DNA of 64,000 nt from Chitinophaga sancti (GTDB lineage Bacteria > Bacteroidota > Bacteroidia > Chitinophagales > Chitinophagaceae): assembly GCF_034087045.1 (NCBI RefSeq), contig NZ_CP139247.1, positions 8,256,844 through 8,320,843 on the forward strand, in the 5' to 3' direction. The stretch's first letter is position 1. Every line of letters begins with the position of its first letter. The notes beneath the pieces are model-generated. The model saw only the letters and a program-made list of their open reading frames with translations. It was not told the DNA's origin and did not search any database. A program made the translations under genes and the position numbers. Positions 1-64,000 of the stretch are shown piece after piece.

Positions 1-1207
1 CACATCCGTCACGGGAAGTCCAAATTCTTTTCTTGCTACCACAAAAGACTACGGTGATTTTATTTTAGAGCTGGAACTCAAGCTCGATGCGGAAATGAAC
101 TATGGTATTCAATTCCGCTCGGAAAGCAAACCTGACTATAACAATGGTCGGGTACACGGTTACCAGATGGAAGTAGACCCTAGCGACAGGGCATGGAGTG
201 GTGGTGTATATGATGAAGCTCGTCGTGGTTGGCTCTATCCGCTGGACCTGAATCCAGGTGCGCAAAAGGCGTTCAAAAAAAGTGACTGGAATAAATATAG
301 AATAGAATGTCGTGGATCGGAGATCAGAACATGGATCAATGGCGTTGCCTGTGCACATGTGATCGACGACATGACATTAAAGGGTTTCATCGCCCTGCAG
401 GTGCACCAGATCTACAAGCCTGAAGACAAAGGCAAACAGATCCACTGGCGCAATATCCGCATATTAGAAAACCCGGATGCTTCACAATATTCTCCTTACG
501 ATAATATCTATGTGGTGAATAATGTTCCGAACACGGTGTCTCCACAGGAGCAGAAGAACGGGTATGCATTATTATGGGATGGCAAAACATCGAAAGGATG
601 GAGAAGAGTGAATAAACAAGACTTCCCCACCACCGGCTGGACTATGGAAGATGGTTTACTCACTATCCACCAGTCTACCGGCGATGAAGAAGGTTCTGGT
701 GGCGACATCATCACCGACAAACAATACGGTGCGTTCGATCTTGAGTTCGATTTCAAACTCACAGAAGGCGCTAACAGCGGTGTCAAATACTTTGTAAAAG
801 AAGACTACGATACCAAAGGAAAATCAGCCATAGGCCTGGAATTCCAGGTACTGGACGATGAGCGCCACCCGGATGCCAAACTGGGCCGCGATGGAGACAG
901 AACCCTGTCTTCTCTGTACGACCTGATCCCCAGGAAAAAGGATGCTAACCAGAATGCATTTAGAAAAATCGGTGAATGGAACCATGGCCGTGTCATTGTA
1001 TATCCAAATAATCATGTGGAACATTGGCTGAATGGCATAAAGATGGTAGCGTATGAAAGAGGGTCTAAAGAATTTAAAGACCTTGTAGCGATTTCTAAAT
1101 ACAAAAATTGGAATAACTTTGGTCTTTGGCCAGAAGGGCACATCTTACTCCAGGATCATGGTAATACTGTATCCTTTCGTAGCATAAAAATCAAAAATTT
1201 AAAATAG
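1..1207 (+). CDS. DUF1080 (3-keto-disaccharide hydrolase family) protein, 5'-truncated by the window edge
   Basis: The reading frame is open from base 2, so the gene begins upstream; an internal ATG at 95 is not the true start. The 401 visible residues hold two concanavalin-like DUF1080 domains: a first one missing its N-terminal part (motifs [35 protein letters not shown]) and a complete second one opening with [15 protein letters not shown] and closing with [19 protein letters not shown]. Family knowledge: these secreted or periplasmic proteins bind or cleave oxidised (3-keto) glycosides. A single-domain relative lies at 29537-30241 beside ThuA and Gfo/Idh genes, which supports a role in the same sugar pathway. 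The signal peptide, if any, is outside the window. The family call is firm; substrate unknown. Confidence 0.85.
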
Positions 1208-1235
1208 GTTAACAAGTTGCCTTTAATTATTAACC

Positions 1236-1243
1236 TAATTTTG
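1236..1243 (+). promoter_or_regulatory. Bacteroidota -7 element TAATTTTG
   Basis: TAATTTTG matches the consensus TAnnTTTG exactly. No good -33 TTTG lies 19-21 bases upstream (only GTTG, 16 bases away). It sits 28 bases after the DUF1080 stop and would start a transcript near 1250, exactly where the base-paired region at 1246-1436 begins. Confidence 0.4.
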
Positions 1244-1245
1244 CA

Positions 1246-1436
1246 GCGGGTATATTAAGCCGGAGTCGACTGTAAAGTGAAAATTTCAAATGAAACCGGG
1301 CTGGAGCTTAAACGATTGAGTAAACCAGCAAGCATTTGAAATGAATGGAGTTAAGCTGATAAATACCTGATTTTAATAAGTTTTCATTGTTCACTGTTCT
1401 ATATAAAACATTCCGATTCTTCGGAGTGTTTTTTTA
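1246..1436 (+). ncRNA. candidate structured small RNA (possibly 6S-like)
   Basis: Between the DUF1080 stop and the DUF885 start the sequence folds into one long interrupted rod: 1249-1253 with 1363-1367, 1258-1260 with 1355-1357, 1268-1271 with 1349-1352 (one G-U), a perfect 10-bp helix 1283-1292 with 1333-1342, and 1300-1304 with 1325-1329. An intrinsic terminator follows at 1407-1436, and a consensus -7 box sits at the expected place upstream. No ORF with a plausible start lies inside. A roughly 185-nt, rod-like RNA with its own promoter and terminator resembles 6S RNA in outline, but I recognise no 6S sequence signature. It could instead be the 3' UTR of the DUF1080 gene. Confidence 0.35.
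1407..1436 (+). terminator. intrinsic terminator
   Basis: Ten-base stem 1407-1416 / 1421-1430 (one G-U pair) with loop TTCT, followed by a run of T to 1436. It ends either the candidate RNA at 1246 or the DUF1080 transcript, and isolates the DUF885 gene. Confidence 0.8.
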
Positions 1437-1474
1437 TTTTACGCCAGTTTCCATCAACAAAATCTAAGTTAACA

Positions 1475-3220
1475 ATGCTGTTTAAAAAGCACTATCTCCT
1501 ACTGCCATCGATGCTGCTGGCAATGGCTTGTGGTCAGCCTGGCAAGAAATCCGGCAATGATGCCGATTCGCTGCACCACCTCGTCCAAAAATATTATGAT
1601 GACAGAATGGAACTGTTTCCACTGGAAGCAACCATGAATGGAGAACATCAGTATGATAGTCTCCTGCAAATTGACATCAGCGAACAGTTCCGTCATCGCA
1701 CCGATAGCTTTTACACCAGCTACTTAACAGCACTCAATGGTGTAGATACTGCAGGCCTTACGCCCAATGACCTGATCAGTTATCTCATGCTGCAACGCGA
1801 CCTCACCCTGAGCAAAGAGCGCCTGAAATTCCCTGATCATTACATGCCGTTTGATCAATTCAGTGGCCTTACCTTAATGCTCCCTTTACTAGGCTCTGGC
1901 GCCAGCGCTCAACCATTCAAAACTAATGACGACTACCGCCATTTCATGTCCCGCATGAAATCATTCTCTGAATGGGCAGACACAGCTATTGCAAACATGC
2001 GCAAAGGCATGGAAACAGGTGTCGTATTACCCAAAACACTGGTTGTGAAAATACTTCCACAACTGGCTGACATCGCTAAGAAAGACACCGGCAATGTTTT
2101 CTATGCACCCCTCAGAACCCTGAAGGATACTGCACTCGCTACTGCCTACAAAGCATGCATCGAACAGTATATCTTACCTTCTTATGCACGGCTGCACGAC
2201 TTTATCGAAAAAGAATACCTGCCCAAAGCACGCACTACCAGCGGTTATGGCGCACTGCCTAACGGTAAAGACTGGTACGCGCTCTATAGCAAATACTGGA
2301 CGACCACCAACTTCACACCTGACGAAATCTTTGCCATCGGTGAAAAAGAAGTAGCCCGCATCAAAGGTGAAATGGAAAAGGTAATGACGGAAACTGGCTG
2401 GAAAGGCGATCTGCCCTCCTTCTTTACGTACATCAGAACCGACAAAAAATTCAAGATCTTCTCTACCCCCAAACAAATCCTCGATAGCTTCGCAAGTATC
2501 AAAGACAGGATTATGCCAAAGGTAAAAGAACTGTATGGTCACCTGCCAAAGACACCTTTCGAAATCAGGCAGACAGAAGCTTTCCGGGCCGCCTCTGCCA
2601 GTGCGGAATACATGCAGGGTGCTGCAGATGGTTCAAGACCAGGTGTATTCTACGTACCCATTCTGAATGCAAAAGAATTTGGTTACACCGGTATGCAATG
2701 CCTGTTTCTGCACGAAGCAATACCCGGTCACCACTTCCAGATCTCTATTCAACAGGAGAACGATTCGTTGCCAAAATTCCGCAGATTTAACTGGATCGGG
2801 GCATATGGGGAAGGTTATGCACTATATTGCGAAAGCCTTGGTAAAGAGTTAGGAATATATACAGATCCGTACATGTATTTCGGTAGGTTGAGTGATGAAA
2901 TTCATCGCGCCATCAGACTCGTTGTGGATGTAGGTTTGCACTACAAAGGATGGACCCGTGAGCAAGCCATCAAGTATATGCTTGATTATGAACCAACAAG
3001 CGAACAGGAAGCCACTGCAGAAATTGAGCGTTATATGGCTTTGCCGGCACAGGCTTTGTCGTATAAAATAGGCGAAATGAAAATCCGCGAATTGAGGAAT
3101 AAGTATACTGCTGAGTTGGGAGATAAATTTAATATCAAAGATTTCCACGACGAATTGTTGAAAGATGGTTGTGTACCATTGGATGTGTTGGAAGAAAAGA
3201 TGGCGAGGAAATTCAAATAA
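1475..3220 (+). CDS. DUF885 family lipoprotein, putative zinc peptidase
   Basis: 581 residues. The N-terminus has a lysine-containing head, a hydrophobic core and a lipobox ending LLAMACG, so the mature protein is predicted to be lipid-anchored outside the inner membrane. The DUF885 signature HEAIPGHH lies at residues 413-420, an HExxxGH-like zinc site, followed by WIGAYGEGYALYCE, which normally supplies a further ligand and catalytic neighbours. Length fits the family (about 550-620 aa). DUF885 proteins are regarded as metallopeptidases, but the substrate is not known. The start ATG at 1475 gives a proper signal peptide. It appears monocistronic, set off by a terminator before it and a strong hairpin after it. 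Confidence 0.88.
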   Translation: MLFKKHYLLLPSMLLAMACGQPGKKSGNDADSLHHLVQKYYDDRMELFPLEATMNGEHQYDSLLQIDISEQFRHRTDSFYTSYLTALNGVDTAGLTPNDLISYLMLQRDLTLSKERLKFPDHYMPFDQFSGLTLMLPLLGSGASAQPFKTNDDYRHFMSRMKSFSEWADTAIANMRKGMETGVVLPKTLVVKILPQLADIAKKDTGNVFYAPLRTLKDTALATAYKACIEQYILPSYARLHDFIEKEYLPKARTTSGYGALPNGKDWYALYSKYWTTTNFTPDEIFAIGEKEVARIKGEMEKVMTETGWKGDLPSFFTYIRTDKKFKIFSTPKQILDSFASIKDRIMPKVKELYGHLPKTPFEIRQTEAFRAASASAEYMQGAADGSRPGVFYVPILNAKEFGYTGMQCLFLHEAIPGHHFQISIQQENDSLPKFRRFNWIGAYGEGYALYCESLGKELGIYTDPYMYFGRLSDEIHRAIRLVVDVGLHYKGWTREQAIKYMLDYEPTSEQEATAEIERYMALPAQALSYKIGEMKIRELRNKYTAELGDKFNIKDFHDELLKDGCVPLDVLEEKMARKFK

Positions 3221-3575
3221 TAACATTTTGCCCTTTGCAGATGCCATCATACTGCAAAGGGCAAACATTATGAAAAAATATATACACCATCAATTACTGT
3301 ACAGCTTCCTGATAATCCGGATTTAACAATAAAATATGTGTTCGCTTTGAGAAAAGATACTTAAATTTATAGTGGGAAATATATAATTACAGGGAACATC
3401 GGAACCACCAAGGTTTTAAGGAACGTTGCCATATCACTAAGAGACTCATCTATAACAAAAGCTATCTGCTCAACGCGCCTTTTACCATTTCACGTTACAA
3501 AAGATATTGCACGCTTGTGCCTTATAATTATCACTGAGAGAATAGGAATTTTTTAACTTTTAAGCTGCCAGTACT
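3221..3575. other. non-coding stretch between DUF885 and MmcQ genes
   Basis: Begins with the long hairpin at 3227-3265. The rest (3266-3575) is AT-rich and holds no ORF with coding character on either strand, no tRNA-like fold and no convincing TTTG/TAnnTTTG pair that I can see. It presumably contains the promoter of the MmcQ-family gene. Confidence 0.5.
3227..3265 (+). terminator. long hairpin after DUF885 gene
   Basis: Fourteen-base stem 3227-3240 / 3252-3265 with an 11-base loop, seven bases after the stop codon. There is no T-run on the plus strand behind it, so it may stabilise or process the 3' end rather than act as a classical terminator. Confidence 0.5.
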
Positions 3576-3929
3576 ATGTTTGACATGACCCTTAATTACT
3601 GCCTTGCTTTCCCTGCCGTAGTGCGGGAAGATAAGTGGGATGATGATGTACGGTTTTCCGTAGGTGAAAAGCTTTTCTGCATGATCTCTAAAACTTTTCC
3701 ACATCAGGTATCCCTGAAGTGCAGGCTGGAAGATTTCCATCGCCTCATTTCCCAACCAGGTATCGTACCGGCGCCATATTTGGCCCGTTATCACTGGGTA
3801 CAGATCAAACAATTGGAAACTTTGCCAGTTCCCGAATTACAGTCTTTATTACAGAATGCCTACGATCTGGTAGTGAATTCATTACCTCCGGAAGAAAGGG
3901 CGCAGATATTGCGTGAGCAAAGGGTATAG
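3576..3929 (+). CDS. MmcQ/YjbR family protein
   Basis: 117 residues, the usual length for the MmcQ/YjbR (DUF419, CyaY-like fold) family. Family features are visible: N-terminal YCLAFPAVVRED, central VGEKLFCMIS, the basic-aromatic stretch SLKCRLEDFHRLISQPG, and the C-terminal segment RYHWVQIKQL, followed by the helix with LQNAYDLVVNSLPP. Family members are small cytosolic proteins sometimes called DNA-binding; no enzymatic activity is established. Start ATG 3576 gives MFDMTLNY; the second ATG at 3585 is equally possible. Followed by a good terminator; no operon partner. Confidence 0.85.
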   Translation: MFDMTLNYCLAFPAVVREDKWDDDVRFSVGEKLFCMISKTFPHQVSLKCRLEDFHRLISQPGIVPAPYLARYHWVQIKQLETLPVPELQSLLQNAYDLVVNSLPPEERAQILREQRV

Positions 3930-4009
3930 CACCCCTGGATTTTTTGTGGTAGGAAGGTTTGCGCCTGACGCTGGCAGCGTTAAGGACTTCTAATTACCCT
4001 GAAAATATT

Positions 4010-4044
4010 AAAAGCTTTTACCCAATCAGGTAAAAGCTTTTTTA
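4010..4044 (+). terminator. intrinsic terminator after MmcQ-family gene
   Basis: Perfect 13-base stem 4010-4022 / 4029-4041 with loop CAATCA and a T-run. Because the stem starts with A residues it can also act on the minus strand, where the TauE gene ends at 4073. Confidence 0.85.
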
Positions 4045-4072
4045 TTTGGTGGGTGGCCAAAGGCCGACATTT

Positions 4073-4852
4073 TTAAAAGAAGACAGTGTAGATGATATCA
4101 TACAACCCAAACACGATCAGCGTACACGCAAATACTTTTTCAAGTAATGGTGATTTCATTTTCACCGCTGTTTTCGCTCCTAAATAAGAAGAGGGTATCG
4201 CCGTAAGCGCCAGTAAAAGCGCCACATTCCAGTCAATATGACCCAGGTACCAGTGCATGATGGCCCCGGGTATGGATAAGATCGCAGATAAAACGATGGA
4301 ACATGCCAGCGCCTGCTTTATAGGCATTTTTAACCGCTTAATAAAGAAGCTACTAAACAACACCCCGCCCGCGTTCGCCAATAAACCGGATAATAAACCA
4401 ATACCTATTGCCGCCACGATCATTAACCCGGTATGAAACGCTTCTTTTTCAGCAACTTCTTCAGATTTCTTTCTTAAAAATGAAATCAACAACGTCGTAC
4501 CGATTCCCATGATGAATAAAGCGGTAAAGATCATCAATGTTTCACCCTTTAGGTAATGGCTAAAATAAGCCCCTAATACCGTAGCAGGCACGCCAAATAT
4601 TGCCCCTAATCCAATCACTCTTTTATCGAAAAGCTTTTCCTTGCTGTAAACCGCCGTTGCAGATATCGTACTGGTAATTGCCGCGGGTAATGGAGAGGCC
4701 AGCGCATAAAAGGGGTTGATGCCGGCAAAGATCTGTAATGCCGGCGTACTCACCGCACTTCCTCCTTTGCCTAGTAAACCGGAAAGATAGCCCACGATCA
4801 ATCCGATGGATAATATTACCCAATAATCAGTCTGTTGAAATAACGCAATCAT
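4073..4852 (-). CDS. TauE/SafE family membrane permease
   Basis: About 259 residues from ATG at 4852; a GTG at 4867 in frame would add five residues. The sequence is almost wholly hydrophobic with around eight predicted membrane spans and the family hallmark of repeated small-residue motifs: VGYLSGLLGKGGSAVSTPAL near the N-terminus and GLLSGLLANAGGVLFSSFF in the second half, matching the internal duplication of the TauE/SafE (DUF81) family. These proteins export sulfite, sulfonates or related anions across the inner membrane. No sulfur gene lies nearby, so the substrate is open. Convergent with the MmcQ gene and 340 bases downstream of eboF, probably a separate unit. Confidence 0.85.
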   Translation of the reverse strand: MIALFQQTDYWVILSIGLIVGYLSGLLGKGGSAVSTPALQIFAGINPFYALASPLPAAITSTISATAVYSKEKLFDKRVIGLGAIFGVPATVLGAYFSHYLKGETLMIFTALFIMGIGTTLLISFLRKKSEEVAEKEAFHTGLMIVAAIGIGLLSGLLANAGGVLFSSFFIKRLKMPIKQALACSIVLSAILSIPGAIMHWYLGHIDWNVALLLALTAIPSSYLGAKTAVKMKSPLLEKVFACTLIVFGLYDIIYTVFF

Positions 4853-5207
4853 ATACAGGTTAGACACACACGTGCCGGTTGGCAGGTAGTCGGTTGGTTT
4901 TGATGAATTTCCTTTTTAGCAAAAATAAGTGTCGCGGACAAGCCAAAAGTACAGTGTTGGCGGAGGTTCAACAAAATAATCAGGGTATTAGGTCATTACT
5001 AAAAGTTATGGGATATAACTTTATGTTATGATTCTGACTGTCGTGAGTTTAAGGGGGAATAGCCTACCAAGTCTAGGAAATATAGGAAATCAGGGGATTA
5101 GCTAAAATAATCCCCTGACACCAATTTTATTGATTACAAAGTTCATTTTCGTTTGTGAAACCTGCTATTCAAAATACAGATTTCTGCTCTTTCTATGATT
5201 GCTCGCT
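4853..5207. other. non-coding stretch between eboF and the TauE gene
   Basis: Holds the hairpin at 5090-5118 close to the eboF end and otherwise AT-rich sequence presumed to carry the promoter of the TauE/SafE gene. No credible ORF or RNA gene seen on either strand. Confidence 0.5.
5090..5118 (-). terminator. hairpin downstream of eboF
   Basis: Perfect 11-base stem 5090-5100 / 5108-5118 with a seven-base loop. On the minus strand it is followed by a pyrimidine-rich but not pure-T stretch. It lies 90 bases after the eboF stop and is the likely end of the ebo transcript. Confidence 0.45.
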
Positions 5208-6572
5208 CTATTGCATCGTTTTCCAGATCACATCATAAATATCAACCGCCGTTACCGCATTCGTCTCCTCCCCTTTCGCCGTTATTAATACCGGGTGATA
5301 CTGACTATCTTCCGAAATTCGCCCATGAGCCCCCTTAATTAATGTCGCATCCAGCGGAATCACATTCATCAGGTACCGGAAACCTAATTTCTTTTTTAAC
5401 AGCTTAAAACCTGCCTTTAATTTGATCAACGGATCTGCAGGGTTCATAAACATCTCTACCGGGTCATACCCTGGCTTACGATGAATATCTACCAACCTGG
5501 CAAAATCCGGCGCCTTCGCATCGTTCAGCCAATAATAGTAAGTAAACCAGCTATTTGTATCTGCTACCAACACGAACTCTCCACTACGTGCATGGTGCAT
5601 ATTGTGTGCTCGCTTGCCTTCGCGGTCCAATACCAGTTGTACACCAGGTATGTTTTCCACAATCGCCCTTACCTTCTTATATACCGAAGGATCATTTATA
5701 TACACATGGGCAATCTGGTGATCCGCTACCACAAATGCTTTCGATGCCCCTGCATCCAGCAACTCCAAACCACGTTCTTCTCTCACCGCTATCAAACCTT
5801 CCTGCCGGAAAATGCGGTTCAGATGAATAGGGTTATTCACATTCGTAATTCCATATTCTGAGAGAATGATCACACGGGTATCCTTCTTTTCATAATGATT
5901 CACAAGCTGTTTCACCACCTCATCTACCTCGCGCAATTCTTTGCTGATGCGATTCAGATCCTGCCCGAATTTTTGTAGACAATAATCCAGGTGTGGCAGG
6001 TAGATCAATGTCAATGTAGGATTATACATATCATCCGTCATCACCGATGCATCTGCAATCCACTGGGTCGATTTAATATTCGCACCCGGTCCCCAGAACT
6101 GAAACAGCGGAAATGTACCTAGCTCTTTTTGCAAATGATCACGCAGTGATGATGGATGTGCATAACAGTCCGGCGCCTTACGGCCATCAGCTAAATACTG
6201 CGGACGTGGCGTCACAGAATAATCTGCACTGGAATACATGTTGTACCACCAGAACATTTTGGAAACAGTGAAGGAAGGATCTATCTTCCTCGCCCTTTCC
6301 CATATCTTCGGTGCATCTACCAGCTTATTTGATTGTTTCCAGAACTTGATTTCACAATCCTGACGGTCATACCAGCCGTTACCGACTATGCCATGCTCCG
6401 CAGGCCATTGTCCGGTGACATAAGTACTCTGTACCGCTGTGGTGACTGCAGGCACCATAGGTTTAATTGTGCGTAACTGATGCTGCTGTACATAGCCCTT
6501 TAAAAAAGGGGTGTGTTCTCCAATCAGGGAGGAGGAGAGACCTACGACGTCAATAACAACTGTCTTTTTCAT
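5208..6572 (-). CDS. eboF: EboF-like alkaline phosphatase / nucleotide pyrophosphatase family protein
   Basis: 454 residues of the type I phosphodiesterase/nucleotide pyrophosphatase fold. Visible active-site pattern: metal aspartate D8 in VIDVVGLS, candidate nucleophile threonine T44/T45 in PAVTTAVQSTYVTG, followed by WPAEHGIVGNGW; later metal motifs include LPHLDYCLQKFGQD, LSEYGITNV, ARSGEFVLVAD and GAHGRI. No signal peptide is seen, so it is probably cytosolic. Last gene of the ebo cluster; eboE ends 40 bases upstream. In cyanobacteria the ebo cluster is needed to move a scytonemin precursor to the periplasm; the exact reaction of EboF is not known. The family and cluster assignment are firm, the substrate is not. 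Confidence 0.85.
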   Translation of the reverse strand: MKKTVVIDVVGLSSSLIGEHTPFLKGYVQQHQLRTIKPMVPAVTTAVQSTYVTGQWPAEHGIVGNGWYDRQDCEIKFWKQSNKLVDAPKIWERARKIDPSFTVSKMFWWYNMYSSADYSVTPRPQYLADGRKAPDCYAHPSSLRDHLQKELGTFPLFQFWGPGANIKSTQWIADASVMTDDMYNPTLTLIYLPHLDYCLQKFGQDLNRISKELREVDEVVKQLVNHYEKKDTRVIILSEYGITNVNNPIHLNRIFRQEGLIAVREERGLELLDAGASKAFVVADHQIAHVYINDPSVYKKVRAIVENIPGVQLVLDREGKRAHNMHHARSGEFVLVADTNSWFTYYYWLNDAKAPDFARLVDIHRKPGYDPVEMFMNPADPLIKLKAGFKLLKKKLGFRYLMNVIPLDATLIKGAHGRISEDSQYHPVLITAKGEETNAVTAVDIYDVIWKTMQ

Positions 6573-6612
6573 GATCGTTGTGCCATTCTTAGGATATAAT
6601 TGGTGCTCAAAT

Positions 6613-7830
6613 CTAGCCTTCCATTTTCAGAATTCCAAGCTGTTGCATCACCCAGCCCAATTCGCGCGAAACTGATTGATCCATTGGCAGTTTCAATGCT
6701 GCCGGCAATACCCCCCATGTGTAGGTTTCCACCTCCATATGCTGCGTAAATAACTGTTCTCGTTGCAAGGCCAATACTTCACGAATATCAGACTGTGTAG
6801 AATATAGTAACTCGTAGTGTTCTAAAAATACCGGTACATGGAAGTGAGATCGCCACTCCACTACATCCTTATTGCTCGCATCTGCCAGTGCCTGTGGTAA
6901 GTCAGGATAATGCAGAAAATCACCGTTCGATTTTCGCGCAATGACCTGGTGTAAATAAGTCGGTTCGTTGAATGCACTGAATGCCTGCGCCACCGCTTCT
7001 CTTTCTTCAGGAACTGCTGGCATAGTGGCTTTCAGCGCTGCACTGATTTGTAATTTACCAACTTTCAGGCCATACTCGTGCAACTTACTTAATACAAATG
7101 CAGGCGACTCATATACCAATGCAAAGTGGCATACGTCATAGCATAATTGAATATGCCTTTTTATAGTAGCACCAGCTTCTTTTTCTGTCATATCAAACTG
7201 GTCCAGCAGATAGTTAATACCCAATGGCATCAGGTAAGCAAAGTACCAGTCAATATACTCCTGGATATTCTCCATCAATCCATCCGGCTCCGGTTCTATA
7301 TCCAGGTGCATCAAAGGACCACCTGCGCGATGTATACGTGCTAACTGACCCAATACCTGCAACATATTTAACGTGGCCGTTTCCATCGCCGCTTCTGTAT
7401 CATCATGCCATAGTTTGTACGACAAGGGCGCAGTAGAAATACCACCTTCCATATCTGCCGGCAACAAAGCAGCGAGAATACGGAAAAGGCGAGCAGTATA
7501 ATCCACTCTGTCCGAAGTGGTCCAGTCAGGTGTATGTACCTGGTCTTTTACCACGGTATGATGAAAGCCCCCGTATGGAAAACCATTCATCGTAAATAAA
7601 TAGCACCCCTGTTCTTTCAGCCATTGCTTGAAAGCCAGCAGGTTAGTTTCTTTAGACAGCTCTAAACTCGCCGTGTTGGCAAGACGCAGACCAATGCCAA
7701 AAGGTTTATCAGGCGATACACTTGCTTTAATAGATGGAATATATTGTTGCAATTGCGCGAAATGATCTGGCCAGGTTTCACCCGGGTGAATATTCGTGCA
7801 ATAGGAAAGATGACCTGTAACTGTTTGCAT
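6613..7830 (-). CDS. eboE: EboE-like metabolite traffic protein (xylose-isomerase-like TIM barrel)
   Basis: 405 residues from ATG 7830 (MQTVTGHLSYCTNIHPG), the start that matches the conserved EboE N-terminus and leaves an 11-base gap to the eboD stop; a longer frame back to 7938 would overlap eboD and is not convincing. Recognisable features: NIHPGETWPDHFAQL, the GIGLRLAN strand, YLFTMNGFPYGGFHH, MHLDIEPEPDG and QLCYDVCHFAL, fitting a TIM barrel with acidic and histidine metal ligands. EboE proteins belong to the sugar-isomerase/AP-endonuclease superfamily; activity unproven. Tight spacing to eboD implies one transcript. Confidence 0.87.
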   Translation of the reverse strand: MQTVTGHLSYCTNIHPGETWPDHFAQLQQYIPSIKASVSPDKPFGIGLRLANTASLELSKETNLLAFKQWLKEQGCYLFTMNGFPYGGFHHTVVKDQVHTPDWTTSDRVDYTARLFRILAALLPADMEGGISTAPLSYKLWHDDTEAAMETATLNMLQVLGQLARIHRAGGPLMHLDIEPEPDGLMENIQEYIDWYFAYLMPLGINYLLDQFDMTEKEAGATIKRHIQLCYDVCHFALVYESPAFVLSKLHEYGLKVGKLQISAALKATMPAVPEEREAVAQAFSAFNEPTYLHQVIARKSNGDFLHYPDLPQALADASNKDVVEWRSHFHVPVFLEHYELLYSTQSDIREVLALQREQLFTQHMEVETYTWGVLPAALKLPMDQSVSRELGWVMQQLGILKMEG

Positions 7831-7841
7831 GAAAATAGGTT

Positions 7842-8996
7842 TTAAGAAAGCGATTTGACTGTCTCTACAGCTTTGTCTAAAAGTGTCAGATCCATCACAT
7901 GAACTTCTGCTGCCACCCCGATGCCTTTTAACAGACAAATGGTGAGTCTGCCGCCAAGGTGTTCTCTGAACTCTTCCAATCCCTTGATCACCGGCGAAGG
8001 AACACCTTCTTTATGCTCCATTAACGGGTGGTACACCGGCAAATGTAACTGCTGCAATAACTTTACTATCCGCAAAGCAGATGCCTGATCCAGCCAACCC
8101 AGCAATGAAGCATAGACACTGTCTACTGCCATTCCAATGGAAACAGCTTCTCCATGGCGCAATTCGAAATTAGATAACTGTTCCAGTTTGTGCGCACTCC
8201 AGTGACCAAAATCCAATGGCCTGGAAGAACCACTTTCAAATGGATCGCCCGCACCACCAATGTGCGCCATGTGTAAGGCAGCACAACGGTATACCAGTTC
8301 CTGCATGAGCGGAAGATCTCCGTTTGCCAGCGCTGTAGCGTTCGCTTCCAGCCATTCAAAGAAAGGTGCATCTTTGATCAGTGCTACTTTTACAGCTTCA
8401 GCAATACCTGCCCGCCAGTCTTTCGGATCCAGCGTTGTAAGCAGATGCGCATCGTTGAATACGGCTGCTGGTGGTGCAAAGGTGCCCAGGAAGTTCTTCT
8501 TCCCTTTGTAGTTAATACCATTCTTGACACCAACCCCTGAATCGTTCTGTGATAACACGGTGCCTGGTATACGAATATGACGTACCCCCCGGTGAGATAC
8601 AGCAGCTGCAAACCCTACCAGGTCCAGTACGGCGCCACCACCAATGCCGATTACAAATGAATGGCGGTCGATGGAATACTGATCGATCGCGTCCACCAGG
8701 CTATAAAATAACGGCATGTCGTTCTTTACAGCTTCGCCACCAGGAATAACAAGGATGTTGCCTGCAAGTTCAAAACCTTTCACGGTTTCGCAATAATGTT
8801 TGATTTGTATAGGAAGGTTCGGATGATGTTTGATCAATCCTTCATCAGCAATAACCAGTAAGCGCTTGCTAAGATTGTTCGCGGCCTGGGATTCCAGGTA
8901 GTTCTTAAGCAGTGGGTTCCCTGAGTCAAAGAGATGGGTTGTAAAGAATACCTCGTAGGTATATGGAACACTGAATGTCTGTTGAATAACGTGCAT
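7842..8996 (-). CDS. eboD: EboD-like sugar phosphate cyclase (3-dehydroquinate synthase family)
   Basis: 384 residues from ATG 8996 (MHVIQQTFSVPYTYEVFFT); in-frame upstream codons to 9047 look non-coding. NAD-binding motif GIGGGAVLDLVGFAA, then RIPGTVLSQNDSGVGVKNGIN, and metal ligands in GIAEAVKVALI, DFGHWSAHKLEQ and RHGEAVSIGMA. The region around SQNDSGVGVKNGIN departs from true dehydroquinate synthase (usually QVDSSVGGKT) and is closer to the 2-epi-5-epi-valiolone-synthase side of the sugar phosphate cyclase superfamily. It therefore probably makes a cyclitol rather than serving the shikimate pathway. It lies in the ebo cluster, preceded by a hairpin at 9051-9083 that may set its expression apart from eboABC. 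Confidence 0.87.
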   Translation of the reverse strand: MHVIQQTFSVPYTYEVFFTTHLFDSGNPLLKNYLESQAANNLSKRLLVIADEGLIKHHPNLPIQIKHYCETVKGFELAGNILVIPGGEAVKNDMPLFYSLVDAIDQYSIDRHSFVIGIGGGAVLDLVGFAAAVSHRGVRHIRIPGTVLSQNDSGVGVKNGINYKGKKNFLGTFAPPAAVFNDAHLLTTLDPKDWRAGIAEAVKVALIKDAPFFEWLEANATALANGDLPLMQELVYRCAALHMAHIGGAGDPFESGSSRPLDFGHWSAHKLEQLSNFELRHGEAVSIGMAVDSVYASLLGWLDQASALRIVKLLQQLHLPVYHPLMEHKEGVPSPVIKGLEEFREHLGGRLTICLLKGIGVAAEVHVMDLTLLDKAVETVKSLS

Positions 8997-9050
8997 AGCT
9001 ATGATTGTGTGCTCATCAAATAATAAAAGCCGTTTTAAAAGTAGCATGAA

Positions 9051-9083
9051 AAAATCGCTTTTGCCAGTGACAAAAGCGATTTT
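9051..9083 (-). terminator. terminator-like hairpin inside the ebo cluster (between eboC and eboD)
   Basis: Perfect 13-base stem 9051-9063 / 9071-9083 with a seven-base loop. Read on the minus strand the stem is followed by a run of six T. It lies 42 bases after the eboC stop and 55 bases before the eboD start, so it may act as an attenuator or partial terminator that splits eboABC from eboDEF. Confidence 0.65.
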
Positions 9084-9125
9084 CTTTGCGCTGGCCCTGC
9101 GGCCAACTATATAAATTCAACAATA

Positions 9126-10097
9126 TCAGGTTACAGCAAAAGCTCTTGCAATCAGCATAGATATAGGTAACAATATCAACACCAACAATGCATGTTGCAG
9201 GGAAGAAAACGCAGCGACCCAGGCTGCATTCATGGCTATCAACGCAATGATCCCTCCTTTCACCGCCTTCCCGATATTAGGTCCTGTAGGATTTTTCATG
9301 GCAATCCACAGTGGTCTGTTAATCATAATGATAAATAACAGGATGAACGGAGATGCAATGAGCAGGTGTTCATTATAATATGCCAGTGCTACCATCGTAC
9401 CATATACCAGTGCATAAGCAATAGCTGCTATCCGCATAGTCATTGCATTGCCCCCATGTACCTCACCACGACTGATGTAGGTCACTGCCGCAATGTATAC
9501 GACAGGAATAATCCCCATCCACCAATACGCTTGCAAAGCAGGCATCACAATACTAATTCCTAACAATAAATTCAATCCCCTGCAAAGGCCCATATTCACA
9601 GGGCCCCATGCCTGGTGTTTCCCCCATTTATCATATACCAGTGCACATACAGTAATACCCAGTGCAATAAAACCAGTCACACGTGCAACAGTAAATGCCG
9701 CCAGTATACCGACTAATAAAAGGTACGACCCCAGTACAATTGCCTGGTTCATAGAAATTATGCCACTTGGAATCGGGCGTTCAGGGCGTTCAACTGTGTC
9801 CAATTTTGCATCCATTACATCGTTGAACACCACACCTCCTCCATACAGACCTACAGTAGCCAGACAGAGACAAAGTACGGGCAACAGATGATCCAGGTAA
9901 TTGACCATTGCAGACCCCAAAAAACCGGATATAGCTATCCCAGCCAAAACATCTGCTACAGCGGTCACGATATTGGCAGGACGCATTAAACGTAAATATC
10001 CTAGTAATTTGCTAATAATATAATTCACCGGGTACACAGGTTTTCTCAATGACGAATGACGAAATACGAATTGCATTTGATCCATATTCACACACAT
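9126..10097 (-). CDS. eboC: EboC-like UbiA family prenyltransferase
   Basis: 323 residues if started at ATG 10097; ATG at 10085 or 10076 also possible, and the conserved part begins only at LLGYLRLMRPANIVTAVAD. About eight or nine membrane spans. The UbiA aspartate motif is present: N92 D93 VMD96 AKLD100 in FNDVMDAKLD, followed by ERPERPIPSG; the second, C-terminal aspartate motif of UbiA enzymes is less clear (DKWGKH, SRGEVHGGNAMTMR). UbiA enzymes attach prenyl chains to acceptor rings in the inner membrane; in the ebo cluster the acceptor is unknown. The first 60 bases carry a near-repeat of GACGAATGACGAAATACGAA, which suggests intergenic-like sequence and a later true start. Confidence 0.85.
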   Translation of the reverse strand: MCVNMDQMQFVFRHSSLRKPVYPVNYIISKLLGYLRLMRPANIVTAVADVLAGIAISGFLGSAMVNYLDHLLPVLCLCLATVGLYGGGVVFNDVMDAKLDTVERPERPIPSGIISMNQAIVLGSYLLLVGILAAFTVARVTGFIALGITVCALVYDKWGKHQAWGPVNMGLCRGLNLLLGISIVMPALQAYWWMGIIPVVYIAAVTYISRGEVHGGNAMTMRIAAIAYALVYGTMVALAYYNEHLLIASPFILLFIIMINRPLWIAMKNPTGPNIGKAVKGGIIALIAMNAAWVAAFSSLQHALLVLILLPISMLIARAFAVT

Positions 10098-10128
10098 GTT
10101 TTAATTTATCAGCACGACGAACAACTCC

Positions 10129-10153
10129 CTGCCTGGTTAAAATAACCTGGCAG
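10129..10153 (-). other. hairpin between eboB and eboC
   Basis: Stem 10129-10139 / 10143-10153 with 10 of 11 pairs and a three-base loop, in the 114-base eboB-eboC gap. No T-run; may be an RNA processing or stability element. Confidence 0.35.
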
Positions 10154-10211
10154 TGGTGTACGATCTGTCTGGGTTTTAATCAGGACATTCGTCAATTCTA
10201 AATACTGCTGT

Positions 10212-11195
10212 TTAACTGATGATAGTAGACTGAGCATTACGGAAAGGTTGTTGACCACCGCGTAATACGGTACTTCCGTTGAACTTCAGGCTCTGGTCTA
10301 TATTCTTTACCATCTCAAAATCCGCTTCATTAATTTGTCCACTTTGGGCAAAGGCTGTTATAGCATTGCGGAAAGTTACCAAATGAATGTCATTCGAGTC
10401 AATACCACTTTCGTGCATGAGAGCCGCTGTTTTAGGTACAGCCAATGGGTCACTGATACCCCAGTCGGCAGCAGAATTAATCATAATCCGCTCACTGCCA
10501 TACTGTTTTACAACTTCTACCATGCGCTCGTTCCCCATTTTTGTAAATGGATAAATGGTAAATGCAGCCCAGAAACCCCTGTCCAATACTTCTTTTACAG
10601 TCTCTTCGTTATTGTGGTCTACAATCACCATTTTTGGGTCAATGCCATGTTCGATGGCAATGTCCATACTACGTGTGGTACCTTTCTTTTTATCTCTGTG
10701 TGGCGTATGGATCTGCACTGGCAAACCCGCTTCCTTAGCGAGTTCTAGCTGTGCGCGATAATATTTTTCTTCAGCGGGTGTCTGGTCGTCAAAGCCTATT
10801 TCACCTACACCTACTACTCCTTCTTTGTAAATAAAAAGAGGCAGTATTTCCATCACAGCTTCCGCCAGTTTTTCATTGTTGGCCTCCTTGCTGTTCAATC
10901 CGATGGTGCAATAATGCTTAATACCAAATTGTGAGGAACGAAATCGTTCCCAGCCAATGAGGGAATTGAAATAATCCCTGAAGGTATCAATGCCGGTTCT
11001 GGGTTGTCCTAACCAGAAAGCAGGCTCTATTACAGCAGTAATACCAGCCGCTGCCATAGCCTGATAATCGTCTGTGGTGCGGCTTGTCATGTGAATATGG
11101 GGATCAAAGAACTGCATTCCTTTTATACGCTCCATATACGCGGGTACCATTGTCAATGGTTGGGTTGTTCCATTCAGTTCGTGACTACAACACAT
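10212..11195 (-). CDS. eboB: EboB-like TatD family metal-dependent hydrolase
   Basis: Up to 327 residues; conserved sequence starts at KGMQFFDPHIHM, so the true start may be one of the ATGs at about residues 16, 21 or 27. The amidohydrolase/TatD metal centre is complete: H33 and H35 (DPHIHM), E132 (GVGEIGFDD), H163 (PVQIHTPH), H194 (IVDHNNE) and D244 (SAADWG). TatD enzymes are hydrolases or nucleases with two metals; members in ebo clusters form their own branch with no known substrate. The C-terminal tail is longer than in classical TatD (about 260 aa). Lies 220 bases after eboA. Confidence 0.86.
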   Translation of the reverse strand: MCCSHELNGTTQPLTMVPAYMERIKGMQFFDPHIHMTSRTTDDYQAMAAAGITAVIEPAFWLGQPRTGIDTFRDYFNSLIGWERFRSSQFGIKHYCTIGLNSKEANNEKLAEAVMEILPLFIYKEGVVGVGEIGFDDQTPAEEKYYRAQLELAKEAGLPVQIHTPHRDKKKGTTRSMDIAIEHGIDPKMVIVDHNNEETVKEVLDRGFWAAFTIYPFTKMGNERMVEVVKQYGSERIMINSAADWGISDPLAVPKTAALMHESGIDSNDIHLVTFRNAITAFAQSGQINEADFEMVKNIDQSLKFNGSTVLRGGQQPFRNAQSTIIS

Positions 11196-11415
11196 GTCAA
11201 AATAATTTCGTGAGACCTGATAATTTGTTTAAAATTCCTGGTTGAATGACTGCAAGTTTACTGCATATACATTGAAGGTGTGATACACGTTTATGCTATT
11301 CAATGTTAATTCCGGTTTTCCGCAGGTTCATATCATGAATTAAGGCAATACATTTGCCTATTGAAGCTGACGAGTGCCAACTATGTTATACATTTACCTG
11401 TTTACCTGTTGTCAA

Positions 11416-12291
11416 CTATACACTCGCTTTTTCAGCAACAATATCCCATGTCAACGATTGATCGGCGATGGCACCAGCCAACTCCGGCGATTGCTGCAGG
11501 AGTGCTTTTGCCGGCGCAAAACCGGTATGAGCACAGGCCAATGCCGCAGCTTCTTTGTCTATGATCTGATCCGATGCCCAGATACGACTGATATCAGGCA
11601 GGATCTCATGATCAATAAAAGGAGCGATCAATCTCCACAACATCGGATTGATCTTTCTGCCGGCAGCCCAGCGTTCATGTGCATAATCAATCAGGATCTG
11701 CGCAAGTACCGGGTTAGCACGTTCGTCAAGACCAGTGATCAAATGCACAGGTTTGTCTGTAAAAATCGCTTTCATCACCAGCTGATTCCAGGCTGGTTCA
11801 TCCAGGTACTGGGCAGGATAACTATTGTGTACCATGATGGCTTCCAGCACCCCGCCTATGTTTGAGCGGATACCTTCAGCAGTACGCAGTTTCCACTCTT
11901 CCCCATATGCCAGCAAAGGCAATGCACCATACAATGTAATCTGCTCATTCATATCTGCTGCCGAGAAGAGGTCTTCAATAGCAGCGACATAACGGGACCG
12001 GTCCTCCGAAGGAAACTGGAGCAACCACCAGATACGTGCGAGGCGATCTAACGTATACCCATAAATGAAAAAGTTATCTGCCTCGGGAATGTGCGTGTCT
12101 GGTATGACTTGTTTGCCCGTGAAACGGGGCATGGCAGTGAAAGTGATGTTGAAGCGCTGAGTAGTCTTCGCTTCCTGTAGCAGCTGTAACTGTTGTTGAA
12201 GCCAGTTAAGCGCTTGTGGCGTGGAGTGCGTAGCGATTATTGCATGTATTCGGTTTTTTACCAACGCACAATCATAATAGTATGGTTCCAT
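11416..12291 (-). CDS. eboA: EboA domain-containing protein
   Basis: 291 residues, mostly alpha-helical, cytosolic, no signal peptide. Family-like features: N-terminal TPQALNWLQQQL, the stretch IYGYTLDRLARIWWLLQFPS, ALPLLAYGEEWKLRTAEGIRSN, MVHNSYPAQYLDEPAWNQLVMKA split by KAIFTDKPV, and the late YAHERWAAGR. These match the EboA family, whose members have no known activity. It opens the ebo cluster; the other five genes follow on the same strand in the canonical order. No strong consensus promoter is visible upstream; the best match is TAACTTTA on the minus strand at 12317-12324. Confidence 0.85.
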   Translation of the reverse strand: MEPYYYDCALVKNRIHAIIATHSTPQALNWLQQQLQLLQEAKTTQRFNITFTAMPRFTGKQVIPDTHIPEADNFFIYGYTLDRLARIWWLLQFPSEDRSRYVAAIEDLFSAADMNEQITLYGALPLLAYGEEWKLRTAEGIRSNIGGVLEAIMVHNSYPAQYLDEPAWNQLVMKAIFTDKPVHLITGLDERANPVLAQILIDYAHERWAAGRKINPMLWRLIAPFIDHEILPDISRIWASDQIIDKEAAALACAHTGFAPAKALLQQSPELAGAIADQSLTWDIVAEKASV

Positions 12292-12420
12292 CTTTGAGAC
12301 CTTGGTTGTCTGGCTTTAAAGTTAGCAGAATATGATGAAAAATAATAAAAGAGTTACGAAAGGTAGCGTGGTAATTTAAATGGCTGTATCATAGGTATTT
12401 ATTTTTGGTTGTAAATAAAA

Positions 12421-12441
12421 GAGAGGCACATTGTGCCTCTC
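12421..12441 (-). terminator. intrinsic terminator
   Basis: Nine-base GC-rich stem 12421-12429 / 12433-12441, loop ATT, followed on the minus strand by TTTTATTT. It lies about 270 bases past the FG-GAP gene stop and protects eboA from read-through. Confidence 0.65.
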
Positions 12442-12493
12442 CTTCCGCCATTCTAAAACCTGATCAGTTCAATCAGGAGTATCTTTATAGACA

Positions 12494-12515
12494 AAACAAT
12501 ACAAGCGTATTGTTT
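12494..12515 (-). terminator. AT-rich hairpin, possible terminator
   Basis: Stem 12494-12502 / 12507-12515 (nine pairs, loop AAGC). T-rich on both sides, so it could act in either direction; weaker than the neighbouring hairpin at 12421. Confidence 0.35.
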
Positions 12516-12707
12516 ATATTTTTAAATGTATGTATCCAGGGAAATAATCAAGGTGGGCTAATCTCTATGTTAGCATGCCACGATTTAGATTTCTTACCTG
12601 TTGTTGTGTATGCAATATAAGGATTTATTTGTTACAACTATGATCTGCCATGTAAAAAAAATGTCAACTTGAGTTACTATTTAATTGATGAGTAAGGTTG
12701 GGGCCGG

Positions 12708-14138
12708 TTATTTTTTCTTATTTTCCAGCAGTACCAGCGGCGTATGAATATTCCAGGCCGGTTCATACCCATCCTGGATGATAAATCCCCTCGAATAGCT
12801 ACCCAACACCAGGTCGATATCCCCATCTTTGTCATAGTCACCTGCCGCCATACAGATCCATCTACCCTGGTCAACCAGCCCTATAACTGCATGAGGTTCA
12901 AACACTAATGCCTTTTTTTGTTCCAGGTATACAAATTTCTCCGAAGGGTTATTCTTCAGATCTGCAAAAAAGGCAATCGTAGCCAGATCAATATCCCCAT
13001 CCTGGTCAAAATCTGCAGCTATCACCTTGGTACACCCATTAATGTGGTAGAAGAAATCTGGTTTATCCACATCAAATTTAAAATTTCCCTTATTCAAAAA
13101 TACATACACCCCGTGGTAAGGCTTGAGAATCATAGAATAATCACCATTGTCGCCAGCCGTATAAATAATGTCCGGCTTGCCGTCTTTATTTATATCTGCC
13201 AACTGAAAACTGGTGGACCCATAAACCGGTGGAAAACGAAGGACGTTCTCACTTGTAAATCCCCCCTTTTTATCATTCAGGAATAGCCAGATCCCTTCAT
13301 CATCATAAGCATATAACACCACCAGGTCAGGGTAGCCGTCATTGTTGAAATCGCCGGTTTCAGCATGAATAGCACCCGGCACCTCCCGTATTGTTTTCCT
13401 GTTCTCCTCATTTACAAGATAAAGCCCCCCGAATTTGTGGCCAAACCCAAGGGTAACATAGTCATTCCCAAATGGCAAAGTTTGAACAGGTCTGGGCAAA
13501 CCCATGGCAATCGTATGCACCTCTCTCAATGAAGGGGTTATTTTCCAGATCACACCCGCCAACTGATCTACCGCCCTCAAATTCCCAATACAAGTCAGGA
13601 TACCCGTATCCGCCGCCACCCAGTTTAAATCTACTCCTGTTGATTGCAGATCAAATATTTTCCCCGCCTTCAAACTATCCCATTTAAACAGCGATGCCGT
13701 CTTCCCATTCTCTGCACTTGAATACACTCCACCCGTAAATGGATCAATGGAAACTAAGGTCGTACTCGCCCTATAAACAGTATCGGTTATTAGGGGCGTA
13801 TGTACGGCAAAAATCGAAGCATCCTCTTTTAAAGACGCAGATCCCGCTTTCAATGAATCAGGCGCTAATTCCCTATAATAACTCACAATTTCATTCCATT
13901 CCTGGATGGTGATCCCACCTTTCTGCGCATAATACTTATCTTCATCCCACACACCAATCCCCAGCTTGGGCGCCATCGCCGGCAATACATGCTTTAACCA
14001 CGTTTCTTTATCTAACAAGGCAGGTGACACCGCTATATGACAGCTACTACAATATTTAGTAGCCAACGCCTCGCCTTTCGGCCGGCTTTTACAAGAAAAG
14101 ATGATAACGAGGAATACGAAAGGAATATATCTAACCAT
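12708..14138 (-). CDS. lipoprotein with c-type haem motif and FG-GAP/VCBS repeats
   Basis: 476 residues. Lipobox LVIIFSCKS near residue 16 predicts a lipid-anchored extracytoplasmic protein. Just behind it is a CxxCH haem-attachment site (YCSSCHIAV, about residues 29-36) with a possible methionine ligand further on (LPAMAPKLG). The rest is a beta-propeller of FG-GAP/VCBS type with calcium-loop motifs such as GDFNNDGYPDLVVLY, DINKDGKPDIIYT, ADFDQDGDIDLATI and GDYDKDGDIDLVLGS. It lies downstream of SusD, separated by a terminator at 14157-14193. A cytochrome fused to such a propeller could pass electrons from an extracytoplasmic sugar oxidation, but this is inference; the propeller may only bind a partner. 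Confidence 0.8.
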   Translation of the reverse strand: MVRYIPFVFLVIIFSCKSRPKGEALATKYCSSCHIAVSPALLDKETWLKHVLPAMAPKLGIGVWDEDKYYAQKGGITIQEWNEIVSYYRELAPDSLKAGSASLKEDASIFAVHTPLITDTVYRASTTLVSIDPFTGGVYSSAENGKTASLFKWDSLKAGKIFDLQSTGVDLNWVAADTGILTCIGNLRAVDQLAGVIWKITPSLREVHTIAMGLPRPVQTLPFGNDYVTLGFGHKFGGLYLVNEENRKTIREVPGAIHAETGDFNNDGYPDLVVLYAYDDEGIWLFLNDKKGGFTSENVLRFPPVYGSTSFQLADINKDGKPDIIYTAGDNGDYSMILKPYHGVYVFLNKGNFKFDVDKPDFFYHINGCTKVIAADFDQDGDIDLATIAFFADLKNNPSEKFVYLEQKKALVFEPHAVIGLVDQGRWICMAAGDYDKDGDIDLVLGSYSRGFIIQDGYEPAWNIHTPLVLLENKKK

Positions 14139-14156
14139 ATATTACAAGTTAAAAAA

Positions 14157-14193
14157 AATTACGAATGGCAGCACTCGGCCGCCATTCGTAATT
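14157..14193 (-). terminator. intrinsic terminator after susCD
   Basis: Thirteen-base stem 14157-14169 / 14181-14193 with an 11-base loop, followed on the minus strand by a run of eight or more T. It ends the SusC-SusD transcript. Confidence 0.88.
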
Positions 14194-14266
14194 CAACTGC
14201 CCCGGATTAAGAGGCTCCCGTACTGACGGGCTCATTCATCACTCAAATGAGAACTTTTAATAATTA

Positions 14267-16051
14267 TTAATAACCTTGGTTTTGCTCCAATGTCTTTGTA
14301 CCACCTTTTACACTCAGGTCAATCTGACGCTGTGGTATCGGATAATGCTCATTTCTTCCAGACACAAACTTACCACCTGTGATGTCAGTAGTAATCTTTG
14401 ACTCATACGCAAAGAACCTGGTCATTTCTGTAGCCGCAATACCCCAACGAACTAAGTCGAAATATCGCTGTCCTTCCATGGCCAATTCCAGCTTACGCTC
14501 AAAGTAGATGGCCTTCAGGGAAAAATCCTTTCCACCCGCTGCAAATGTGCCGGGAGTATAAGTCGATATTACATAATTAGCTGCAGGCGTTGTGGAGAAT
14601 CCACCCATCGGTGCCGCATCATTTGTGTATTTATACACCGCTGTTGCTGGCTTACCTGCCCTGGTACGTACCTGGTTTACATAAGTTTCTGCAGCGGTAT
14701 AGTTACCCAATTGTGCTTCTGCCTCTGCTGCCTGCAACAATACATCTGCATAACGAATCAACACTACATTCAATGCAGATCCCGGCGCCCAGGAGTTCGC
14801 ATCTTTGTACTTATCCTGGTTATACTGCCAGTACACATTTTTCTTTGGTGCATAAGGCCCTGCATAATCCTGGTCACGTACCCATGAACGACCCGGGTGA
14901 TTACCCCAATCCAGGTAAGGAATACCACGACGACCTACCGTCCAGTCCAATCTTGGATCCAGGTTTCCTGCATCAGGTGTGAATGGCTCTGTAGACAGGA
15001 TCTTCATGTCATTCTTCACCGCATGATCATTTGCATCATCCAGGTAAGGTAATCCAGTGGCATCTGTACGATATGAATTCACCAGGTCCTGTGTAGGCTG
15101 ATAGAATCCACAACAACCAAACGGACTGTTATAAGGGAAGTTCAGCATCTCACCCTGATTCGCATTCGCAATAGAAAGCGTACCATCATTGGCTGTCATC
15201 TGGATCGCGAATACAGATTCCTTGTTATTTTTATTAGCCGGATCAAAGTTATCTTCAAAGCGATCTACCAATCCGTAAGGCAAACCATTTGTAGTCTGTC
15301 CTTTTACTGTGATGATATCAAATAGCGCTTTCGCATCCGACCACTTTGCCTGATATACATAAGTCTTTGCCAGGTAACAGGCAGCTGCCCATTTGTTAGC
15401 ACGACCTACGCTGGTTTGTGTCTCCGGCAGGTTATCGTAAGCATACTGAAAATCTGCTTCGATTTTAGGCCAGATATCCACATTATTCGGTTGTTTGTAA
15501 TCGTCCATGTTCGTTTCATCAACCCATGGAACTTTGTCATACATCTTCTTCAGCTCAAAGTAATAATGACCACGCAGGAACAAAGTCTGTGCTTTCACAC
15601 CCACCTTATCGGCATCCGTCATACCTGTAGCATCCGGCAATAATGATAACAAGGTATTGGCCCTGGCTATACCTTCGTACAATACCTGCCATTTGGTATT
15701 AAAGAAACCATTACTTGGATCAAATACACCTGAGGCAATCTGGCTCACAGGCGGCTGGTCAACGGCATCACTACCTTTGTGTGCATCGCCGGCAGCTACA
15801 CTACCATAGATCCAGTTAGTCGGTGTAGCTTCCCATGGGTTACTACCATTCAACGCTGTTGTACCACTACTTTGCCCATCCAGTGCAGCATATACACCTA
15901 CGAGCAAAGCCTGAATACCATCTTTACTCTGTACGTCACTACCTGTCAATGCTCCCTGAGGGCTACGTTCCAGGAAACTCTTGCTGCACGCATCTACCAG
16001 TATGGCAGTAGACATCACTGCCGCTATGACTATATATTTTGACTTAATCAT
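14267..16051 (-). CDS. SusD/RagB family nutrient-binding lipoprotein
   Basis: 594 residues. Lipobox TAILVDACSKSFLERSPQG gives a surface-exposed lipoprotein. SusD hallmarks: FLERSPQGALTGSD near the N-terminus, LFLRGHYYFELKKMYDKVPWVDE, tetratricopeptide-like helices, VVLIRYADVLLQAAEAEAQLG, VRTRAGKP, and the C-terminal LAMEGQRYFDLVRWG and NEHYPIPQRQIDLS. Pairs with the SusC protein 21 bases upstream to bind and import an oligosaccharide or other large nutrient across the outer membrane. No glycosidase accompanies this pair, so the substrate cannot be guessed. Confidence 0.95.
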   Translation of the reverse strand: MIKSKYIVIAAVMSTAILVDACSKSFLERSPQGALTGSDVQSKDGIQALLVGVYAALDGQSSGTTALNGSNPWEATPTNWIYGSVAAGDAHKGSDAVDQPPVSQIASGVFDPSNGFFNTKWQVLYEGIARANTLLSLLPDATGMTDADKVGVKAQTLFLRGHYYFELKKMYDKVPWVDETNMDDYKQPNNVDIWPKIEADFQYAYDNLPETQTSVGRANKWAAACYLAKTYVYQAKWSDAKALFDIITVKGQTTNGLPYGLVDRFEDNFDPANKNNKESVFAIQMTANDGTLSIANANQGEMLNFPYNSPFGCCGFYQPTQDLVNSYRTDATGLPYLDDANDHAVKNDMKILSTEPFTPDAGNLDPRLDWTVGRRGIPYLDWGNHPGRSWVRDQDYAGPYAPKKNVYWQYNQDKYKDANSWAPGSALNVVLIRYADVLLQAAEAEAQLGNYTAAETYVNQVRTRAGKPATAVYKYTNDAAPMGGFSTTPAANYVISTYTPGTFAAGGKDFSLKAIYFERKLELAMEGQRYFDLVRWGIAATEMTRFFAYESKITTDITGGKFVSGRNEHYPIPQRQIDLSVKGGTKTLEQNQGY

Positions 16052-16072
16052 TGTTAGCGATTTTTAACATTT

Positions 16073-19000
16073 TCAGAATCCAACATTTACACCTATCAGG
16101 TACTGACGCTGGTTAGGATAAGCACCTTCATCCAAACCATAGTTGGTAGAACCACCAGAGATCTCAGGATCTATACCTTTATACTTCGTGATCGTGAACA
16201 GGTTCGCTGCCTGTACATATACGCGGAAGCGATCTATACCTACCCGCTTCAATATTGACGCAGGGAAAGTATAACCCAGGCTCATATTCTTCGCTCTGAG
16301 GTAAGAACCGTTTTCTACGAGGTAAGAGTTAGGTACGTTGTTCGTACTGAAAGAGTTGTCATTTTCCTGGATAGGAGCAGTAGCATTGTGATGATCAGGT
16401 CTCCATGAATCATAGAGCGCTGTCTTACTTTTTGCACCTGCAAAGTTAGCATAGTAGTCAGTCCACCAACGAACCTGGTTCCAGATCTGGTTACCTTGTA
16501 CACCATACAGGAAGATGCTGAAATCAAAGTTTTTATAATCAAGTTCCAGGTTCAGACCATAGCTGAAATCCGGGTTAGGATTACCAAGGAAAGTTCTGTC
16601 TGCTTCAGTGATCTGACCATCATGGTTGATATCCGCATAGCGGAAACGACCCAGCGCTGCCTGTGTTTGGTAGGTAGCATTACTATTGCCGGTTGCTTTC
16701 TGTGCTTCCAGGTTAGCAGCTGTGATCTCATCCTGTTCATTCCAGAAACCTATTGTCTTATAACCAAAGAAGCTGGATACAGGTTGTCCTACTGCGTTAC
16801 GAATGATGAAGCTACCATTGAAACGACGTGACTCCTGGTCAAAGTAAGGCGCATCATAAGAAATAGCTACGATCTTGTTCTTGAATGTAGTGAACGTAGC
16901 ATTTGCTTTGAACGTGAGTTCTTTCGTCAGGTGAATACCCGTAGCTGTGATAGACAGGTCTATACCATGGTTTTCCATCTGTGCAATATTCACAGTAGGA
17001 GGATCTGTACGACCAGCAGTAGCAGAAATTTCAGGTTTGTACAACAGATCTTTTACTTTCTTGTAGTAATAGTCTGCACTCACTTCCACTTTACCTTTGA
17101 AGAAGCTCGCATCAATACCTATGTTGGAGTTGATGTTGCTTTCCCATTTCGCATCCGGGTTACCAATGTGTGTTTTCGTAAAACCAGATACCAGTGTGCT
17201 GGAAGTACCATTCAGGTCATAGAAAGAAGAACCTTTGTTCAAACCATATTGTGTAAAGGCGTTTGAACTTTCCACATTCAGCTGGTTACCCATGATACCG
17301 TAACCACCCCTGATCTTCAAGTCTGTCAGCCAGGATACATCTTTCAGGAAAGCCTCCTGAGAAATGCGCCAACCAGCACTTACAGCCGGGAACCAACCAT
17401 AACGGTAGTTAGCACCGAACTTACTGGAACCATCACGACGAATAACCGCACCTAACAAATAACGATCGTGGTAACTATAATCCACACGACCGAACAGGGA
17501 GAACAACCCATCTGAATAGGTGCCACTGCCAGTTGTCTGCGTACCGGTACCGGTAGAAAGATTGGTGAAGTTAGGATCGAAAATGAAGTAATTCTGTGTA
17601 GTACCGGTCAGCGTGCGACCATGGTTGTCGTAAGCTTCAGAACCAATTAAAGCAGTGATATTATGTCTGCCAAATTTCTGGCGGAAAGTCAGGGTATTGG
17701 TCCATGTCCAGTTGTAACCATTGCTGGAACCTTCGGTATATGAATTCGTTTTATTGTTTTCCGTATTTTCATATTCCGGATAGGTGAAGGTGTGTGTGCT
17801 GGATGAGAAGATTTCACCACCGAATGATGTACGGAGTGTGAATACTTTCAGCACATCTGCTTCCAGGAACATGTTGCCCAACAGGCGTGAACCCAATCCT
17901 TTGTTGTTACGGATACGATCCTGGATCGCAACAGGGTTACGCGCATTACCCAGCTGTGCACTGTTGGTACTGAAAGAACCACCATAGTTACCTTTGATAT
18001 CGTATACCGGAATGATAGGCTGCTCGCGGAAAGCCATACCAATTCCACTACCTTCTGTGAGTGCATCGATCTGTGGATTGTCGATGAGAGAGTATTCGAT
18101 ATTCTCCCCTATCCTGATATGCTGACTCACATTGAAGCTACTATTAGAGCGGATCGCATAACGTTTCAGGTAAGTATTTTTCAGCGTACCTTCCTGATTA
18201 AAATAATAGAAAGAGAGGAAATAACTACCCTGATCGCTGGAGCCACTTACTGAAACGTTGTGACTGGTGATAGGTGCTGGCTTGAAGATCTCATGGAACC
18301 AATCAGTACCTTGCTTGTTAGCCTTGGTAATACGATAGAAATTATCCAGGTCTGAAGGGTTTTTATAATTTGGATCTACATTATACAAAGAAGGATCTAC
18401 ACCAGGATCACCTTCTTTCAAACCACCGGGAGCAATGTAATCAGGTAAAACGGGGGTAGCACCGGAGCCATACAGACCATCGTTGTACACAATATTCGGA
18501 TCCGTATTTTTCAGCGCCATCCATTTCAGGTTAGCCTGCTCCTGTGAATTCAGCAGGTGCCACACATTACCACCTTTAGGTACCTGACGACCATAGTATG
18601 CATCGTAAGTCACTCTTACTTTGCCTGGCTTACCTTTTTTAGTAGTAATAATGATCACACCGTTTGCCGCTCTGGCACCATAGATGGAGGCCGAACCTGC
18701 ATCTTTCAGTACCTGCATGGACTCCACATCATTTGGGTTGATGTCCACAATATTTTGTGTTGGCACACCATCAATTACATAGAGCGGGGTGTTATTACCA
18801 AAAGTATTCACACCACGGATACGTACCTGTGGCTCTTCACCGGGCTGACCAGAGCCGAGTACCATGATACCTGATACCTGCCCCTGCAACTGGTTGCTTA
18901 CCTGTGCAGTGGGTTGGCGGGTGATCTGTGCTACATTCACAACAGATACAGCACCTGTCAGATCTTTTTTACGTTGAGTGGCATAGCCGGTTACAACTAC

Positions 19001-19318
19001 TTCATCGAGCGAACCGATTTTTTCAGAGAGAATAACGTCGAGCGAGGGTCCATCACCTACAGTTACTTCCTGTGAAGTATAACCGACGAAAGAGAAAATG
19101 AGGACATCCCCTTTTTTAGCTTGTAATGTGTAATGTCCACCAGGGTCAGTGGCACCACCTCTGTTTGAACCTTTTACTGCTACAGTAACACCGGGCAAGG
19201 GATTGCCGGAGGATTTGTCAGTAACTTTACCAGTTATACGGGTTTGGGCTAGTACGTTACCGGCAAGCAGCAACAAGGCCCAGCACCATATAATGGTGCG
19301 GCATACATGTTTCTTCAT
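16073..19318 (-). CDS. SusC/RagA family TonB-linked outer membrane receptor
   Basis: 1081 residues. Signal peptide MKKHVCRTIIWCWALLLLAG ending near VLAQ; carboxypeptidase-regulatory-like domain (ITGKVTDKSSGNPLPGVTVA, residues about 27-110); SusC linker DEVVVTGYATQRKKDLTGAV; plug domain (VRIRGVNTFGNNTPLYVIDG, SIYGARAANGVIIITTKKGK); 22-strand barrel ending LIGVNVGF. No N-terminal STN domain, so it is not set up for anti-sigma signalling, and no sigma/anti-sigma genes adjoin. Translated with SusD (21-base gap). The long upstream region (19319-19771) may hold a 330-base leader. Confidence 0.95.
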   Translation of the reverse strand: MKKHVCRTIIWCWALLLLAGNVLAQTRITGKVTDKSSGNPLPGVTVAVKGSNRGGATDPGGHYTLQAKKGDVLIFSFVGYTSQEVTVGDGPSLDVILSEKIGSLDEVVVTGYATQRKKDLTGAVSVVNVAQITRQPTAQVSNQLQGQVSGIMVLGSGQPGEEPQVRIRGVNTFGNNTPLYVIDGVPTQNIVDINPNDVESMQVLKDAGSASIYGARAANGVIIITTKKGKPGKVRVTYDAYYGRQVPKGGNVWHLLNSQEQANLKWMALKNTDPNIVYNDGLYGSGATPVLPDYIAPGGLKEGDPGVDPSLYNVDPNYKNPSDLDNFYRITKANKQGTDWFHEIFKPAPITSHNVSVSGSSDQGSYFLSFYYFNQEGTLKNTYLKRYAIRSNSSFNVSQHIRIGENIEYSLIDNPQIDALTEGSGIGMAFREQPIIPVYDIKGNYGGSFSTNSAQLGNARNPVAIQDRIRNNKGLGSRLLGNMFLEADVLKVFTLRTSFGGEIFSSSTHTFTYPEYENTENNKTNSYTEGSSNGYNWTWTNTLTFRQKFGRHNITALIGSEAYDNHGRTLTGTTQNYFIFDPNFTNLSTGTGTQTTGSGTYSDGLFSLFGRVDYSYHDRYLLGAVIRRDGSSKFGANYRYGWFPAVSAGWRISQEAFLKDVSWLTDLKIRGGYGIMGNQLNVESSNAFTQYGLNKGSSFYDLNGTSSTLVSGFTKTHIGNPDAKWESNINSNIGIDASFFKGKVEVSADYYYKKVKDLLYKPEISATAGRTDPPTVNIAQMENHGIDLSITATGIHLTKELTFKANATFTTFKNKIVAISYDAPYFDQESRRFNGSFIIRNAVGQPVSSFFGYKTIGFWNEQDEITAANLEAQKATGNSNATYQTQAALGRFRYADINHDGQITEADRTFLGNPNPDFSYGLNLELDYKNFDFSIFLYGVQGNQIWNQVRWWTDYYANFAGAKSKTALYDSWRPDHHNATAPIQENDNSFSTNNVPNSYLVENGSYLRAKNMSLGYTFPASILKRVGIDRFRVYVQAANLFTITKYKGIDPEISGGSTNYGLDEGAYPNQRQYLIGVNVGF

Positions 19319-19662
19319 AACGTGAAACGTTGTTTTTTTTAGGTGAATGAATGGCCTGATCCTGGTCCTTTTGTTGAGAAAAAGACACAGCGATAAGAGC
19401 CGGTTACAGCATAATCCGGGTAATTAAAGAGGGTTTTGCAATAATGCCAGTCGGAGATACTAATTCTCTTCGCACTGCCCGCGAATGCAGTGGGAGGGTG
19501 TTACAATTCCGGTCAAGGTTTATTTTAATTGGGTATTTGCTACAGCACTATTTCAGGAGGGCACATTTGCACAGGCGTACAAACTACTACATACAGCTTG
19601 TTCTCATGTCATAACGTTGTTTAGAATAATAATCGTGGATATTAGACTTTGGTTACGTCTAC

Positions 19663-19693
19663 CAAATTAACACATTCATTTGTTTTATGCAAA
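19663..19693 (-). promoter_or_regulatory. candidate susC promoter
   Basis: On the minus strand TTTG (19690-19693) is followed after 20 bases by TAATTTG (19663-19669), one base short of the TAnnTTTG consensus. Spacing is right for a Bacteroidota housekeeping promoter. It would give a leader of about 335 bases. Confidence 0.35.
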
Positions 19694-19712
19694 GATTTTT
19701 TTTTAAACTAAA

Positions 19713-19752
19713 AAAAATAGGGCGTATCAAAAGACAGATACACCCTATTTTT
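19713..19752 (-). terminator. intrinsic terminator after MacB-type permease gene
   Basis: Sixteen-base stem 19713-19728 / 19737-19752 with one mismatch, eight-base loop, 19 bases after the stop codon at 19772, followed on the minus strand by more T. The plus strand also ends in T, so it may be bidirectional. Confidence 0.85.
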
Positions 19753-19771
19753 ATTAAACAGATTAATACAA

Positions 19772-22078
19772 TTACTCAGTGCGAAGACTCTTTACAGGAT
19801 TTATATTCGCCGTCTTTATTGCCCGCCATGCTACCGTCAACACTGTGATTATCATTGAAAACAAAATTGCCACAGCGAAAACAGTAATCCCCGGCTCCGT
19901 CCTGTACACAAAAGAATCCAGCCAGCGGTGCATCACCCACCAGCCTACCGGCGCAGCGACTACAAAACCAGCTATCAACAACAGGAAAAATTCTTTTCCA
20001 AACAACCACAATATATTTCCCAGCCCGGCACCCAATGTCTTCCGGATCCCCACTTCTTTCGTACGCTGTGCTGCCATAAAAGAAATCAACCCATACAAAC
20101 CAATACAACCAATCACCACCGAAATCAATGTAAATATGCGAACCAGCTCATAAATAATAAGGTCCTTCTGGTACAACCTCGACATGTCATCATCCAGGAA
20201 ACTGGATTGAAAAATATAAGCAGGATATACCTCCTTCCAGGCATTTTCGACAGCTGCCATCATCTGCGGTGCCCTTGCCATATTAATACTCACCGCACAA
20301 TTCTGATAGGTGTATATGAGGGTGGTGATCACCAGGGGCTCTATCGATTCGTGAAAAGAGCGGTAATGAAAATCTTTCACTACACCTACTACTGTACCCT
20401 TTGTCCCATTCACAGTTGCAGGATACCCGATTATTTCACGAGGTGAGCGAAATCCCAGTTTCTTTACTGCCGTTTCATTCACCACAAACTCTCTCATCGT
20501 ATCTGAAGCCGTTACATTTCTTCCAGCGATCAACTGCAATCCGAAAAAAGGAATATAATTCGCATCCGCCGTCTTATAAGCGACAGAAACATTCCTGTTG
20601 TTACAAACAATTCCTGTAGAAGGAGAATAATCTGCTGCCGGGGCTGTCCGGCAAAAAGTAAACCCACTAATGTCACCCAGCTTACCTGACAATGCATGCA
20701 CCTTTGCCGCATCATTGTCAGGTACCGGCAGCATCACGATGGCCGATCTGCGAAATCCCGGATCTGCTTCCTGTGTATACCTCATTTGATTGGCGATGAT
20801 AATGGTACAAATGATCAGCAATTGTGAAATAGCAAATTGTACAATCACTAATCCCCTTCTGAAAGAAAATCCACGGGCCGCCTTTTTTTGCTGTAATGCC
20901 ACTACCGGCCTTAACCCTGAAATAATCAGTCCCGGGTACATGCCGGACAATAATACGATGCTTATAAAAAGCACGATTAAAAAACTCCAGCCACGCACAT
21001 TCCACCAGCTTATCGTCGTGTGCAACAGGTTGTTTAAAAAAGGTAATCCCAGCCATGCCAGCATCACACCCGCTACCATGGCTGCTATTGTCAATAGCGC
21101 TGTTTCAGTAATGAACTGCATAAACAGCTGCCAACGGAAACTACCTAGTGCTTTTCTGACACCAATCTCTTTGGAACGGCTCCAGGCCTGCGCTATAGAC
21201 AGGTTTATAAAATTGATACAGGTAGTAATGATCAATAAAAACCCTATACAGGATATCATCCACAAGGTGCTTTTCCGAATCACCCCATCCAGTGTTGTAT
21301 TAAAGTGAATGTCTCCCAAAGGTTGAGTGACAAAGGCAAAAAAACTATCTTCATTCCCATATGCTTTTTTAGCAAGATCTTTCAATGTCTGGTCTGCCAC
21401 AGCTTGAGTAATACCGGGCTTCAGCCTGATAAAACATTGCACCGATTTATTTACACTCATCCACCAGTCTTCTACCATCCACTGTTGATAGTCCTTCAAT
21501 TTGTCAAATGGGAAAAAGATCTCCTGCCGCAGGTCTGTATTTGCAGGCAGGTCTTTCAATACGCCACTGATCTGAAAACGCATGGTATCATCCAGCAAAA
21601 AACTTTGTCCTACCGGGTCCTGCTTACCAAAATATTTATGCGCGATCCTTTCGGTAATGACCACGCCATGGGTATTGCCGTTTAATAACGGAAAGTTGAA
21701 CATCTCGAAATAAGCAGGATCAGTGAAAGCGATGTCTTCCAGGAAATTCTGACCACGCGTCACCGCTATGCGTTTTTTACTTAACATGTCCAGGTGTGTC
21801 ACCTGCTCTGCAATACCATAATCATTTTTGAAACGATCAGGCAACGGGCCAGGTACTCCTGTATTGACCGACGCCTGTTCATCCATATGAAATTTCGAAA
21901 TGATCCGGTAGATCTGCTCTTTGTGCAAATGAAAATTGTCAGTACGCAGGTGATAAGTTACGGTGGCATAGATAAGAATAATGCAGGCTATGCCAATAGC
22001 CAGGCCCGTAATATTAATGAACGCATACGCTTTGCGGTGTTGCAAACTGCGAATGGCTGTGTGCAGGTAGTTGCTCAT
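19772..22078 (-). CDS. ABC transporter permease, MacB/FtsX type
   Basis: 768 residues from ATG 22078 (MSNYLHTAIRSLQHRKAYAF); the in-frame stretch back to 22195 lacks conserved sequence. Architecture: N-terminal membrane span (FINITGLAIGIACIILIYAT), a periplasmic MacB_PCD domain, an FtsX block of three spans (SKEIGVRKALGSFRWQLFMQ), a second span and periplasmic domain, and a C-terminal FtsX block with TKEVGIRKTLGAGLGNILWL. This double FtsX layout of about 790 aa is common in Bacteroidota. The partner ATPase is not adjacent. Likely acts in export or mechanotransmission across the envelope; substrate unknown. Confidence 0.9.
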   Translation of the reverse strand: MSNYLHTAIRSLQHRKAYAFINITGLAIGIACIILIYATVTYHLRTDNFHLHKEQIYRIISKFHMDEQASVNTGVPGPLPDRFKNDYGIAEQVTHLDMLSKKRIAVTRGQNFLEDIAFTDPAYFEMFNFPLLNGNTHGVVITERIAHKYFGKQDPVGQSFLLDDTMRFQISGVLKDLPANTDLRQEIFFPFDKLKDYQQWMVEDWWMSVNKSVQCFIRLKPGITQAVADQTLKDLAKKAYGNEDSFFAFVTQPLGDIHFNTTLDGVIRKSTLWMISCIGFLLIITTCINFINLSIAQAWSRSKEIGVRKALGSFRWQLFMQFITETALLTIAAMVAGVMLAWLGLPFLNNLLHTTISWWNVRGWSFLIVLFISIVLLSGMYPGLIISGLRPVVALQQKKAARGFSFRRGLVIVQFAISQLLIICTIIIANQMRYTQEADPGFRRSAIVMLPVPDNDAAKVHALSGKLGDISGFTFCRTAPAADYSPSTGIVCNNRNVSVAYKTADANYIPFFGLQLIAGRNVTASDTMREFVVNETAVKKLGFRSPREIIGYPATVNGTKGTVVGVVKDFHYRSFHESIEPLVITTLIYTYQNCAVSINMARAPQMMAAVENAWKEVYPAYIFQSSFLDDDMSRLYQKDLIIYELVRIFTLISVVIGCIGLYGLISFMAAQRTKEVGIRKTLGAGLGNILWLFGKEFFLLLIAGFVVAAPVGWWVMHRWLDSFVYRTEPGITVFAVAILFSMIITVLTVAWRAIKTANINPVKSLRTE

Positions 22079-22216
22079 GGTCTTTGCAGGCCGGAAAAGT
22101 ATGCCAACAATAAAATAATTGATTATCAATATGTTTACTGATGTAATAGTGTTCATTTCAGCACAGTAGCTGCCCGCAAATGACACATCGCCCATTTGCT
22201 GGAATACCCCCCTTTT

Positions 22217-22828
22217 TTACAACGCTTCTTCAATCGTTTTCACAGCACGTCCGCGTTCCAGTTCATTATGTTCCTGCCATTGCTCCTGTTGCTGCTGAAT
22301 CAGTTTTTCACCCTGCCATGCCTGCACTTTTGCTTCCAGCCTTTTCAAACAAAGCTGTTTATTCTCCCATTGAGAACGGCTATCCATCGCCAGCACCTGT
22401 ATGCCAGAAGGAATGTGTGTACCACGCACTGCAGTTTCCACCTTATTCACATGCTGCCCTCCAGGACCTGATGCTCTGCATGTTTCCATTCTCACATCCG
22501 CCATTTTAAACTGCAGCTGTTTCGCAACATCGAAAAATGCCACTCCTACAAACCAGTTCTTTCGCTTGTGAAACTTTCTATATGGACTACGGGCAATCCA
22601 TTGAACTGTGCCTGCCCATTCTTTTGATAAGTTGTCAATATCGCCACTTACTGACAACAATGTGGATAAGAAGGTGCCTTTCAGGTCACCCGGTGTACTA
22701 TCCAGTAATTCTATTGCAATGCCTCCTTTACGACATTGTGCAAATAACTTTTCAGTTACTTTGGCCACCACCCTGCTACATTCCGCTGGTCCTTTGCCAG
22801 CAGTTATTTGTATGATAGCTTTGTCCAT
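22217..22828 (-). CDS. prfH: peptide chain release factor-like protein PrfH
   Basis: 203 residues, half the length of RF1/RF2, lacking the stop-codon-reading domain but keeping the catalytic domain with GGQ at residues 123-125 in ASGPGGQHVNKVE and the basic C-terminal tail (RSQWENKQLCLKRLEAK). PrfH hydrolyses peptidyl-tRNA on ribosomes damaged at the decoding centre. It starts 3 bases after the rtcB stop, the classical RtcB-PrfH arrangement: PrfH frees the stalled ribosome, then RtcB religates the cut 16S rRNA. Family call is firm; the role here follows from published work on the E. coli pair. Confidence 0.93.
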   Translation of the reverse strand: MDKAIIQITAGKGPAECSRVVAKVTEKLFAQCRKGGIAIELLDSTPGDLKGTFLSTLLSVSGDIDNLSKEWAGTVQWIARSPYRKFHKRKNWFVGVAFFDVAKQLQFKMADVRMETCRASGPGGQHVNKVETAVRGTHIPSGIQVLAMDSRSQWENKQLCLKRLEAKVQAWQGEKLIQQQQEQWQEHNELERGRAVKTIEEAL

Positions 22829-22831
22829 TAC

Positions 22832-24232
22832 TTATTCTTTATACATTCTTACAATACGGGGAACGAATCTTCCCTCAATGTTTACCAACTCCTGCTGCGC
22901 ATCTATCACTCGTTCAATGTCTTTGTATGCCAGCGGATTTTCTTCTACGCTACCACCGATGAGTGTAACATTGGCATCGGCCAACATCTTCTTCAGTGCA
23001 GACATCGTCACATTTTCTTTTGCGCGTGTACGACTCATGGCCCTGCCTGCACCATGTGAGGCAGAGTACAAAGATGCCGGTACACCTTTGCCTGATACCA
23101 GGTAAGCTGCTGTCGTCATACTACCCGGAATGATGCCTAACTCACCTGCATGCGCAGGCGTCGCACCTTTACGGTGAATGATCGCTTTGCGACCATCTGC
23201 CAACGTATCTTCCCATGCAAAGTTGTGGTGGTTCTCAATCGTAGCCAGTGATTGCAAACCCGTTTCTTTCAGCAGGTTTGCATGAATCCTGTCATGACAT
23301 GCTTTGGCATATTCACCTGCCAGCTGCATACTCATCCAGTACTCCTGTCCTGCCTGTGTATCGAGATCTAACCACGCCAGTTGTTGTGCCTCTCTGGGCA
23401 ACTTGCAGGTATTCATCGCGATCTTTGTATAATGCTGCGCAATAGCAGCACCTAAACCCCTGCTACCTGAGTGTGATAAGAGGGCGAGATACTCACCTGC
23501 TGCAATGCCTAAAGCATTGTCTTCATTCAATGTAATCAGGCCAAATTCTACAAAGTGATTCCCGGTACCTGATGTACCTAATTGCCTGGCTGCTTTTGAC
23601 TGCAACCTTCTTAACAAATCAGTTGCTTTGAATGTAGCATGATCCAGTACTGCATGTTCCTGCTCCATATCTAATCCACCTTCCAATCCAAAATGCGTGA
23701 AGTTTTTCAACGCAGTTTTTAACTGGAAAGAATATCGCTTCAGAAAACTCTCGCCTGTATCTAAGATAGAGAGGGCCATTCTGCACCCGATATCCACACC
23801 TACTGCATAAGGAATCACCGCTTTGTGCGTAGCGAGCACGCCACCAATTGGCAAACCATACCCGGTATGTGCATCAGGCATCAAAGCGCCCTGCACAGCA
23901 ACTGGCAGCGTCATCGCTATCTCCATTTGCCTTCTGGCACCGGCTTCTATTTCTTTGGCGCCATACACTTTTACATCACCTGTTGTTTCCAGTAAGGAAT
24001 GTGCACGGAAAGGTTTTACTACTACTTCTTCAAGGAAGGTAGCAGCTATTTTTCCCAGTACTTCATCATTACGATAAGTAGTGGGATTGTCTTTAATATC
24101 ATTCAATAAAGAGATCGCTTCTTCTTTTGTATGATGCTTAAAGTGTTTAGAGAATATATTAATCACAAGGCTCCGGGCACGATCGTCTGTATAGCCGATC
24201 CTGCTGAGCTCTTTTGCTTTTAAATTGCTCAT
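22832..24232 (-). CDS. rtcB: RNA-splicing ligase RtcB, PrfH-linked type
   Basis: 466 residues from ATG 24232 (MSNLKAKELSRIGY). All hallmarks of RtcB are seen: metal cysteine C150 in VGVDIGCRMALS, GTGNHFVEFG (H226), LLSHSGSRGLG (H254), ENHHNFAWE, HRKGATPAHAGELGIIPGSM, and the guanylated histidine H393 in SASHGAGRAMSR. It joins RNA ends carrying 2',3'-cyclic or 3'-phosphate to 5'-OH ends with GTP and Mn2+. Coupling with prfH indicates repair of ribosomes cut by decoding-centre ribotoxins rather than tRNA splicing. A consensus -7 box lies at 24405-24412, giving a leader of roughly 165 bases. Confidence 0.94.
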   Translation of the reverse strand: MSNLKAKELSRIGYTDDRARSLVINIFSKHFKHHTKEEAISLLNDIKDNPTTYRNDEVLGKIAATFLEEVVVKPFRAHSLLETTGDVKVYGAKEIEAGARRQMEIAMTLPVAVQGALMPDAHTGYGLPIGGVLATHKAVIPYAVGVDIGCRMALSILDTGESFLKRYSFQLKTALKNFTHFGLEGGLDMEQEHAVLDHATFKATDLLRRLQSKAARQLGTSGTGNHFVEFGLITLNEDNALGIAAGEYLALLSHSGSRGLGAAIAQHYTKIAMNTCKLPREAQQLAWLDLDTQAGQEYWMSMQLAGEYAKACHDRIHANLLKETGLQSLATIENHHNFAWEDTLADGRKAIIHRKGATPAHAGELGIIPGSMTTAAYLVSGKGVPASLYSASHGAGRAMSRTRAKENVTMSALKKMLADANVTLIGGSVEENPLAYKDIERVIDAQQELVNIEGRFVPRIVRMYKE

Positions 24233-24404
24233 AAGAATGCTTCGTGCAGGCATAGCAATGCCGCAACTAAATTTTTAATCAGGAAAAATTAATTGGAAAC
24301 GGGGTGTCCTGCCGGACTATGCGGCAAGATCGATGGGTGATATGTGGGTACGGTTCAGCATGATTCCTTGTGTTTTAAAAAGTGATGAAATAAGGAATTC
24401 GGGG

Positions 24405-24412
24405 CAAAGGTA
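24405..24412 (-). promoter_or_regulatory. candidate -7 element for rtcB-prfH
   Basis: TACCTTTG on the minus strand, a perfect TAnnTTTG. No -33 TTTG at the right distance. The resulting leader to 24232 contains a small GC-rich hairpin (TGCCG...CGGCA). Confidence 0.35.
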
Positions 24413-24460
24413 TATTTTTTTTATATATTGGTGAAATATTCTACAACATCAGGTCTCTTT

Positions 24461-24841
24461 ATGAAATTATTCAACATTATATGGTGCATCCTTTTCATCA
24501 TTTTCGCAGGATTGCAATACAACGATCCGGATCCATATATCTGGATGCCTATCTATTTGTACGGAGCGGCATGCTGTGCATTGGCTGCCATGGGCAAATT
24601 TTATAGAAAAGCATATGTAGCAGGTAGTCTGGTATACCTGTGTTATGCAGTATATAAATTCTTTGATCAGAATGGCGTATGGGATTGGGCGACCAAACAT
24701 CATGGGGAGAACATTGCAGAGACTATGAAAGCCTCGCAGCCATGGATTGAAGAAACCAGGGAGTTCTTTGGCCTGTTCATCCTGATCGCTGTTCTAATGA
24801 TCGATTATATTTATGCCGGACGTAAAAAAGCGGGAAAATAA
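24461..24841 (+). CDS. transmembrane 220 family protein
   Basis: 126 residues from ATG 24461 (MKLFNIIWCILFIIFAGLQY); an in-frame TTG at 24428 is less likely. Four predicted membrane helices and the family signature AGLQYNDPDPYIWMPIY right after the first helix, with EFFGLFILIAVLMIDY at the end. Matches the TMEM220 family, found in Bacteroidota and animals, with no known function. Divergent from rtcB. Confidence 0.85.
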   Translation: MKLFNIIWCILFIIFAGLQYNDPDPYIWMPIYLYGAACCALAAMGKFYRKAYVAGSLVYLCYAVYKFFDQNGVWDWATKHHGENIAETMKASQPWIEETREFFGLFILIAVLMIDYIYAGRKKAGK

Positions 24842-24941
24842 GGGGAATAATCTTTATCTTCAGTAGGAGTAAGTTTTTCTGATAACCCACATCCTGCTCA
24901 TGAGAAGATTGATCCCAAAACACCTGCACTCCTCATAATAT

Positions 24942-25253
24942 ATGTCCGGTTTTTCCATTTTGCCTGTTCGTTATTCTAAAATCGTGGCCGCTGCTGAGTC
25001 TATTACCTGGCCTGTTTCAGGTGTTAGCGAGAGTTCATTAGGTATGGTTGATTATTGTATCACCGCCCACGATCATATTCCTGTTTCAATTCAGTTTAGT
25101 CTGGGTGCTGCTGTGTATGGGCCTTATTATTTCAGTGATGAAGGGGAGGGTGAGTTTGTGGCTGTTGGAATGAAGGCGGAGCTTGATATATCAGGCGTAA
25201 TCCTGAGAATCGGCGAGTGGTATACGATTGAGATTGTAAGTATTTTTGCTTAA
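24942..25253 (+). CDS. hypothetical protein, 103 aa
   Basis: I do not recognise a family. The 103 residues have no signal peptide or membrane span; the pattern of alternating hydrophobic and polar residues (SIQFSLGAAVYGPYYFSD, AELDISGVILRIGEWYTIEIVS) suggests an all-beta fold. The codon use and length look coding, and the gene is followed directly by a very strong terminator whose stem begins at the stop codon, which supports it being transcribed. It stands alone between the TMEM220 gene and the convergent ThuA cluster. Confidence 0.6.
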   Translation: MSGFSILPVRYSKIVAAAESITWPVSGVSESSLGMVDYCITAHDHIPVSIQFSLGAAVYGPYYFSDEGEGEFVAVGMKAELDISGVILRIGEWYTIEIVSIFA

Positions 25254-25295
25254 AAAGCAACGGCCTGCGGTGATCACCGCAGGCCGTTGCTTTTT
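25252..25295. terminator. bidirectional intrinsic terminator
   Basis: Perfect 22-base inverted repeat, 25252-25273 against 25274-25295, with A residues on one side and T on the other, between convergent genes. It overlaps the stop codon of the plus-strand gene and lies 22 bases past the ThuA-dehydrogenase stop. Confidence 0.92.
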
Positions 25296-25331
25296 ATTTC
25301 GATAATAAGTTGCTATTTATTTCGATAATAA
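25295..25331. repeat. 14-bp direct repeat duplicating a gene end
   Basis: TATTTCGATAATAA occurs at 25295-25308 and 25318-25331, 23 bases apart. The second copy holds the last codons (L-L-S-K) and stop of the minus-strand ThuA-dehydrogenase gene; the first copy is a duplicate of that gene end beyond the stop. Confidence 0.8.
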
Positions 25332-28300
25332 TTCAAATCTACTAATCCCCAACGACGTCTTCTCCCCTGCATCTACCGCCGTAATCTTTATATACAGATG
25401 ATGCAACTTGCCATCAGCTACCGGTGCAAAGTTGATCGTAGCTGTATTAGGTGCTTTTACTTTAGCACCCGGCCCTATTACCACCTCGCCTAACTTAGTA
25501 CCACTCTCTTTATCCAGGAACAACTGCACATTATATCCATACTGCAAAGACTCCTGTGAATAGTAGCTGATTCCCACACCCGTTACACCCGTCAGATCCA
25601 GGTTATTATAACTTACCCAGCTGTTCGCGGTAGGGATCAGGAACTTGATGTCATTTGCTTCAAACGTAGTTACACCAAAAGACTGATCATAATTAGCAGC
25701 TACCAGTTTAGGGCTCTTCAGCATGGCTGTAGCCGTACCCGTTAGCGGACGAATATTTGGACCTCCCTGGTCTGTATAACTGGCTACCAGGTACAACACA
25801 CCATTATCATTCTCCGGCTTACCTGCTGTTGGAGACACAGTTCCTTTCTGTGGCAACGAAGCGGGTGCTTTGTTATCTCCACTCTGCGACATCACATAAT
25901 CTGCCAGTTGATGCGCTTCTCCTGATGTGAGTGTTGGATGCGCAGACATCGCCGTTTCGCCCCATACGCCACCACCACCTTTGATGATCTTATTCGCCAG
26001 ATAATCTTTCGCATTCGGATCCTCTTTATATTTCTCTGCTACCTGCTTAAAGGATGGACCGATCGATTTTTCATCCAGCTTATGACAGGTCTTACAATCG
26101 CCTGATTCAAACAGGTTCTTACCTGCTATCACCCCTGTGATGATCTGATGCCCCTGCTGAGGAATCGCCGCCTGATCGCTACCTTCCATATATTCTGCAT
26201 GGATGTACATGTTCTCAGGTTTGATATTGTTAGCATCTTCCTTATCACTTACCTGTACATCATAAGCTACCTGTTTGCCTGAGAAGTAGAAAGTTTTATT
26301 ACCCGTGATATTGATCTTTACTTCCGGGGTCTCATTACCTGCGTACAACGCAATGCCTTCACTACGGGTACTGGTACCTTTATCATCCAGCACTTCTACT
26401 GATACTGCATATTCACCAGCTACAGCATACGTTACTTCTGTTTCCGGTTCTTTCGTTTCTTTTTTATTACCATTACCCAGGTACCAGATGTAAGTAAGCG
26501 GATCATGGTCAGGATCAGAAGATCCTTTCGCAGTCAGTTTCACTTTGAATGGTAAACCACCAGACAGTTTGTTCGCCTGGATCTTCGCTACTGGCGCACG
26601 GTTGCCACCATTAAAGTCAATTCTTGCCAACCCTGCATCTTTGTTCTTACTAAACCAGCCATTACCATATTCCAATACATACAGTCGGCCATCAGGTCCC
26701 ATTTCCATATCAATGATCGCATTGAATTTGGTATGCGGCATGAATGGTTCTGTCTTGGAAAGATTGCCATCTTTATCAAAAGTCACCGCTTTGATCCAGC
26801 CTCTTACCCAATCGTAAATAAAGAACTTACCACTGTAGTAATCAGGGAAACGTGTCTCCTGAGGGTAATACTCATTGTAAAACACAGGTCCTGCCATGGC
26901 ATTACGCCCACCACTACCCATAGATGGGAAGTCAGGAGATTTATCGTACGGATACCAGATCATTGCTGGTGTAGCAGGTGGTAAATCTCTGATACCGGTA
27001 TTATTACGTGAATCATTCACAGGTTTTGCAGGATCAAATGCAGCACCTGCTTTTCCTGTTTCGTAATCGTAGCGATGGTAAGCATAGTTATTACCCACGA
27101 ACATCGGGTAACCATAGTTACCCGGCTTCTTCGCCTGGTTAATTTCATCATACCCTCTTGGACCACGCTCCGGATCATCGTTGTTTGCATCAGGTCCTAC
27201 TTCACCCCAATACACATACCCCGTTTTACGATCCACAGAAATACGGTAAGGGTTACGGGTACCCATTGCATAAATTTCAGGACGGGTCTTTGGTGTTCCC
27301 TTCTTAAAGAGGTTTCCTTCAGGAATGGAATAAGTACCATCCGGATTGATCTTCAAACGAAGGATCTTTCCTCTCAGATCATTTGTATTGGCTGATGTAC
27401 GACGGCCATCATAATTCAGGTGACCCGGCCGATCATCCAACGGCCCATATCCTTTTGATACATACTGCTGGCCTGGTTCATCGAATGGTGTGGAGTTATC
27501 ACCTGTGGACAGGTACAGTAAATGATCAGGGCCAAAGGCGATAGAACCACCTGTATGACAACAGATATTACGCTGTGAGTACAGCTGCAACACAATCTTC
27601 TCCGAAGTCGAATCGATCTGACCGTTTTCAAATGTAAAACGACTCAACCTGTTCACTGAGGTGTCAACAGGGGAGTAATAAATATATACATAATGGTTAG
27701 TAGCAAAATCAGGATCCGCACTGATACCCAGTACCCCTTCTTCTGCGTTCACATTCGGTACTTCTGTTTTGTAGTACACCCTTAAATAACCAGCCTGCGT
27801 CAACTTATGCGCCTGCTGATTAAAGTACATGATCTCACCTCTGCGCTGTGCAATGAGGATATTCAGATCAGGCAGAATCGTCATCTCAGTAGGTTCGAAG
27901 AACTCACCGGATACCAGGGTATTCTTGGTAAAGCGATCTTCTTCCGGCACTCTCAGGGTAGTGGCCAGGTTATAATCCAGTACCTGATTTTTGCCAATGG
28001 CATATTTAATACCACTCAGCAACAATTTCAGCACATTCTCTTCTTTATAAGCAGCGTCTGTATGCCCGAGTTCTGTGTAGAACGCACGGCCACCGTCATA
28101 ATCGTGGAACCAGCTTATAGGATGATTGTCTCCATTCTTCCCCCCTTCATACGTCTTCTCATCCACCGTCATAATAACTTTGATATTGGGACTGATCTTT
28201 TTGAAGTTATACCATTCGTCTTCATGTTCCCATTTATCGGGCAACTGACCAAAGGACTTATCTTTTACAATCAGTGTGGCTTTGTGTGTACCAGCAGGAT

Positions 28301-28712
28301 GACTGTCAAAGTAAGCACCCGCCAGTCCTCCATACCAACCCCACTCATATTCAGTATCCGTAGCAGCATGTACACCTACATACCCCCCACCGGATTGAAT
28401 ATATCTTTCAAAATCTGCTTCCTGGTAATTGTTCAGTACATCGCCGGTAGTGTTCAGGAAGATGACAGCAGCATATTTCTGCAAAGTATCTTCTACGAAC
28501 ATGTCGGCATTAGTGGTAGTGTCTACATCGAATCCATTTTCTTTCCCTAATTTTTCAATCGCCGCAATGCCGGCAGGAATAGAGGCGTGGTGGAATCCGG
28601 CAGTTCTCGAGAATACCAGCACCCTGGGATTACCGGGTCTGATCTTTGACTGGCAACCGGAAAGGATAATTCCGAAAAGCGCAGCCAGGTAAATAGCATA
28701 CCTCAATCGCAT
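25317..28712 (-). CDS. multidomain lipoprotein: ThuA, PQQ-type sugar dehydrogenase, PKD, cytochrome c and C-terminal beta domain
   Basis: 1131 residues from ATG 28712. Lipobox GIILSGCQS. Domains in order: ThuA-like (about 28-250; VGVHAATDTEYEWGWYG, FYTELGHTDAAYK), glucose/sorbosone dehydrogenase-type propeller (about 260-690; NICCHTGGSIAFGPDHLLYLS, GTRNPYRISVDRKTG), PKD (ASSDPDHDPLTYIWYLG-like segment near 730), a mono-haem cytochrome c with CKTCH near residue 870 and AMSAHPT as methionine ligand region, and a C-terminal jelly-roll domain resembling CBM6. It probably oxidises a sugar outside the cytoplasm and hands electrons to its own haem. Last gene of the cluster that starts at 33150; preceded by a terminator at 28732. 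Confidence 0.9.
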   Translation of the reverse strand: MRLRYAIYLAALFGIILSGCQSKIRPGNPRVLVFSRTAGFHHASIPAGIAAIEKLGKENGFDVDTTTNADMFVEDTLQKYAAVIFLNTTGDVLNNYQEADFERYIQSGGGYVGVHAATDTEYEWGWYGGLAGAYFDSHPAGTHKATLIVKDKSFGQLPDKWEHEDEWYNFKKISPNIKVIMTVDEKTYEGGKNGDNHPISWFHDYDGGRAFYTELGHTDAAYKEENVLKLLLSGIKYAIGKNQVLDYNLATTLRVPEEDRFTKNTLVSGEFFEPTEMTILPDLNILIAQRRGEIMYFNQQAHKLTQAGYLRVYYKTEVPNVNAEEGVLGISADPDFATNHYVYIYYSPVDTSVNRLSRFTFENGQIDSTSEKIVLQLYSQRNICCHTGGSIAFGPDHLLYLSTGDNSTPFDEPGQQYVSKGYGPLDDRPGHLNYDGRRTSANTNDLRGKILRLKINPDGTYSIPEGNLFKKGTPKTRPEIYAMGTRNPYRISVDRKTGYVYWGEVGPDANNDDPERGPRGYDEINQAKKPGNYGYPMFVGNNYAYHRYDYETGKAGAAFDPAKPVNDSRNNTGIRDLPPATPAMIWYPYDKSPDFPSMGSGGRNAMAGPVFYNEYYPQETRFPDYYSGKFFIYDWVRGWIKAVTFDKDGNLSKTEPFMPHTKFNAIIDMEMGPDGRLYVLEYGNGWFSKNKDAGLARIDFNGGNRAPVAKIQANKLSGGLPFKVKLTAKGSSDPDHDPLTYIWYLGNGNKKETKEPETEVTYAVAGEYAVSVEVLDDKGTSTRSEGIALYAGNETPEVKINITGNKTFYFSGKQVAYDVQVSDKEDANNIKPENMYIHAEYMEGSDQAAIPQQGHQIITGVIAGKNLFESGDCKTCHKLDEKSIGPSFKQVAEKYKEDPNAKDYLANKIIKGGGGVWGETAMSAHPTLTSGEAHQLADYVMSQSGDNKAPASLPQKGTVSPTAGKPENDNGVLYLVASYTDQGGPNIRPLTGTATAMLKSPKLVAANYDQSFGVTTFEANDIKFLIPTANSWVSYNNLDLTGVTGVGISYYSQESLQYGYNVQLFLDKESGTKLGEVVIGPGAKVKAPNTATINFAPVADGKLHHLYIKITAVDAGEKTSLGISRFELLSK

Positions 28713-28731
28713 GATAGTTGTTTTCGTGAAA

Positions 28732-28755
28732 AAAGCCCCCATTTCAGGGGGCTTT
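28732..28755 (-). terminator. intrinsic terminator between the two ThuA genes
   Basis: Nine-base stem 28732-28740 / 28747-28755 rich in G-C, loop ATTTCA, followed on the minus strand by a run of T. It begins 9 bases after the ThuA stop and overlaps the region just before the large ThuA gene's start, so the large gene may be transcribed separately or by read-through. Confidence 0.82.
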
Positions 28756-28763
28756 CTATATGA

Positions 28764-29531
28764 TTAGTAAAAGGTTCCTGCCGTGCTAGCGGTAGCGGCT
28801 TTCAAGCCCATCACATATCTCAGTCCGCCCAGTACATGCCGCATGTACATCTTATCGCTATACGATTCTTTAGTATGCCCCAGCTCTGTATAAAAAGCTC
28901 TGCCTCCATCGAAATCATGATACCATGCCATGGGGTGGTTATCGCCGTTCTTACCGCCTTTGTAACTGCTCTCATCTATTTTGATGAGCACATGTACATC
29001 GGGGTTCAGATCTTTAAAATTGTACCACTCATCCCACCTGGACCATTTATCGCCCAGGTGACGGGTGGCGTCGTTATTCTTGTCTACTACCTGCAGGGTA
29101 GCCTGCTGTTGTGCCGGATGACTGGTGAACCAGGCTCCTACCAGCTTATTGTACCATGGCCAGTCATACTCCGTATCAGTTGCAGCATGAATGCCCATGA
29201 AACCACCGCCTTTGTGAATATATTTTTCCATAGCGACCTGTTGCTTGTCATCCAGCACATTGCCTGTCGTATTTAAGAACAACACTGCCGCATACTTCTT
29301 TAGATTCTTGTATTCAAATGCACTGGCGTCTTCCGTGGTGTCCACATCAAATCCATTGTCCTGTCCCAGCTTGATGAAAGCAACTTTAGCAACAGGAATA
29401 CAATCATGACGAAAGCCCATCGTTTTCGAAAAAACCAGCAGGCGTGGACGATCCGCGGCTATCAACCGGGTCATAGGATACAACATCAACAGTGCGGTGG
29501 CACATACAATGCCAACAAACAGTTTTTTCAT
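28764..29531 (-). CDS. ThuA domain-containing secreted protein
   Basis: 255 residues. Signal peptide MKKLFVGIVCATALLMLYPM with likely cleavage near LIAADRP. The ThuA glutamine-amidotransferase-like fold is visible: LLVFSKTMGFRHDCIPVAK, FDVDTTEDASAFEYKNLKKY, GGGFMGIHAATDTEYDWPWY, GGRAFYTELGHTKESYSDK. ThuA-type proteins occur in trehalose and 3-keto sugar catabolism. Very similar to the N-terminal domain of the large protein at 25317-28712, so the two probably arose by duplication. Five bases separate it from the DUF1080 stop, pointing to one transcript. Confidence 0.92.
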   Translation of the reverse strand: MKKLFVGIVCATALLMLYPMTRLIAADRPRLLVFSKTMGFRHDCIPVAKVAFIKLGQDNGFDVDTTEDASAFEYKNLKKYAAVLFLNTTGNVLDDKQQVAMEKYIHKGGGFMGIHAATDTEYDWPWYNKLVGAWFTSHPAQQQATLQVVDKNNDATRHLGDKWSRWDEWYNFKDLNPDVHVLIKIDESSYKGGKNGDNHPMAWYHDFDGGRAFYTELGHTKESYSDKMYMRHVLGGLRYVMGLKAATASTAGTFY

Positions 29532-29536
29532 ATTTA

Positions 29537-30241
29537 TTAGAGTGTTTTGATCTTGAGACTGCGGTAGCTCACTACATTGCCATGATCCTGCAGGGCGATG
29601 TGACCTTTCGCATATTTCATAAAACCTTCCCAGGTTTTAAACTTACTATTCGCTAACAGCTCCTTCCATTCGTCGCTGCCAATCGTGGTTTCAATGGTTT
29701 TAGTGCCATTGAGCCAGAAGGTAAGATGGCCGTCCTTTTTCAGGATGCGTGCTTTGTTCCACTCTCCTACTGGTTTTGCAGCCTCTTTGGTTGATTTCTT
29801 CAAATCATACAGATCGCCTGAATTATGTTTAGGATATTTACCATCCGGATGACGGGCATCGTCCAGCACCTGCATTTCAGCACCTGTCAGATAGGTAGCA
29901 CCATATTTCGGATCTTCATGTACGCTGAAGATCAGGCCACTGTTGCCACCTTCAGAGATCTTCCATTCGTAGGTAAAATCGTAGTTTTCATATTCATCGT
30001 TGGTAACGAGGTCGCCACCACCTTTCTTCACAGCAGTATCGAGTACAAATGCGCCATCAGTTACCTTCCACCTGTCAGTAGCAGTGGATTGCAGATAAGA
30101 GTGCCAGCCTGTAGTCGTCTTGCCATCAAATAATAATTTCCAGCCGTCCTTTTGTTCCTTTGCAGTTAAAGTATTGGGTTGTTGCGCGAAAACAGCGACC
30201 GACGAGAGACTGAGCGCCAAAACGGGAATGAGCAATTTCAT
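29537..30241 (-). CDS. DUF1080 (3-keto-disaccharide hydrolase family) protein, secreted
   Basis: 234 residues from ATG 30241 (MKLLIPVLALSLSSVAVFAQ), which gives a clean signal peptide; upstream in-frame codons to 30316 do not. One DUF1080 domain: WKLLFDGKTTTGWHSY, GGDLVTNDEYENYDFTYEW, KISEGGNSGLIFSVHED, MQVLDDARHPDGKYPKHNSGDLYDL, IALQDHGNVVSYRSLKIKTL. Closely related to the second domain of the gene at 1-1207. Likely hydrolyses 3-keto glycosides made by an extracytoplasmic dehydrogenase. Confidence 0.92.
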   Translation of the reverse strand: MKLLIPVLALSLSSVAVFAQQPNTLTAKEQKDGWKLLFDGKTTTGWHSYLQSTATDRWKVTDGAFVLDTAVKKGGGDLVTNDEYENYDFTYEWKISEGGNSGLIFSVHEDPKYGATYLTGAEMQVLDDARHPDGKYPKHNSGDLYDLKKSTKEAAKPVGEWNKARILKKDGHLTFWLNGTKTIETTIGSDEWKELLANSKFKTWEGFMKYAKGHIALQDHGNVVSYRSLKIKTL

Positions 30242-30370
30242 ATGATGAATGGATTTGTTTGGGTTTGGAATTTTAGCAAAGCGGATTACGAAAGAATCAA
30301 TCAACGTAGTATACAATGGTTCCGAAGTTCACCCACAGAATGACATAGTTGAGACCCGTAAATTTATTGC

Positions 30371-30390
30371 ATCCGTAATCCGCTACGGAT
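30371..30390 (-). other. short hairpin after cytochrome c gene
   Basis: Seven-base stem 30371-30377 / 30384-30390, 10 bases after the cytochrome stop on the minus strand, without a clear T-run. Could be a weak terminator or 3'-end element in the 159-base gap before the DUF1080 gene. Confidence 0.35.
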
Positions 30391-30400
30391 AATTATTTGA

Positions 30401-30826
30401 CTACTTTAAAGACAGAATGTACTTCACCATTTCTTTGGCATCGTCTTTCGATACATTCGGGTGTGCCTGCATGGGAACTTCGCCCCAATGACCGCTACCA
30501 CCAGAGATGATTTTGTCAGCCAGCATTTCGATGTTTGCCTCAGAGGCTTCATATTTGGCAGCTACTTCTTTGTAAGCAGGGCCTACCACTTTCATATCTA
30601 CTTTGTGGCATGTCAGACAGTCCGACTGTGCAATCAGACCTGCGCCTTTCGAAGCTGCTGCTTCCGCTGCACCTTGCTTTACCATTGAGTTATCAACAGG
30701 CGCTTCGCTGCTGCTTGTTGATGTGTCTTTCTTCTCGCTGCTGTTATCGCTACCACCACATGAGGCTAAGAAAAATGCACTTAATACGAATGGTGCCAGA
30801 TAACGCATTCTCATTTTAGATTCCAT
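30401..30826 (-). CDS. mono-haem cytochrome c lipoprotein
   Basis: 141 residues. Lipobox LASCGG with C23 as lipid-modified cysteine, a low-complexity Ser/Glu/Asp linker, then a class I cytochrome c domain with C70-LT-C73-H74 and the methionine ligand in PMQAHPNVSKDDAKEMV. The domain closely resembles the cytochrome module inside the large ThuA protein at 25317 (same spacing of CxxCHK, VGP, KIISGGxGxWGE, MxAHP). It probably accepts electrons from an extracytoplasmic sugar dehydrogenase. Confidence 0.93.
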   Translation of the reverse strand: MESKMRMRYLAPFVLSAFFLASCGGSDNSSEKKDTSTSSSEAPVDNSMVKQGAAEAAASKGAGLIAQSDCLTCHKVDMKVVGPAYKEVAAKYEASEANIEMLADKIISGGSGHWGEVPMQAHPNVSKDDAKEMVKYILSLK

Positions 30827-30918
30827 TTTATAAGTCCTATTTCAGATTATGACAAATACAGATTGTGTAATATAAGCAACCTTATAATTTAAATACGATA
30901 ATTATGATGAAAAGCGCC

Positions 30919-31974
30919 TTATTCCAGACCGAGTACCTTTCTGTTCAGACTTTCGTCCGCGCCTGCACTGGCAAAATCGTCGAACGCCTTTTCTGTCACA
31001 CGAATAATGTGATCTTTGATGAACGGTGCACCCTCTCTCGCACCATCTTCCGGATGCTTCAGGCAGCACTCCCATTCCATCACCGCCCAACCTGAAAAAT
31101 CATATTGCGTGAGCTTACTGAACACGGCTTTAAAATCAACCTGACCATCACCCAGTGAACGGAATCTACCCGGACGATCTACCCAACCCTGGTAACCGCC
31201 ATATACACCGGAACGACCAGTAGGATTGAATTCTGCATCTTTCACATGGAACATTTTGATCTTTTCATGATAGATGTCGATATATTCCAGGTAGTCGAGA
31301 CATTGTAATACAAAATGACTTGGGTCGTATAGCAAACAGGCACGTTTATGATTACCAGTCGCTTCCAGGAAACGTTCGTAAGTAACGCCATCATGCAGAT
31401 CTTCACCGGGGTGAATTTCATAACAGACGTCTACGCCATTCTCTTCAAATTCATTGAGGATCGGCAACCAACGATTCGCCAGTTCTTTAAACCCGGTTTC
31501 AACGAGGCCAGCAGGGCGCTGTGGCCATGGATACACCGTATGCCAGAGCAATGCACCACTGAAAGTAGCATGCGCATCGAGGCCCAGGTTACGACTTGCT
31601 TTTGCAGCATATTTCAGTTGCTGCACCGCCCATTCAGTACGTGCAGCAGGTTTACCTCTTTTGTCAGCAGGTGCAAATGCATCGAACAGATCGCTGAATG
31701 CAGGATGCACAGCTACCAGTTGTCCCTGCAGGTGAGTAGAGAGTTCAGTGATTTCCAAACCGGTAGATTGCACTAATCCTTTGATCTCATCAGCATACGT
31801 TTTGCTTTCAGCAGCCTTTTGCAGATCGAAGATATTTGGATCGGAAGTAGGGATCTGCACGCCTTTAAAACCTAAGCCTGCCGCCCATTTACAGATGCTC
31901 TCCAATGAATTGAAAGGGGCAGTGTCACCCAGGAACTGCGCCAGAAATATACCGGGTCCTTTGATAGTTTTCAT
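30919..31974 (-). CDS. sugar phosphate isomerase/epimerase family protein (TIM barrel)
   Basis: 351 residues, no signal peptide, cytosolic. AP-endonuclease-2/xylose-isomerase-like TIM barrel: LGFKGVQIPTSDPNIF, TELSTHLQGQLVAVHP, VDVCYEIHPGEDLHDG (metal glutamate and histidine), LLYDPSHFVLQ (aspartate, histidine), IKMFHVKDAEF, GWAVMEWECCLK. It follows the Gfo/Idh gene by 6 bases, a pairing seen often in catabolism of 3-keto sugars and inositols, where this enzyme would isomerise or split the keto product. Exact substrate unknown. Confidence 0.92.
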   Translation of the reverse strand: MKTIKGPGIFLAQFLGDTAPFNSLESICKWAAGLGFKGVQIPTSDPNIFDLQKAAESKTYADEIKGLVQSTGLEITELSTHLQGQLVAVHPAFSDLFDAFAPADKRGKPAARTEWAVQQLKYAAKASRNLGLDAHATFSGALLWHTVYPWPQRPAGLVETGFKELANRWLPILNEFEENGVDVCYEIHPGEDLHDGVTYERFLEATGNHKRACLLYDPSHFVLQCLDYLEYIDIYHEKIKMFHVKDAEFNPTGRSGVYGGYQGWVDRPGRFRSLGDGQVDFKAVFSKLTQYDFSGWAVMEWECCLKHPEDGAREGAPFIKDHIIRVTEKAFDDFASAGADESLNRKVLGLE

Positions 31975-31980
31975 AATAGA

Positions 31981-33150
31981 TCAGATTTCAAATTTTGTCC
32001 ATTTTTCGTTGCTTTGTCCTGATTTCACGACGTTCTCAATGAAGGCCATGCCTCTTACGCCATCATCCACACCTGGAAAATCGAGTGCCTCAGGTGCAGG
32101 TGTTTCACCATTTAATTTAGCCAGCAGCGTGAGTGCGAAGTTGCGATACAGGTTGCCAAAGGCTTCGAGGTAACCTTCCGGATGTCCGCCGGGAGTGCGG
32201 GTATTGTGGATGGCAAAACTACTTTGCAGGGCGCCATAGTTATTACCAGCGCGATAAATTTCAGTAGGTTTATCCAGCCATTTTACCAGCAGGGTATTAG
32301 GTTCCATCTGTGACCATTCGATACCGCCTTTTTCACCATATACCCTGATGGTGAGATTATTTTCTTCACCAGCCGCCACCTGGGAAGCAATGAGCACACC
32401 AGAAGCACCATTATCGAATTTCAACAATACCCCACCGTCGTCATCCAGTGCACGACCGGGAACTACGATATTGAGATCAGCACACAGTTTGTCTATTTTC
32501 AGTCCACTGATATACTCGGCCAGATTGGCAGCGTGGGTACCGATATCGCCCATACAACCTGCTTTACCAGAGCGGCTGGGGTCTGTACGCCAGGCAGCAC
32601 CTTTACTATCTTTTTCAGAGAAAGTGCTGAGCCACCCCTGTGGATATTCAACATAGACTTTTCTGATCTTGCCAAATACACCGTTTTTTACCATTTGCTT
32701 CGCCTGTTTTACCATAGGGTAACCAGTGTAAGTGTGGGTGAGCAGGAGGGAGAGGCCGGTAGCTTCCACCTTTGCTTTCAGTTGTTTGGCTTCTTCGAGG
32801 GTAAATGTGATGGGTTTGTCGATGGCTACATGAAAACCTTTTTCCAGCGCGAGCATAGCTGGTTCAAAGTGCACGTGATTGGGCGTAACAATGGCAATAA
32901 AATCCAGTTTTTCATCAGCCGGTTTGTTCGCTTCTGCCTCCAGCATCGTCTTATAGTCAGGATAAGTCCTGTCAGGGTGGAGGAACAACATTTCGCCGGA
33001 GGCTTTAGAGAGTTCAGGGTCAGAGCTGAAAGCACCTGCTTTCAATTCAATCAGTCCATCCATGTTCGCTGCAATTCTATGAATAGCACCGATGAAGGCA
33101 TTCTTACCGCCCCCAATCATTCCCATTCTTAACTTACGGTTCATTGGCAA
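31981..33150 (-). CDS. Gfo/Idh/MocA family oxidoreductase
   Basis: 389 residues. N-terminal Rossmann motif RMGMIGGGKNAFIGAIHRIA, the EKP-like motif as KGFHVAIDKPITFTLEEA, then the C-terminal alpha/beta domain with GCMGDIGTHAANLAEYISG, carrying the catalytic D-x-x-x-H pattern. No Tat or Sec signal, so it is cytosolic and NAD(P)-dependent. First gene of the cluster running to 25317. Start ATG at 33150 or 33144. It likely interconverts hydroxyl and keto groups of the imported 3-keto sugar. Confidence 0.92.
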   Translation of the reverse strand: MPMNRKLRMGMIGGGKNAFIGAIHRIAANMDGLIELKAGAFSSDPELSKASGEMLFLHPDRTYPDYKTMLEAEANKPADEKLDFIAIVTPNHVHFEPAMLALEKGFHVAIDKPITFTLEEAKQLKAKVEATGLSLLLTHTYTGYPMVKQAKQMVKNGVFGKIRKVYVEYPQGWLSTFSEKDSKGAAWRTDPSRSGKAGCMGDIGTHAANLAEYISGLKIDKLCADLNIVVPGRALDDDGGVLLKFDNGASGVLIASQVAAGEENNLTIRVYGEKGGIEWSQMEPNTLLVKWLDKPTEIYRAGNNYGALQSSFAIHNTRTPGGHPEGYLEAFGNLYRNFALTLLAKLNGETPAPEALDFPGVDDGVRGMAFIENVVKSGQSNEKWTKFEI

Positions 33151-33771
33151 ATACTTTTTGTTCTTTATGATAGGTTTGAGTTGTTTTTCACTACCCGCAG
33201 CATGTAACGGGGGGTTTGTGCACGTGATATTATCTCATAACGTCGTTGCTTCACAGCTTTTAAATGTAGAAAACTCCGGGGAAATTTCTATATGAAATTT
33301 ATTAATTGCCTGAAATAGGAGGATTTTTATTGACTCTATACGCTACTTGTATTATAAAAGTATTATAGTAAAAATGAAAGAAAAATATGAGTAAGAAGGA
33401 TAGAATGGTTTAACATACAAATGTTTATATAAAAAGAAAGAGCCTGATAAGACTATCCGGCTCTTGTTTACTATCCTATGAAAACCCTAATAATGTAAAG
33501 GTAGACTGTTGTAACAAATGAAGGTGTTAAACGGTCGTTAATAATATCTTTTTTTTAAAGTGTACTTTTTACAGCTTATTCTAATTGAAACCAGGAGGAT
33601 ATAGATGAAGGAATTGATTATATGGTGGTAAAAAATAGATTTTTGAGTAAAGCAACCAGGTCAATTATTTGCTTAAAATATTGATTATTAGCCATTTTAA
33701 TAATTCGATTTCGACCCAGGGTTGTCCGGTTATACTCATTTTTGTACATTGAGAACTATATAATAATACCT
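33151..33771. other. long divergent intergenic region with an orphan terminator and micro-ORFs
   Basis: Between the divergent Gfo/Idh and DUF4253 genes. It holds a minus-strand terminator at 33438-33465 with no gene in front of it, a micro-ORF of eight codons at 33605-33631 (MKELIIWW) behind an unusually perfect AGGAGG at 33593-33598, an overlapping 20-codon frame from 33622, and a 24-codon minus-strand frame at 33665-33739. None is long enough to call a gene. Possible small RNA or leader-peptide region. Confidence 0.45.
33438..33465 (-). terminator. orphan terminator-like hairpin
   Basis: Stem 33438-33444 / 33459-33465 with an inner helix 33446-33449 / 33454-33457 and loop AGAC. On the minus strand TCTTTTTAT follows. 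The nearest minus-strand gene starts 288 bases further on, so it must end a short transcript from 33465-33771 or insulate the Gfo/Idh promoter. Confidence 0.55.
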
Positions 33772-34395
33772 ATGAGCAAAGTTCTTTTATCCTTTGCGGC
33801 TGTCACCCTCCTTTTTTCCTGCACTTACTTTGGAAAAGAGGTACCCATCAGTGAACAGGATCGTGCTTTGGCGGATTCCCTGCATTTTGACCGGAGCGCT
33901 ATTTCCGCCATCCGGTCACTTACTACGGCACCGTTACATACCCTTGGAGAAGATGCAGGGGTAGAGTTTGAGTATAACCCCAAGCCAGAGAAATACGAGC
34001 GGATCCGCAAAAAACTGAGGTCTGCCGGCTATCTCCTCTTTAAATCTGAAGAAAATTACGGGAACCTTCCTGACCAATATGCCGTGATCAAATCCAATGA
34101 TCAGTTTGACATCATCCGGTTAAAATGCACGGCTGCTCCTAATTACGACATCTCCAATGATAGTTTACTATTCAGACTGCACGACTGGCACAATCGATAC
34201 TCCCTGGAGATCCTTGGAGCAGGTAGCGACTGGTTTGAGGCCAGAATAGCGCATATCCCACCCGCAGACCTCGATGCCTTTGCCAGGGAAATACATAATT
34301 TTTGTCCGGATATTGCTGAGGAAGGTGTTGGAAACGTGGAAGATCTCGTCCAGGAGCTAAAAGACACAAAGACTCTGTACCTCTGGTGGGATTAA
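33772..34395 (+). CDS. DUF4253 domain-containing lipoprotein
   Basis: 207 residues from ATG 33772 (MSKVLLSFAAVTLLFSCTYF), which starts exactly at a lipoprotein signal with lipobox LLFSC. The C-terminal half shows the DUF4253 pattern: DQYAVIKSNDQFDIIRLKCT, NYDISNDSLLFRLHDWHNRY, GAGSDWFEARIAHIPPADL, and the diagnostic end GVGNVEDLVQELKDTKTLYLWWD. The family function is unknown. It lies upstream of secA with a 217-base gap. Confidence 0.88.
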   Translation: MSKVLLSFAAVTLLFSCTYFGKEVPISEQDRALADSLHFDRSAISAIRSLTTAPLHTLGEDAGVEFEYNPKPEKYERIRKKLRSAGYLLFKSEENYGNLPDQYAVIKSNDQFDIIRLKCTAAPNYDISNDSLLFRLHDWHNRYSLEILGAGSDWFEARIAHIPPADLDAFAREIHNFCPDIAEEGVGNVEDLVQELKDTKTLYLWWD

Positions 34396-34612
34396 AATTT
34401 ATTTTTTCTGGTTTAACTGTCATCCTACGGCATTACAGCTTCACTATGTGCAAATAATTCCTAATTTTACGGGCCTTGCGCGAAACCCGGATAGCTGACA
34501 CCTTGTCACCGGTTGCTTTCCAAGCATAATATTTGGGTAAGGAAACAGAAATGGAACATAGGCATCCTATGGCCCTACAACTATTTTAACAATCATTCGT
34601 AATAAACTAGAC

Positions 34613-37600
34613 ATGTTAGGTTTTTTAACAAAACTTTTTGGCGGGCATAAATCGGAGAGAGACATCAACACGATCATGCCTTTAGTGAAAAGGATCAACG
34701 AGGAGTATGAAAAACTGCAATCCCTGCCTGTAGACCAGCTGCGTAACAAAACGCAGGATTTTCGCCAACGGATCAAAGCCCATTTGTCGAAGATTGACGG
34801 AGTAATTGCCGAGAAACAGACTGAAGCTGAACAGACTGAAGAAGTAACCGCTAAGGATACCATCTATCAGGAAGTGGATAAGCTGAAGAAAGACAGAGAT
34901 AAACAAATCGAAGAAATACTGAAGGAAATTTTGCCTGAAGCATTTGCGGTTGTAAAAGCAACTGCATATCTCTTCACCAATAATCCTACTATTACTGCAA
35001 CCGCCACTCCGCTGGACCGGGACCTAGCAGTAAGTAAGGATTACCTGACCATTGAAGGTGACAAAGTGACGTGGAAGAATACCTGGACTGCCGCTGGTAG
35101 TCAGGTAACATGGAACATGGTTCACTATGACGTACAGCTCATAGGTGGTATCGTACTCCATGAAGGTAAGATCTCCGAAATGGCTACGGGTGAAGGTAAA
35201 ACCCTCGTATCTACCCTGCCTGCTTATCTGAACGCATTGGCTGGCGAAGGTGTTCACATCGTAACGGTGAACGATTACCTCGCTCGTCGTGACTCTGAGT
35301 GGAATGGTCCTATCTTCGAATTCCTGGGTATCACTGTAGATTGTATCGACAAGCACCAGCCAAACACTGCTGATCGTCGTGCTGCCTACCTCGCTGACCT
35401 TACCTATGGTACTAACAACGAATTTGGTTTTGACTACCTGCGTGACAACATGGTGCATACACCAGACGAAATGGTGCAACGTAAGCACCACTTTGCAATG
35501 GTGGATGAGGTGGATAGCGTATTGGTGGATGACGCCCGTACCCCACTCATCATCTCTGGTCCGGTTCCCCGTGGTGAAGACCAGGAGTTCCATGTACTGA
35601 AACCCCGCATCCAACGACTGATCGATGCACAACGCGCAGCTACTTCCCAGTACCTGCTCGAAGCAAAGAAACTGATTGCTGAAGGTAAAGACGATCCTAA
35701 AACAGGTGGTCTGGCCCTGATGCGTGCATGGCGCGGTTTGCCTAAAAGCAGCTCGCTGATCAAGTACCTGAGCGAACCAGGTATTAAAGTATTATTACAG
35801 AAAGCTGAAAACTACTACATCGCCGACCAACAGCGCGAAATGCCTAAGGTAGACGAAGAACTGTACTTCAGCATCGACGAAAAGAACAACACTGTAGACC
35901 TGACAGATAAAGGTATTCACCTGATCACTCAATCCGGTGAAGATCCAAACTTCTTCATCATGCCTGATGTCGGCTCTGAGATCGCTGATCTCGAAAAGCA
36001 GGAACTGACAGCTGATGAGAAATTACATCGTAAAGAAGCCCTGCTGAAGGACTTCGCACAGAAATCTGATCGTATCCACTCCGTACAGCAATTGCTGAAA
36101 GCATACACCCTCTTCGATAAAGATGTGGAGTATGTAGTAATGGATGGAAAAGTGAAGATCGTAGATGAACAAACAGGTCGTATCCTGGATGGCCGTCGTT
36201 ATTCTGACGGTCTGCACCAGGCAATCGAAGCGAAAGAAAACGTAAAAGTGGAAGCTGCTACGCAAACATTCGCTACCGTTACCCTGCAGAACTACTTCCG
36301 TATGTATCACAAACTGGCAGGTATGACCGGTACAGCGGTGACAGAAGCAGGTGAGTTCTGGGAAATCTACAAACTGGATGTTGTTACCATTCCAACTAAC
36401 CTCCCAATTACCCGTAAGGATAATGAGGACCTGGTATACAAAACCAAACGCGATAAATACAGGGCAGTCATCGAAGAAGTGAAGAAACTGCAGAACGAAG
36501 GACGCCCTGTACTGGTAGGTACTACCTCCGTAGAGGTATCCGAGTTGCTGAGTAAGATGCTCACTTTCGAAAAAGTGCCACACAATGTATTGAACGCAAA
36601 ACAACACGCCCGTGAAGCACAAATCGTAGCAGAAGCTGGTCTGAAAGGTGCTGTGACCATCGCTACCAACATGGCAGGTCGTGGTACGGATATCAAACTC
36701 GGCCCCGGTGTGAAAGATGCAGGTGGTCTGGCTATCATTGGTACTGAACGCCATGAAAGCCGTCGTGTTGACCGTCAGTTGCGTGGTCGTGCCGGTCGTC
36801 AGGGAGATCCGGGTACTTCACAGTTCTTTGTATCTCTGGAAGATGACCTGATGCGTATGTTCGGTTCTGACCGTATCGCTGGTCTGATGGACCGCATGGG
36901 TTATAAAGAAGGCGAAGTGATTCAGCATAGCATGATCACCCGTTCTATCGAAAGAGCACAGAAGAAAGTAGAAGAAAATAACTTCGGTATCCGTAAGCGC
37001 CTGTTGGAATATGATGACGTGATGAACAAACAACGTACTGTGATCTATGCTAAGCGTAATCACGCCTTGTTTGGTGAGCGTCTGGCTATCGATGTGGACA
37101 ATGCATTCTATGATGTAGCTGAAAACCTGGCAACGACACATAAAGATACCGGCGACCTGGAAGCACTGAAACTGGATATCATCCTCAACTTCGCGATCGA
37201 TATCGATATCACGCAGGAAGAGCTGACGAAAGGTGATGTAAACCAACTGGCATCTAAACTGTACCACGCTGCGAAAGAAAACTACCAGCGCAAAGTACAG
37301 GAGATCGCACAGAATACATTGCCAGTAATCAAACAGATCTATGAAGAACAGGGTCACCATGTAGAAAATATCTCTATTCCATTTACTGATTTCGTGAAGA
37401 GAGGGGTGAATGTAATGGCGAACCTGCAGAAAGTAGTAGATACCAATGGGTATGAAACGATCAACTCACTGGAACGTAATATCACCCTGTCATTGATCGA
37501 TGATGCGTGGAAAGAGCACCTGCGTGCGATGGATGACCTGAAACAATCCGTACAGAGTGCGGTGTGGGAACAAAAAGATCCATTGTTGATTTATAAGTTC

Positions 37601-37957
37601 GAAGCGTTTAACCTGTTTAAAGAGGTGACTGCAGAGACAAGTAAAGAGATAGTATCTTTCCTGTGTAAATGTGGTATTCCTGTGCAGGATGATGGTGGTC
37701 GTCCACAACAGCAACAGCGCCAGCAGGCACCTCCGCCAATCAGGGAGGCACGTGAGCAGAAGACGGATATGAGTAAGCTGAAGGCGACACACCAGGATTT
37801 TGAGACTACCAATGGACATGAGGCGCAGGAGTATGCTACGAATGCAGAGCCGATAAAACAGGATCCTGTGAAGGTGGGGCCTAAGGTAGGAAGGAATGAT
37901 CCTTGTCCTTGTGGAAGTGGTAAGAAGTATAAGCAATGTCATGGGAAGGATTTGTAG
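34613..37957 (+). CDS. secA: preprotein translocase ATPase SecA
   Basis: 1114 residues, typical for Bacteroidota SecA, which carry extra segments compared with the E. coli protein (901 aa). N-terminal [15 protein letters not shown], Walker A at about M190 ([20 protein letters not shown]), [20 protein letters not shown], the NBD2 motifs [20 protein letters not shown] and [14 protein letters not shown], helical scaffold, and the zinc-binding C-terminus [20 protein letters not shown] that contacts SecB and ribosomes. Drives Sec-dependent export through SecYEG. Possible promoter TTG-N21-TAATATTTG just upstream. Followed by its own terminator. Confidence 0.98.
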   Translation: [1114 protein letters not shown]

Positions 37958-37978
37958 TCCTTGCCTGATGAAAATAGT

Positions 37979-38013
37979 AAAGGGTGTCTCAGCTGAGGCA
38001 CCCTTTGTTTTTT
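37979..38013 (+). terminator. intrinsic terminator after secA
   Basis: Eight-base stem 37979-37986 / 37999-38006 with a self-complementary CTCAGCTGAG inside, followed by GTTTTTT. Lies 22 bases after the stop codon. Confidence 0.85.
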
Positions 38014-38023
38014 ATACAAAGGA

Positions 38024-38653
38024 TTACGCAGCTAGAATAGAGGAAGGTTTGAGGCGGGGACGGAAGAAGGCGAGGATACTATTAGGGTTACGAACGCAGA
38101 TCTGGATATGGTTTTTGAGTTTTATAGCGGCACCGGGGAAAGCAGGAGCACCTTCAAGAAAAGCACAGCGAACGGTGTCGTAAGTGTCTCTTGTTACAAA
38201 TCCATATTTCTGGCGTTCTATCTCCTGTTCAATACTCATTTCTCTGTGCATTTGTTCAATTACTGCACAATCCAATTTTCGAAGCAGTTTATCCTTATGT
38301 GGATCAGATTTAACGTCTTCATTATGTGGCATATTATCTAATCTTTTACTCAAATTCACATAATACGCTGCTAATTGCTCCGTATATTTTGAATTCAGAA
38401 AATCACAACAATTGCCTGGATGAATAAGTGCACCTAACACTGCTGGTTGCTTGATTTTTCCTTGCTTTTGTTTTTCAAGCGCCCATTGACAGGCTCTTTC
38501 TAAATTATTCTCCCAGAAATACATACCATTCCCTAACCAATCATAGGAATTTTTATTAAAATGGAACTCTCTGGGATTATTCACCAAACGCTGGCAGGTT
38601 TCCTCATCGCATCCATGGAAACCCAGAATTAAATGATGTCTGTTATCATACAT
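38024..38653 (-). CDS. putative ADP-ribosyltransferase-fold protein (uncharacterised family)
   Basis: 209 residues, cytosolic. The N-terminal motif LGFHGCDEE (H13), the central DWLGNGMYFWENNLERACQWA (Y45; split here as DWLGNGMYFWEN and LERACQWA) and the late FLEGAPAFPG (E167) follow the H-Y-E order and spacing of PARP/diphtheria-toxin-like ADP-ribosyltransferases; TYDTVRCAF and NHIQICVRNPNSILAFFRP are conserved in a widespread unnamed family that I recall from many bacteria. Enzyme activity is inference. The start overlaps by eight bases the stop of the 70-aa gene upstream (ATG within ATGTATGA), a coupling typical of toxin-antitoxin pairs. Convergent with secA across its terminator. Confidence 0.7.
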   Translation of the reverse strand: MYDNRHHLILGFHGCDEETCQRLVNNPREFHFNKNSYDWLGNGMYFWENNLERACQWALEKQKQGKIKQPAVLGALIHPGNCCDFLNSKYTEQLAAYYVNLSKRLDNMPHNEDVKSDPHKDKLLRKLDCAVIEQMHREMSIEQEIERQKYGFVTRDTYDTVRCAFLEGAPAFPGAAIKLKNHIQICVRNPNSILAFFRPRLKPSSILAA

Positions 38654-38858
38654 AAAAACACTGATTTAAATTATCCCATTTTAAAAATTGGAAATCTTCA
38701 TACTCAGGCGTGTACTGCCCGTTTTCATCACAGATACCCATCTCCATCAGGTAACGGATATTTTCCTCCCGGGTGGCCTTCTTAGCTCTTTCCAATGCAT
38801 TTCTTGCCGTCTCCCGTGCTTTCTCCAATTGGTACTCTTGCGAAAAAATGTTAATCAT
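38646..38858 (-). CDS. small protein coupled to the ART-like gene
   Basis: 70 residues from ATG 38858 (MINIFSQEYQLEKARETARN); a longer in-frame extension to 38981 is unlikely to be coding. The first 35 residues form a charged amphipathic helix (EKARETARNALERAKKATREE), followed by IRYLMEMGICDENGQYT and an acidic, aromatic tail (PEYEDFQFLKWDNL). No DNA-binding motif is evident. It ends inside the start of the ART-like gene, so the two are translationally coupled. Could be an antitoxin or substrate adaptor; no family recognised. Confidence 0.65.
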   Translation of the reverse strand: MINIFSQEYQLEKARETARNALERAKKATREENIRYLMEMGICDENGQYTPEYEDFQFLKWDNLNQCFYV

Positions 38859-39015
38859 ACTTTCTGTTTTAATAATGAACAATAATTTACCCCACAAATT
38901 TACCCCCTTCCCCTCTCCCAGCCTAGCTTTCCACGATCCATTTTTGTTCATTCTGCATAAACCTTTTCTCACCTCAACCATTCCCGTTCATTCCTGACAA
39001 TCCTACAATTTTCCC

Positions 39016-39023
39016 TACCTTCG
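39016..39023 (+). promoter_or_regulatory. candidate -7 element for deoC
   Basis: TACCTTCG, seven of eight positions of TAnnTTTG, 19 bases before the deoC start. No clear -33 element. Confidence 0.3.
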
Positions 39024-39042
39024 CACCCGAAAACCACTCGCT

Positions 39043-39735
39043 ATGCAGCTGAACAAATACATCGACCACACGGTCCTCAAACCTACCACCACCCTCGAAG
39101 ACATCAAAAACCTCTGCATGGAAGCCGTTGAATACGACTTCGCCGCAGTATGCGTCCCTCCACCCTTCGTAAAACTTGCCAAAACCTTCACCAGCAGCAC
39201 CACCACCAAAGTAGCCACCGTCATCGGCTTCCCCTTCGGCTACTCGGCCATCGAAGCCAAACTCGCCGAACTCGTCCTCGCCATCGTTGACGGAGCCAAC
39301 GAAGTCGACATGGTCGCCAACCTCCTCGCCATCCGTAACAAAGACTGGGACTATATCGAAAAAGAAATCAACAACATCATGGCCGTCATCCGCAGCCAAC
39401 AACATAAAGTCATCCTGAAAGTCATCATAGAAAGTGGCATATTATTGGAAGAAGAGATCATAAAATGCTGTGAGATCTACGCGAAATACGGCGTTGACTA
39501 TGTCAAAACATCCACCGGATACGCCGAAAAAGGCGCCTCCGTCGAAGCGGTAAAACTGATGCGGGCACATCTGCCACAAAATATTCAGATAAAAGCTTCA
39601 GGTGGAGTTCGTACATTTGCCTTCGCCCAGGAGCTAATCGCTGCCGGCGCCACCAGATTGGGTACTTCCAGCGGCGTGGCTCTCATGAAAGAGGCTAAAG
39701 GGGAGGCGATTACCGGCACCACCGGTGCTTATTAA
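39043..39735 (+). CDS. deoC: deoxyribose-phosphate aldolase
   Basis: 230 residues, class I aldolase TIM barrel. N-terminal LNKYIDHTVLKPTTTLEDI is the DeoC signature; the Schiff-base lysine lies in VDYVKTSTGYAEKGA, and the proton-relay lysine in IKASGGVRTF. Cleaves 2-deoxyribose-5-phosphate to acetaldehyde and glyceraldehyde-3-phosphate in nucleoside catabolism. The first 350 bases are strikingly C-rich with C-ended codons compared with the neighbours. Followed after 29 bases by the SPOR gene. Confidence 0.97.
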   Translation: MQLNKYIDHTVLKPTTTLEDIKNLCMEAVEYDFAAVCVPPPFVKLAKTFTSSTTTKVATVIGFPFGYSAIEAKLAELVLAIVDGANEVDMVANLLAIRNKDWDYIEKEINNIMAVIRSQQHKVILKVIIESGILLEEEIIKCCEIYAKYGVDYVKTSTGYAEKGASVEAVKLMRAHLPQNIQIKASGGVRTFAFAQELIAAGATRLGTSSGVALMKEAKGEAITGTTGAY

Positions 39736-39764
39736 CCATACCCCAATCCTCTAAACGACTGAAC

Positions 39765-40211
39765 ATGAAACACATAATCATATTATTATCCGGGTTACTG
39801 ATCGGAACCCTCGCTTCCGCTCAGGACAATACCCTCACCGCTGCCAATACCGGCGGCGTGAAAGTGGTAAAAGACAGCCGGCTCGACCTGCTGATCAAAA
39901 AACAGATCTATATCAATACCCTCGCTATCCGTAACCAACCAGGTTTCAGGGTTCAGGTCATCTCTACCAACAAGAGAAATGAAGCGACCGAAATAAAAGC
40001 GAAGGTCATGCAACTCTACCCTGACTACCGTACTTACCTGGACTACCAGGCACCTTATTTCAAAGTACGCATAGGTGATTTCAAAACCAGGGATGAAGCT
40101 GCGGACCTGAGAGAAAAATTGTCATCCAGCTTCACTGGCGGCGTATTCGTAGTGCCTGCCACCATTAATCTACAACCAGAGAAAGAGGCAGGGAATGAAG
40201 AATCGTATTAA
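39765..40211 (+). CDS. SPOR domain-containing secreted protein
   Basis: 148 residues. Signal peptide MKHIIILLSGLLIGTLASAQ. The C-terminal 80 residues match a SPOR domain: PGFRVQVISTNKRNEATEIK, LYPDYRTYLDYQAPYFKVRI and GDFKTRDEAADLREKL. SPOR domains bind denuded peptidoglycan glycan strands at division sites. The 3' end overlaps the next gene by 17 bases, so the two are translationally linked, although no functional tie is known. Confidence 0.9.
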   Translation: MKHIIILLSGLLIGTLASAQDNTLTAANTGGVKVVKDSRLDLLIKKQIYINTLAIRNQPGFRVQVISTNKRNEATEIKAKVMQLYPDYRTYLDYQAPYFKVRIGDFKTRDEAADLREKLSSSFTGGVFVVPATINLQPEKEAGNEESY

Positions 40212-41370
40212 GCAACTCGCGCACCAATACGCGCCTGAGTTCATTGCTATCAGAAGACATATTCACGCTCATCCCGAACTGTCCTTCCAGGAATTTGAAA
40301 CGTCAAAGTACATTCAGCAACAACTGGATGCATTCGGTGTGAAATATACTCCCGGCATTGCCGGTACCGGTATTGTGGCCATCATCGAAGGGAAAAACCC
40401 TTCTAAAAAGACCATCGCTCTCCGTGCCGATATCGATGCCCTCCCCATCACAGAAGCGAACGATGTACCTTATAAGTCATTGAACTCCGGTATCATGCAT
40501 GCCTGTGGTCATGATGTACATACTACCTGCGTGCTCGGTGCTACCCGCATCCTGCAGGAGCTGAAAGATGAGTTTGAAGGCACCATCAAGGTCCTGTTCC
40601 AGCCTGGTGAAGAAAAACACCCGGGTGGTGCAAGTCTCATGATCAAAGATGGCGCACTGGAAAACCCACGTCCCGATGCCATCCTCGGTATGCACGTACA
40701 ACCTTCTATGGAAGCCGGATTACTGGGTTTCCGTGCAGGTCAGTACATGGCCAGTGCCGATGAGATCTATATCACTATCAAAGGCAAAGGGGGCCACGCT
40801 GCCCAACCTCACCTCACTACCGATACCATTCTTGTGGCATCACATCTGGTTGTTAGCTTACAACAGGTGATCAGCCGGAATAATAATCCTTTCTCTCCTT
40901 CTGTACTCAGTATCTGTGCATTCAACGGCGGATATACGACCAACGTGATCCCCAGCGAAGTAAAACTGATGGGTACATTCAGAGCGATGGATGAAACCTG
41001 GCGTTTTAAAGCCCATGAGATCATCAAAAAACAGGCGACTGAACTGGCACATGCCATGGGTGCAGAGATTGAAATTGATATACTGGTAGGTTATCCCTGC
41101 CTGTATAACAATGAGGAAGTAACCAGCCGCGCCAGAACAAAGGCAGAAGAGTATCTTGGACAAGACAATGTTCAGGATACCGAAGTGAGAATGGGTGCTG
41201 AAGACTTCGCATTTTATAGCCAGATTATTCCAGCCTGCTTCTTCAGATTAGGTACAGGAAATGTGGAAAAAGGTATCACATCAGGTGTACATACACCTAC
41301 ATTTGATATCGATGAACGTGCAATTGAAACCGGCATCGGTGCCATGGCTTATCTCGCTACGCAGCTATAA
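40195..41370 (+). CDS. M20 family amidohydrolase (IAA-amino acid hydrolase/hippuricase-like)
   Basis: 391 residues, no signal peptide. Di-metal peptidase M20D motifs: ALRADIDALPITEAND, MHACGHDVHTTCVLGATRIL (cysteine and histidine ligands), FQPGEEKHPGGASLMIKDG (catalytic glutamates), LGMHVQPSMEAG, the dimerisation domain KGKGGHAAQPHLTTDTI, and a C-terminal MGAEDFAFYSQ. Hydrolyses N-acyl amino acids or similar amides. Start ATG 40195 lies inside the SPOR gene. The 3' end takes part in a 31-base tandem duplication. Confidence 0.94.
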   Translation: MKNRIKQLAHQYAPEFIAIRRHIHAHPELSFQEFETSKYIQQQLDAFGVKYTPGIAGTGIVAIIEGKNPSKKTIALRADIDALPITEANDVPYKSLNSGIMHACGHDVHTTCVLGATRILQELKDEFEGTIKVLFQPGEEKHPGGASLMIKDGALENPRPDAILGMHVQPSMEAGLLGFRAGQYMASADEIYITIKGKGGHAAQPHLTTDTILVASHLVVSLQQVISRNNNPFSPSVLSICAFNGGYTTNVIPSEVKLMGTFRAMDETWRFKAHEIIKKQATELAHAMGAEIEIDILVGYPCLYNNEEVTSRARTKAEEYLGQDNVQDTEVRMGAEDFAFYSQIIPACFFRLGTGNVEKGITSGVHTPTFDIDERAIETGIGAMAYLATQL

Positions 41371-41409
41371 AAGATGGCCTGTTTCGCTACGCAGGTTTTA
41401 AAATGGCCT
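41353..41409 (+). repeat. 31-bp tandem duplication of the M20 gene end
   Basis: TCGCTACGCAG at 41353-41363 recurs at 41384-41394, and ATGGCCT follows in both copies at nearly the same offset, giving a 31-base unit. Copy one carries the last codons and stop of the M20 gene; copy two is non-coding, diverged in its centre. Confidence 0.8.
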
Positions 41410-41428
41410 CCTGGTCTAAAAACATTAT

Positions 41429-41455
41429 GAGCCCGCTCAATAGCGGGCTCTTTTT
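41429..41455 (+). terminator. intrinsic terminator after M20 gene
   Basis: Perfect nine-base GC-rich stem 41429-41437 / 41442-41450, loop CAAT, then TTTTT. Confidence 0.92.
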
Positions 41456-41544
41456 ACATAGTTTTGCTTATATCAAAATCGATTATCAAATCTTTTTTTC
41501 AAACTTCACTAACACTCTAATTTCTTTCAACCCTCACTCACCCT

Positions 41545-42231
41545 TTAATTCCTCTTAAACTGCGTTAGCTGTGACAATCCAATCTCATCCACCTTCAATG
41601 CACGCATACTATCTGCTTTAACACTGAAATTCTTTACAGTCACATCCTGCAGATAAACACTCCCATACCAACCCAACTGCACATTCATCGTATCAAAATT
41701 GCCCCGTTCACGCGTCGATACTTTATTATTTTTCCCTCCGTTATAAGTGAAATTTTCAATTTCCACCCCCGACATTTCCACATAACAATCATCCAATCCC
41801 GTTACTTCCAGTGATGGTTGTTTTAAAGTGGCAATTTCCACATGCAAACTGTCTTTTGCTAACCTGATATATGGTACAGACTTACAATACACTGAGATGC
41901 CATCCCCCTCACCTGGCAGGATGTATAAAGTATCTCCTACCTGTTTATAATAATTTGAAGGCACCTCACTCTCCCCTCCCAAATTCCCTATGCGGTTTTC
42001 TTTATCATACATGATCCGTACATTATTTGTATTGATCACAATCGCCTTGAACGGTTGTAAAACAGTCATCTGTGCAACCTCGGCATTATCTCCCTTTTTC
42101 GGGAACCTTAACACCGTCCCATCTCCATTTATCCCCTTCTTAAAATATGCCCATAATACCACATCTGATGCCAGCACCAACAACAATACGATGCCAACAA
42201 AAAAGAGTAACAATTTTATACTGGTCTTCAT
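41545..42231 (-). CDS. membrane-anchored protein with beta-solenoid (DUF2807-like) character
   Basis: 228 residues. One N-terminal membrane helix (LLLFFVGIVLLLVLASDVVL) without a clear cleavage site, then a soluble part facing the periplasm. The repeated short beta motifs (PFKAIVINTNNVRIMYDK, PSLEVTGLDDCYVEMSGVEI, FDTMNVQLGWYGSVYLQDV) resemble the auto-transporter-adhesin-head-like DUF2807 fold, but the match is loose. Fourth gene of the GntR/ABC operon, 15 bases after the regulator; its role may be to sense or protect against the envelope stress that the transporter answers. Function unknown. Confidence 0.7.
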   Translation of the reverse strand: MKTSIKLLLFFVGIVLLLVLASDVVLWAYFKKGINGDGTVLRFPKKGDNAEVAQMTVLQPFKAIVINTNNVRIMYDKENRIGNLGGESEVPSNYYKQVGDTLYILPGEGDGISVYCKSVPYIRLAKDSLHVEIATLKQPSLEVTGLDDCYVEMSGVEIENFTYNGGKNNKVSTRERGNFDTMNVQLGWYGSVYLQDVTVKNFSVKADSMRALKVDEIGLSQLTQFKRN

Positions 42232-42246
42232 TTTTGTAAAATTTAA

Positions 42247-42618
42247 TTACCTGAAATGTGAACGCTTATACTTCTCATAATGCGTCTTCAGCTCATCCAA
42301 CTCTATATCCAGCAAGTAGATATTCCGAAAGAACTGCGGCAGCTCATTCTCCATGAACCGTTCCTTCTTCAGCTGTTTAATCCGCTTCATCGCATCCGAC
42401 GCCACGAAATAGCCAATCCCTCTTTTATTATAGATGATCTCATATTGCTGCAAATATTCACAGGTCCGCATTACCGTATTTGGGTTGACTTCCGTTTGCA
42501 CTGCCAGTTCCCTCACGGATGGCAGCCGGTCCTCTGCTTTCCACTTTTCCAACAAGATCTGTTCGCATATATGATCCGCAATCTGCAGATATATAGCCTG
42601 TGATTCTTTAAATTCCAT
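42247..42618 (-). CDS. GntR family transcriptional repressor, YtrA type
   Basis: 123 residues. Winged helix with PSVRELAVQTEVNPNTVMRT (recognition helix) and YNKRGIGYFV (wing), followed by a short helical dimerisation tail of about 45 residues, the small effector-free type of the YtrA subfamily. Third gene of an operon with ABC ATPase and permease. A palindrome of 10-base arms directly behind the operon promoter (44299-44324) is the obvious operator, so the operon is probably self-repressed and induced by envelope-active compounds, as for YtrA in Bacillus. Confidence 0.92.
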   Translation of the reverse strand: MEFKESQAIYLQIADHICEQILLEKWKAEDRLPSVRELAVQTEVNPNTVMRTCEYLQQYEIIYNKRGIGYFVASDAMKRIKQLKKERFMENELPQFFRNIYLLDIELDELKTHYEKYKRSHFR

Positions 42619-42629
42619 GAGTTGAAATT

Positions 42630-43448
42630 TTAAATTTCCTTATCTTTTAACCTGAAATATGCCAATACCCACAAGACCGGAGGCAATATAAACCGCCACA
42701 TAAAGTACAGTGCCTCCCGCACCCAATGTGGTGACTCCAGAAAGATGGATCGATATTCTTCCACATGCGGATGTTCTGTAATTCCAACTCCAAAGAATGG
42801 CGCTGACGCTGCCCAATGCGTCAAATGACCATAGAACAATATGTTCATAAATGCCGCATTTACCAATCCAATGACCAGGATGAAAATGAATACTACAAAT
42901 AAGGTTTTTATAATACTATACTTAGGGAAGTAAACAGAGCCTAACAAAATGATTGCCTGTCCCATAAACCACCAGTGGTAAAGTTGCGTCATGTCATTAC
43001 GGAAGTCATCAGGCATACTGGGATCCATGACGTGCGTATCTCTGCTTAAAGACACTATCCCCGCACCAATAAAAGTGGCTGTTCCAAATGCAATATGATA
43101 TACCAGTAAAAAACCTACTGTCGTAATCAAAAGCGTAGTGAGGAATTTTTCAAAATGCGAAGCAGGCAACAACAGGTAATCGATACCTTTTGGCTTGTCG
43201 CCTAACTGGATAAATGAAAACCCGGTAAAGATCAAACCTGCGCCAAACAACAGGATGGCATAAAAAGGATAAATAAAGGAAACCCTTACAGTCTCTCTGT
43301 TGTTGGTCAAAATGCTAATTACACCTATCGCAACCAATACACCTACCAACACCACCAGCGACATCAGGTACAACCGCAGATTATCGACAATATGCTTTTT
43401 AAAATACGCACCAAACCTCGGTGCATGAAATACATTGCTCGTTTGCAT
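42630..43448 (-). CDS. ABC transporter membrane subunit
   Basis: 272 residues with six predicted membrane helices (for example LMSLVVLVGVLVAIGVISIL, FYAILLFGAGLIFTGFSFI, TTVGFLLVYHIAFGTATFIG, FVVFIFILVIGLVNAAF). No family motif beyond KPKGIDYLLLPASHFEKFLT, typical of ABC-2-like permeases coupled to YtrA regulators in Bacteroidota. Sits nine bases after the ATPase stop and 11 bases before the regulator gene, so all are co-transcribed. Confidence 0.85.
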   Translation of the reverse strand: MQTSNVFHAPRFGAYFKKHIVDNLRLYLMSLVVLVGVLVAIGVISILTNNRETVRVSFIYPFYAILLFGAGLIFTGFSFIQLGDKPKGIDYLLLPASHFEKFLTTLLITTVGFLLVYHIAFGTATFIGAGIVSLSRDTHVMDPSMPDDFRNDMTQLYHWWFMGQAIILLGSVYFPKYSIIKTLFVVFIFILVIGLVNAAFMNILFYGHLTHWAASAPFFGVGITEHPHVEEYRSIFLESPHWVREALYFMWRFILPPVLWVLAYFRLKDKEI

Positions 43449-43456
43449 AAGGGGAA

Positions 43457-44287
43457 TTAAAAGAGTTGGTTAATCCGTCCGGAGGGCTCCAGTACGGCAT
43501 TAAAGAGCAGTTCCATATCCAGTCTGCCTGGTACGCCACCTGCATTTTCAGTGATAATAGAATGACCTAATCCGGTGCTTTCTGCGAACAATACATGATC
43601 TGTTTCCTCGAGTCGCTTCACACTTCTGAAACTCAATCGCTCCGCCACAGTTTCCACATCCTGTTTGAAAATGATCTTATGATTGTCGATCACCACGATA
43701 CTATCAATCAGGTTATCCAGGTCCCTTACCTGGTGGGTGGATATCACAATACACTTCTCTTCATTCACCGCAGCGGCAATCACTTTGCGAAACTGGCTTT
43801 TGGACGGGATATCCAGGCCATTCGTCGGTTCATCCATAACCAGGCATTTGGTATTGGCTGCCAGACCAAAGCTGATGATGACCTTTTTCTTTTGTCCATA
43901 ACTCATGTCTGTAAGTCGCTGGTCGCGGGGAATCTGGAATTCATCCAGGTACTGCTGAAAAGCTTTTGTGTCAAAGTTGGGATAAAAAGGAGCATAGGTG
44001 TTCACATAACGGTTGATGGTCACCTGTGGCAGGTAAAACTCTTCAGGCACCAAAAAGAGTTTGCTGAGGAACGCTGGCTGACGGAGGCGGGATTCATACC
44101 CCATTACTGTACATACCCCGCTTTTTGGAAAGAGTAGCCCGGCTATCTGCTTCAGCAAACTGGATTTTCCTGCCCCGTTTTTGCCCATAAGGCCGTAAAC
44201 GTGACCAGCTTCCAGCTCCAGGTTCAACCCCTCAAACAATGGCCTACCCTTTTTGTAGTGGAAATGAAGATCTTGGATAGTTATCAT
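43457..44287 (-). CDS. ABC transporter ATP-binding protein
   Basis: 276 residues. Walker A GLMGKNGAGKSSLLKQIAG, Q-loop region LVPEEFYLP, signature TDMSYGQKKKVIISFGLA (the usual LSGGQ is degenerate as MSYGQ), Walker B CLVMDEPTNGLDIPS, and switch histidine in IVISTHQVRDLD. First gene of the operon; its start lies just behind the palindromic operator. The set resembles the Ytr/Bcr-type exporters that respond to cell-wall antibiotics. Confidence 0.94.
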   Translation of the reverse strand: MITIQDLHFHYKKGRPLFEGLNLELEAGHVYGLMGKNGAGKSSLLKQIAGLLFPKSGVCTVMGYESRLRQPAFLSKLFLVPEEFYLPQVTINRYVNTYAPFYPNFDTKAFQQYLDEFQIPRDQRLTDMSYGQKKKVIISFGLAANTKCLVMDEPTNGLDIPSKSQFRKVIAAAVNEEKCIVISTHQVRDLDNLIDSIVVIDNHKIIFKQDVETVAERLSFRSVKRLEETDHVLFAESTGLGHSIITENAGGVPGRLDMELLFNAVLEPSGRINQLF

Positions 44288-44298
44288 AGCAAGTGATT

Positions 44299-44324
44299 TA
44301 GTGTACTACATAACTAGTACACTA
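44299..44324. promoter_or_regulatory. palindromic operator, probable GntR/YtrA-type binding site
   Basis: Perfect inverted repeat with arms TAGTGTACTA (44299-44308) and TAGTACACTA (44315-44324) and a six-base spacer CATAAC. It begins directly after the -7 box of the ABC/gntR operon, covering the transcription start. Position and symmetry fit autorepression by the GntR protein at 42247. Confidence 0.82.
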
Positions 44325-44355
44325 CAAAGATAGATAAGGAAAGCATAATTCCAAA
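44325..44355 (-). promoter_or_regulatory. consensus Bacteroidota promoter of the ABC/gntR operon
   Basis: On the minus strand TTTG (44352-44355), 19 bases, then TATCTTTG (44325-44332): a full match to TTTG-N19-TAnnTTTG. Transcription would start within the palindrome at 44299-44324. Confidence 0.85.
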
Positions 44356-44426
44356 TTCAAGTAGAAAAATCTTTTATACAGCCGGATTTATACCATCAGG
44401 CATTGTGCTAAAAAAAAATCCCTTGC

Positions 44427-44650
44427 GCCAGCCGGACGAAAAGCGTCTTCCTTGCTGCCGCTGGTCTTCCATAAAATTCAAAAACCTCTCTGAAACAGGA
44501 CCTTTCCTCATCGCCGCCAGCCGGACAAAAAGCATTACTCCCCTACTGCCGCTGGTCTTCTATAAAATTCAAAAAACTCTCAAAAACAGGACCTTTCCTC
44601 ATCGCCGCCAGCCGGACAAAAAGCATTACTCCCTTGCTGCCGCAGGCCAT
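44427..44650 (+). repeat. tandem repeat, about 90 bp, 2.4 copies
   Basis: Units start at 44427, 44516 and 44607 with GCCAGCCGGAC followed by AAAAGC, so the periods are 89 and 91 bases. Each full unit also has CTGCCGCTGGTCTTC, ATAAAATTCAAAAA and ACAGGACCTTTCCTCATC. Copies two and three are nearly identical; copy one is more diverged. The third is cut off after about 40 bases. Confidence 0.88.
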
Positions 44651-44714
44651 TCCTTGAAAATGTTAAAAAATTATTTGTAGCGACATTTCTACACATTAAG
44701 AATTTTTAATAAAT

Positions 44715-44722
44715 TATATTTG
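44715..44722 (+). promoter_or_regulatory. -7 element for the gene at 44753
   Basis: TATATTTG, a perfect TAnnTTTG, 30 bases before the start codon; no TTTG at -33. Confidence 0.45.
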
Positions 44723-44752
44723 CCACTGTGGTTTAAATTAAAACTTATCCCT

Positions 44753-45796
44753 ATGAAAGGTACCATATCCGCCTTGCTTAGTTTAAGCCTCTTGTTAACT
44801 GCCTTTGTGGCCTCTGCACAGTTCGTAAAATCAAAAGATCTGGAGAAATTGAAAAAACGGACGAAAATTATCGTAGTAAAAGAAGTCCCTGATAAGAGTA
44901 TTCTAAAACAACTACGTCGTCAAAGCCAAACAAAAGCAGAAGAGTATAAACGAGCAATTAAACAGTTAAACCTGGATTTCCCTGAAGTTGTCAGGCAATT
45001 CTGGAACGTGGATGGAGTCACAGCTACTATTGAACAGAGAACAGAAAAAGAAGTTGAAAAGCTGCGAAAAAAGAATGATAGAAGCTACATCGTTATGGAC
45101 TGTCAATCGCTGCATGTAAAACCAAGTAAAAGCCATTATGCCAAATCCGCACAAACATTTACATCTGACCTGGTGTGGAAGAGTGATTCAAAAGATCTCA
45201 GTGTTCCGGTGATCAACATGTACTTCATTGAGAATGATGTAACGCGGCCATTCTATATTCAGAATATGTCGGAACGGTTTCCGGATTTCCTGGATCTGGC
45301 AGTGGGTATCCGGTTATCCACCTATGTATTCTCTGACCATGTAGATGATAAGGCGGCAAAAGCCATGATGCAGTCTACCAGCAAGCATAATGCGATCTTC
45401 CTGAAAGACAGGACCCTGATCTTGTGTAATAACTGGCTGGATGAGGATTTTGAAAAAGGAAAAGCTGGTACAGATTATCCTTATCCCATTAAATATGTGG
45501 ATTACGAAGACCTGGAAAGCTTATTCAGAAAAGATGGTTTTGCCGGCACTGTCATGGCTTATGTACCAGCAGGTGTATTCTCTACTTTTGATAAGAATAC
45601 ACCAAGTATGGAAGTGCATGTGCCAGTAGTGATCGATCCGATCAATGGAATGCCTTTGTGCCATACAGATATCAGTGATGAAATGTTTCAGGCCTGGGGA
45701 TATTCGTTGATTCCTAAAATGGGAAAATCGATAGTAGGGTTCAGGAAAATACGAAACGAGGATATCCGGAATTTTGCAAAATCAATAAAAGAATAA
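44753..45796 (+). CDS. hypothetical secreted protein
   Basis: 347 residues from ATG 44753, where a clear signal peptide begins (MKGTISALLSLSLLLTAFVA, cleavage near SAQF). The first 110 mature residues are rich in Lys, Glu and Arg with coiled-coil-like helices (LEKLKKRTKIIVVKEVPD, EKEVEKLRKKNDRSYIV), the rest is mixed alpha/beta (WKSDSKDLSVPVINMYFIE, YPIKYVDYEDLESLFRKDG). No lipobox, no membrane helix after the signal, no recognised family. Monocistronic, ends at a terminator shared with glyA. Confidence 0.75.
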   Translation: MKGTISALLSLSLLLTAFVASAQFVKSKDLEKLKKRTKIIVVKEVPDKSILKQLRRQSQTKAEEYKRAIKQLNLDFPEVVRQFWNVDGVTATIEQRTEKEVEKLRKKNDRSYIVMDCQSLHVKPSKSHYAKSAQTFTSDLVWKSDSKDLSVPVINMYFIENDVTRPFYIQNMSERFPDFLDLAVGIRLSTYVFSDHVDDKAAKAMMQSTSKHNAIFLKDRTLILCNNWLDEDFEKGKAGTDYPYPIKYVDYEDLESLFRKDGFAGTVMAYVPAGVFSTFDKNTPSMEVHVPVVIDPINGMPLCHTDISDEMFQAWGYSLIPKMGKSIVGFRKIRNEDIRNFAKSIKE

Positions 45797-45868
45797 AATA
45801 CGGCCCGGTCTACAAAACGACAAATAGCATGTGCTGCTGACTCATAGCCCCATCTCAAACTCATAGAA

Positions 45869-45892
45869 AAAGCCTCCCGAATGGGAGGCTTT
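45869..45892. terminator. bidirectional terminator
   Basis: Ten-base stem 45869-45878 / 45883-45892, loop GAAT, between the convergent secreted-protein gene and glyA, with A/T on both flanks. Confidence 0.88.
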
Positions 45893-45924
45893 CACTTTTA
45901 TAAACATTTTAATTCACATCAAAC

Positions 45925-47202
45925 CTACAACTCAGGATACAGCGGGAACTGCTTCATAAACTCATTCACCGCACCTCTCACTGACGCAATCTTCGCCTCA
46001 TTATCCGCATCCATCAGCAACTCATCAATCCAAGAAATCACCTGCCCCATATGCTCTTCCTTCAAACCTCTTGAAGTGATCGCCGGAACACCCACACGAA
46101 TACCAGAAGTTACAAATGCTGACTTATCATCAAACGGCACCATATTCTTATTCACAGTAATATCCGCCTTCACCAACACCTGCTCCGCCTTCTTACCGGA
46201 AATATTCTTATTACGCAGGTCGATCAACATCAGGTGGTTATCAGTACCGCCAGATACAATCTGGTAACCTTTCTCCACCAATGCCTTGGACATCGCCTGT
46301 GCATTCTTGATAATCTGCTTTGCATACACCGTATAATCGTCAGACAGGATCTCAAAGAAAGAAACCGCTTTCGCAGCAATCACATGCTCCAACGGACCAC
46401 CCTGAATACCAGGGAACACCGCTGTATCAATCAGACTACTCATCATACGCGTTTCACCCTTTGGCGTCTTCAGACCAAACGGATTTTCAAAATCCTTACC
46501 CAGCATGATCATACCACCACGAGGACCACGCAGTGTCTTGTGAGTAGTAGTCGTTACAAAATGACAATGTTCGAACGGAGAGTTCAACAGACCTTTCGCA
46601 ATCAAACCAGCAGGGTGAGCAATATCTGCCATTACAAAAGCACCTACCTGGTCAGCGATCTCACGGATGCGTTTGTAATCCCAATCACGGCTGTAAGCAG
46701 AAGCACCACAAATAATAACTTGTGGTTTCTCTTTCAGTGCAATCTCTTCCATTTTATCATACTCGATCAGACCAGTCTCTTTGTTCACACCATAAGAGAA
46801 TGGTTGATATAACTTACCAGAGAAATTCACAGGAGAACCGTGTGTCAGGTGACCACCCATGCTCAGATCCAAACCCAGGATCTTATCACCTGGTTTCAGG
46901 ATTGCCAGCAATACGGCAGCATTTGCCTGCGCACCAGAGTGAGGCTGTACGTTTGCATACTCAACTCCAAAGATTTCTTTAGCCCTGTCAATTGCCAGCT
47001 GTTCACTCAGGTCTACAATTTCACAGCCACCATAATATCTACGTCCTGGATAACCTTCCGCATATTTGTTAGTCAGTACAGTACCCATTGCCTGTATTAC
47101 CTGTAAGCTGGTAAAGTTCTCCGATGCAATCAATTCTATACCATGACGCTGACGCTCCAGCTCCTGGTCGATGATATTAAATATTTGCTGATCTCTTTGC
47201 AT
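45925..47202 (-). CDS. glyA: serine hydroxymethyltransferase
   Basis: 425 residues, fold-type I PLP enzyme. Signatures: [19 protein letters not shown] at the N-terminus, [49 protein letters not shown], and the PLP lysine in [17 protein letters not shown]. Converts serine and tetrahydrofolate to glycine and methylene-THF. Preceded by a good promoter at 47222-47251. Confidence 0.98.
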
Positions 47203-47221
47203 TTACTTTGAAAATTTGCGA

Positions 47222-47251
47222 CAAAGTTAATCGAATTTATGGATAGTCAAT
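47222..47251 (-). promoter_or_regulatory. glyA promoter
   Basis: On the minus strand ATTG (47248-47251), 18 bases, then TAACTTTG (47222-47229), a perfect -7 box. The start codon follows 19 bases later. Confidence 0.65.
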
Positions 47252-47436
47252 AGTTCAATTTTAACTAATACTAGATTTTTCTTCTACAAAACCATACAAT
47301 GACAGTTAATTCCACTACCAAGCTATTACATACTGTGCATTCCTCCCTGTGTAGGGGCATTTCCACTATTCTATTTATAAATTTTGTTCTACCTTCACGC
47401 CCTCAGTAGACTAAAAACATCTAATCGCTGCGGTAC

Positions 47437-48429
47437 ATGAAGGCCATTATACCTGTAGCCGGTGCTGGCACCAAGCTACGTCCACATACATATACTCAGC
47501 CTAAGGCATTGATCCCGCTCGCGGGCAAAACAATTCTAAGTATTATTATTGATCAGCTGGAAGAAGCAGGCATTACCGAATTCGTCTTCGTCATCGGTTA
47601 CCTGGGAGAAAAGATCCAGCATTATATTCAAAAGAAATATCCTCACCTTACCTGCCATTTCGTACAGCAAAATGTACGTGAAGGTACCGGTCACGCTATC
47701 CTGCTTACCAAAAAGGTGGTAGGTGACGATGAGATCCTCATCGTTCTCGGCGATACCATCTGCGAAGGTAATATCAAGGAACTCATCGCTTCCCCTGTCT
47801 CGCAACTGGGACTAAAGAAAGTGGATGATCCCCGCAGCTTTGGCGTAGCCGAACTCAGTGACGCCGGCGACATCGTACGGGTGGTGGAAAAACCACAGAT
47901 TCCGAAATCGAACCTGGCCCTGGTAGGTATCTATAAGATCAAGGAAACCGACCAGCTCTTCGACTGCCTGGAACGGAACATGACAGAACATAGAAGGTCA
48001 CATGATGAGTTTCAGCTCACCGATGCCCTGCAATGTATGATCGAACATGGGGTGCAGTTTACCCCCTTCAAAGTGAGTAACTGGTTCGACTGCGGCCGCA
48101 AGGAGACCCTGTTGGAAACAAATGCTATCCTGCTTAGTAAATACAAAGCACCCGCCAACCCTATTCTTCCATATGAGAATGCGATTATCATTCCTCCTGT
48201 AAGTATTGGCGAAGGGTGTAATATTAAAAATTCAATCATTGGTCCCAATGTCGCTATTGGAGATAATACCGTGATCAATTACTCTATCGTTAAGGATTCT
48301 ATCATCGGCTCTTACAGCAATCTGTATGAAGTGGTGCTCAAGTCTTCCCTGATTGGTAGTGATGCCAATATTCGTGGTCTTAGTCAAAGCCTGAACATTG
48401 GCGATAATACAGAAATTGATCTTGGCTGA
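47437..48429 (+). CDS. sugar nucleotidyltransferase with left-handed beta-helix tail
   Basis: 330 residues. N-terminal nucleotidyltransferase with AIIPVAGAGTKLRPHTYTQP (Lys in place of the usual Arg in GxGTRLxP), KALIPLAGKTIL, ILIVLGDTI (metal aspartate) and FGVAELSDAGDIVRVVEKP. The C-terminal 85 residues are hexapeptide repeats (PVSIGEGCNIKNSIIGPNVA, IGDNTVINYSIVKDSIIGS). Resembles glucose-1-phosphate thymidylyl/uridylyltransferase types; nucleotide and sugar not decidable. Its last 13 codons are repeated three times beyond the stop in a tandem array. Confidence 0.92.
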   Translation: MKAIIPVAGAGTKLRPHTYTQPKALIPLAGKTILSIIIDQLEEAGITEFVFVIGYLGEKIQHYIQKKYPHLTCHFVQQNVREGTGHAILLTKKVVGDDEILIVLGDTICEGNIKELIASPVSQLGLKKVDDPRSFGVAELSDAGDIVRVVEKPQIPKSNLALVGIYKIKETDQLFDCLERNMTEHRRSHDEFQLTDALQCMIEHGVQFTPFKVSNWFDCGRKETLLETNAILLSKYKAPANPILPYENAIIIPPVSIGEGCNIKNSIIGPNVAIGDNTVINYSIVKDSIIGSYSNLYEVVLKSSLIGSDANIRGLSQSLNIGDNTEIDLG

Positions 48430-48720
48430 AATCATCACTAACCCACAGTAATGCCAACTTCCATGAGGGAACCTTAGCCAACCTCCTGAACATTTGCCAT
48501 AATAAAGAAATTAATATCAGCTGAAATCATCACTAACCAATATTGATAGACAACTTCCATGAAGGAACCTTAGCCAACCTCCTGAACTTTGCTCATAATA
48601 CAGAAAATCTTCCCGGCTGAAATCTTCACTAACCCATAGTGGTACCAACTTCCATGAGGTAACCTAACCTTAGCCAACCTCCTGAACATTTGCCATAACA
48701 CAGAAAATCTTCCCGGCTGA
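48372..48720 (+). repeat. tandem array of about 96 bp units that includes the gene 3' end
   Basis: GGCTGA marks the unit junctions at 48424, 48519 (AGCTGA), 48615 and 48715, giving periods of 95, 96 and 100 bases. Common blocks are ATCATCACTAACCCA, CCAACTTCCATGAGG, CCTTAGCCAACCTCCTGAAC and CATAATACAGAAA. The 5' edge lies in the nucleotidyltransferase gene: its last 39 bases (from CTGAACATT at 48391 to the stop) align with 39-base, frame-preserving segments in each unit, all ending in TGA. Confidence 0.9.
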
Positions 48721-48765
48721 TTGTCATCACTTTCAGTTTAAGATAACCTCCTTACATTTACGGCC
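48430..48765. other. intergenic region filled by the tandem array
   Basis: Apart from the repeats it contains only about 45 bases before the next gene, with TACATTTA (48753-48760), seven of eight positions of a -7 box, just ahead of the start at 48766. No terminator is evident. Confidence 0.6.
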
Positions 48766-49707
48766 ATGAACCGTATATCTCAACTATTCAATATAGATTA
48801 CCCAATCATACAAGCTGGTATGATCTGGGCTAGTGGCTGGCGCCTGGCCAGTGCTGTGAGCAATGCCGGCGGCCTTGGCCTGCTCGGTGCAGGTAGTATG
48901 TATCCTGACGTTCTCAAAGAACATATCGACAAGTGCAAACAAGCCACCAATAAACCTTTCGGCGTAAACCTCCCCCTCTTATACCCGAATATTGAGGAAC
49001 ATGTAAAGATCATTATCGAAAACAAAGTTCCCATCGTCTTCACCTCTGCAGGTAATCCAAAAACATGGACTTCCATCCTGAAAGCTGAAGGTATCAAAGT
49101 TGTTCACGTAGTCGCCAGTGCCGCCTTTGCACTCAAAAGCGAAGCAGCCGGCGTAGACGCCATCGTAGCAGAAGGCTTTGAAGCAGGTGGGCACAACGGC
49201 AAAGAAGAAACAACTACCCTGGTCCTCATCCCCAGCGTATGCCAGGCTGTAAAAATACCTGTCATCGCCGCAGGCGGCATTGCCACAGGCAGAGCCATGA
49301 CAGCCGCATTCGCACTTGGTGCCAGTGGCGTTCAGGTAGGTAGCCGATTCATAGCTACACCTGAAGCCTCTTCACATGATCACTTCAAACAAGCTATACT
49401 CGATGCGAAAGAAGGGGATACCCTCCTTTCCTTGAAGAAACTCACACCCGTAAGATTACTGAAAAATGAATTCTTCAAAAATGTAAAAGCTGCTGAAGAA
49501 AGTGGTGCTGACAATGAATCACTAAAAAACCTCCTTGGCAAAGGCCGTGCGAAAAAAGGTATGTTCGAAGGTGATATGACGGAAGGTGAACTGGAAGTAG
49601 GACAGGTAAGTGCGATCATTGATAAGATCATGCCTGCGGCAGATGTAGTCGCAGAGATATGGGATGAATTCCAGGCCACGAAAAAAGAACTCTGTCTAAA
49701 CTCTTAA
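48766..49707 (+). CDS. nitronate monooxygenase family protein (NPD/FabK-like flavoprotein)
   Basis: 313 residues, FMN-binding TIM barrel. Motifs: YPIIQAGMIWASGWRLASAV, GGLGLLGAG, PFGVNLPLLYP, VFTSAGNPKTW, VVASAAFALKSEAAGVDAIV, EGFEAGGHNGKEETTTLVL and AAGGIATGRAMTAAFALGAS followed by GVQVGSRF. Family members oxidise alkyl nitronates or reduce enoyl chains (FabK); the histidine in AGGHNG supports the nitronate side. Cytosolic, single gene. Confidence 0.92.
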   Translation: MNRISQLFNIDYPIIQAGMIWASGWRLASAVSNAGGLGLLGAGSMYPDVLKEHIDKCKQATNKPFGVNLPLLYPNIEEHVKIIIENKVPIVFTSAGNPKTWTSILKAEGIKVVHVVASAAFALKSEAAGVDAIVAEGFEAGGHNGKEETTTLVLIPSVCQAVKIPVIAAGGIATGRAMTAAFALGASGVQVGSRFIATPEASSHDHFKQAILDAKEGDTLLSLKKLTPVRLLKNEFFKNVKAAEESGADNESLKNLLGKGRAKKGMFEGDMTEGELEVGQVSAIIDKIMPAADVVAEIWDEFQATKKELCLNS

Positions 49708-49769
49708 AAAATACTTTGGCTAACTCCTGAAACCGCGCTTACCAGCCAGCCGCAGGCGATGCCACAAAG

Positions 49770-49802
49770 AAAAGATCCTTTGCCTAAGGCAAAGGATCTT
49801 TT
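49770..49802. terminator. bidirectional terminator
   Basis: Perfect 15-base stem 49770-49784 / 49788-49802 with loop TAA, between convergent genes. Confidence 0.92.
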
Positions 49803-49885
49803 CTTTAGAATATTAAGTATTTTTTGTTTAGAATATTAAGGATCTTTCGTTGGAAATATCAAGGATCTTTTGTTTTCAATATCAT
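49803..49885. repeat. short tandem repeat, 23-25 bp, about 3.5 copies
   Basis: Units of the type TTTAGAATATTAAG plus GGATCTTT occur four times with increasing divergence (start points near 49803, 49826, 49849, 49873). AAGGATCTTT is also an arm of the adjacent terminator. The last partial unit overlaps the stop codon of the ABC permease gene. Confidence 0.78.
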
Positions 49886-51165
49886 TGCCTGATCCACTTA
49901 ATCGCTTCCTTCCACGTAATCTTCTTCCCATACATCAATATCCCCGTCCTATATATCTTCCCTGCCATCCACGTCGTTCCTAAAAACCCAACTATCAACA
50001 ACACCATCGACAACCCCAATTGCCAATACGGCACCGTCCCCGGCACACCATAAGGAATCCTCGCCATCATCACCATCGGCGACGTAAACGGAATGATACT
50101 TCCCCAAAACGCCAATGAACTATTCGGATGTTGCACCGCCGCAATCATCACCATTATACCAATAATAATCGGCAATGTTATCGGCAATGTCAGTCCCTGC
50201 ACATCCGTAGGATCCTCATTCACCAAACTCCCCACCGCTGCAAACAACGCCGCATAAAACAAATAACCACCCAGAAAATAAAATATAAAACAAGAAATAA
50301 TCAATCCCCAGTTAATACTATCCATCACATATCTCAACTGTGACGCCGCCTCCATCATCGCAACATTATTATTCGCATTATTCTGCGCCGCACTATTCAT
50401 GACGGCTGTAGGAATAAACAATTGCAACACACAGATCAGCACCACCCAAATAGAAAACTGTAACAGCCCTACACCTGCAATCCCCACTATCTTCCCCATC
50501 ATCAGCTGAAACGGTTTCACACTAGACACCATCACCTCTGCAATACGGTTCACCTTCTCTTCCATCACACCTCTCATCACTGCCATCCCAAAAAACATCA
50601 GGATAATATAAATAATAAACCCGCTGGAATACCCCACCGCATATGCAATCACTGAACTCCCTTTCTTCTCCTCCTTTCCTGATCTGAATTCAATATTAAT
50701 ATTCGATTTAAATCCTTTGATCTGTGCAATATCAATATTCGCCTTCTCCATCCGCACCTCTTCAATCCGGGTATTCAGATACCTGTTCAGGTGACTCTCT
50801 ATTCCCAGTCCCGGCTGCCCACTACTATAATACGTAATACCCAATGGTCTTTCAATATCAATCGCAGGAATATACAACACACCAGAATAACCATAATCCT
50901 CGTAATGTTTACTGAAAGTATCAATCGCCGTCTCCGTCAGGAATTTAAAATAAATCCCTTTCTCATCCGGCAATTTATTCAGGAACAAATGACTATCATC
51001 TATCACCGCTACACGCTGATCTTCGTTAGCACTCGTAGCTATCAGCACCGGCACTACAATCATCGCCGCAAAGAACAGCGGTACTAACAGGGTGACAACG
51101 AGAAAGGACCGCTTGCGCACGCGGAAGGTGAACTCTCTTTTGATGATGAGCCAGATCTTATTCAT
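49882..51165 (-). CDS. ABC-2 type transporter permease (NatB-like)
   Basis: 427 residues. N-terminal IIKREFTFRVRKRSFLVVTL followed by a long membrane helix, a large periplasmic segment, then five C-terminal helices (YSSGFIIYIILMFFGMAVMR with MEEKVNRIAEVMVSSVKPF, LISCFIFYFLGGYLFYAALF). The sequence MEEKxNRxxEVxxSSVxPxQ is diagnostic for the NatB/YhaP branch. Works with the ATPase that ends five bases upstream; sodium or drug efflux is possible. The coding strand is G-rich at third positions here. Confidence 0.92.
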   Translation of the reverse strand: MNKIWLIIKREFTFRVRKRSFLVVTLLVPLFFAAMIVVPVLIATSANEDQRVAVIDDSHLFLNKLPDEKGIYFKFLTETAIDTFSKHYEDYGYSGVLYIPAIDIERPLGITYYSSGQPGLGIESHLNRYLNTRIEEVRMEKANIDIAQIKGFKSNINIEFRSGKEEKKGSSVIAYAVGYSSGFIIYIILMFFGMAVMRGVMEEKVNRIAEVMVSSVKPFQLMMGKIVGIAGVGLLQFSIWVVLICVLQLFIPTAVMNSAAQNNANNNVAMMEAASQLRYVMDSINWGLIISCFIFYFLGGYLFYAALFAAVGSLVNEDPTDVQGLTLPITLPIIIGIMVMIAAVQHPNSSLAFWGSIIPFTSPMVMMARIPYGVPGTVPYWQLGLSMVLLIVGFLGTTWMAGKIYRTGILMYGKKITWKEAIKWIRQ

Positions 51166-51169
51166 AGGA

Positions 51170-52090
51170 TTAATTAATTGGTTCTTCTATTTGCTGTACC
51201 TGTTGTATAAACACCTCATTGATAGAAGGTAGTATTTCCTGGAAGGAAGTTATAGGGATTTCCTGCCTGATAAAATGTGCGAGAATATCATTTGTTGTAC
51301 TGCCCTCAGTGAGTTTCACGATATAACCGCTCTCTTCCTGTGAGACAATGGTAAAATGATAAGTCATTACTTCTGCAAAGTTAGGGACTCTGCCCAATCC
51401 TATCCGGAACAGGTCTTGTTTGAAATCGTGCCTGATCTGTTTCACCTCTCCATCCAGGATTTTCTTTCCTTTATTCACAAGAATAATATGGTCACAGATC
51501 TCTTCTACCTGTTCCATACGATGGGTGGAGAAGATGATCGTGGTACCATTCAAAGCAAGGTCAAAGATTTCCTGTTTGATCAGGTTGGAGTTGATGGGAT
51601 CTAACCCTGAGAAGGGCTCATCCAGTATTAACAGTGATGGCTCATGGATTATGGTGGAAATAAACTGCACTTTTTGTTGCATGCCTTTACTCAACTCTTC
51701 CACTTTCTTATTATACCATGCGTTGATATCAAACTTATCGAACCAATATTTGATCTTTTCTTTGGCTTCCTTTTCCGTCATGCCTTTGAGCTGTGCCAGA
51801 TAAAGCGCTTGATCCCCTACCTTCATTTTTTTGTACAGCCCTCTTTCCTCCGGCATGTAGCCGATGGAATGAACGTCATTATCCGGATGAAAAGGTTTGC
51901 CTTTAAAAAGTATTTCTCCCTGATCGGGGTAAAAGATGCCGGTGATCATACGGAGCAGGGTGGTTTTTCCTGCGCCATTGGGTCCAAGCAGCCCAAAGAT
52001 GCTACCCTCGGGGATAACAAAACTAATATCATCTACAGCTTTATGCGAGGCATAATCTTTATGCAAGTTTCTAACTTCGAGCAAACCCAT
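51170..52090 (-). CDS. ABC transporter ATP-binding protein (NatA-like)
   Basis: 306 residues. Walker A GLLGPNGAGKTTLLRMITG, signature VEELSKGMQQKVQFISTI, Walker B LLILDEPFSGLDPINS, switch histidine IIFSTHRMEQVE, plus a C-terminal DUF4162-type domain of about 90 residues (DGEVKQIRHDFKQDLFRIGL). This architecture is typical of ATPases paired with NatB-like permeases. First gene of a two-gene operon. Confidence 0.95.
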   Translation of the reverse strand: MGLLEVRNLHKDYASHKAVDDISFVIPEGSIFGLLGPNGAGKTTLLRMITGIFYPDQGEILFKGKPFHPDNDVHSIGYMPEERGLYKKMKVGDQALYLAQLKGMTEKEAKEKIKYWFDKFDINAWYNKKVEELSKGMQQKVQFISTIIHEPSLLILDEPFSGLDPINSNLIKQEIFDLALNGTTIIFSTHRMEQVEEICDHIILVNKGKKILDGEVKQIRHDFKQDLFRIGLGRVPNFAEVMTYHFTIVSQEESGYIVKLTEGSTTNDILAHFIRQEIPITSFQEILPSINEVFIQQVQQIEEPIN

Positions 52091-52690
52091 AATTCTATAT
52101 TACGGGACGGAAATTACAAAAAATCCTACTGGCCTGGATAGAATAAATTAAAAAGATAATCAAAAGGTGTATGAAAAATGCAGATAATGAAAAGTATCTC
52201 AATGCCATAAAGGGATTTTCGGATAACGTAAAGTTACAATAACAGGTTATTCAGACCCACGGCAGCAAATCTGGTTTTCTCTATGTATATAAAAAAATAA
52301 AATAAGTCATCTACTGATACTGCTGTAAAAAACCTTGCGCTTTAAGCTGGTTAATATTACATTCAGTTAAAAATTCAAATTGATATATGTCATGACATGA
52401 TGATTTCAATCCGTAGAACCCGATTCCCCCAAAAATAAAAACAATTCATTTCCTTTAATTGTCAATTAGACATTAAAATAAAGGCACTGAAAGAACATGC
52501 TAAAAAAAGAGAATAAATAGCATAAATACAGAATGTCAAAAAATAAATGATTTTACCCCCCATTTTATACGATTTACCCCTGTTTGCAACAATGAATTTA
52601 ATGCTTGCTTTGTTACAGTCTATATATAGATGGGCTCAATAATTCTGAGACTGAGTATTTCATTTTAACCTACTTAAACAGATTCTCGTT
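52091..52690. other. 600-base divergent intergenic region before the second susC
   Basis: Very AT-rich, no credible ORF. It contains a 12-base perfect palindrome ATGTCATGACAT (52387-52398), which could be a regulator site, and TTTG-containing sequence near 52610 but no full promoter match. The unusual length suggests a regulated leader for the polysaccharide locus. Confidence 0.5.
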
Positions 52691-55600
52691 ATGAAAAGAT
52701 TTCTAAGCATCTTTCTTTTCCTATTTCCGTACATGACACTTTTTGCCCAGCAATCGAAGATCACGGGCAAGGTGGTTTCCGGTACGGACCCATTACCCGG
52801 GGTAACAGTAAGGATTAAACACTCCAGCCAGGGAACAGTAACAGATAGTAAGGGTCAGTTTACCCTTATGGCAGGTACTGGTGATACCCTGGTATTCAAT
52901 CATATCTCTTTTCTTACAAGGGAGATAGTGGCAAATGGCAACGGTATGATGAATGTATCGCTGGTGTCTGCCAGCCAGAATGTGAACGAAGTGGTAGTGG
53001 TAGGTTATGGTACACAGAAAAAAGCAAACCTGACAGGCGCCGTCGGCGTTGTTAAAATGGAAGACATGGAGAGCCGGCCATTAACCAATCCCGGTCAGGC
53101 ATTGCAAGGTACTGTAGCAGGGGTATATGCTTTGCAAAGCTCCGGGAAGCCCGGCGATGATGGTGCTGTTCTGGATATTCGTGGGGTAGGTACATTTGGT
53201 GACAATACACCATTAGTATTAATTGATGGCTTTCCGGGTAATATAAATGATGTCAATGCCAATGACATACAATCCATATCTGTGTTAAAGGATGCCGCTT
53301 CCGCCGCTATCTATGGTAACAGGGCCGCCAACGGTGTCATCCTGATCACAACTAAAAAAGGCACCGCTGGTAAATTAAGGGTAAATTATACCGCATATTA
53401 TGGTTCTCAAAGCCCTACCAGACTGCCACATGTTTTGAACGCTGTAGATTATACCACACTTTATAATGAAGCTTCTGTCAATTCCGGCGGAACGGTAATG
53501 TATGCTGACTCTATCATCGCAAAGTATGCAGCACACAATGATCTGATGTATCCGGATATCAATTATTTCAAAGTGTACTATGGCAACGCAAATATTCAAA
53601 ATCACCGCTTAAGCATTTCCGGAGGAAACGATAATGTCAACTATGCATTTATGCTGGGTCGCCTGAATCAGGACGGGATCCTTGTAGGCACCAGCTACAA
53701 GAAAACGGACTTCAGATCAAATATTGATGCCTATTTCCTAAAGAATAAAAGACTCCGGTTTTCAGGAAAATTATCTGGAAACCTGGGCGTGAAAAATGAA
53801 CCAACAGACCTGTGGAATGCAGAGTGGTATGCAACACTTGCGCCAATTCACCCTTTACGAAATGCCGCCGGGCAATGGGTATCTGTTAACGGAGAACGAA
53901 ACTACTATGGGGAAATTAAAGAAGGTAGTACTTCACTGACCAAACGATACAATTTTAACGGCCAGGTAGAAGCTGAATATAAGATAATAAACGGCCTGAG
54001 TGCCCAAATCACTTATGGCTATAATGTAATGACTTCAAAAGCAAATGCGTTTCACGCAAATGTTACATTATATAATGAAAGCGGCACCACTACCAACCTG
54101 GTCTCCAATCTAAATGTTACCGACGAAACTGATGTTCAATCCTTGCTGACCTCCTTGTTAAAATACAACAAAGTGCTCGGTAAACATGAGTTTAACTTAT
54201 TGGGCGGTTATTCTGAAGAAGAATTCACCTACGATTGGGAAAGCGCTTACCGTTCAGGATTTGTTAATAATACACAACGTGTGCTCAATCTTGGAGACCC
54301 TTCTACCCAAACGAATAATGCGGGCAGTTACGACCTTGGCTTGCGCTCCTATTTTGGCCGCCTGAATTATGTCTTTGACGGGAAGTACCTGTTTGAGGCT
54401 AACATCAGAAGAGATGGCTCTTCCAGGTTTGCAAAGGAACACCGGTGGGGAACATTCCCCTCTTTCTCCGCAGGCTGGGTAATCTCAAAAGAAAGTTTTA
54501 TGGAAAGCCTGACCTGGATAGACATGCTTAAACTCCGTGCTTCCTGGGGCAGACTGGGCAACCAGAACATCAGTAATTATTACAATGGAAGCGATATCCT
54601 GACATCCGGGCAAAACTACTCCCTGGGCGGTTCATTGTATTCAGGTGTAGCTGTTACTGCTATGACCAATAAAGATCTTACCTGGGAAACAGCACAACAA
54701 CTCGACTTTGGTATTGATATGTACCTGAAGAAAAACTTTGAAATCACTGCCGATTATTTCGACAAGCGAACAAAGGACTTACTACTGACCCAGTCTATAC
54801 CACTAACGATGGCTCAATCTGCACCGTATGCAAATGCGGGCGAGGTGCAGAACAAGGGGATCGAAGCTGCCATCACCTATAGAACTACCTTTTCTAACGG
54901 GTTCAAATTAAGAGCAACAATCAATGCCTCTCATATGGTAAATAAGATTGTAAGAATGGATGTTGCGGAACAGCTGACTTCACCCAAAGCCATTAAGACC
55001 GGCGCAGCCATCAATTCATTCTACGGTTACAAAATGGACGGCATATACCAGATATCAGACTTTACCTGGCAAAATAACAGCGATCAGTCAATCCCTTATG
55101 CTGAACGCAACTATACAATAAAACCAGGAGTAGTACAGGTTTCCAACTACACGGCGCAACCAGGCGATATCAAGTATAAGGACCTCAATGGCGATAAGGC
55201 AGTTGACATGAATAATGACCGCACCATCATAGGAAATCAATTTCCTAAGCTTACTTATGGATTCAATATTAATATGGAATATAAAGGATTTGACCTGAGT
55301 ATGTTTTTACAGGGTGTTCAGGGCATCCAGGGATATACCTATTATGAAATTGCTACTCCATTCAGCGGATTTGCAAATATGGGCGACTGGTGGCTGAAAA
55401 GATGGACACCTGATCATCCATCCAATACCTTGCCACGGCTAACCTTAGATGGTGCACGTAATAATATCCATTCTTCTTTTTACATGGAAAACGCTTCATA
55501 TCTGCGCTTGAAAAATATTGAACTGGGCTACTCTATAAGCCCAAAAATCCTTTCCAGAGCAGGTATCAGTTCCCTCAGGATCTATGGAAATGTGCAAAAC

Positions 55601-55717
55601 GCTTTTACAATTACAAAATTCAAAGGGTTTGATCCCGAGCAAACAGTTGGTCAAACCAGGGCGCAGGCTTTCCCGCAGGTCCGTATTATGACGATGGGTG
55701 CAAGTGTTAACTTTTAA
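52691..55717 (+). CDS. SusC/RagA family TonB-linked outer membrane receptor
   Basis: 1008 residues. Signal peptide MKRFLSIFLFLFPYMTLFAQ; carboxypeptidase-regulatory-like domain (ITGKVVSGTDPLPGVTVRIK); linker NEVVVVGYGTQKKANLTGAV; plug with LDIRGVGTFGDNTPLVLIDG and AAIYGNRAANGVILITTKKG; barrel ending VRIMTMGASVNF. No STN domain. First gene of a locus with SusD and a GH5 enzyme, so it probably imports oligosaccharides released from a beta-linked glucan or mannan. Confidence 0.96.
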   Translation: MKRFLSIFLFLFPYMTLFAQQSKITGKVVSGTDPLPGVTVRIKHSSQGTVTDSKGQFTLMAGTGDTLVFNHISFLTREIVANGNGMMNVSLVSASQNVNEVVVVGYGTQKKANLTGAVGVVKMEDMESRPLTNPGQALQGTVAGVYALQSSGKPGDDGAVLDIRGVGTFGDNTPLVLIDGFPGNINDVNANDIQSISVLKDAASAAIYGNRAANGVILITTKKGTAGKLRVNYTAYYGSQSPTRLPHVLNAVDYTTLYNEASVNSGGTVMYADSIIAKYAAHNDLMYPDINYFKVYYGNANIQNHRLSISGGNDNVNYAFMLGRLNQDGILVGTSYKKTDFRSNIDAYFLKNKRLRFSGKLSGNLGVKNEPTDLWNAEWYATLAPIHPLRNAAGQWVSVNGERNYYGEIKEGSTSLTKRYNFNGQVEAEYKIINGLSAQITYGYNVMTSKANAFHANVTLYNESGTTTNLVSNLNVTDETDVQSLLTSLLKYNKVLGKHEFNLLGGYSEEEFTYDWESAYRSGFVNNTQRVLNLGDPSTQTNNAGSYDLGLRSYFGRLNYVFDGKYLFEANIRRDGSSRFAKEHRWGTFPSFSAGWVISKESFMESLTWIDMLKLRASWGRLGNQNISNYYNGSDILTSGQNYSLGGSLYSGVAVTAMTNKDLTWETAQQLDFGIDMYLKKNFEITADYFDKRTKDLLLTQSIPLTMAQSAPYANAGEVQNKGIEAAITYRTTFSNGFKLRATINASHMVNKIVRMDVAEQLTSPKAIKTGAAINSFYGYKMDGIYQISDFTWQNNSDQSIPYAERNYTIKPGVVQVSNYTAQPGDIKYKDLNGDKAVDMNNDRTIIGNQFPKLTYGFNINMEYKGFDLSMFLQGVQGIQGYTYYEIATPFSGFANMGDWWLKRWTPDHPSNTLPRLTLDGARNNIHSSFYMENASYLRLKNIELGYSISPKILSRAGISSLRIYGNVQNAFTITKFKGFDPEQTVGQTRAQAFPQVRIMTMGASVNF

Positions 55718-55729
55718 AAAGGGCAGTTC

Positions 55730-57283
55730 ATGAAAAACATATATAAAATAACTCTTTTCTTCTTTGCTTTGTCTATATTGGGTTGTAAGAAAGATCTTCT
55801 TGATAAAACACCAAAGGACAGACTTTCTCCCGCTACGTTCTTTCAAAACGAGTCGCAATGCAAACAGGCACTGATAGGTATCTATAATGCCATTCAGCCT
55901 AATGCAACACCTTCCCATTTTTACCAGTTCGATTATATGTCTGATAATGGTTACTGCCAGGACTCCTGGCAGGGATCCAGGGAAATCGGCGAATGGCTCA
56001 CCAATACTTCCAGCTGGGCCCCCTATGCTAAATGGACGATGGACTTTACCATCATCTCCAGGGCAAACGAATTTCTCCAGGACATCAGCAATGCAACCGT
56101 AAGTGAAACAGTTAAAACACAAATGTCTGCCGAAGCTAAATTCCTTAGAGGATATGCTTATACCGACCTGATCACCTATTTCGGGGATGTACCACTTATC
56201 ACAAAAGTGCTGGCATTGTCAGAAGCTTACGTATCAAGAACCGCTAAAAGCGATGTACTTACTCAGATCATTTCCGATCTTAATGATGCAGCAGCCGACC
56301 TTCCTGTTTCCTACTCCGGAACAGATGTAGGACGTGCCACAAAAGGAGCAGCGATTGCTTATAAGGCAAAAGTCCTGCTGTATAACCAAAAATGGGCCGA
56401 AGCTGCACAAGCTGCACAGGATGTGATCGATCTGGGAGCATACAGCTTATTTTCAAACTATGAAACCTTGTTTGACGAGGCCCATGAAAATAATGTAGAA
56501 GTTATTTTTGATATTCAGTACATCTCTACTACACAGGCACAGCCATGGCCCTCATCTGCTTTATCTCTTAGCAGCTGGCCTACTGCAAATGTTACAGCAG
56601 ACCTGATCAACTCATATTACATGACAAACGGGTTGCCAATTACAAATGCAAATTCAGGCTATGATGAGCAGGACCCTTTTAAAAACCGTGATCCCCGGCT
56701 GGCTGCGTCAGTAGTCCTGCCAGGTTCATCATTCGGGTCATCTACATTCATACCATCTGTGGACCAGGTTCCCTGTGGCGCACGACCTCGCAAATACGCT
56801 GCGCTGGGCATTGCAGATGTCAACAACTGCTCCCTTAACACAATCCTGATGCGATATGCAGATATCTACCTGATGCGGGCAGAAGCACTGATCGAATCCG
56901 GAAGCACAGAGCAGGAAATATATACGCTGATCGATAAAGTAAGAGCCAGGGTAAATATGCCTACAGTGGAGTCCGTTGAAGGTGTAGGATTGACACAGTC
57001 TCAGCTTAGGAATATTGTACGTCACGAAAGAAGAGTAGAGTTTTACAACGAAGGAACACGCTATGCTGATATGCTCAGATGGCAGGATGCGTCCCTTGTA
57101 CACGATGTATATGGCTATGATAAAGCATTGTTGTCAAACCCTGCCAGCCCTGCTACATGGACATTTAAACAAATAAAAGTGGAAACAAGAACTTTCGATG
57201 CGTCAAAAGGATGGTTGTGGCCCATTCCCCAGGCTGATATAGATATCAATAAAAACTTGCTTCCAAATAATCCAGGCTATTAA
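55730..57283 (+). CDS. SusD/RagB family glycan-binding lipoprotein
   Basis: 517 residues. Lipobox LSILGCKKDLLDKTPKD; SusD features FLRGYAYTDLITYFGDVPLI, AYKAKVLLYNQKWAEAAQAA, TILMRYADIYLMRAEALIES, VRARVNMPT, RHERRVEFYNEGTRYADMLR and WPIPQADIDINKNL. Twelve bases behind susC; shares its transcript. Binds the glycan on the cell surface and forms the lid of the SusC channel. Confidence 0.95.
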   Translation: MKNIYKITLFFFALSILGCKKDLLDKTPKDRLSPATFFQNESQCKQALIGIYNAIQPNATPSHFYQFDYMSDNGYCQDSWQGSREIGEWLTNTSSWAPYAKWTMDFTIISRANEFLQDISNATVSETVKTQMSAEAKFLRGYAYTDLITYFGDVPLITKVLALSEAYVSRTAKSDVLTQIISDLNDAAADLPVSYSGTDVGRATKGAAIAYKAKVLLYNQKWAEAAQAAQDVIDLGAYSLFSNYETLFDEAHENNVEVIFDIQYISTTQAQPWPSSALSLSSWPTANVTADLINSYYMTNGLPITNANSGYDEQDPFKNRDPRLAASVVLPGSSFGSSTFIPSVDQVPCGARPRKYAALGIADVNNCSLNTILMRYADIYLMRAEALIESGSTEQEIYTLIDKVRARVNMPTVESVEGVGLTQSQLRNIVRHERRVEFYNEGTRYADMLRWQDASLVHDVYGYDKALLSNPASPATWTFKQIKVETRTFDASKGWLWPIPQADIDINKNLLPNNPGY

Positions 57284-57310
57284 CGGCCCTGATACTACAT
57301 TAATTTCCAA

Positions 57311-57342
57311 AGTGATCCGGAATATTCAGCGTCCGGATCACT
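57311..57342 (+). terminator. hairpin between susD and the GH5 gene
   Basis: Perfect 11-base stem 57311-57321 / 57332-57342 with a 10-base loop, 27 bases after the susD stop. Behind it the plus strand is only moderately T-rich (TAGTTTGTTTTG). It may reduce read-through into the GH5 gene or stabilise susCD mRNA. Confidence 0.5.
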
Positions 57343-57396
57343 TCTGAAATAGTTTGTTTTGCCTGAATTTTTTCACCAAACCCAAATATCTCCGTT

Positions 57397-58863
57397 ATGA
57401 AAAGAAACCCAATTATTCTATTCATCTGCTTACTAACTATCTTAACTTCCTGTTCAAAAAAGGAAACGGCCCTGGACAAGATCCCGGCTTCTTCACTTAC
57501 TGCGTTGGCTACCAGTACTCCGACAAATACAAATAGTTTGCGGGGAATTAACTGGGCTGACCCTAATGGCAATGAAGCACCCTCAAGGGTTGTTACGCCA
57601 AGCGGACTATCCTCTACCATAACGGCAGCAAATGCTGCGGCCGTAGGAAAACGAATTGCCGATTCTTTAAAACAGGCCGGCGGTACAACCATACGAATGC
57701 CTATCACTCCGCTAACTGCCAGTAATATATCTTATTGGCCTGTATACCAGGCGGCTATTAATGCGATCGTAACAGAAGGTTGTAATGTTATACTCTGCTA
57801 TTGGCCTGACGGCGTACATCATGTTCCTGACACTACCCAATGGTATACCATGTGGAAAAAAGTGGATACTGTTTATAAAAACAATGCTGCTGTACTTTAT
57901 GAACCGATCAATGAACCTGTAGATTATTCCAGCACTAATCTTTGCAACCTTTATGCAAATTTCTTAAATCAGCTTAATCCTGCTTCCTGGAAATGTATTC
58001 TGGATGGAACAGGATATGCAGGAGAAGTGATCTCTGTAGGTAATGACAGCCGGCTAACCAGTCAATATCTTGGACTCCATTGTTACTGGTGGTTTTATGG
58101 ATCTTATAATGTATGGTCAAGTTACTATAATATCGTATCAGGTAAAGTGGGAACATACGCCTCCAGAACTGTAATTACGGAAGTAGGCGTTGAAACTTTT
58201 CGTAAAATCAGTTTCTGGTGGCAGTGGGATACAGGCGTATATGAAGACCAGGCATTCCTGACAGGATCCCTGGCCTATTCAAAAGATAACCTGATTGGCA
58301 CTATTGCCTGGTCAGGCGTAAATGATATTGACACCTATCGCTGGTTTTCGGCCAACAATAATCTTGTGGAAGTGAATCCTGGTTGTGCCAATATGTTCAG
58401 ATGGTCATGGGGCCTTACTGCAACACCAAAATGGCAGGGACCAATCGCTGACGGGAGATTTAAACTGCAGAACCGGGCAAGCAACCTGATGCTTGATAAT
58501 CTTGGAAGTACAACAGATGGGGCCAGTGTAGCCCAATGGCAAGATGGAACAAGTGCCAATCAGCAATGGAATGTAAGTTATACAGATGGTTATTATACTT
58601 TGAGTTGCGCCACCGGGAAAAATTGTCTTGATGTAGGTAGCAATACCAGCGATGGCTCTGCTGTTCAACAAAAAGCGCTAAGCTTTTCTAACAACAGCCA
58701 GCGATGGACATTTGTTTCTACCGGCGATGGTTATTATAAAGTAGTTAACCTCACTACAGGTAAATGCCTTGATACCGGTGGTCAGACTACAAACGGATCA
58801 TCCCTGCAACAATGGTCTGGTAGTTCAAGTTATAACCAGCAATGGAAATTCATCCAGTTATAA
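57397..58863 (+). CDS. GH5-family glycoside hydrolase with C-terminal ricin-type lectin domain, lipoprotein
   Basis: 488 residues. Lipobox LTILTSCSKKE; a Ser/Thr-rich linker; GH5 catalytic TIM barrel from about residue 45 with LRGINWADPNG, the acid/base E173 in LYEPINEPVD and the nucleophile E262 in VITEVGVETF; then from about residue 350 a ricin B-type beta-trefoil (CBM13-like) with three QxW motifs (NQQWNV, SQRWTF, NQQWKF). A surface endoglycosidase acting on a beta-1,4-linked polysaccharide (cellulose, mannan or glucan type). Third gene of the susCD locus. Confidence 0.92.
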   Translation: MKRNPIILFICLLTILTSCSKKETALDKIPASSLTALATSTPTNTNSLRGINWADPNGNEAPSRVVTPSGLSSTITAANAAAVGKRIADSLKQAGGTTIRMPITPLTASNISYWPVYQAAINAIVTEGCNVILCYWPDGVHHVPDTTQWYTMWKKVDTVYKNNAAVLYEPINEPVDYSSTNLCNLYANFLNQLNPASWKCILDGTGYAGEVISVGNDSRLTSQYLGLHCYWWFYGSYNVWSSYYNIVSGKVGTYASRTVITEVGVETFRKISFWWQWDTGVYEDQAFLTGSLAYSKDNLIGTIAWSGVNDIDTYRWFSANNNLVEVNPGCANMFRWSWGLTATPKWQGPIADGRFKLQNRASNLMLDNLGSTTDGASVAQWQDGTSANQQWNVSYTDGYYTLSCATGKNCLDVGSNTSDGSAVQQKALSFSNNSQRWTFVSTGDGYYKVVNLTTGKCLDTGGQTTNGSSLQQWSGSSSYNQQWKFIQL

Positions 58864-58910
58864 CAAAACATCATTAGGACTCTACCCAAAGGGCCAATTC
58901 CCTAAACAAT

Positions 58911-58950
58911 TAAGAATATATAGCTCTCCCGAAAGGGCTATATATTCTTA
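58911..58950. terminator. hairpin between GH5 gene and LytTR regulator gene
   Basis: Fourteen-base stem 58911-58924 / 58937-58950, with a small inner CCC-GAAA-GGG helix. No strong T-run on either strand. Lies between convergent genes and is probably a bidirectional terminator. Confidence 0.6.
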
Positions 58951-58988
58951 GCAAAAACATCCCCTATATTACCGGCAATCCCAGACCA

Positions 58989-59681
58989 CTACTTCAACAT
59001 CCTCCCCACCGCCTCCGCATATGCCGCCCCAATCGGCACCACCATCTCCCCCACATACAAACTACTCCTATCCGCCCGCGTCACCTTCTCATTCGCCACT
59101 ATAAAACTCCTATGCACCCTCGTAAACAACGCCTGTGGCAACAACGCCAACGCCTCCTGCATCGACAACCTTGACAACACCTTCTTCTCCTTCGTCACAA
59201 ACGAAATATAATTCCCCGCACTCTCCAAATACAATATATCCCTCAACAAAATCTTATACTGCTCATACCCACTCTTCACCATCACATAATTAGGCGCATC
59301 CGCCCTCGCACTCTTCTCCATCATCTCCAACAATCCCCTCGCCTTATTACACGCTTTCAAAAACCTTTCTTCCGAAAATGGCTTCAACAAATAATCCACT
59401 GCATCCAACTCAAAACTCTGCACCGCATGCTCACTATAAGCCGTCGTAAATATTACCAACGGCCCTCCCGGCAGCGTAGTCATCAATTCCAACCCCGATA
59501 TATCCGGCATCTTTATATCCAAAAATATCAGATCCACCGGCTCCTTTTCAAGCTGCGCCAACGCTGCAAACGGATCCGTAAAATATCCCTTCATATCCAC
59601 AAACTCCACCTGCTGTGCATGCGTACGAATCACAGACAGCGCTACCTGTTCATCATCAATCGCTATTGCTGTCAGTCTCAT
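58989..59681 (-). CDS. LytTR family response regulator
   Basis: 230 residues. Receiver domain with acidic pocket IAIDDEQVA (D9, D10), phospho-acceptor D55 in LIFLDIKMPD, TTAYSEHAVQSF and the lysine in YLLKPFSEERF; then a LytTR DNA-binding domain (ILYLESAGNYISFVTKEKKV, FTRVHRSFIVANEKV). Partner of the kinase encoded just upstream, whose stop overlaps this start by four bases (ATGA). G-ended codons dominate. Confidence 0.95.
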   Translation of the reverse strand: MRLTAIAIDDEQVALSVIRTHAQQVEFVDMKGYFTDPFAALAQLEKEPVDLIFLDIKMPDISGLELMTTLPGGPLVIFTTAYSEHAVQSFELDAVDYLLKPFSEERFLKACNKARGLLEMMEKSARADAPNYVMVKSGYEQYKILLRDILYLESAGNYISFVTKEKKVLSRLSMQEALALLPQALFTRVHRSFIVANEKVTRADRSSLYVGEMVVPIGAAYAEAVGRMLK

Positions 59682-61204
59682 ATCACATCATTTTTAGCAG
59701 GATCCACCACCAATGTAAGATGTACAAAAAACTCTGTCCCCGTCTCACGAATATTCAAATCATGCTTCCCCGGGTACAGCAGATTCAACCGCTGCCGCAC
59801 ATTATTGATCCCTATCCCCATACTCTCATTTTCAATCTCCATACTCTTATTTACATGAATACTATTGTATACATCAAAATAGATCTTATCGTTCGTACAA
59901 GATAAAGACAAATTGATCCTTGACTTATTCCGCTGACTAATCCCATATTTAAACGCATTCTCCACAAATGGAATCAGCAACATAGGTGCAATGTTATGCT
60001 CACATAACGCCTCATCTATATTCACATCAATAATAATATCTGGTGTACCCTGCGTACGTAACCGTTGCAAAGCAATATAGTTCTGTAAGTAAGCAATCTC
60101 TTTCTCCAACGGAATACTTTCCAGCGTATTATCATGCAACATAAACCGCATCATATCTCCCAATTGCTGAATCCCCTGTCCCGTTGCCGTTGCCTGCTCC
60201 TGCAAAGCAGTACCATATAAAGTATTGAGCGCATTAAATAGGAAATGCGGATTAATCTGCCAACGTAAAAAATCTAACCCTGCTTCCGTATGCGTCAATG
60301 CCTGTCGCAACCCCTGCAATGTCGAAGCTCTCGTATTCCTTGCTGTAAAGATCCACCACGCCACAGGCAAAATAGCAATCGCCGTCACAAGCGTTGTGAT
60401 CACCATACCTGCAGCATAATACGACCCACTATTATACCTCCCCTGCACCGCTGTCACCAACATCCATATGAATGAAAGCGCCCAAAACCCGATTATCTCC
60501 TGCACTAACACCTTCTTATTCTGATGCACAAGAAAACGGGGATACAACCGGTGCATCGCTACAAAGTACATGAACGCACAAAAAACACCCACGCTAACTA
60601 TCATCAACATAAAGCCACTATCATCATTCCTGGCCACCATCAACCAGAACATAATGATCCCTGCCATCACAGCCCCATCAACCAATGACTGACGAAACCA
60701 GGACTTATTCACCACACGGTTATAGGCATAAGTTAAAAACAAATACCTACCCGCATAATAAATCAGGTACAATACAACATAAAAAAACGTCAGGAGAAAA
60801 GCGGCCTTTGCACAATGTGTATGTACGCCGCGCACAGTTTTGTATACTCCAAACAAGTATCCATACAACCATGTATCAGACACCAAAATGATAAAAAACA
60901 ACGCTAACAATACCGGAAATGATAACAATACCCCCAACGTATACCGCTGTTTTTCATAAAATCGGGGCACGACTACACCATGCACAAATACAAAAGAAAA
61001 GTATACAATAGCAATATGTGCTAATAAAGGGAACAGGTAATGTTTATAGTAATCAAATACCTGGTGATAGCGCGCGAATTTCCAACCATAGTCACGCTGC
61101 AGGTCAAATACATTATATGCTACACTCTTGTATAGCAGGGAAAATAGGATAAGCAGGAAAATACCCGTAGCAATCCCGAATTCAGCTCTTCTGATTTTAT
61201 TCAT
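59678..61204 (-). CDS. LytS-type sensor histidine kinase
   Basis: 508 residues from ATG 61204 (MNKIRRAEFGIATGIFLLIL). About eight membrane helices, then a His_kinase domain with the phospho-accepting histidine near residue 320 in LRWQINPHFLFNALNTLYGT, and an ATPase domain with LIPFVENAFKYGIS and ESMGIGINNVRQRL. No extracytoplasmic sensor domain, so it likely senses within or near the membrane. Translationally coupled to the LytTR regulator. Confidence 0.94.
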   Translation of the reverse strand: MNKIRRAEFGIATGIFLLILFSLLYKSVAYNVFDLQRDYGWKFARYHQVFDYYKHYLFPLLAHIAIVYFSFVFVHGVVVPRFYEKQRYTLGVLLSFPVLLALFFIILVSDTWLYGYLFGVYKTVRGVHTHCAKAAFLLTFFYVVLYLIYYAGRYLFLTYAYNRVVNKSWFRQSLVDGAVMAGIIMFWLMVARNDDSGFMLMIVSVGVFCAFMYFVAMHRLYPRFLVHQNKKVLVQEIIGFWALSFIWMLVTAVQGRYNSGSYYAAGMVITTLVTAIAILPVAWWIFTARNTRASTLQGLRQALTHTEAGLDFLRWQINPHFLFNALNTLYGTALQEQATATGQGIQQLGDMMRFMLHDNTLESIPLEKEIAYLQNYIALQRLRTQGTPDIIIDVNIDEALCEHNIAPMLLIPFVENAFKYGISQRNKSRINLSLSCTNDKIYFDVYNSIHVNKSMEIENESMGIGINNVRQRLNLLYPGKHDLNIRETGTEFFVHLTLVVDPAKNDVI

Positions 61205-61271
61205 GGAAAAAACTTTCAGCAATGATAGTTATCCCCTCAGCACTAAATAAATATATGTGATCAAAATACCA

Positions 61272-62834
61272 CTATCCGTGATAAAATCCAATAATGCGGG
61301 CTGCCACACGTTCTCCGTCCATAGCAGCAGAGACAATCCCTCCCGCATAACCCGCTCCTTCCCCACATGGATACAATCCTTTGATCTGTGGGTGCATCAG
61401 GTCTTCATCATTTCTGGGTATACGCACAGGCGAAGATGTACGTGATTCAGTCGCCACCAGTATCGCATCGTTGGTATAATATCCTTTCATCTTTTTACCA
61501 AAGGCTGTGAAAGCCTGCGACAATCTTGTATGTACACTGGGTGGTAACACTTCTTTCAGGTTAGTACTTTTTACACCTGGTACATAAGAGCAATCTGGCA
61601 AAGTTGTAGACACTTTATTGTAGACAAAATCCGTCATCCGTTGCGCCGGCGCCACAAACTGTCCACCTCCTGACTGAAAAGCATGTTGCTCCACCATCTG
61701 CTGAAAATACATAGCTGCCAGCGGACCTTTGTCTGCAAAGATTTCGAAATCACTTTCATCTACTGTTACTACCATCCCTGAATTTGCAAACGGGTTATCT
61801 CTCTTTGATGGAGACCAGCCATTTACCACCAGTTCACCAGGATCTGTAGCAGCAGGTGCAATGATGCCTCCGGGACACATACAGAAGGAAAACACACCAC
61901 GGCCATCTACCTGCTCTACCAGGCTATAACTGGCTGGTGGCAGATGCTCTCCTCTCACAGCACAATGGTACTGTGCACTATCTATGAGTTCCTGCGGATG
62001 TTCTACACGCACACCGAGTGCAAATGGCTTGGCACTGATGATAATTTTTTTATCATGTAATAAACGGAAAATGTCGCGGGCAGAATGACCTGTGGCCAGT
62101 ATTACCTGTGAAGCATCGAAAGTAGCACCGGTAGCGGTCTTCACGCCCCTGATATGATTATCTTTAATAATAAAATCAGTCACTTTCTGATCAAAGTGTA
62201 CTTCACCACCGCTATTAATAATTTGCTCCCGCATGGCAACAATTATATGTGGTAATTTGTTGGTACCTATATGAGGGTGCGCTTCGTATAAAATTTTTTC
62301 TGTAGCACCGAAATGAACAAAGATGCTCAGTATACGATTGATATCACCTCTCTTGTTGGAACGAGTATAGAGTTTGCCGTCAGAATAAGTACCAGCGCCA
62401 CCTTCGCCAAAGCAGTAGTTGGAATCAGGGTTCACCACGCCTGTCTTATTCAGGGCTGCGAGGTCACGTCTTCTTGACCTGACATCTTTACCTCTTTCCA
62501 GTACAATAGGTTTAATACCCGCTTCAATCAGGTGAAGTGCGGCAAAGAGTCCGGCTGGTCCTGCACCGATCACGATAGCAACAGGCGCGTCTGGTGCTAA
62601 TGTAGCATATATTGGTATGAATTTCTCCCGTTCATGAAATGGTTCATTCACAAATACCTTGAGTGTAAGCATGAAGTACACCTGTTTAGAACGGGCGTCT
62701 ATAGAGCGTTTCAGTACATGAAAACCTGTGATAGCTGTTGGGGAAACACTGAGTGCGGCAGCGGCTGCTTTGGTGATAGCAGTTTCGTTATCTGCCTGAG
62801 ACGGCAATAACTTCAAAGATACTTGTTCAATCAT
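61272..62834 (-). CDS. FAD-dependent dehydrogenase (uncharacterised, COG2509-like)
   Basis: 520 residues. An N-terminal alpha/beta domain of about 90 residues (ITGFHVLKRSIDARSKQVYF), then dinucleotide-binding AIVIGAGPAGLFAALHLIEA, VLERGKDVRSRRRD, CFGEGGAGTYSDGKLYTR, the mid FAD motif VILATGHSARDIFRLL, and C-terminal GLYPCGEGAGYAGGIVSAAM. This matches a family of cytosolic flavoproteins with no assigned substrate. Appears monocistronic. Confidence 0.9.
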   Translation of the reverse strand: MIEQVSLKLLPSQADNETAITKAAAAALSVSPTAITGFHVLKRSIDARSKQVYFMLTLKVFVNEPFHEREKFIPIYATLAPDAPVAIVIGAGPAGLFAALHLIEAGIKPIVLERGKDVRSRRRDLAALNKTGVVNPDSNYCFGEGGAGTYSDGKLYTRSNKRGDINRILSIFVHFGATEKILYEAHPHIGTNKLPHIIVAMREQIINSGGEVHFDQKVTDFIIKDNHIRGVKTATGATFDASQVILATGHSARDIFRLLHDKKIIISAKPFALGVRVEHPQELIDSAQYHCAVRGEHLPPASYSLVEQVDGRGVFSFCMCPGGIIAPAATDPGELVVNGWSPSKRDNPFANSGMVVTVDESDFEIFADKGPLAAMYFQQMVEQHAFQSGGGQFVAPAQRMTDFVYNKVSTTLPDCSYVPGVKSTNLKEVLPPSVHTRLSQAFTAFGKKMKGYYTNDAILVATESRTSSPVRIPRNDEDLMHPQIKGLYPCGEGAGYAGGIVSAAMDGERVAARIIGFYHG

Positions 62835-62911
62835 GATCGTCAGGTTAGGTAATTATCCTAAAACTTTTTTTATTACTCCCTGAAATCCGGGATATTTTTT
62901 TACTGAAAAGT

Positions 62912-62941
62912 AACGGGCACCTGCTCACACAGGTACCCGTT
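62912..62941 (-). terminator. hairpin after the DUF3127 gene
   Basis: Stem 62912-62922 / 62931-62941 with one mismatch, followed on the minus strand by ACTTTTCAG rather than a pure T-run. It lies 36 bases after the stop codon and is a likely, imperfect terminator. Confidence 0.5.
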
Positions 62942-62976
62942 TCAGTATTTTTTGTTAATGAGTTGTTATTGTCAGA

Positions 62977-63363
62977 CTAGAAAGGCAGGTCATCTGCTGC
63001 TGCTCCACCTGGAGAAGAGATCTCCTGGGAAGTGTTGTAGTTAGGCATAGCATCCTGACCTGGAGCGCCTGCTACTACTGATTCCATGCGCCATGCATCC
63101 AGATTGGTGATGTAATTGACACGACCATCTTTTTCCCAACGTGTACCTCTGATATTGAAGTAAACTTTTACGGTTTCTCCTTCATTGAAGCGGTCTACGA
63201 TAGCTGTTCTGTCCTGTACCGCCTGGAACTTGATGTAGTTGTTTATAACGCGGCCGTTGATATCGTCGGACTTTTCAATAACGAACTCCCGTGTCTTAAA
63301 GGTTTCGCTACGTTGCATCGTATTATATTTAACGATCAGTTTTCCGGTTATTTCAAAACTCAT
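62977..63363 (-). CDS. DUF3127 protein with SSB-like acidic tip
   Basis: 128 residues. DUF3127 features: MSFEITGKLIVKYNTMQRSE, FKTREFVIEKSDDING, YIKFQAVQDRTAIVDRFNEG, VKVYFNIRGTRWEKDGRVNY, ITNLDAWRMESV. The fold is predicted as an OB-like barrel. The end is a disordered Gly/Ala/Gln tail finishing in ADDLPF, which looks like the DDxPF tip by which single-stranded DNA-binding proteins recruit repair enzymes. The perfect -7 box at 63394 gives a short leader of about 25 bases. Confidence 0.9.
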   Translation of the reverse strand: MSFEITGKLIVKYNTMQRSETFKTREFVIEKSDDINGRVINNYIKFQAVQDRTAIVDRFNEGETVKVYFNIRGTRWEKDGRVNYITNLDAWRMESVVAGAPGQDAMPNYNTSQEISSPGGAAADDLPF

Positions 63364-63393
63364 ATAATTAAATTTAACTTTTTTTCAAGAGGT

Positions 63394-63401
63394 CAAAGAT
63401 A
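63394..63401 (-). promoter_or_regulatory. -7 element of the DUF3127 gene
   Basis: TATCTTTG on the minus strand, a perfect TAnnTTTG, 30 bases before the start codon. TTG triplets lie 13 and 23 bases upstream, neither at the optimal 19. Confidence 0.55.
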
Positions 63402-64000
63402 GGTTTTTTAGCTTCAATCACACGCAATAAAATTTAGTCCGGGACAGTTTACCTATATAGGCTGACTGCTAGCTATTTATAGATAAGATTTCATCAGTCG
63501 CAGACATTCGCGCTCATTTGCGCGGATAATAAGGAATTTGCATGGTATTTGATAAACTTAACCACATTTTTTTAATTACAATTACTAACATAGTTTTGCA
63601 CGCCCGTACGGAATTATTAACATCGGGCTGACCATAAAAGATGGCATCATACCCGACATTGATTCTCTGTACAATATTATTTTATCACTCGCTAACACAT
63701 ATCTATGACAAACATGTTAATGTCAACTGGAATATCCTGGATATCAAATAAGTGTGGTATTACTTATAGGGGCGTTTTTACGTCGGGAAACCGTGCGTGA
63801 TAACAGAAAAAAACATAACAAAAACAAGGTAACGATACTGGTGTCGGGAGATAGAAAACAAGGGTAGAAAAATTTTTTTTTTCAACATTTTGTACAGATA
63901 TTCGTTGCCCTGTCTGAAAATTTTTCAACTCCCCACGTTGGAGAATTTATAATTCGAGAAACAATCCTTAATTCAAACAACATTAATTTTCAATAGCTCA
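63402..64000. other. non-coding end of the window, probable leader of a downstream gene
   Basis: No ORF with coding character on either strand. A perfect -7 box TAGTTTTG lies at 63591-63598 on the plus strand, without a -33 match, followed by a possible GCCCG/CGGGC helix and other weak stems (for example ATAAGT/ACTTAT near 63750). This would give a plus-strand leader of at least 390 bases running out of the window. No riboswitch family recognised. Confidence 0.45.

Follow-up and report, generated by a model that had tools for sequence, protein, structure and literature searches.

Among described systems, the anti-phage defence system CmdTAC, the name later given to PD-T4-9 (PMC9519451), comes closest to the locus analyzed here. 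It consists of the mRNA ADP-ribosyltransferase CmdT, the antitoxin CmdA and the SecB-like chaperone CmdC. According to PMC11618068, the N6 position of adenine is modified by CmdT where adenine stands in a GA step of an mRNA, and the Y41A variant of CmdT no longer gave protection. CmdT alone is described there as not toxic, and CmdA is required for it to fold and accumulate.

Other systems share some features with the locus. RES-Xre pairs (ParST, NatRT) place, by their entry titles, an ADP-ribosyltransferase (ART)-like fold in a toxin-antitoxin pair, and differ in that an R-E-S active site and an Xre antitoxin belong to them (PMC12457610). DarTG (see PMC11833690) combines an ART toxin with an antitoxin, has DNA as its target and acts in phage defence. 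Panacea is described as an antitoxin domain, and the accessible parts of the papers on it mention ADP-ribosylation only through DarTG (PMC8832971, PMC10440598).

The window, the whole stretch of 64,000 nucleotides of Chitinophaga sancti DNA that was analyzed, contains a gene pair that we read, with a probability of roughly 0.7, as a two-gene, chaperone-free toxin-antitoxin module. By analogy, the pair would work like CmdT with CmdA minus the chaperone; it resembles CmdTAC without being CmdTAC. No description of the pair was found in the literature searched, most subscription papers and all preprints lying outside its coverage.

Layout of the locus and conservation of both genes

Both genes are encoded on the minus strand, for which the earlier note gave no orientation, and are flanked by secA (34613-37957) and deoC (39043-39735), both on the plus strand and identified by Pfam SecA and DeoC. 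The features were assigned as follows.

38646..38858, minus strand: small gene P0001, 70 aa, putative antitoxin, with predicted helices at residues 7-27, 30-39 and 51-58
38024..38653, minus strand: ADP-ribosyltransferase-like gene P0002, 209 aa, putative toxin
38646..38653, minus strand: 8-bp overlap of the P0001 and P0002 frames
38700..38774, minus strand: conserved segment of the small protein, residues 29-53, following the family pattern in majority letters only
38615..38617, minus strand: codon of H13, first motif residue of P0002, identical in 115/115 rows
38519..38521, minus strand: codon of Y45, second motif residue of P0002, aligned to the tyrosine of GFYFW in the CmdT comparator
38153..38155, minus strand: codon of E167, third motif residue of P0002, identical in 115/115 rows
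38895..38902, minus strand: TAnnTTTG-like element 36 bp upstream of the small gene, read by eye and weak
37976..38009, plus strand: terminator-like hairpin between secA and the transferase gene end, 1 found compared to 0.9 expected in shuffles

The earlier note had described a 70-aa gene joined to a larger one by an eight-base overlap, and both open reading frames were found in place with exactly this overlap. The small frame is also readable as a longer ORF of 111 codons; the 70-codon reading was preferred because related proteins have a length of about 70 aa. The upstream element resembles TAnnTTTG, which we take to be the Bacteroidota promoter consensus, and a sigma-70 promoter scan returned 2 hits compared to 2.8 expected.

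To place the pair within the genus, deoC was used as the query against 26 genomes, which yielded 25 loci. secA was in view in 22 of these. A transferase lay between secA and deoC in 2 of them, the window and G809, and in none of the other 20, where the gap was about 12 to 235 bp. No transferase was seen in the 3 loci with secA out of view. G809 is the only other locus of the 25 that carries the pair at this site, and the secA-deoC gap is an acquired chromosomal site between core genes. The genome itself contains four transferase copies, the window's included.

G809 (L160) preserves both frames, and its differences from the window are concentrated in third codon positions. Changes by codon position were 9/9/26 in the small gene (dN 0.15, dS 1.0) and 16/16/42 in the larger gene (dN 0.074, dS 0.40). 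Both frames represent genuine, conserved genes on which purifying selection acts. The flanks showed a dS of only 0.06 (deoC) and 0.09 (SPOR gene) in the same comparison, and the pair has therefore been exchanged or is evolving faster than its flanks. The far greater divergence of the pair looks as if alleles had been exchanged at the site.

Fold and motif of the larger protein

Residues H13, Y45 and E167, previously noticed in the motif order of PARP-type ADP-ribosyltransferases, stand at those positions and are invariant throughout alignment A3, whose 115 rows include that of the window. The AF2 model of P0002 was of high confidence (pLDDT 94.7, pTM 0.89), and its leading matches among solved structures were ADP-ribosyltransferases, so the structure prediction proposed as a check returned an ART-like fold. 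The first 18 rows of a Foldseek search of the PDB were all ART-type by entry title (ExoA, PARP1/15, NatRT, cholix, Xre-RES, RhsP2), the best at 6.4e-3 and none at E ≤1e-3. In VIA, 49 of the best 50 rows were ART-type by title and the remaining one was a cyanophage ejection protein; all Z values were below 8, the range in which the tool warns of a common arrangement. Pfam PARP was matched at E ≤0.1 by 12 of 115 members (best 5.7e-6). By its predicted fold and the ordered H-Y-[E/D/Q] motif, P0002 would belong to the PARP/diphtheria-type enzymes, and it probably ADP-ribosylates some cellular component.

Sequence searches of the PDB returned no relatives of the single P0002 protein. The best rows of the PDB profile search, ornithine aminotransferases (0.006), were judged to be chance, as they were absent from the 50 structural rows listed. 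The best viral structural match of P0002 was a 1022-aa phage protein named ParB/Sulfiredoxin (6.5e-4), and others were named ART-PolyVal. P0002 ends in LAA (38027-38035), and the LAA end of CmdA is described as a ClpXP signal in PMC11618068. A protease tag was dropped as a reading of this end, since 2 of 129 full-length proteins, the window's included, end so.

Kinship to CmdT and differences from CmdTAC

The larger protein had been assigned to a widespread family without a known name. This description needs amending with regard to kin, as the PADLOC CmdT models, hhalign and the account of CmdT in PMC11618068 point to a distant CmdT relative. The PADLOC CmdT model matched P0002 at 1.1e-6 over residues 8-63 of 209, compared to 9.7e-83 for a real CmdT over its length. 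The CmdT models (PD-T4-9_A) matched 114 of 115 family members at E ≤0.01, weakly. In hhalign, the family was aligned to the CmdT comparator over residues 8-87 with 96% probability and an E value of 3.3e-9. That comparator is part of a full CmdTAC in the order T-A-C, recognized by the toxin match already given, PD-T4-9_B (2.9e-16), PD-T4-9_C (1.2e-49) and Pfam SecB (9.9e-13). Judged by these similarities, the larger protein appears to be a distant relative of CmdT. E167 was not aligned to CmdT because the similarity is limited to the N-terminal half, and the GFYFW tyrosine aligned to Y45 is what we infer to be Y41 of CmdT.

With CmdTAC the pair shares sequence similarity over the N-terminal half of the transferase (GFHxC ... 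WLxxGxYFW), the H-Y-[E,D,Q] type and a partner with predicted N-terminal helices. CmdTAC, however, includes the SecB-like chaperone CmdC, whereas none accompanies the window pair; Pfam found no SecB nearby, the flanking genes being SecA, DeoC and a SPOR-domain gene. CmdA is encoded after its toxin, whereas the partner in the window's family usually comes first. The CmdA model PD-T4-9_B did not match P0001 up to E 10, and hhalign of the small family against one CmdA comparator, itself the PD-T4-9_B match, gave 0.2% at an E value of 0.36. Membership in CmdTAC was rejected for these three reasons.

The other known systems were compared by Pfam. No RES or Xre domain was matched in P0001 or P0002, P0002 gave no DarT match, and P0001 matched neither a macrodomain nor NADAR, all up to E 10. 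In structure, P0002 does resemble RES entries. SocA_Panacea was not found in P0001, and likeness to Panacea antitoxins was confined to one relative, L088, in which a Panacea protein with the small motif lies upstream of the transferase.

These comparisons bear on whether the enzyme might destroy NAD+, by glycohydrolase activity or phosphorolysis as some RES toxins do, instead of transferring ADP-ribose. We consider this improbable: H-Y-E is invariant, Pfam gives no RES domain, and the closest sequence relative found, CmdT, is a transferase. Differences in structural Z of less than 1 count as ties.

The small protein and its pairing with the transferase

P0001, which the earlier note called helical, was indeed predicted to be mostly helical, with moderate confidence (pLDDT 76, pTM 0.49). 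In 11, and then 62, partner proteins a helical N-terminal part was combined with a shared C-terminal pattern; the majority pattern of the small family reads S/T-K-E-x-A-x(3)-L-x(2)-A-G-I-x(4)-G-x-L/F-T-x(2)-Y. No domain library gave the family a consistent name, and Pfam matched 0 families in P0001. Scattered weak Pfam matches of the family were inconsistent and were set aside, the most widespread, among 25 listed of 42 families, occurring in 7 of 62 members. PADLOC Cas10 matches of P0001 (3.2e-4, 0.011) were judged to be chance because only a short stretch of the models, which are 605 and 519 positions long, is covered. In L016, L018, L020 and L046, one transferase is preceded by a tandem of two or three small-gene frames.

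For the neighbourhood survey that had been suggested, 137 loci were gathered; L132 and L134 gave no ORF and were dropped, leaving 135. Besides the locus in the window, the set covers its three paralogues and some duplicates, L013 and L014 being a single place. The loci are not independent, with three groups of identical transferases among them. With a small-family profile that was seeded on 42 upstream proteins and then iterated, 118 of the 135 loci had an adjacent upstream match at E 1e-3. The remaining 11 matching frames of the 25,934 searched lay at most 0.9 kb from a transferase start, on its strand. At a looser E of 0.05, applied to 646 near frames, pairing was near-constant, 128 of the 135 loci having a match next to the transferase. 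Among full-length transferases, 123 of 129 had an adjacent match at this threshold and 6 had none beside them. The gap was at most 30 bp in 111 of the 118 upstream pairs, including overlaps in 50.

That the small gene comes first holds as the usual order and fails as a universal one, the gene lying downstream in L087, L092 and L101 by profile and in L129 and L130 by eye. Seven loci lacked a match at 0.05. Here the motif was seen by eye in L113 (upstream) and in L129 and L130 (downstream); L072 has a small gene beside a broken transferase; L003 and L004, two of the genome's four copies, have divergent small ORFs upstream, which escape the profile; and no small gene was recognized by eye in L131. 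A 330-codon ORF in L130, in which an Xre-like stretch was seen by eye, shares its last 4 bp with the transferase frame.

A genome scan was the fairer test of pairing because the profile seed came from the same loci. Of 395 genomes from the phylum, 6 contained the transferase, which was broken in 2 of these (G138, G261). The small family, with at most 16 first-look candidates scored per genome, was found in 8 of 395: the 6 with a transferase, G238, which has remnants of both genes, and G148, whose match is false, lying inside PanB (named by eye). Co-occurrence gave a Fisher p of 5.5e-12, with kinship ignored. G099 also contains an orphan small gene (L153). A Mantel correlation of r 0.56 over 112 pairs shows shared inheritance only, not contact. 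As in type II toxin-antitoxin systems, the small gene is tightly linked to a toxin-like gene. Apart from the transferase, small genes and antisense frames, no ORF of at least 70 aa recurred in more than 6 of 125 loci by blastp clustering, a method that could miss a very divergent chaperone.

Signs of antitoxin polarity

Two kinds of evidence agree with the toxin-antitoxin character that the earlier note considered possible: a Panacea fusion and broken transferases beside intact small ORFs. The upstream protein of L088 (205 aa) has a Panacea domain (2.3e-20) and ends in the small motif. A broken transferase lies beside an intact small ORF in four places, L011, L013/L014, L072 and the first tandem copy of L003, which were found without a systematic search for the converse, a broken small gene beside an intact transferase. 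L003, one of the window's paralogues (G000:C1 near 2354920), is a tandem duplication of small ORF, cut transferase, small ORF and full transferase; its first transferase copy is cut off after about 38 residues, and the small ORF of that copy is divergent. G238 (L156) was excluded from this evidence because its small frame itself looks degraded. From these patterns, the small helical partner probably restrains the transferase.

Since CmdT alone is not toxic and needs CmdA to fold, the small protein may primarily assist folding. It could even be chiefly a folding partner or activator, the pair then forming an active enzyme complex rather than a toxin and an antitoxin, and near-constant pairing would suit a subunit equally well. 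We regard this as unlikely. A mere subunit would not need to persist as intact small ORFs without a working transferase, or as the lone small gene L153, and the fusion to Panacea and the tandem copies of small-gene frames also count against it.

Distribution

In a species-representative collection, 567 related stretches were confirmed, of which 80 were retained. The matches listed include relatives from several bacterial phyla and one archaeal MAG. Viral contigs contributed 43 transferase loci. Relatives were present in 66 of 72,556 plasmid records. Among 50,697 phage records there were 2 with a relative, each of them S-B28 and each relative partial. Neighbours in 9 plasmid records included some conjugation, toxin-antitoxin or defence-like genes; there was no control set, and no enrichment is claimed. 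The distribution is patchy, covering plasmids, prophage contigs and an acquired chromosomal site. In the Methanocaldococcus jannaschii control genome, the PADLOC CmdT model had matches in both family searches.

Synechococcus phage S-B28 (L137/L184) carries an unannotated small gene of 59 aa whose frame overlaps that of a 117-aa N-half of the transferase. This half contains the H and Y regions and ends before the Glu, and the two genes are located between psbA and structural genes. Counter-defence is a possible role of this pair.

Many characterized ADP-ribosyltransferases modify proteins, and several structural matches of P0002 are protein-modifying enzymes, as would be expected if P0002 were a protein-modifying regulatory transferase, with the small protein as its substrate or adaptor and no toxicity in the pair. 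Against such a role, which we think very improbable, stand the patchy presence in the phylum, the carriage on plasmids and prophages, the acquired site between core genes and the lack of a recurrent neighbour that could be the target.

Proposed mechanism and significance

Under the toxin-antitoxin reading, the 209-aa protein would be an ADP-ribosyltransferase of the PARP/diphtheria type with distant kinship to CmdT. The free enzyme would use NAD+ to ADP-ribosylate a cellular target, and growth would stop. The target would most likely be a nucleic acid, perhaps mRNA as with CmdT; that it is specifically RNA, as the kinship to CmdT suggests, is put forward tentatively. The 70-aa protein, encoded first, would bind the transferase through the A-G-I-x(4)-G-x-L-T-x(2)-Y segment and keep the enzyme folded but inactive. 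Plasmid loss or phage takeover, by depriving the enzyme of its partner, would free it. With no chaperone to act as a sensor, the simplest release route would be that the small protein is lost or degraded by proteolysis. Toxicity, direct binding and neutralization, the nucleic-acid target and a role in defence or addiction are what we infer for the pair. Mobile DNA would most likely carry the module, which may serve to maintain plasmids or to defend against phages.

More speculatively still, the pair may represent a large, chaperone-free, CmdT-like branch that ADP-ribosylates RNA. Its tiny antitoxin would have a portable binding segment of about 25 residues and changing N-terminal parts, once Panacea, and the cyanophage antitoxin with its truncated enzyme might serve in counter-defence.

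If the toxin-antitoxin reading is true, ADP-ribosylation of nucleic acid, perhaps of mRNA, would not be confined to the three-gene CmdTAC and would be the weapon of a widespread two-gene system. The small proteins would constitute a new family of antitoxins, of a size that permits peptide-level study. The pair would also offer a way to ask how the chaperone was gained or lost by such a toxin.
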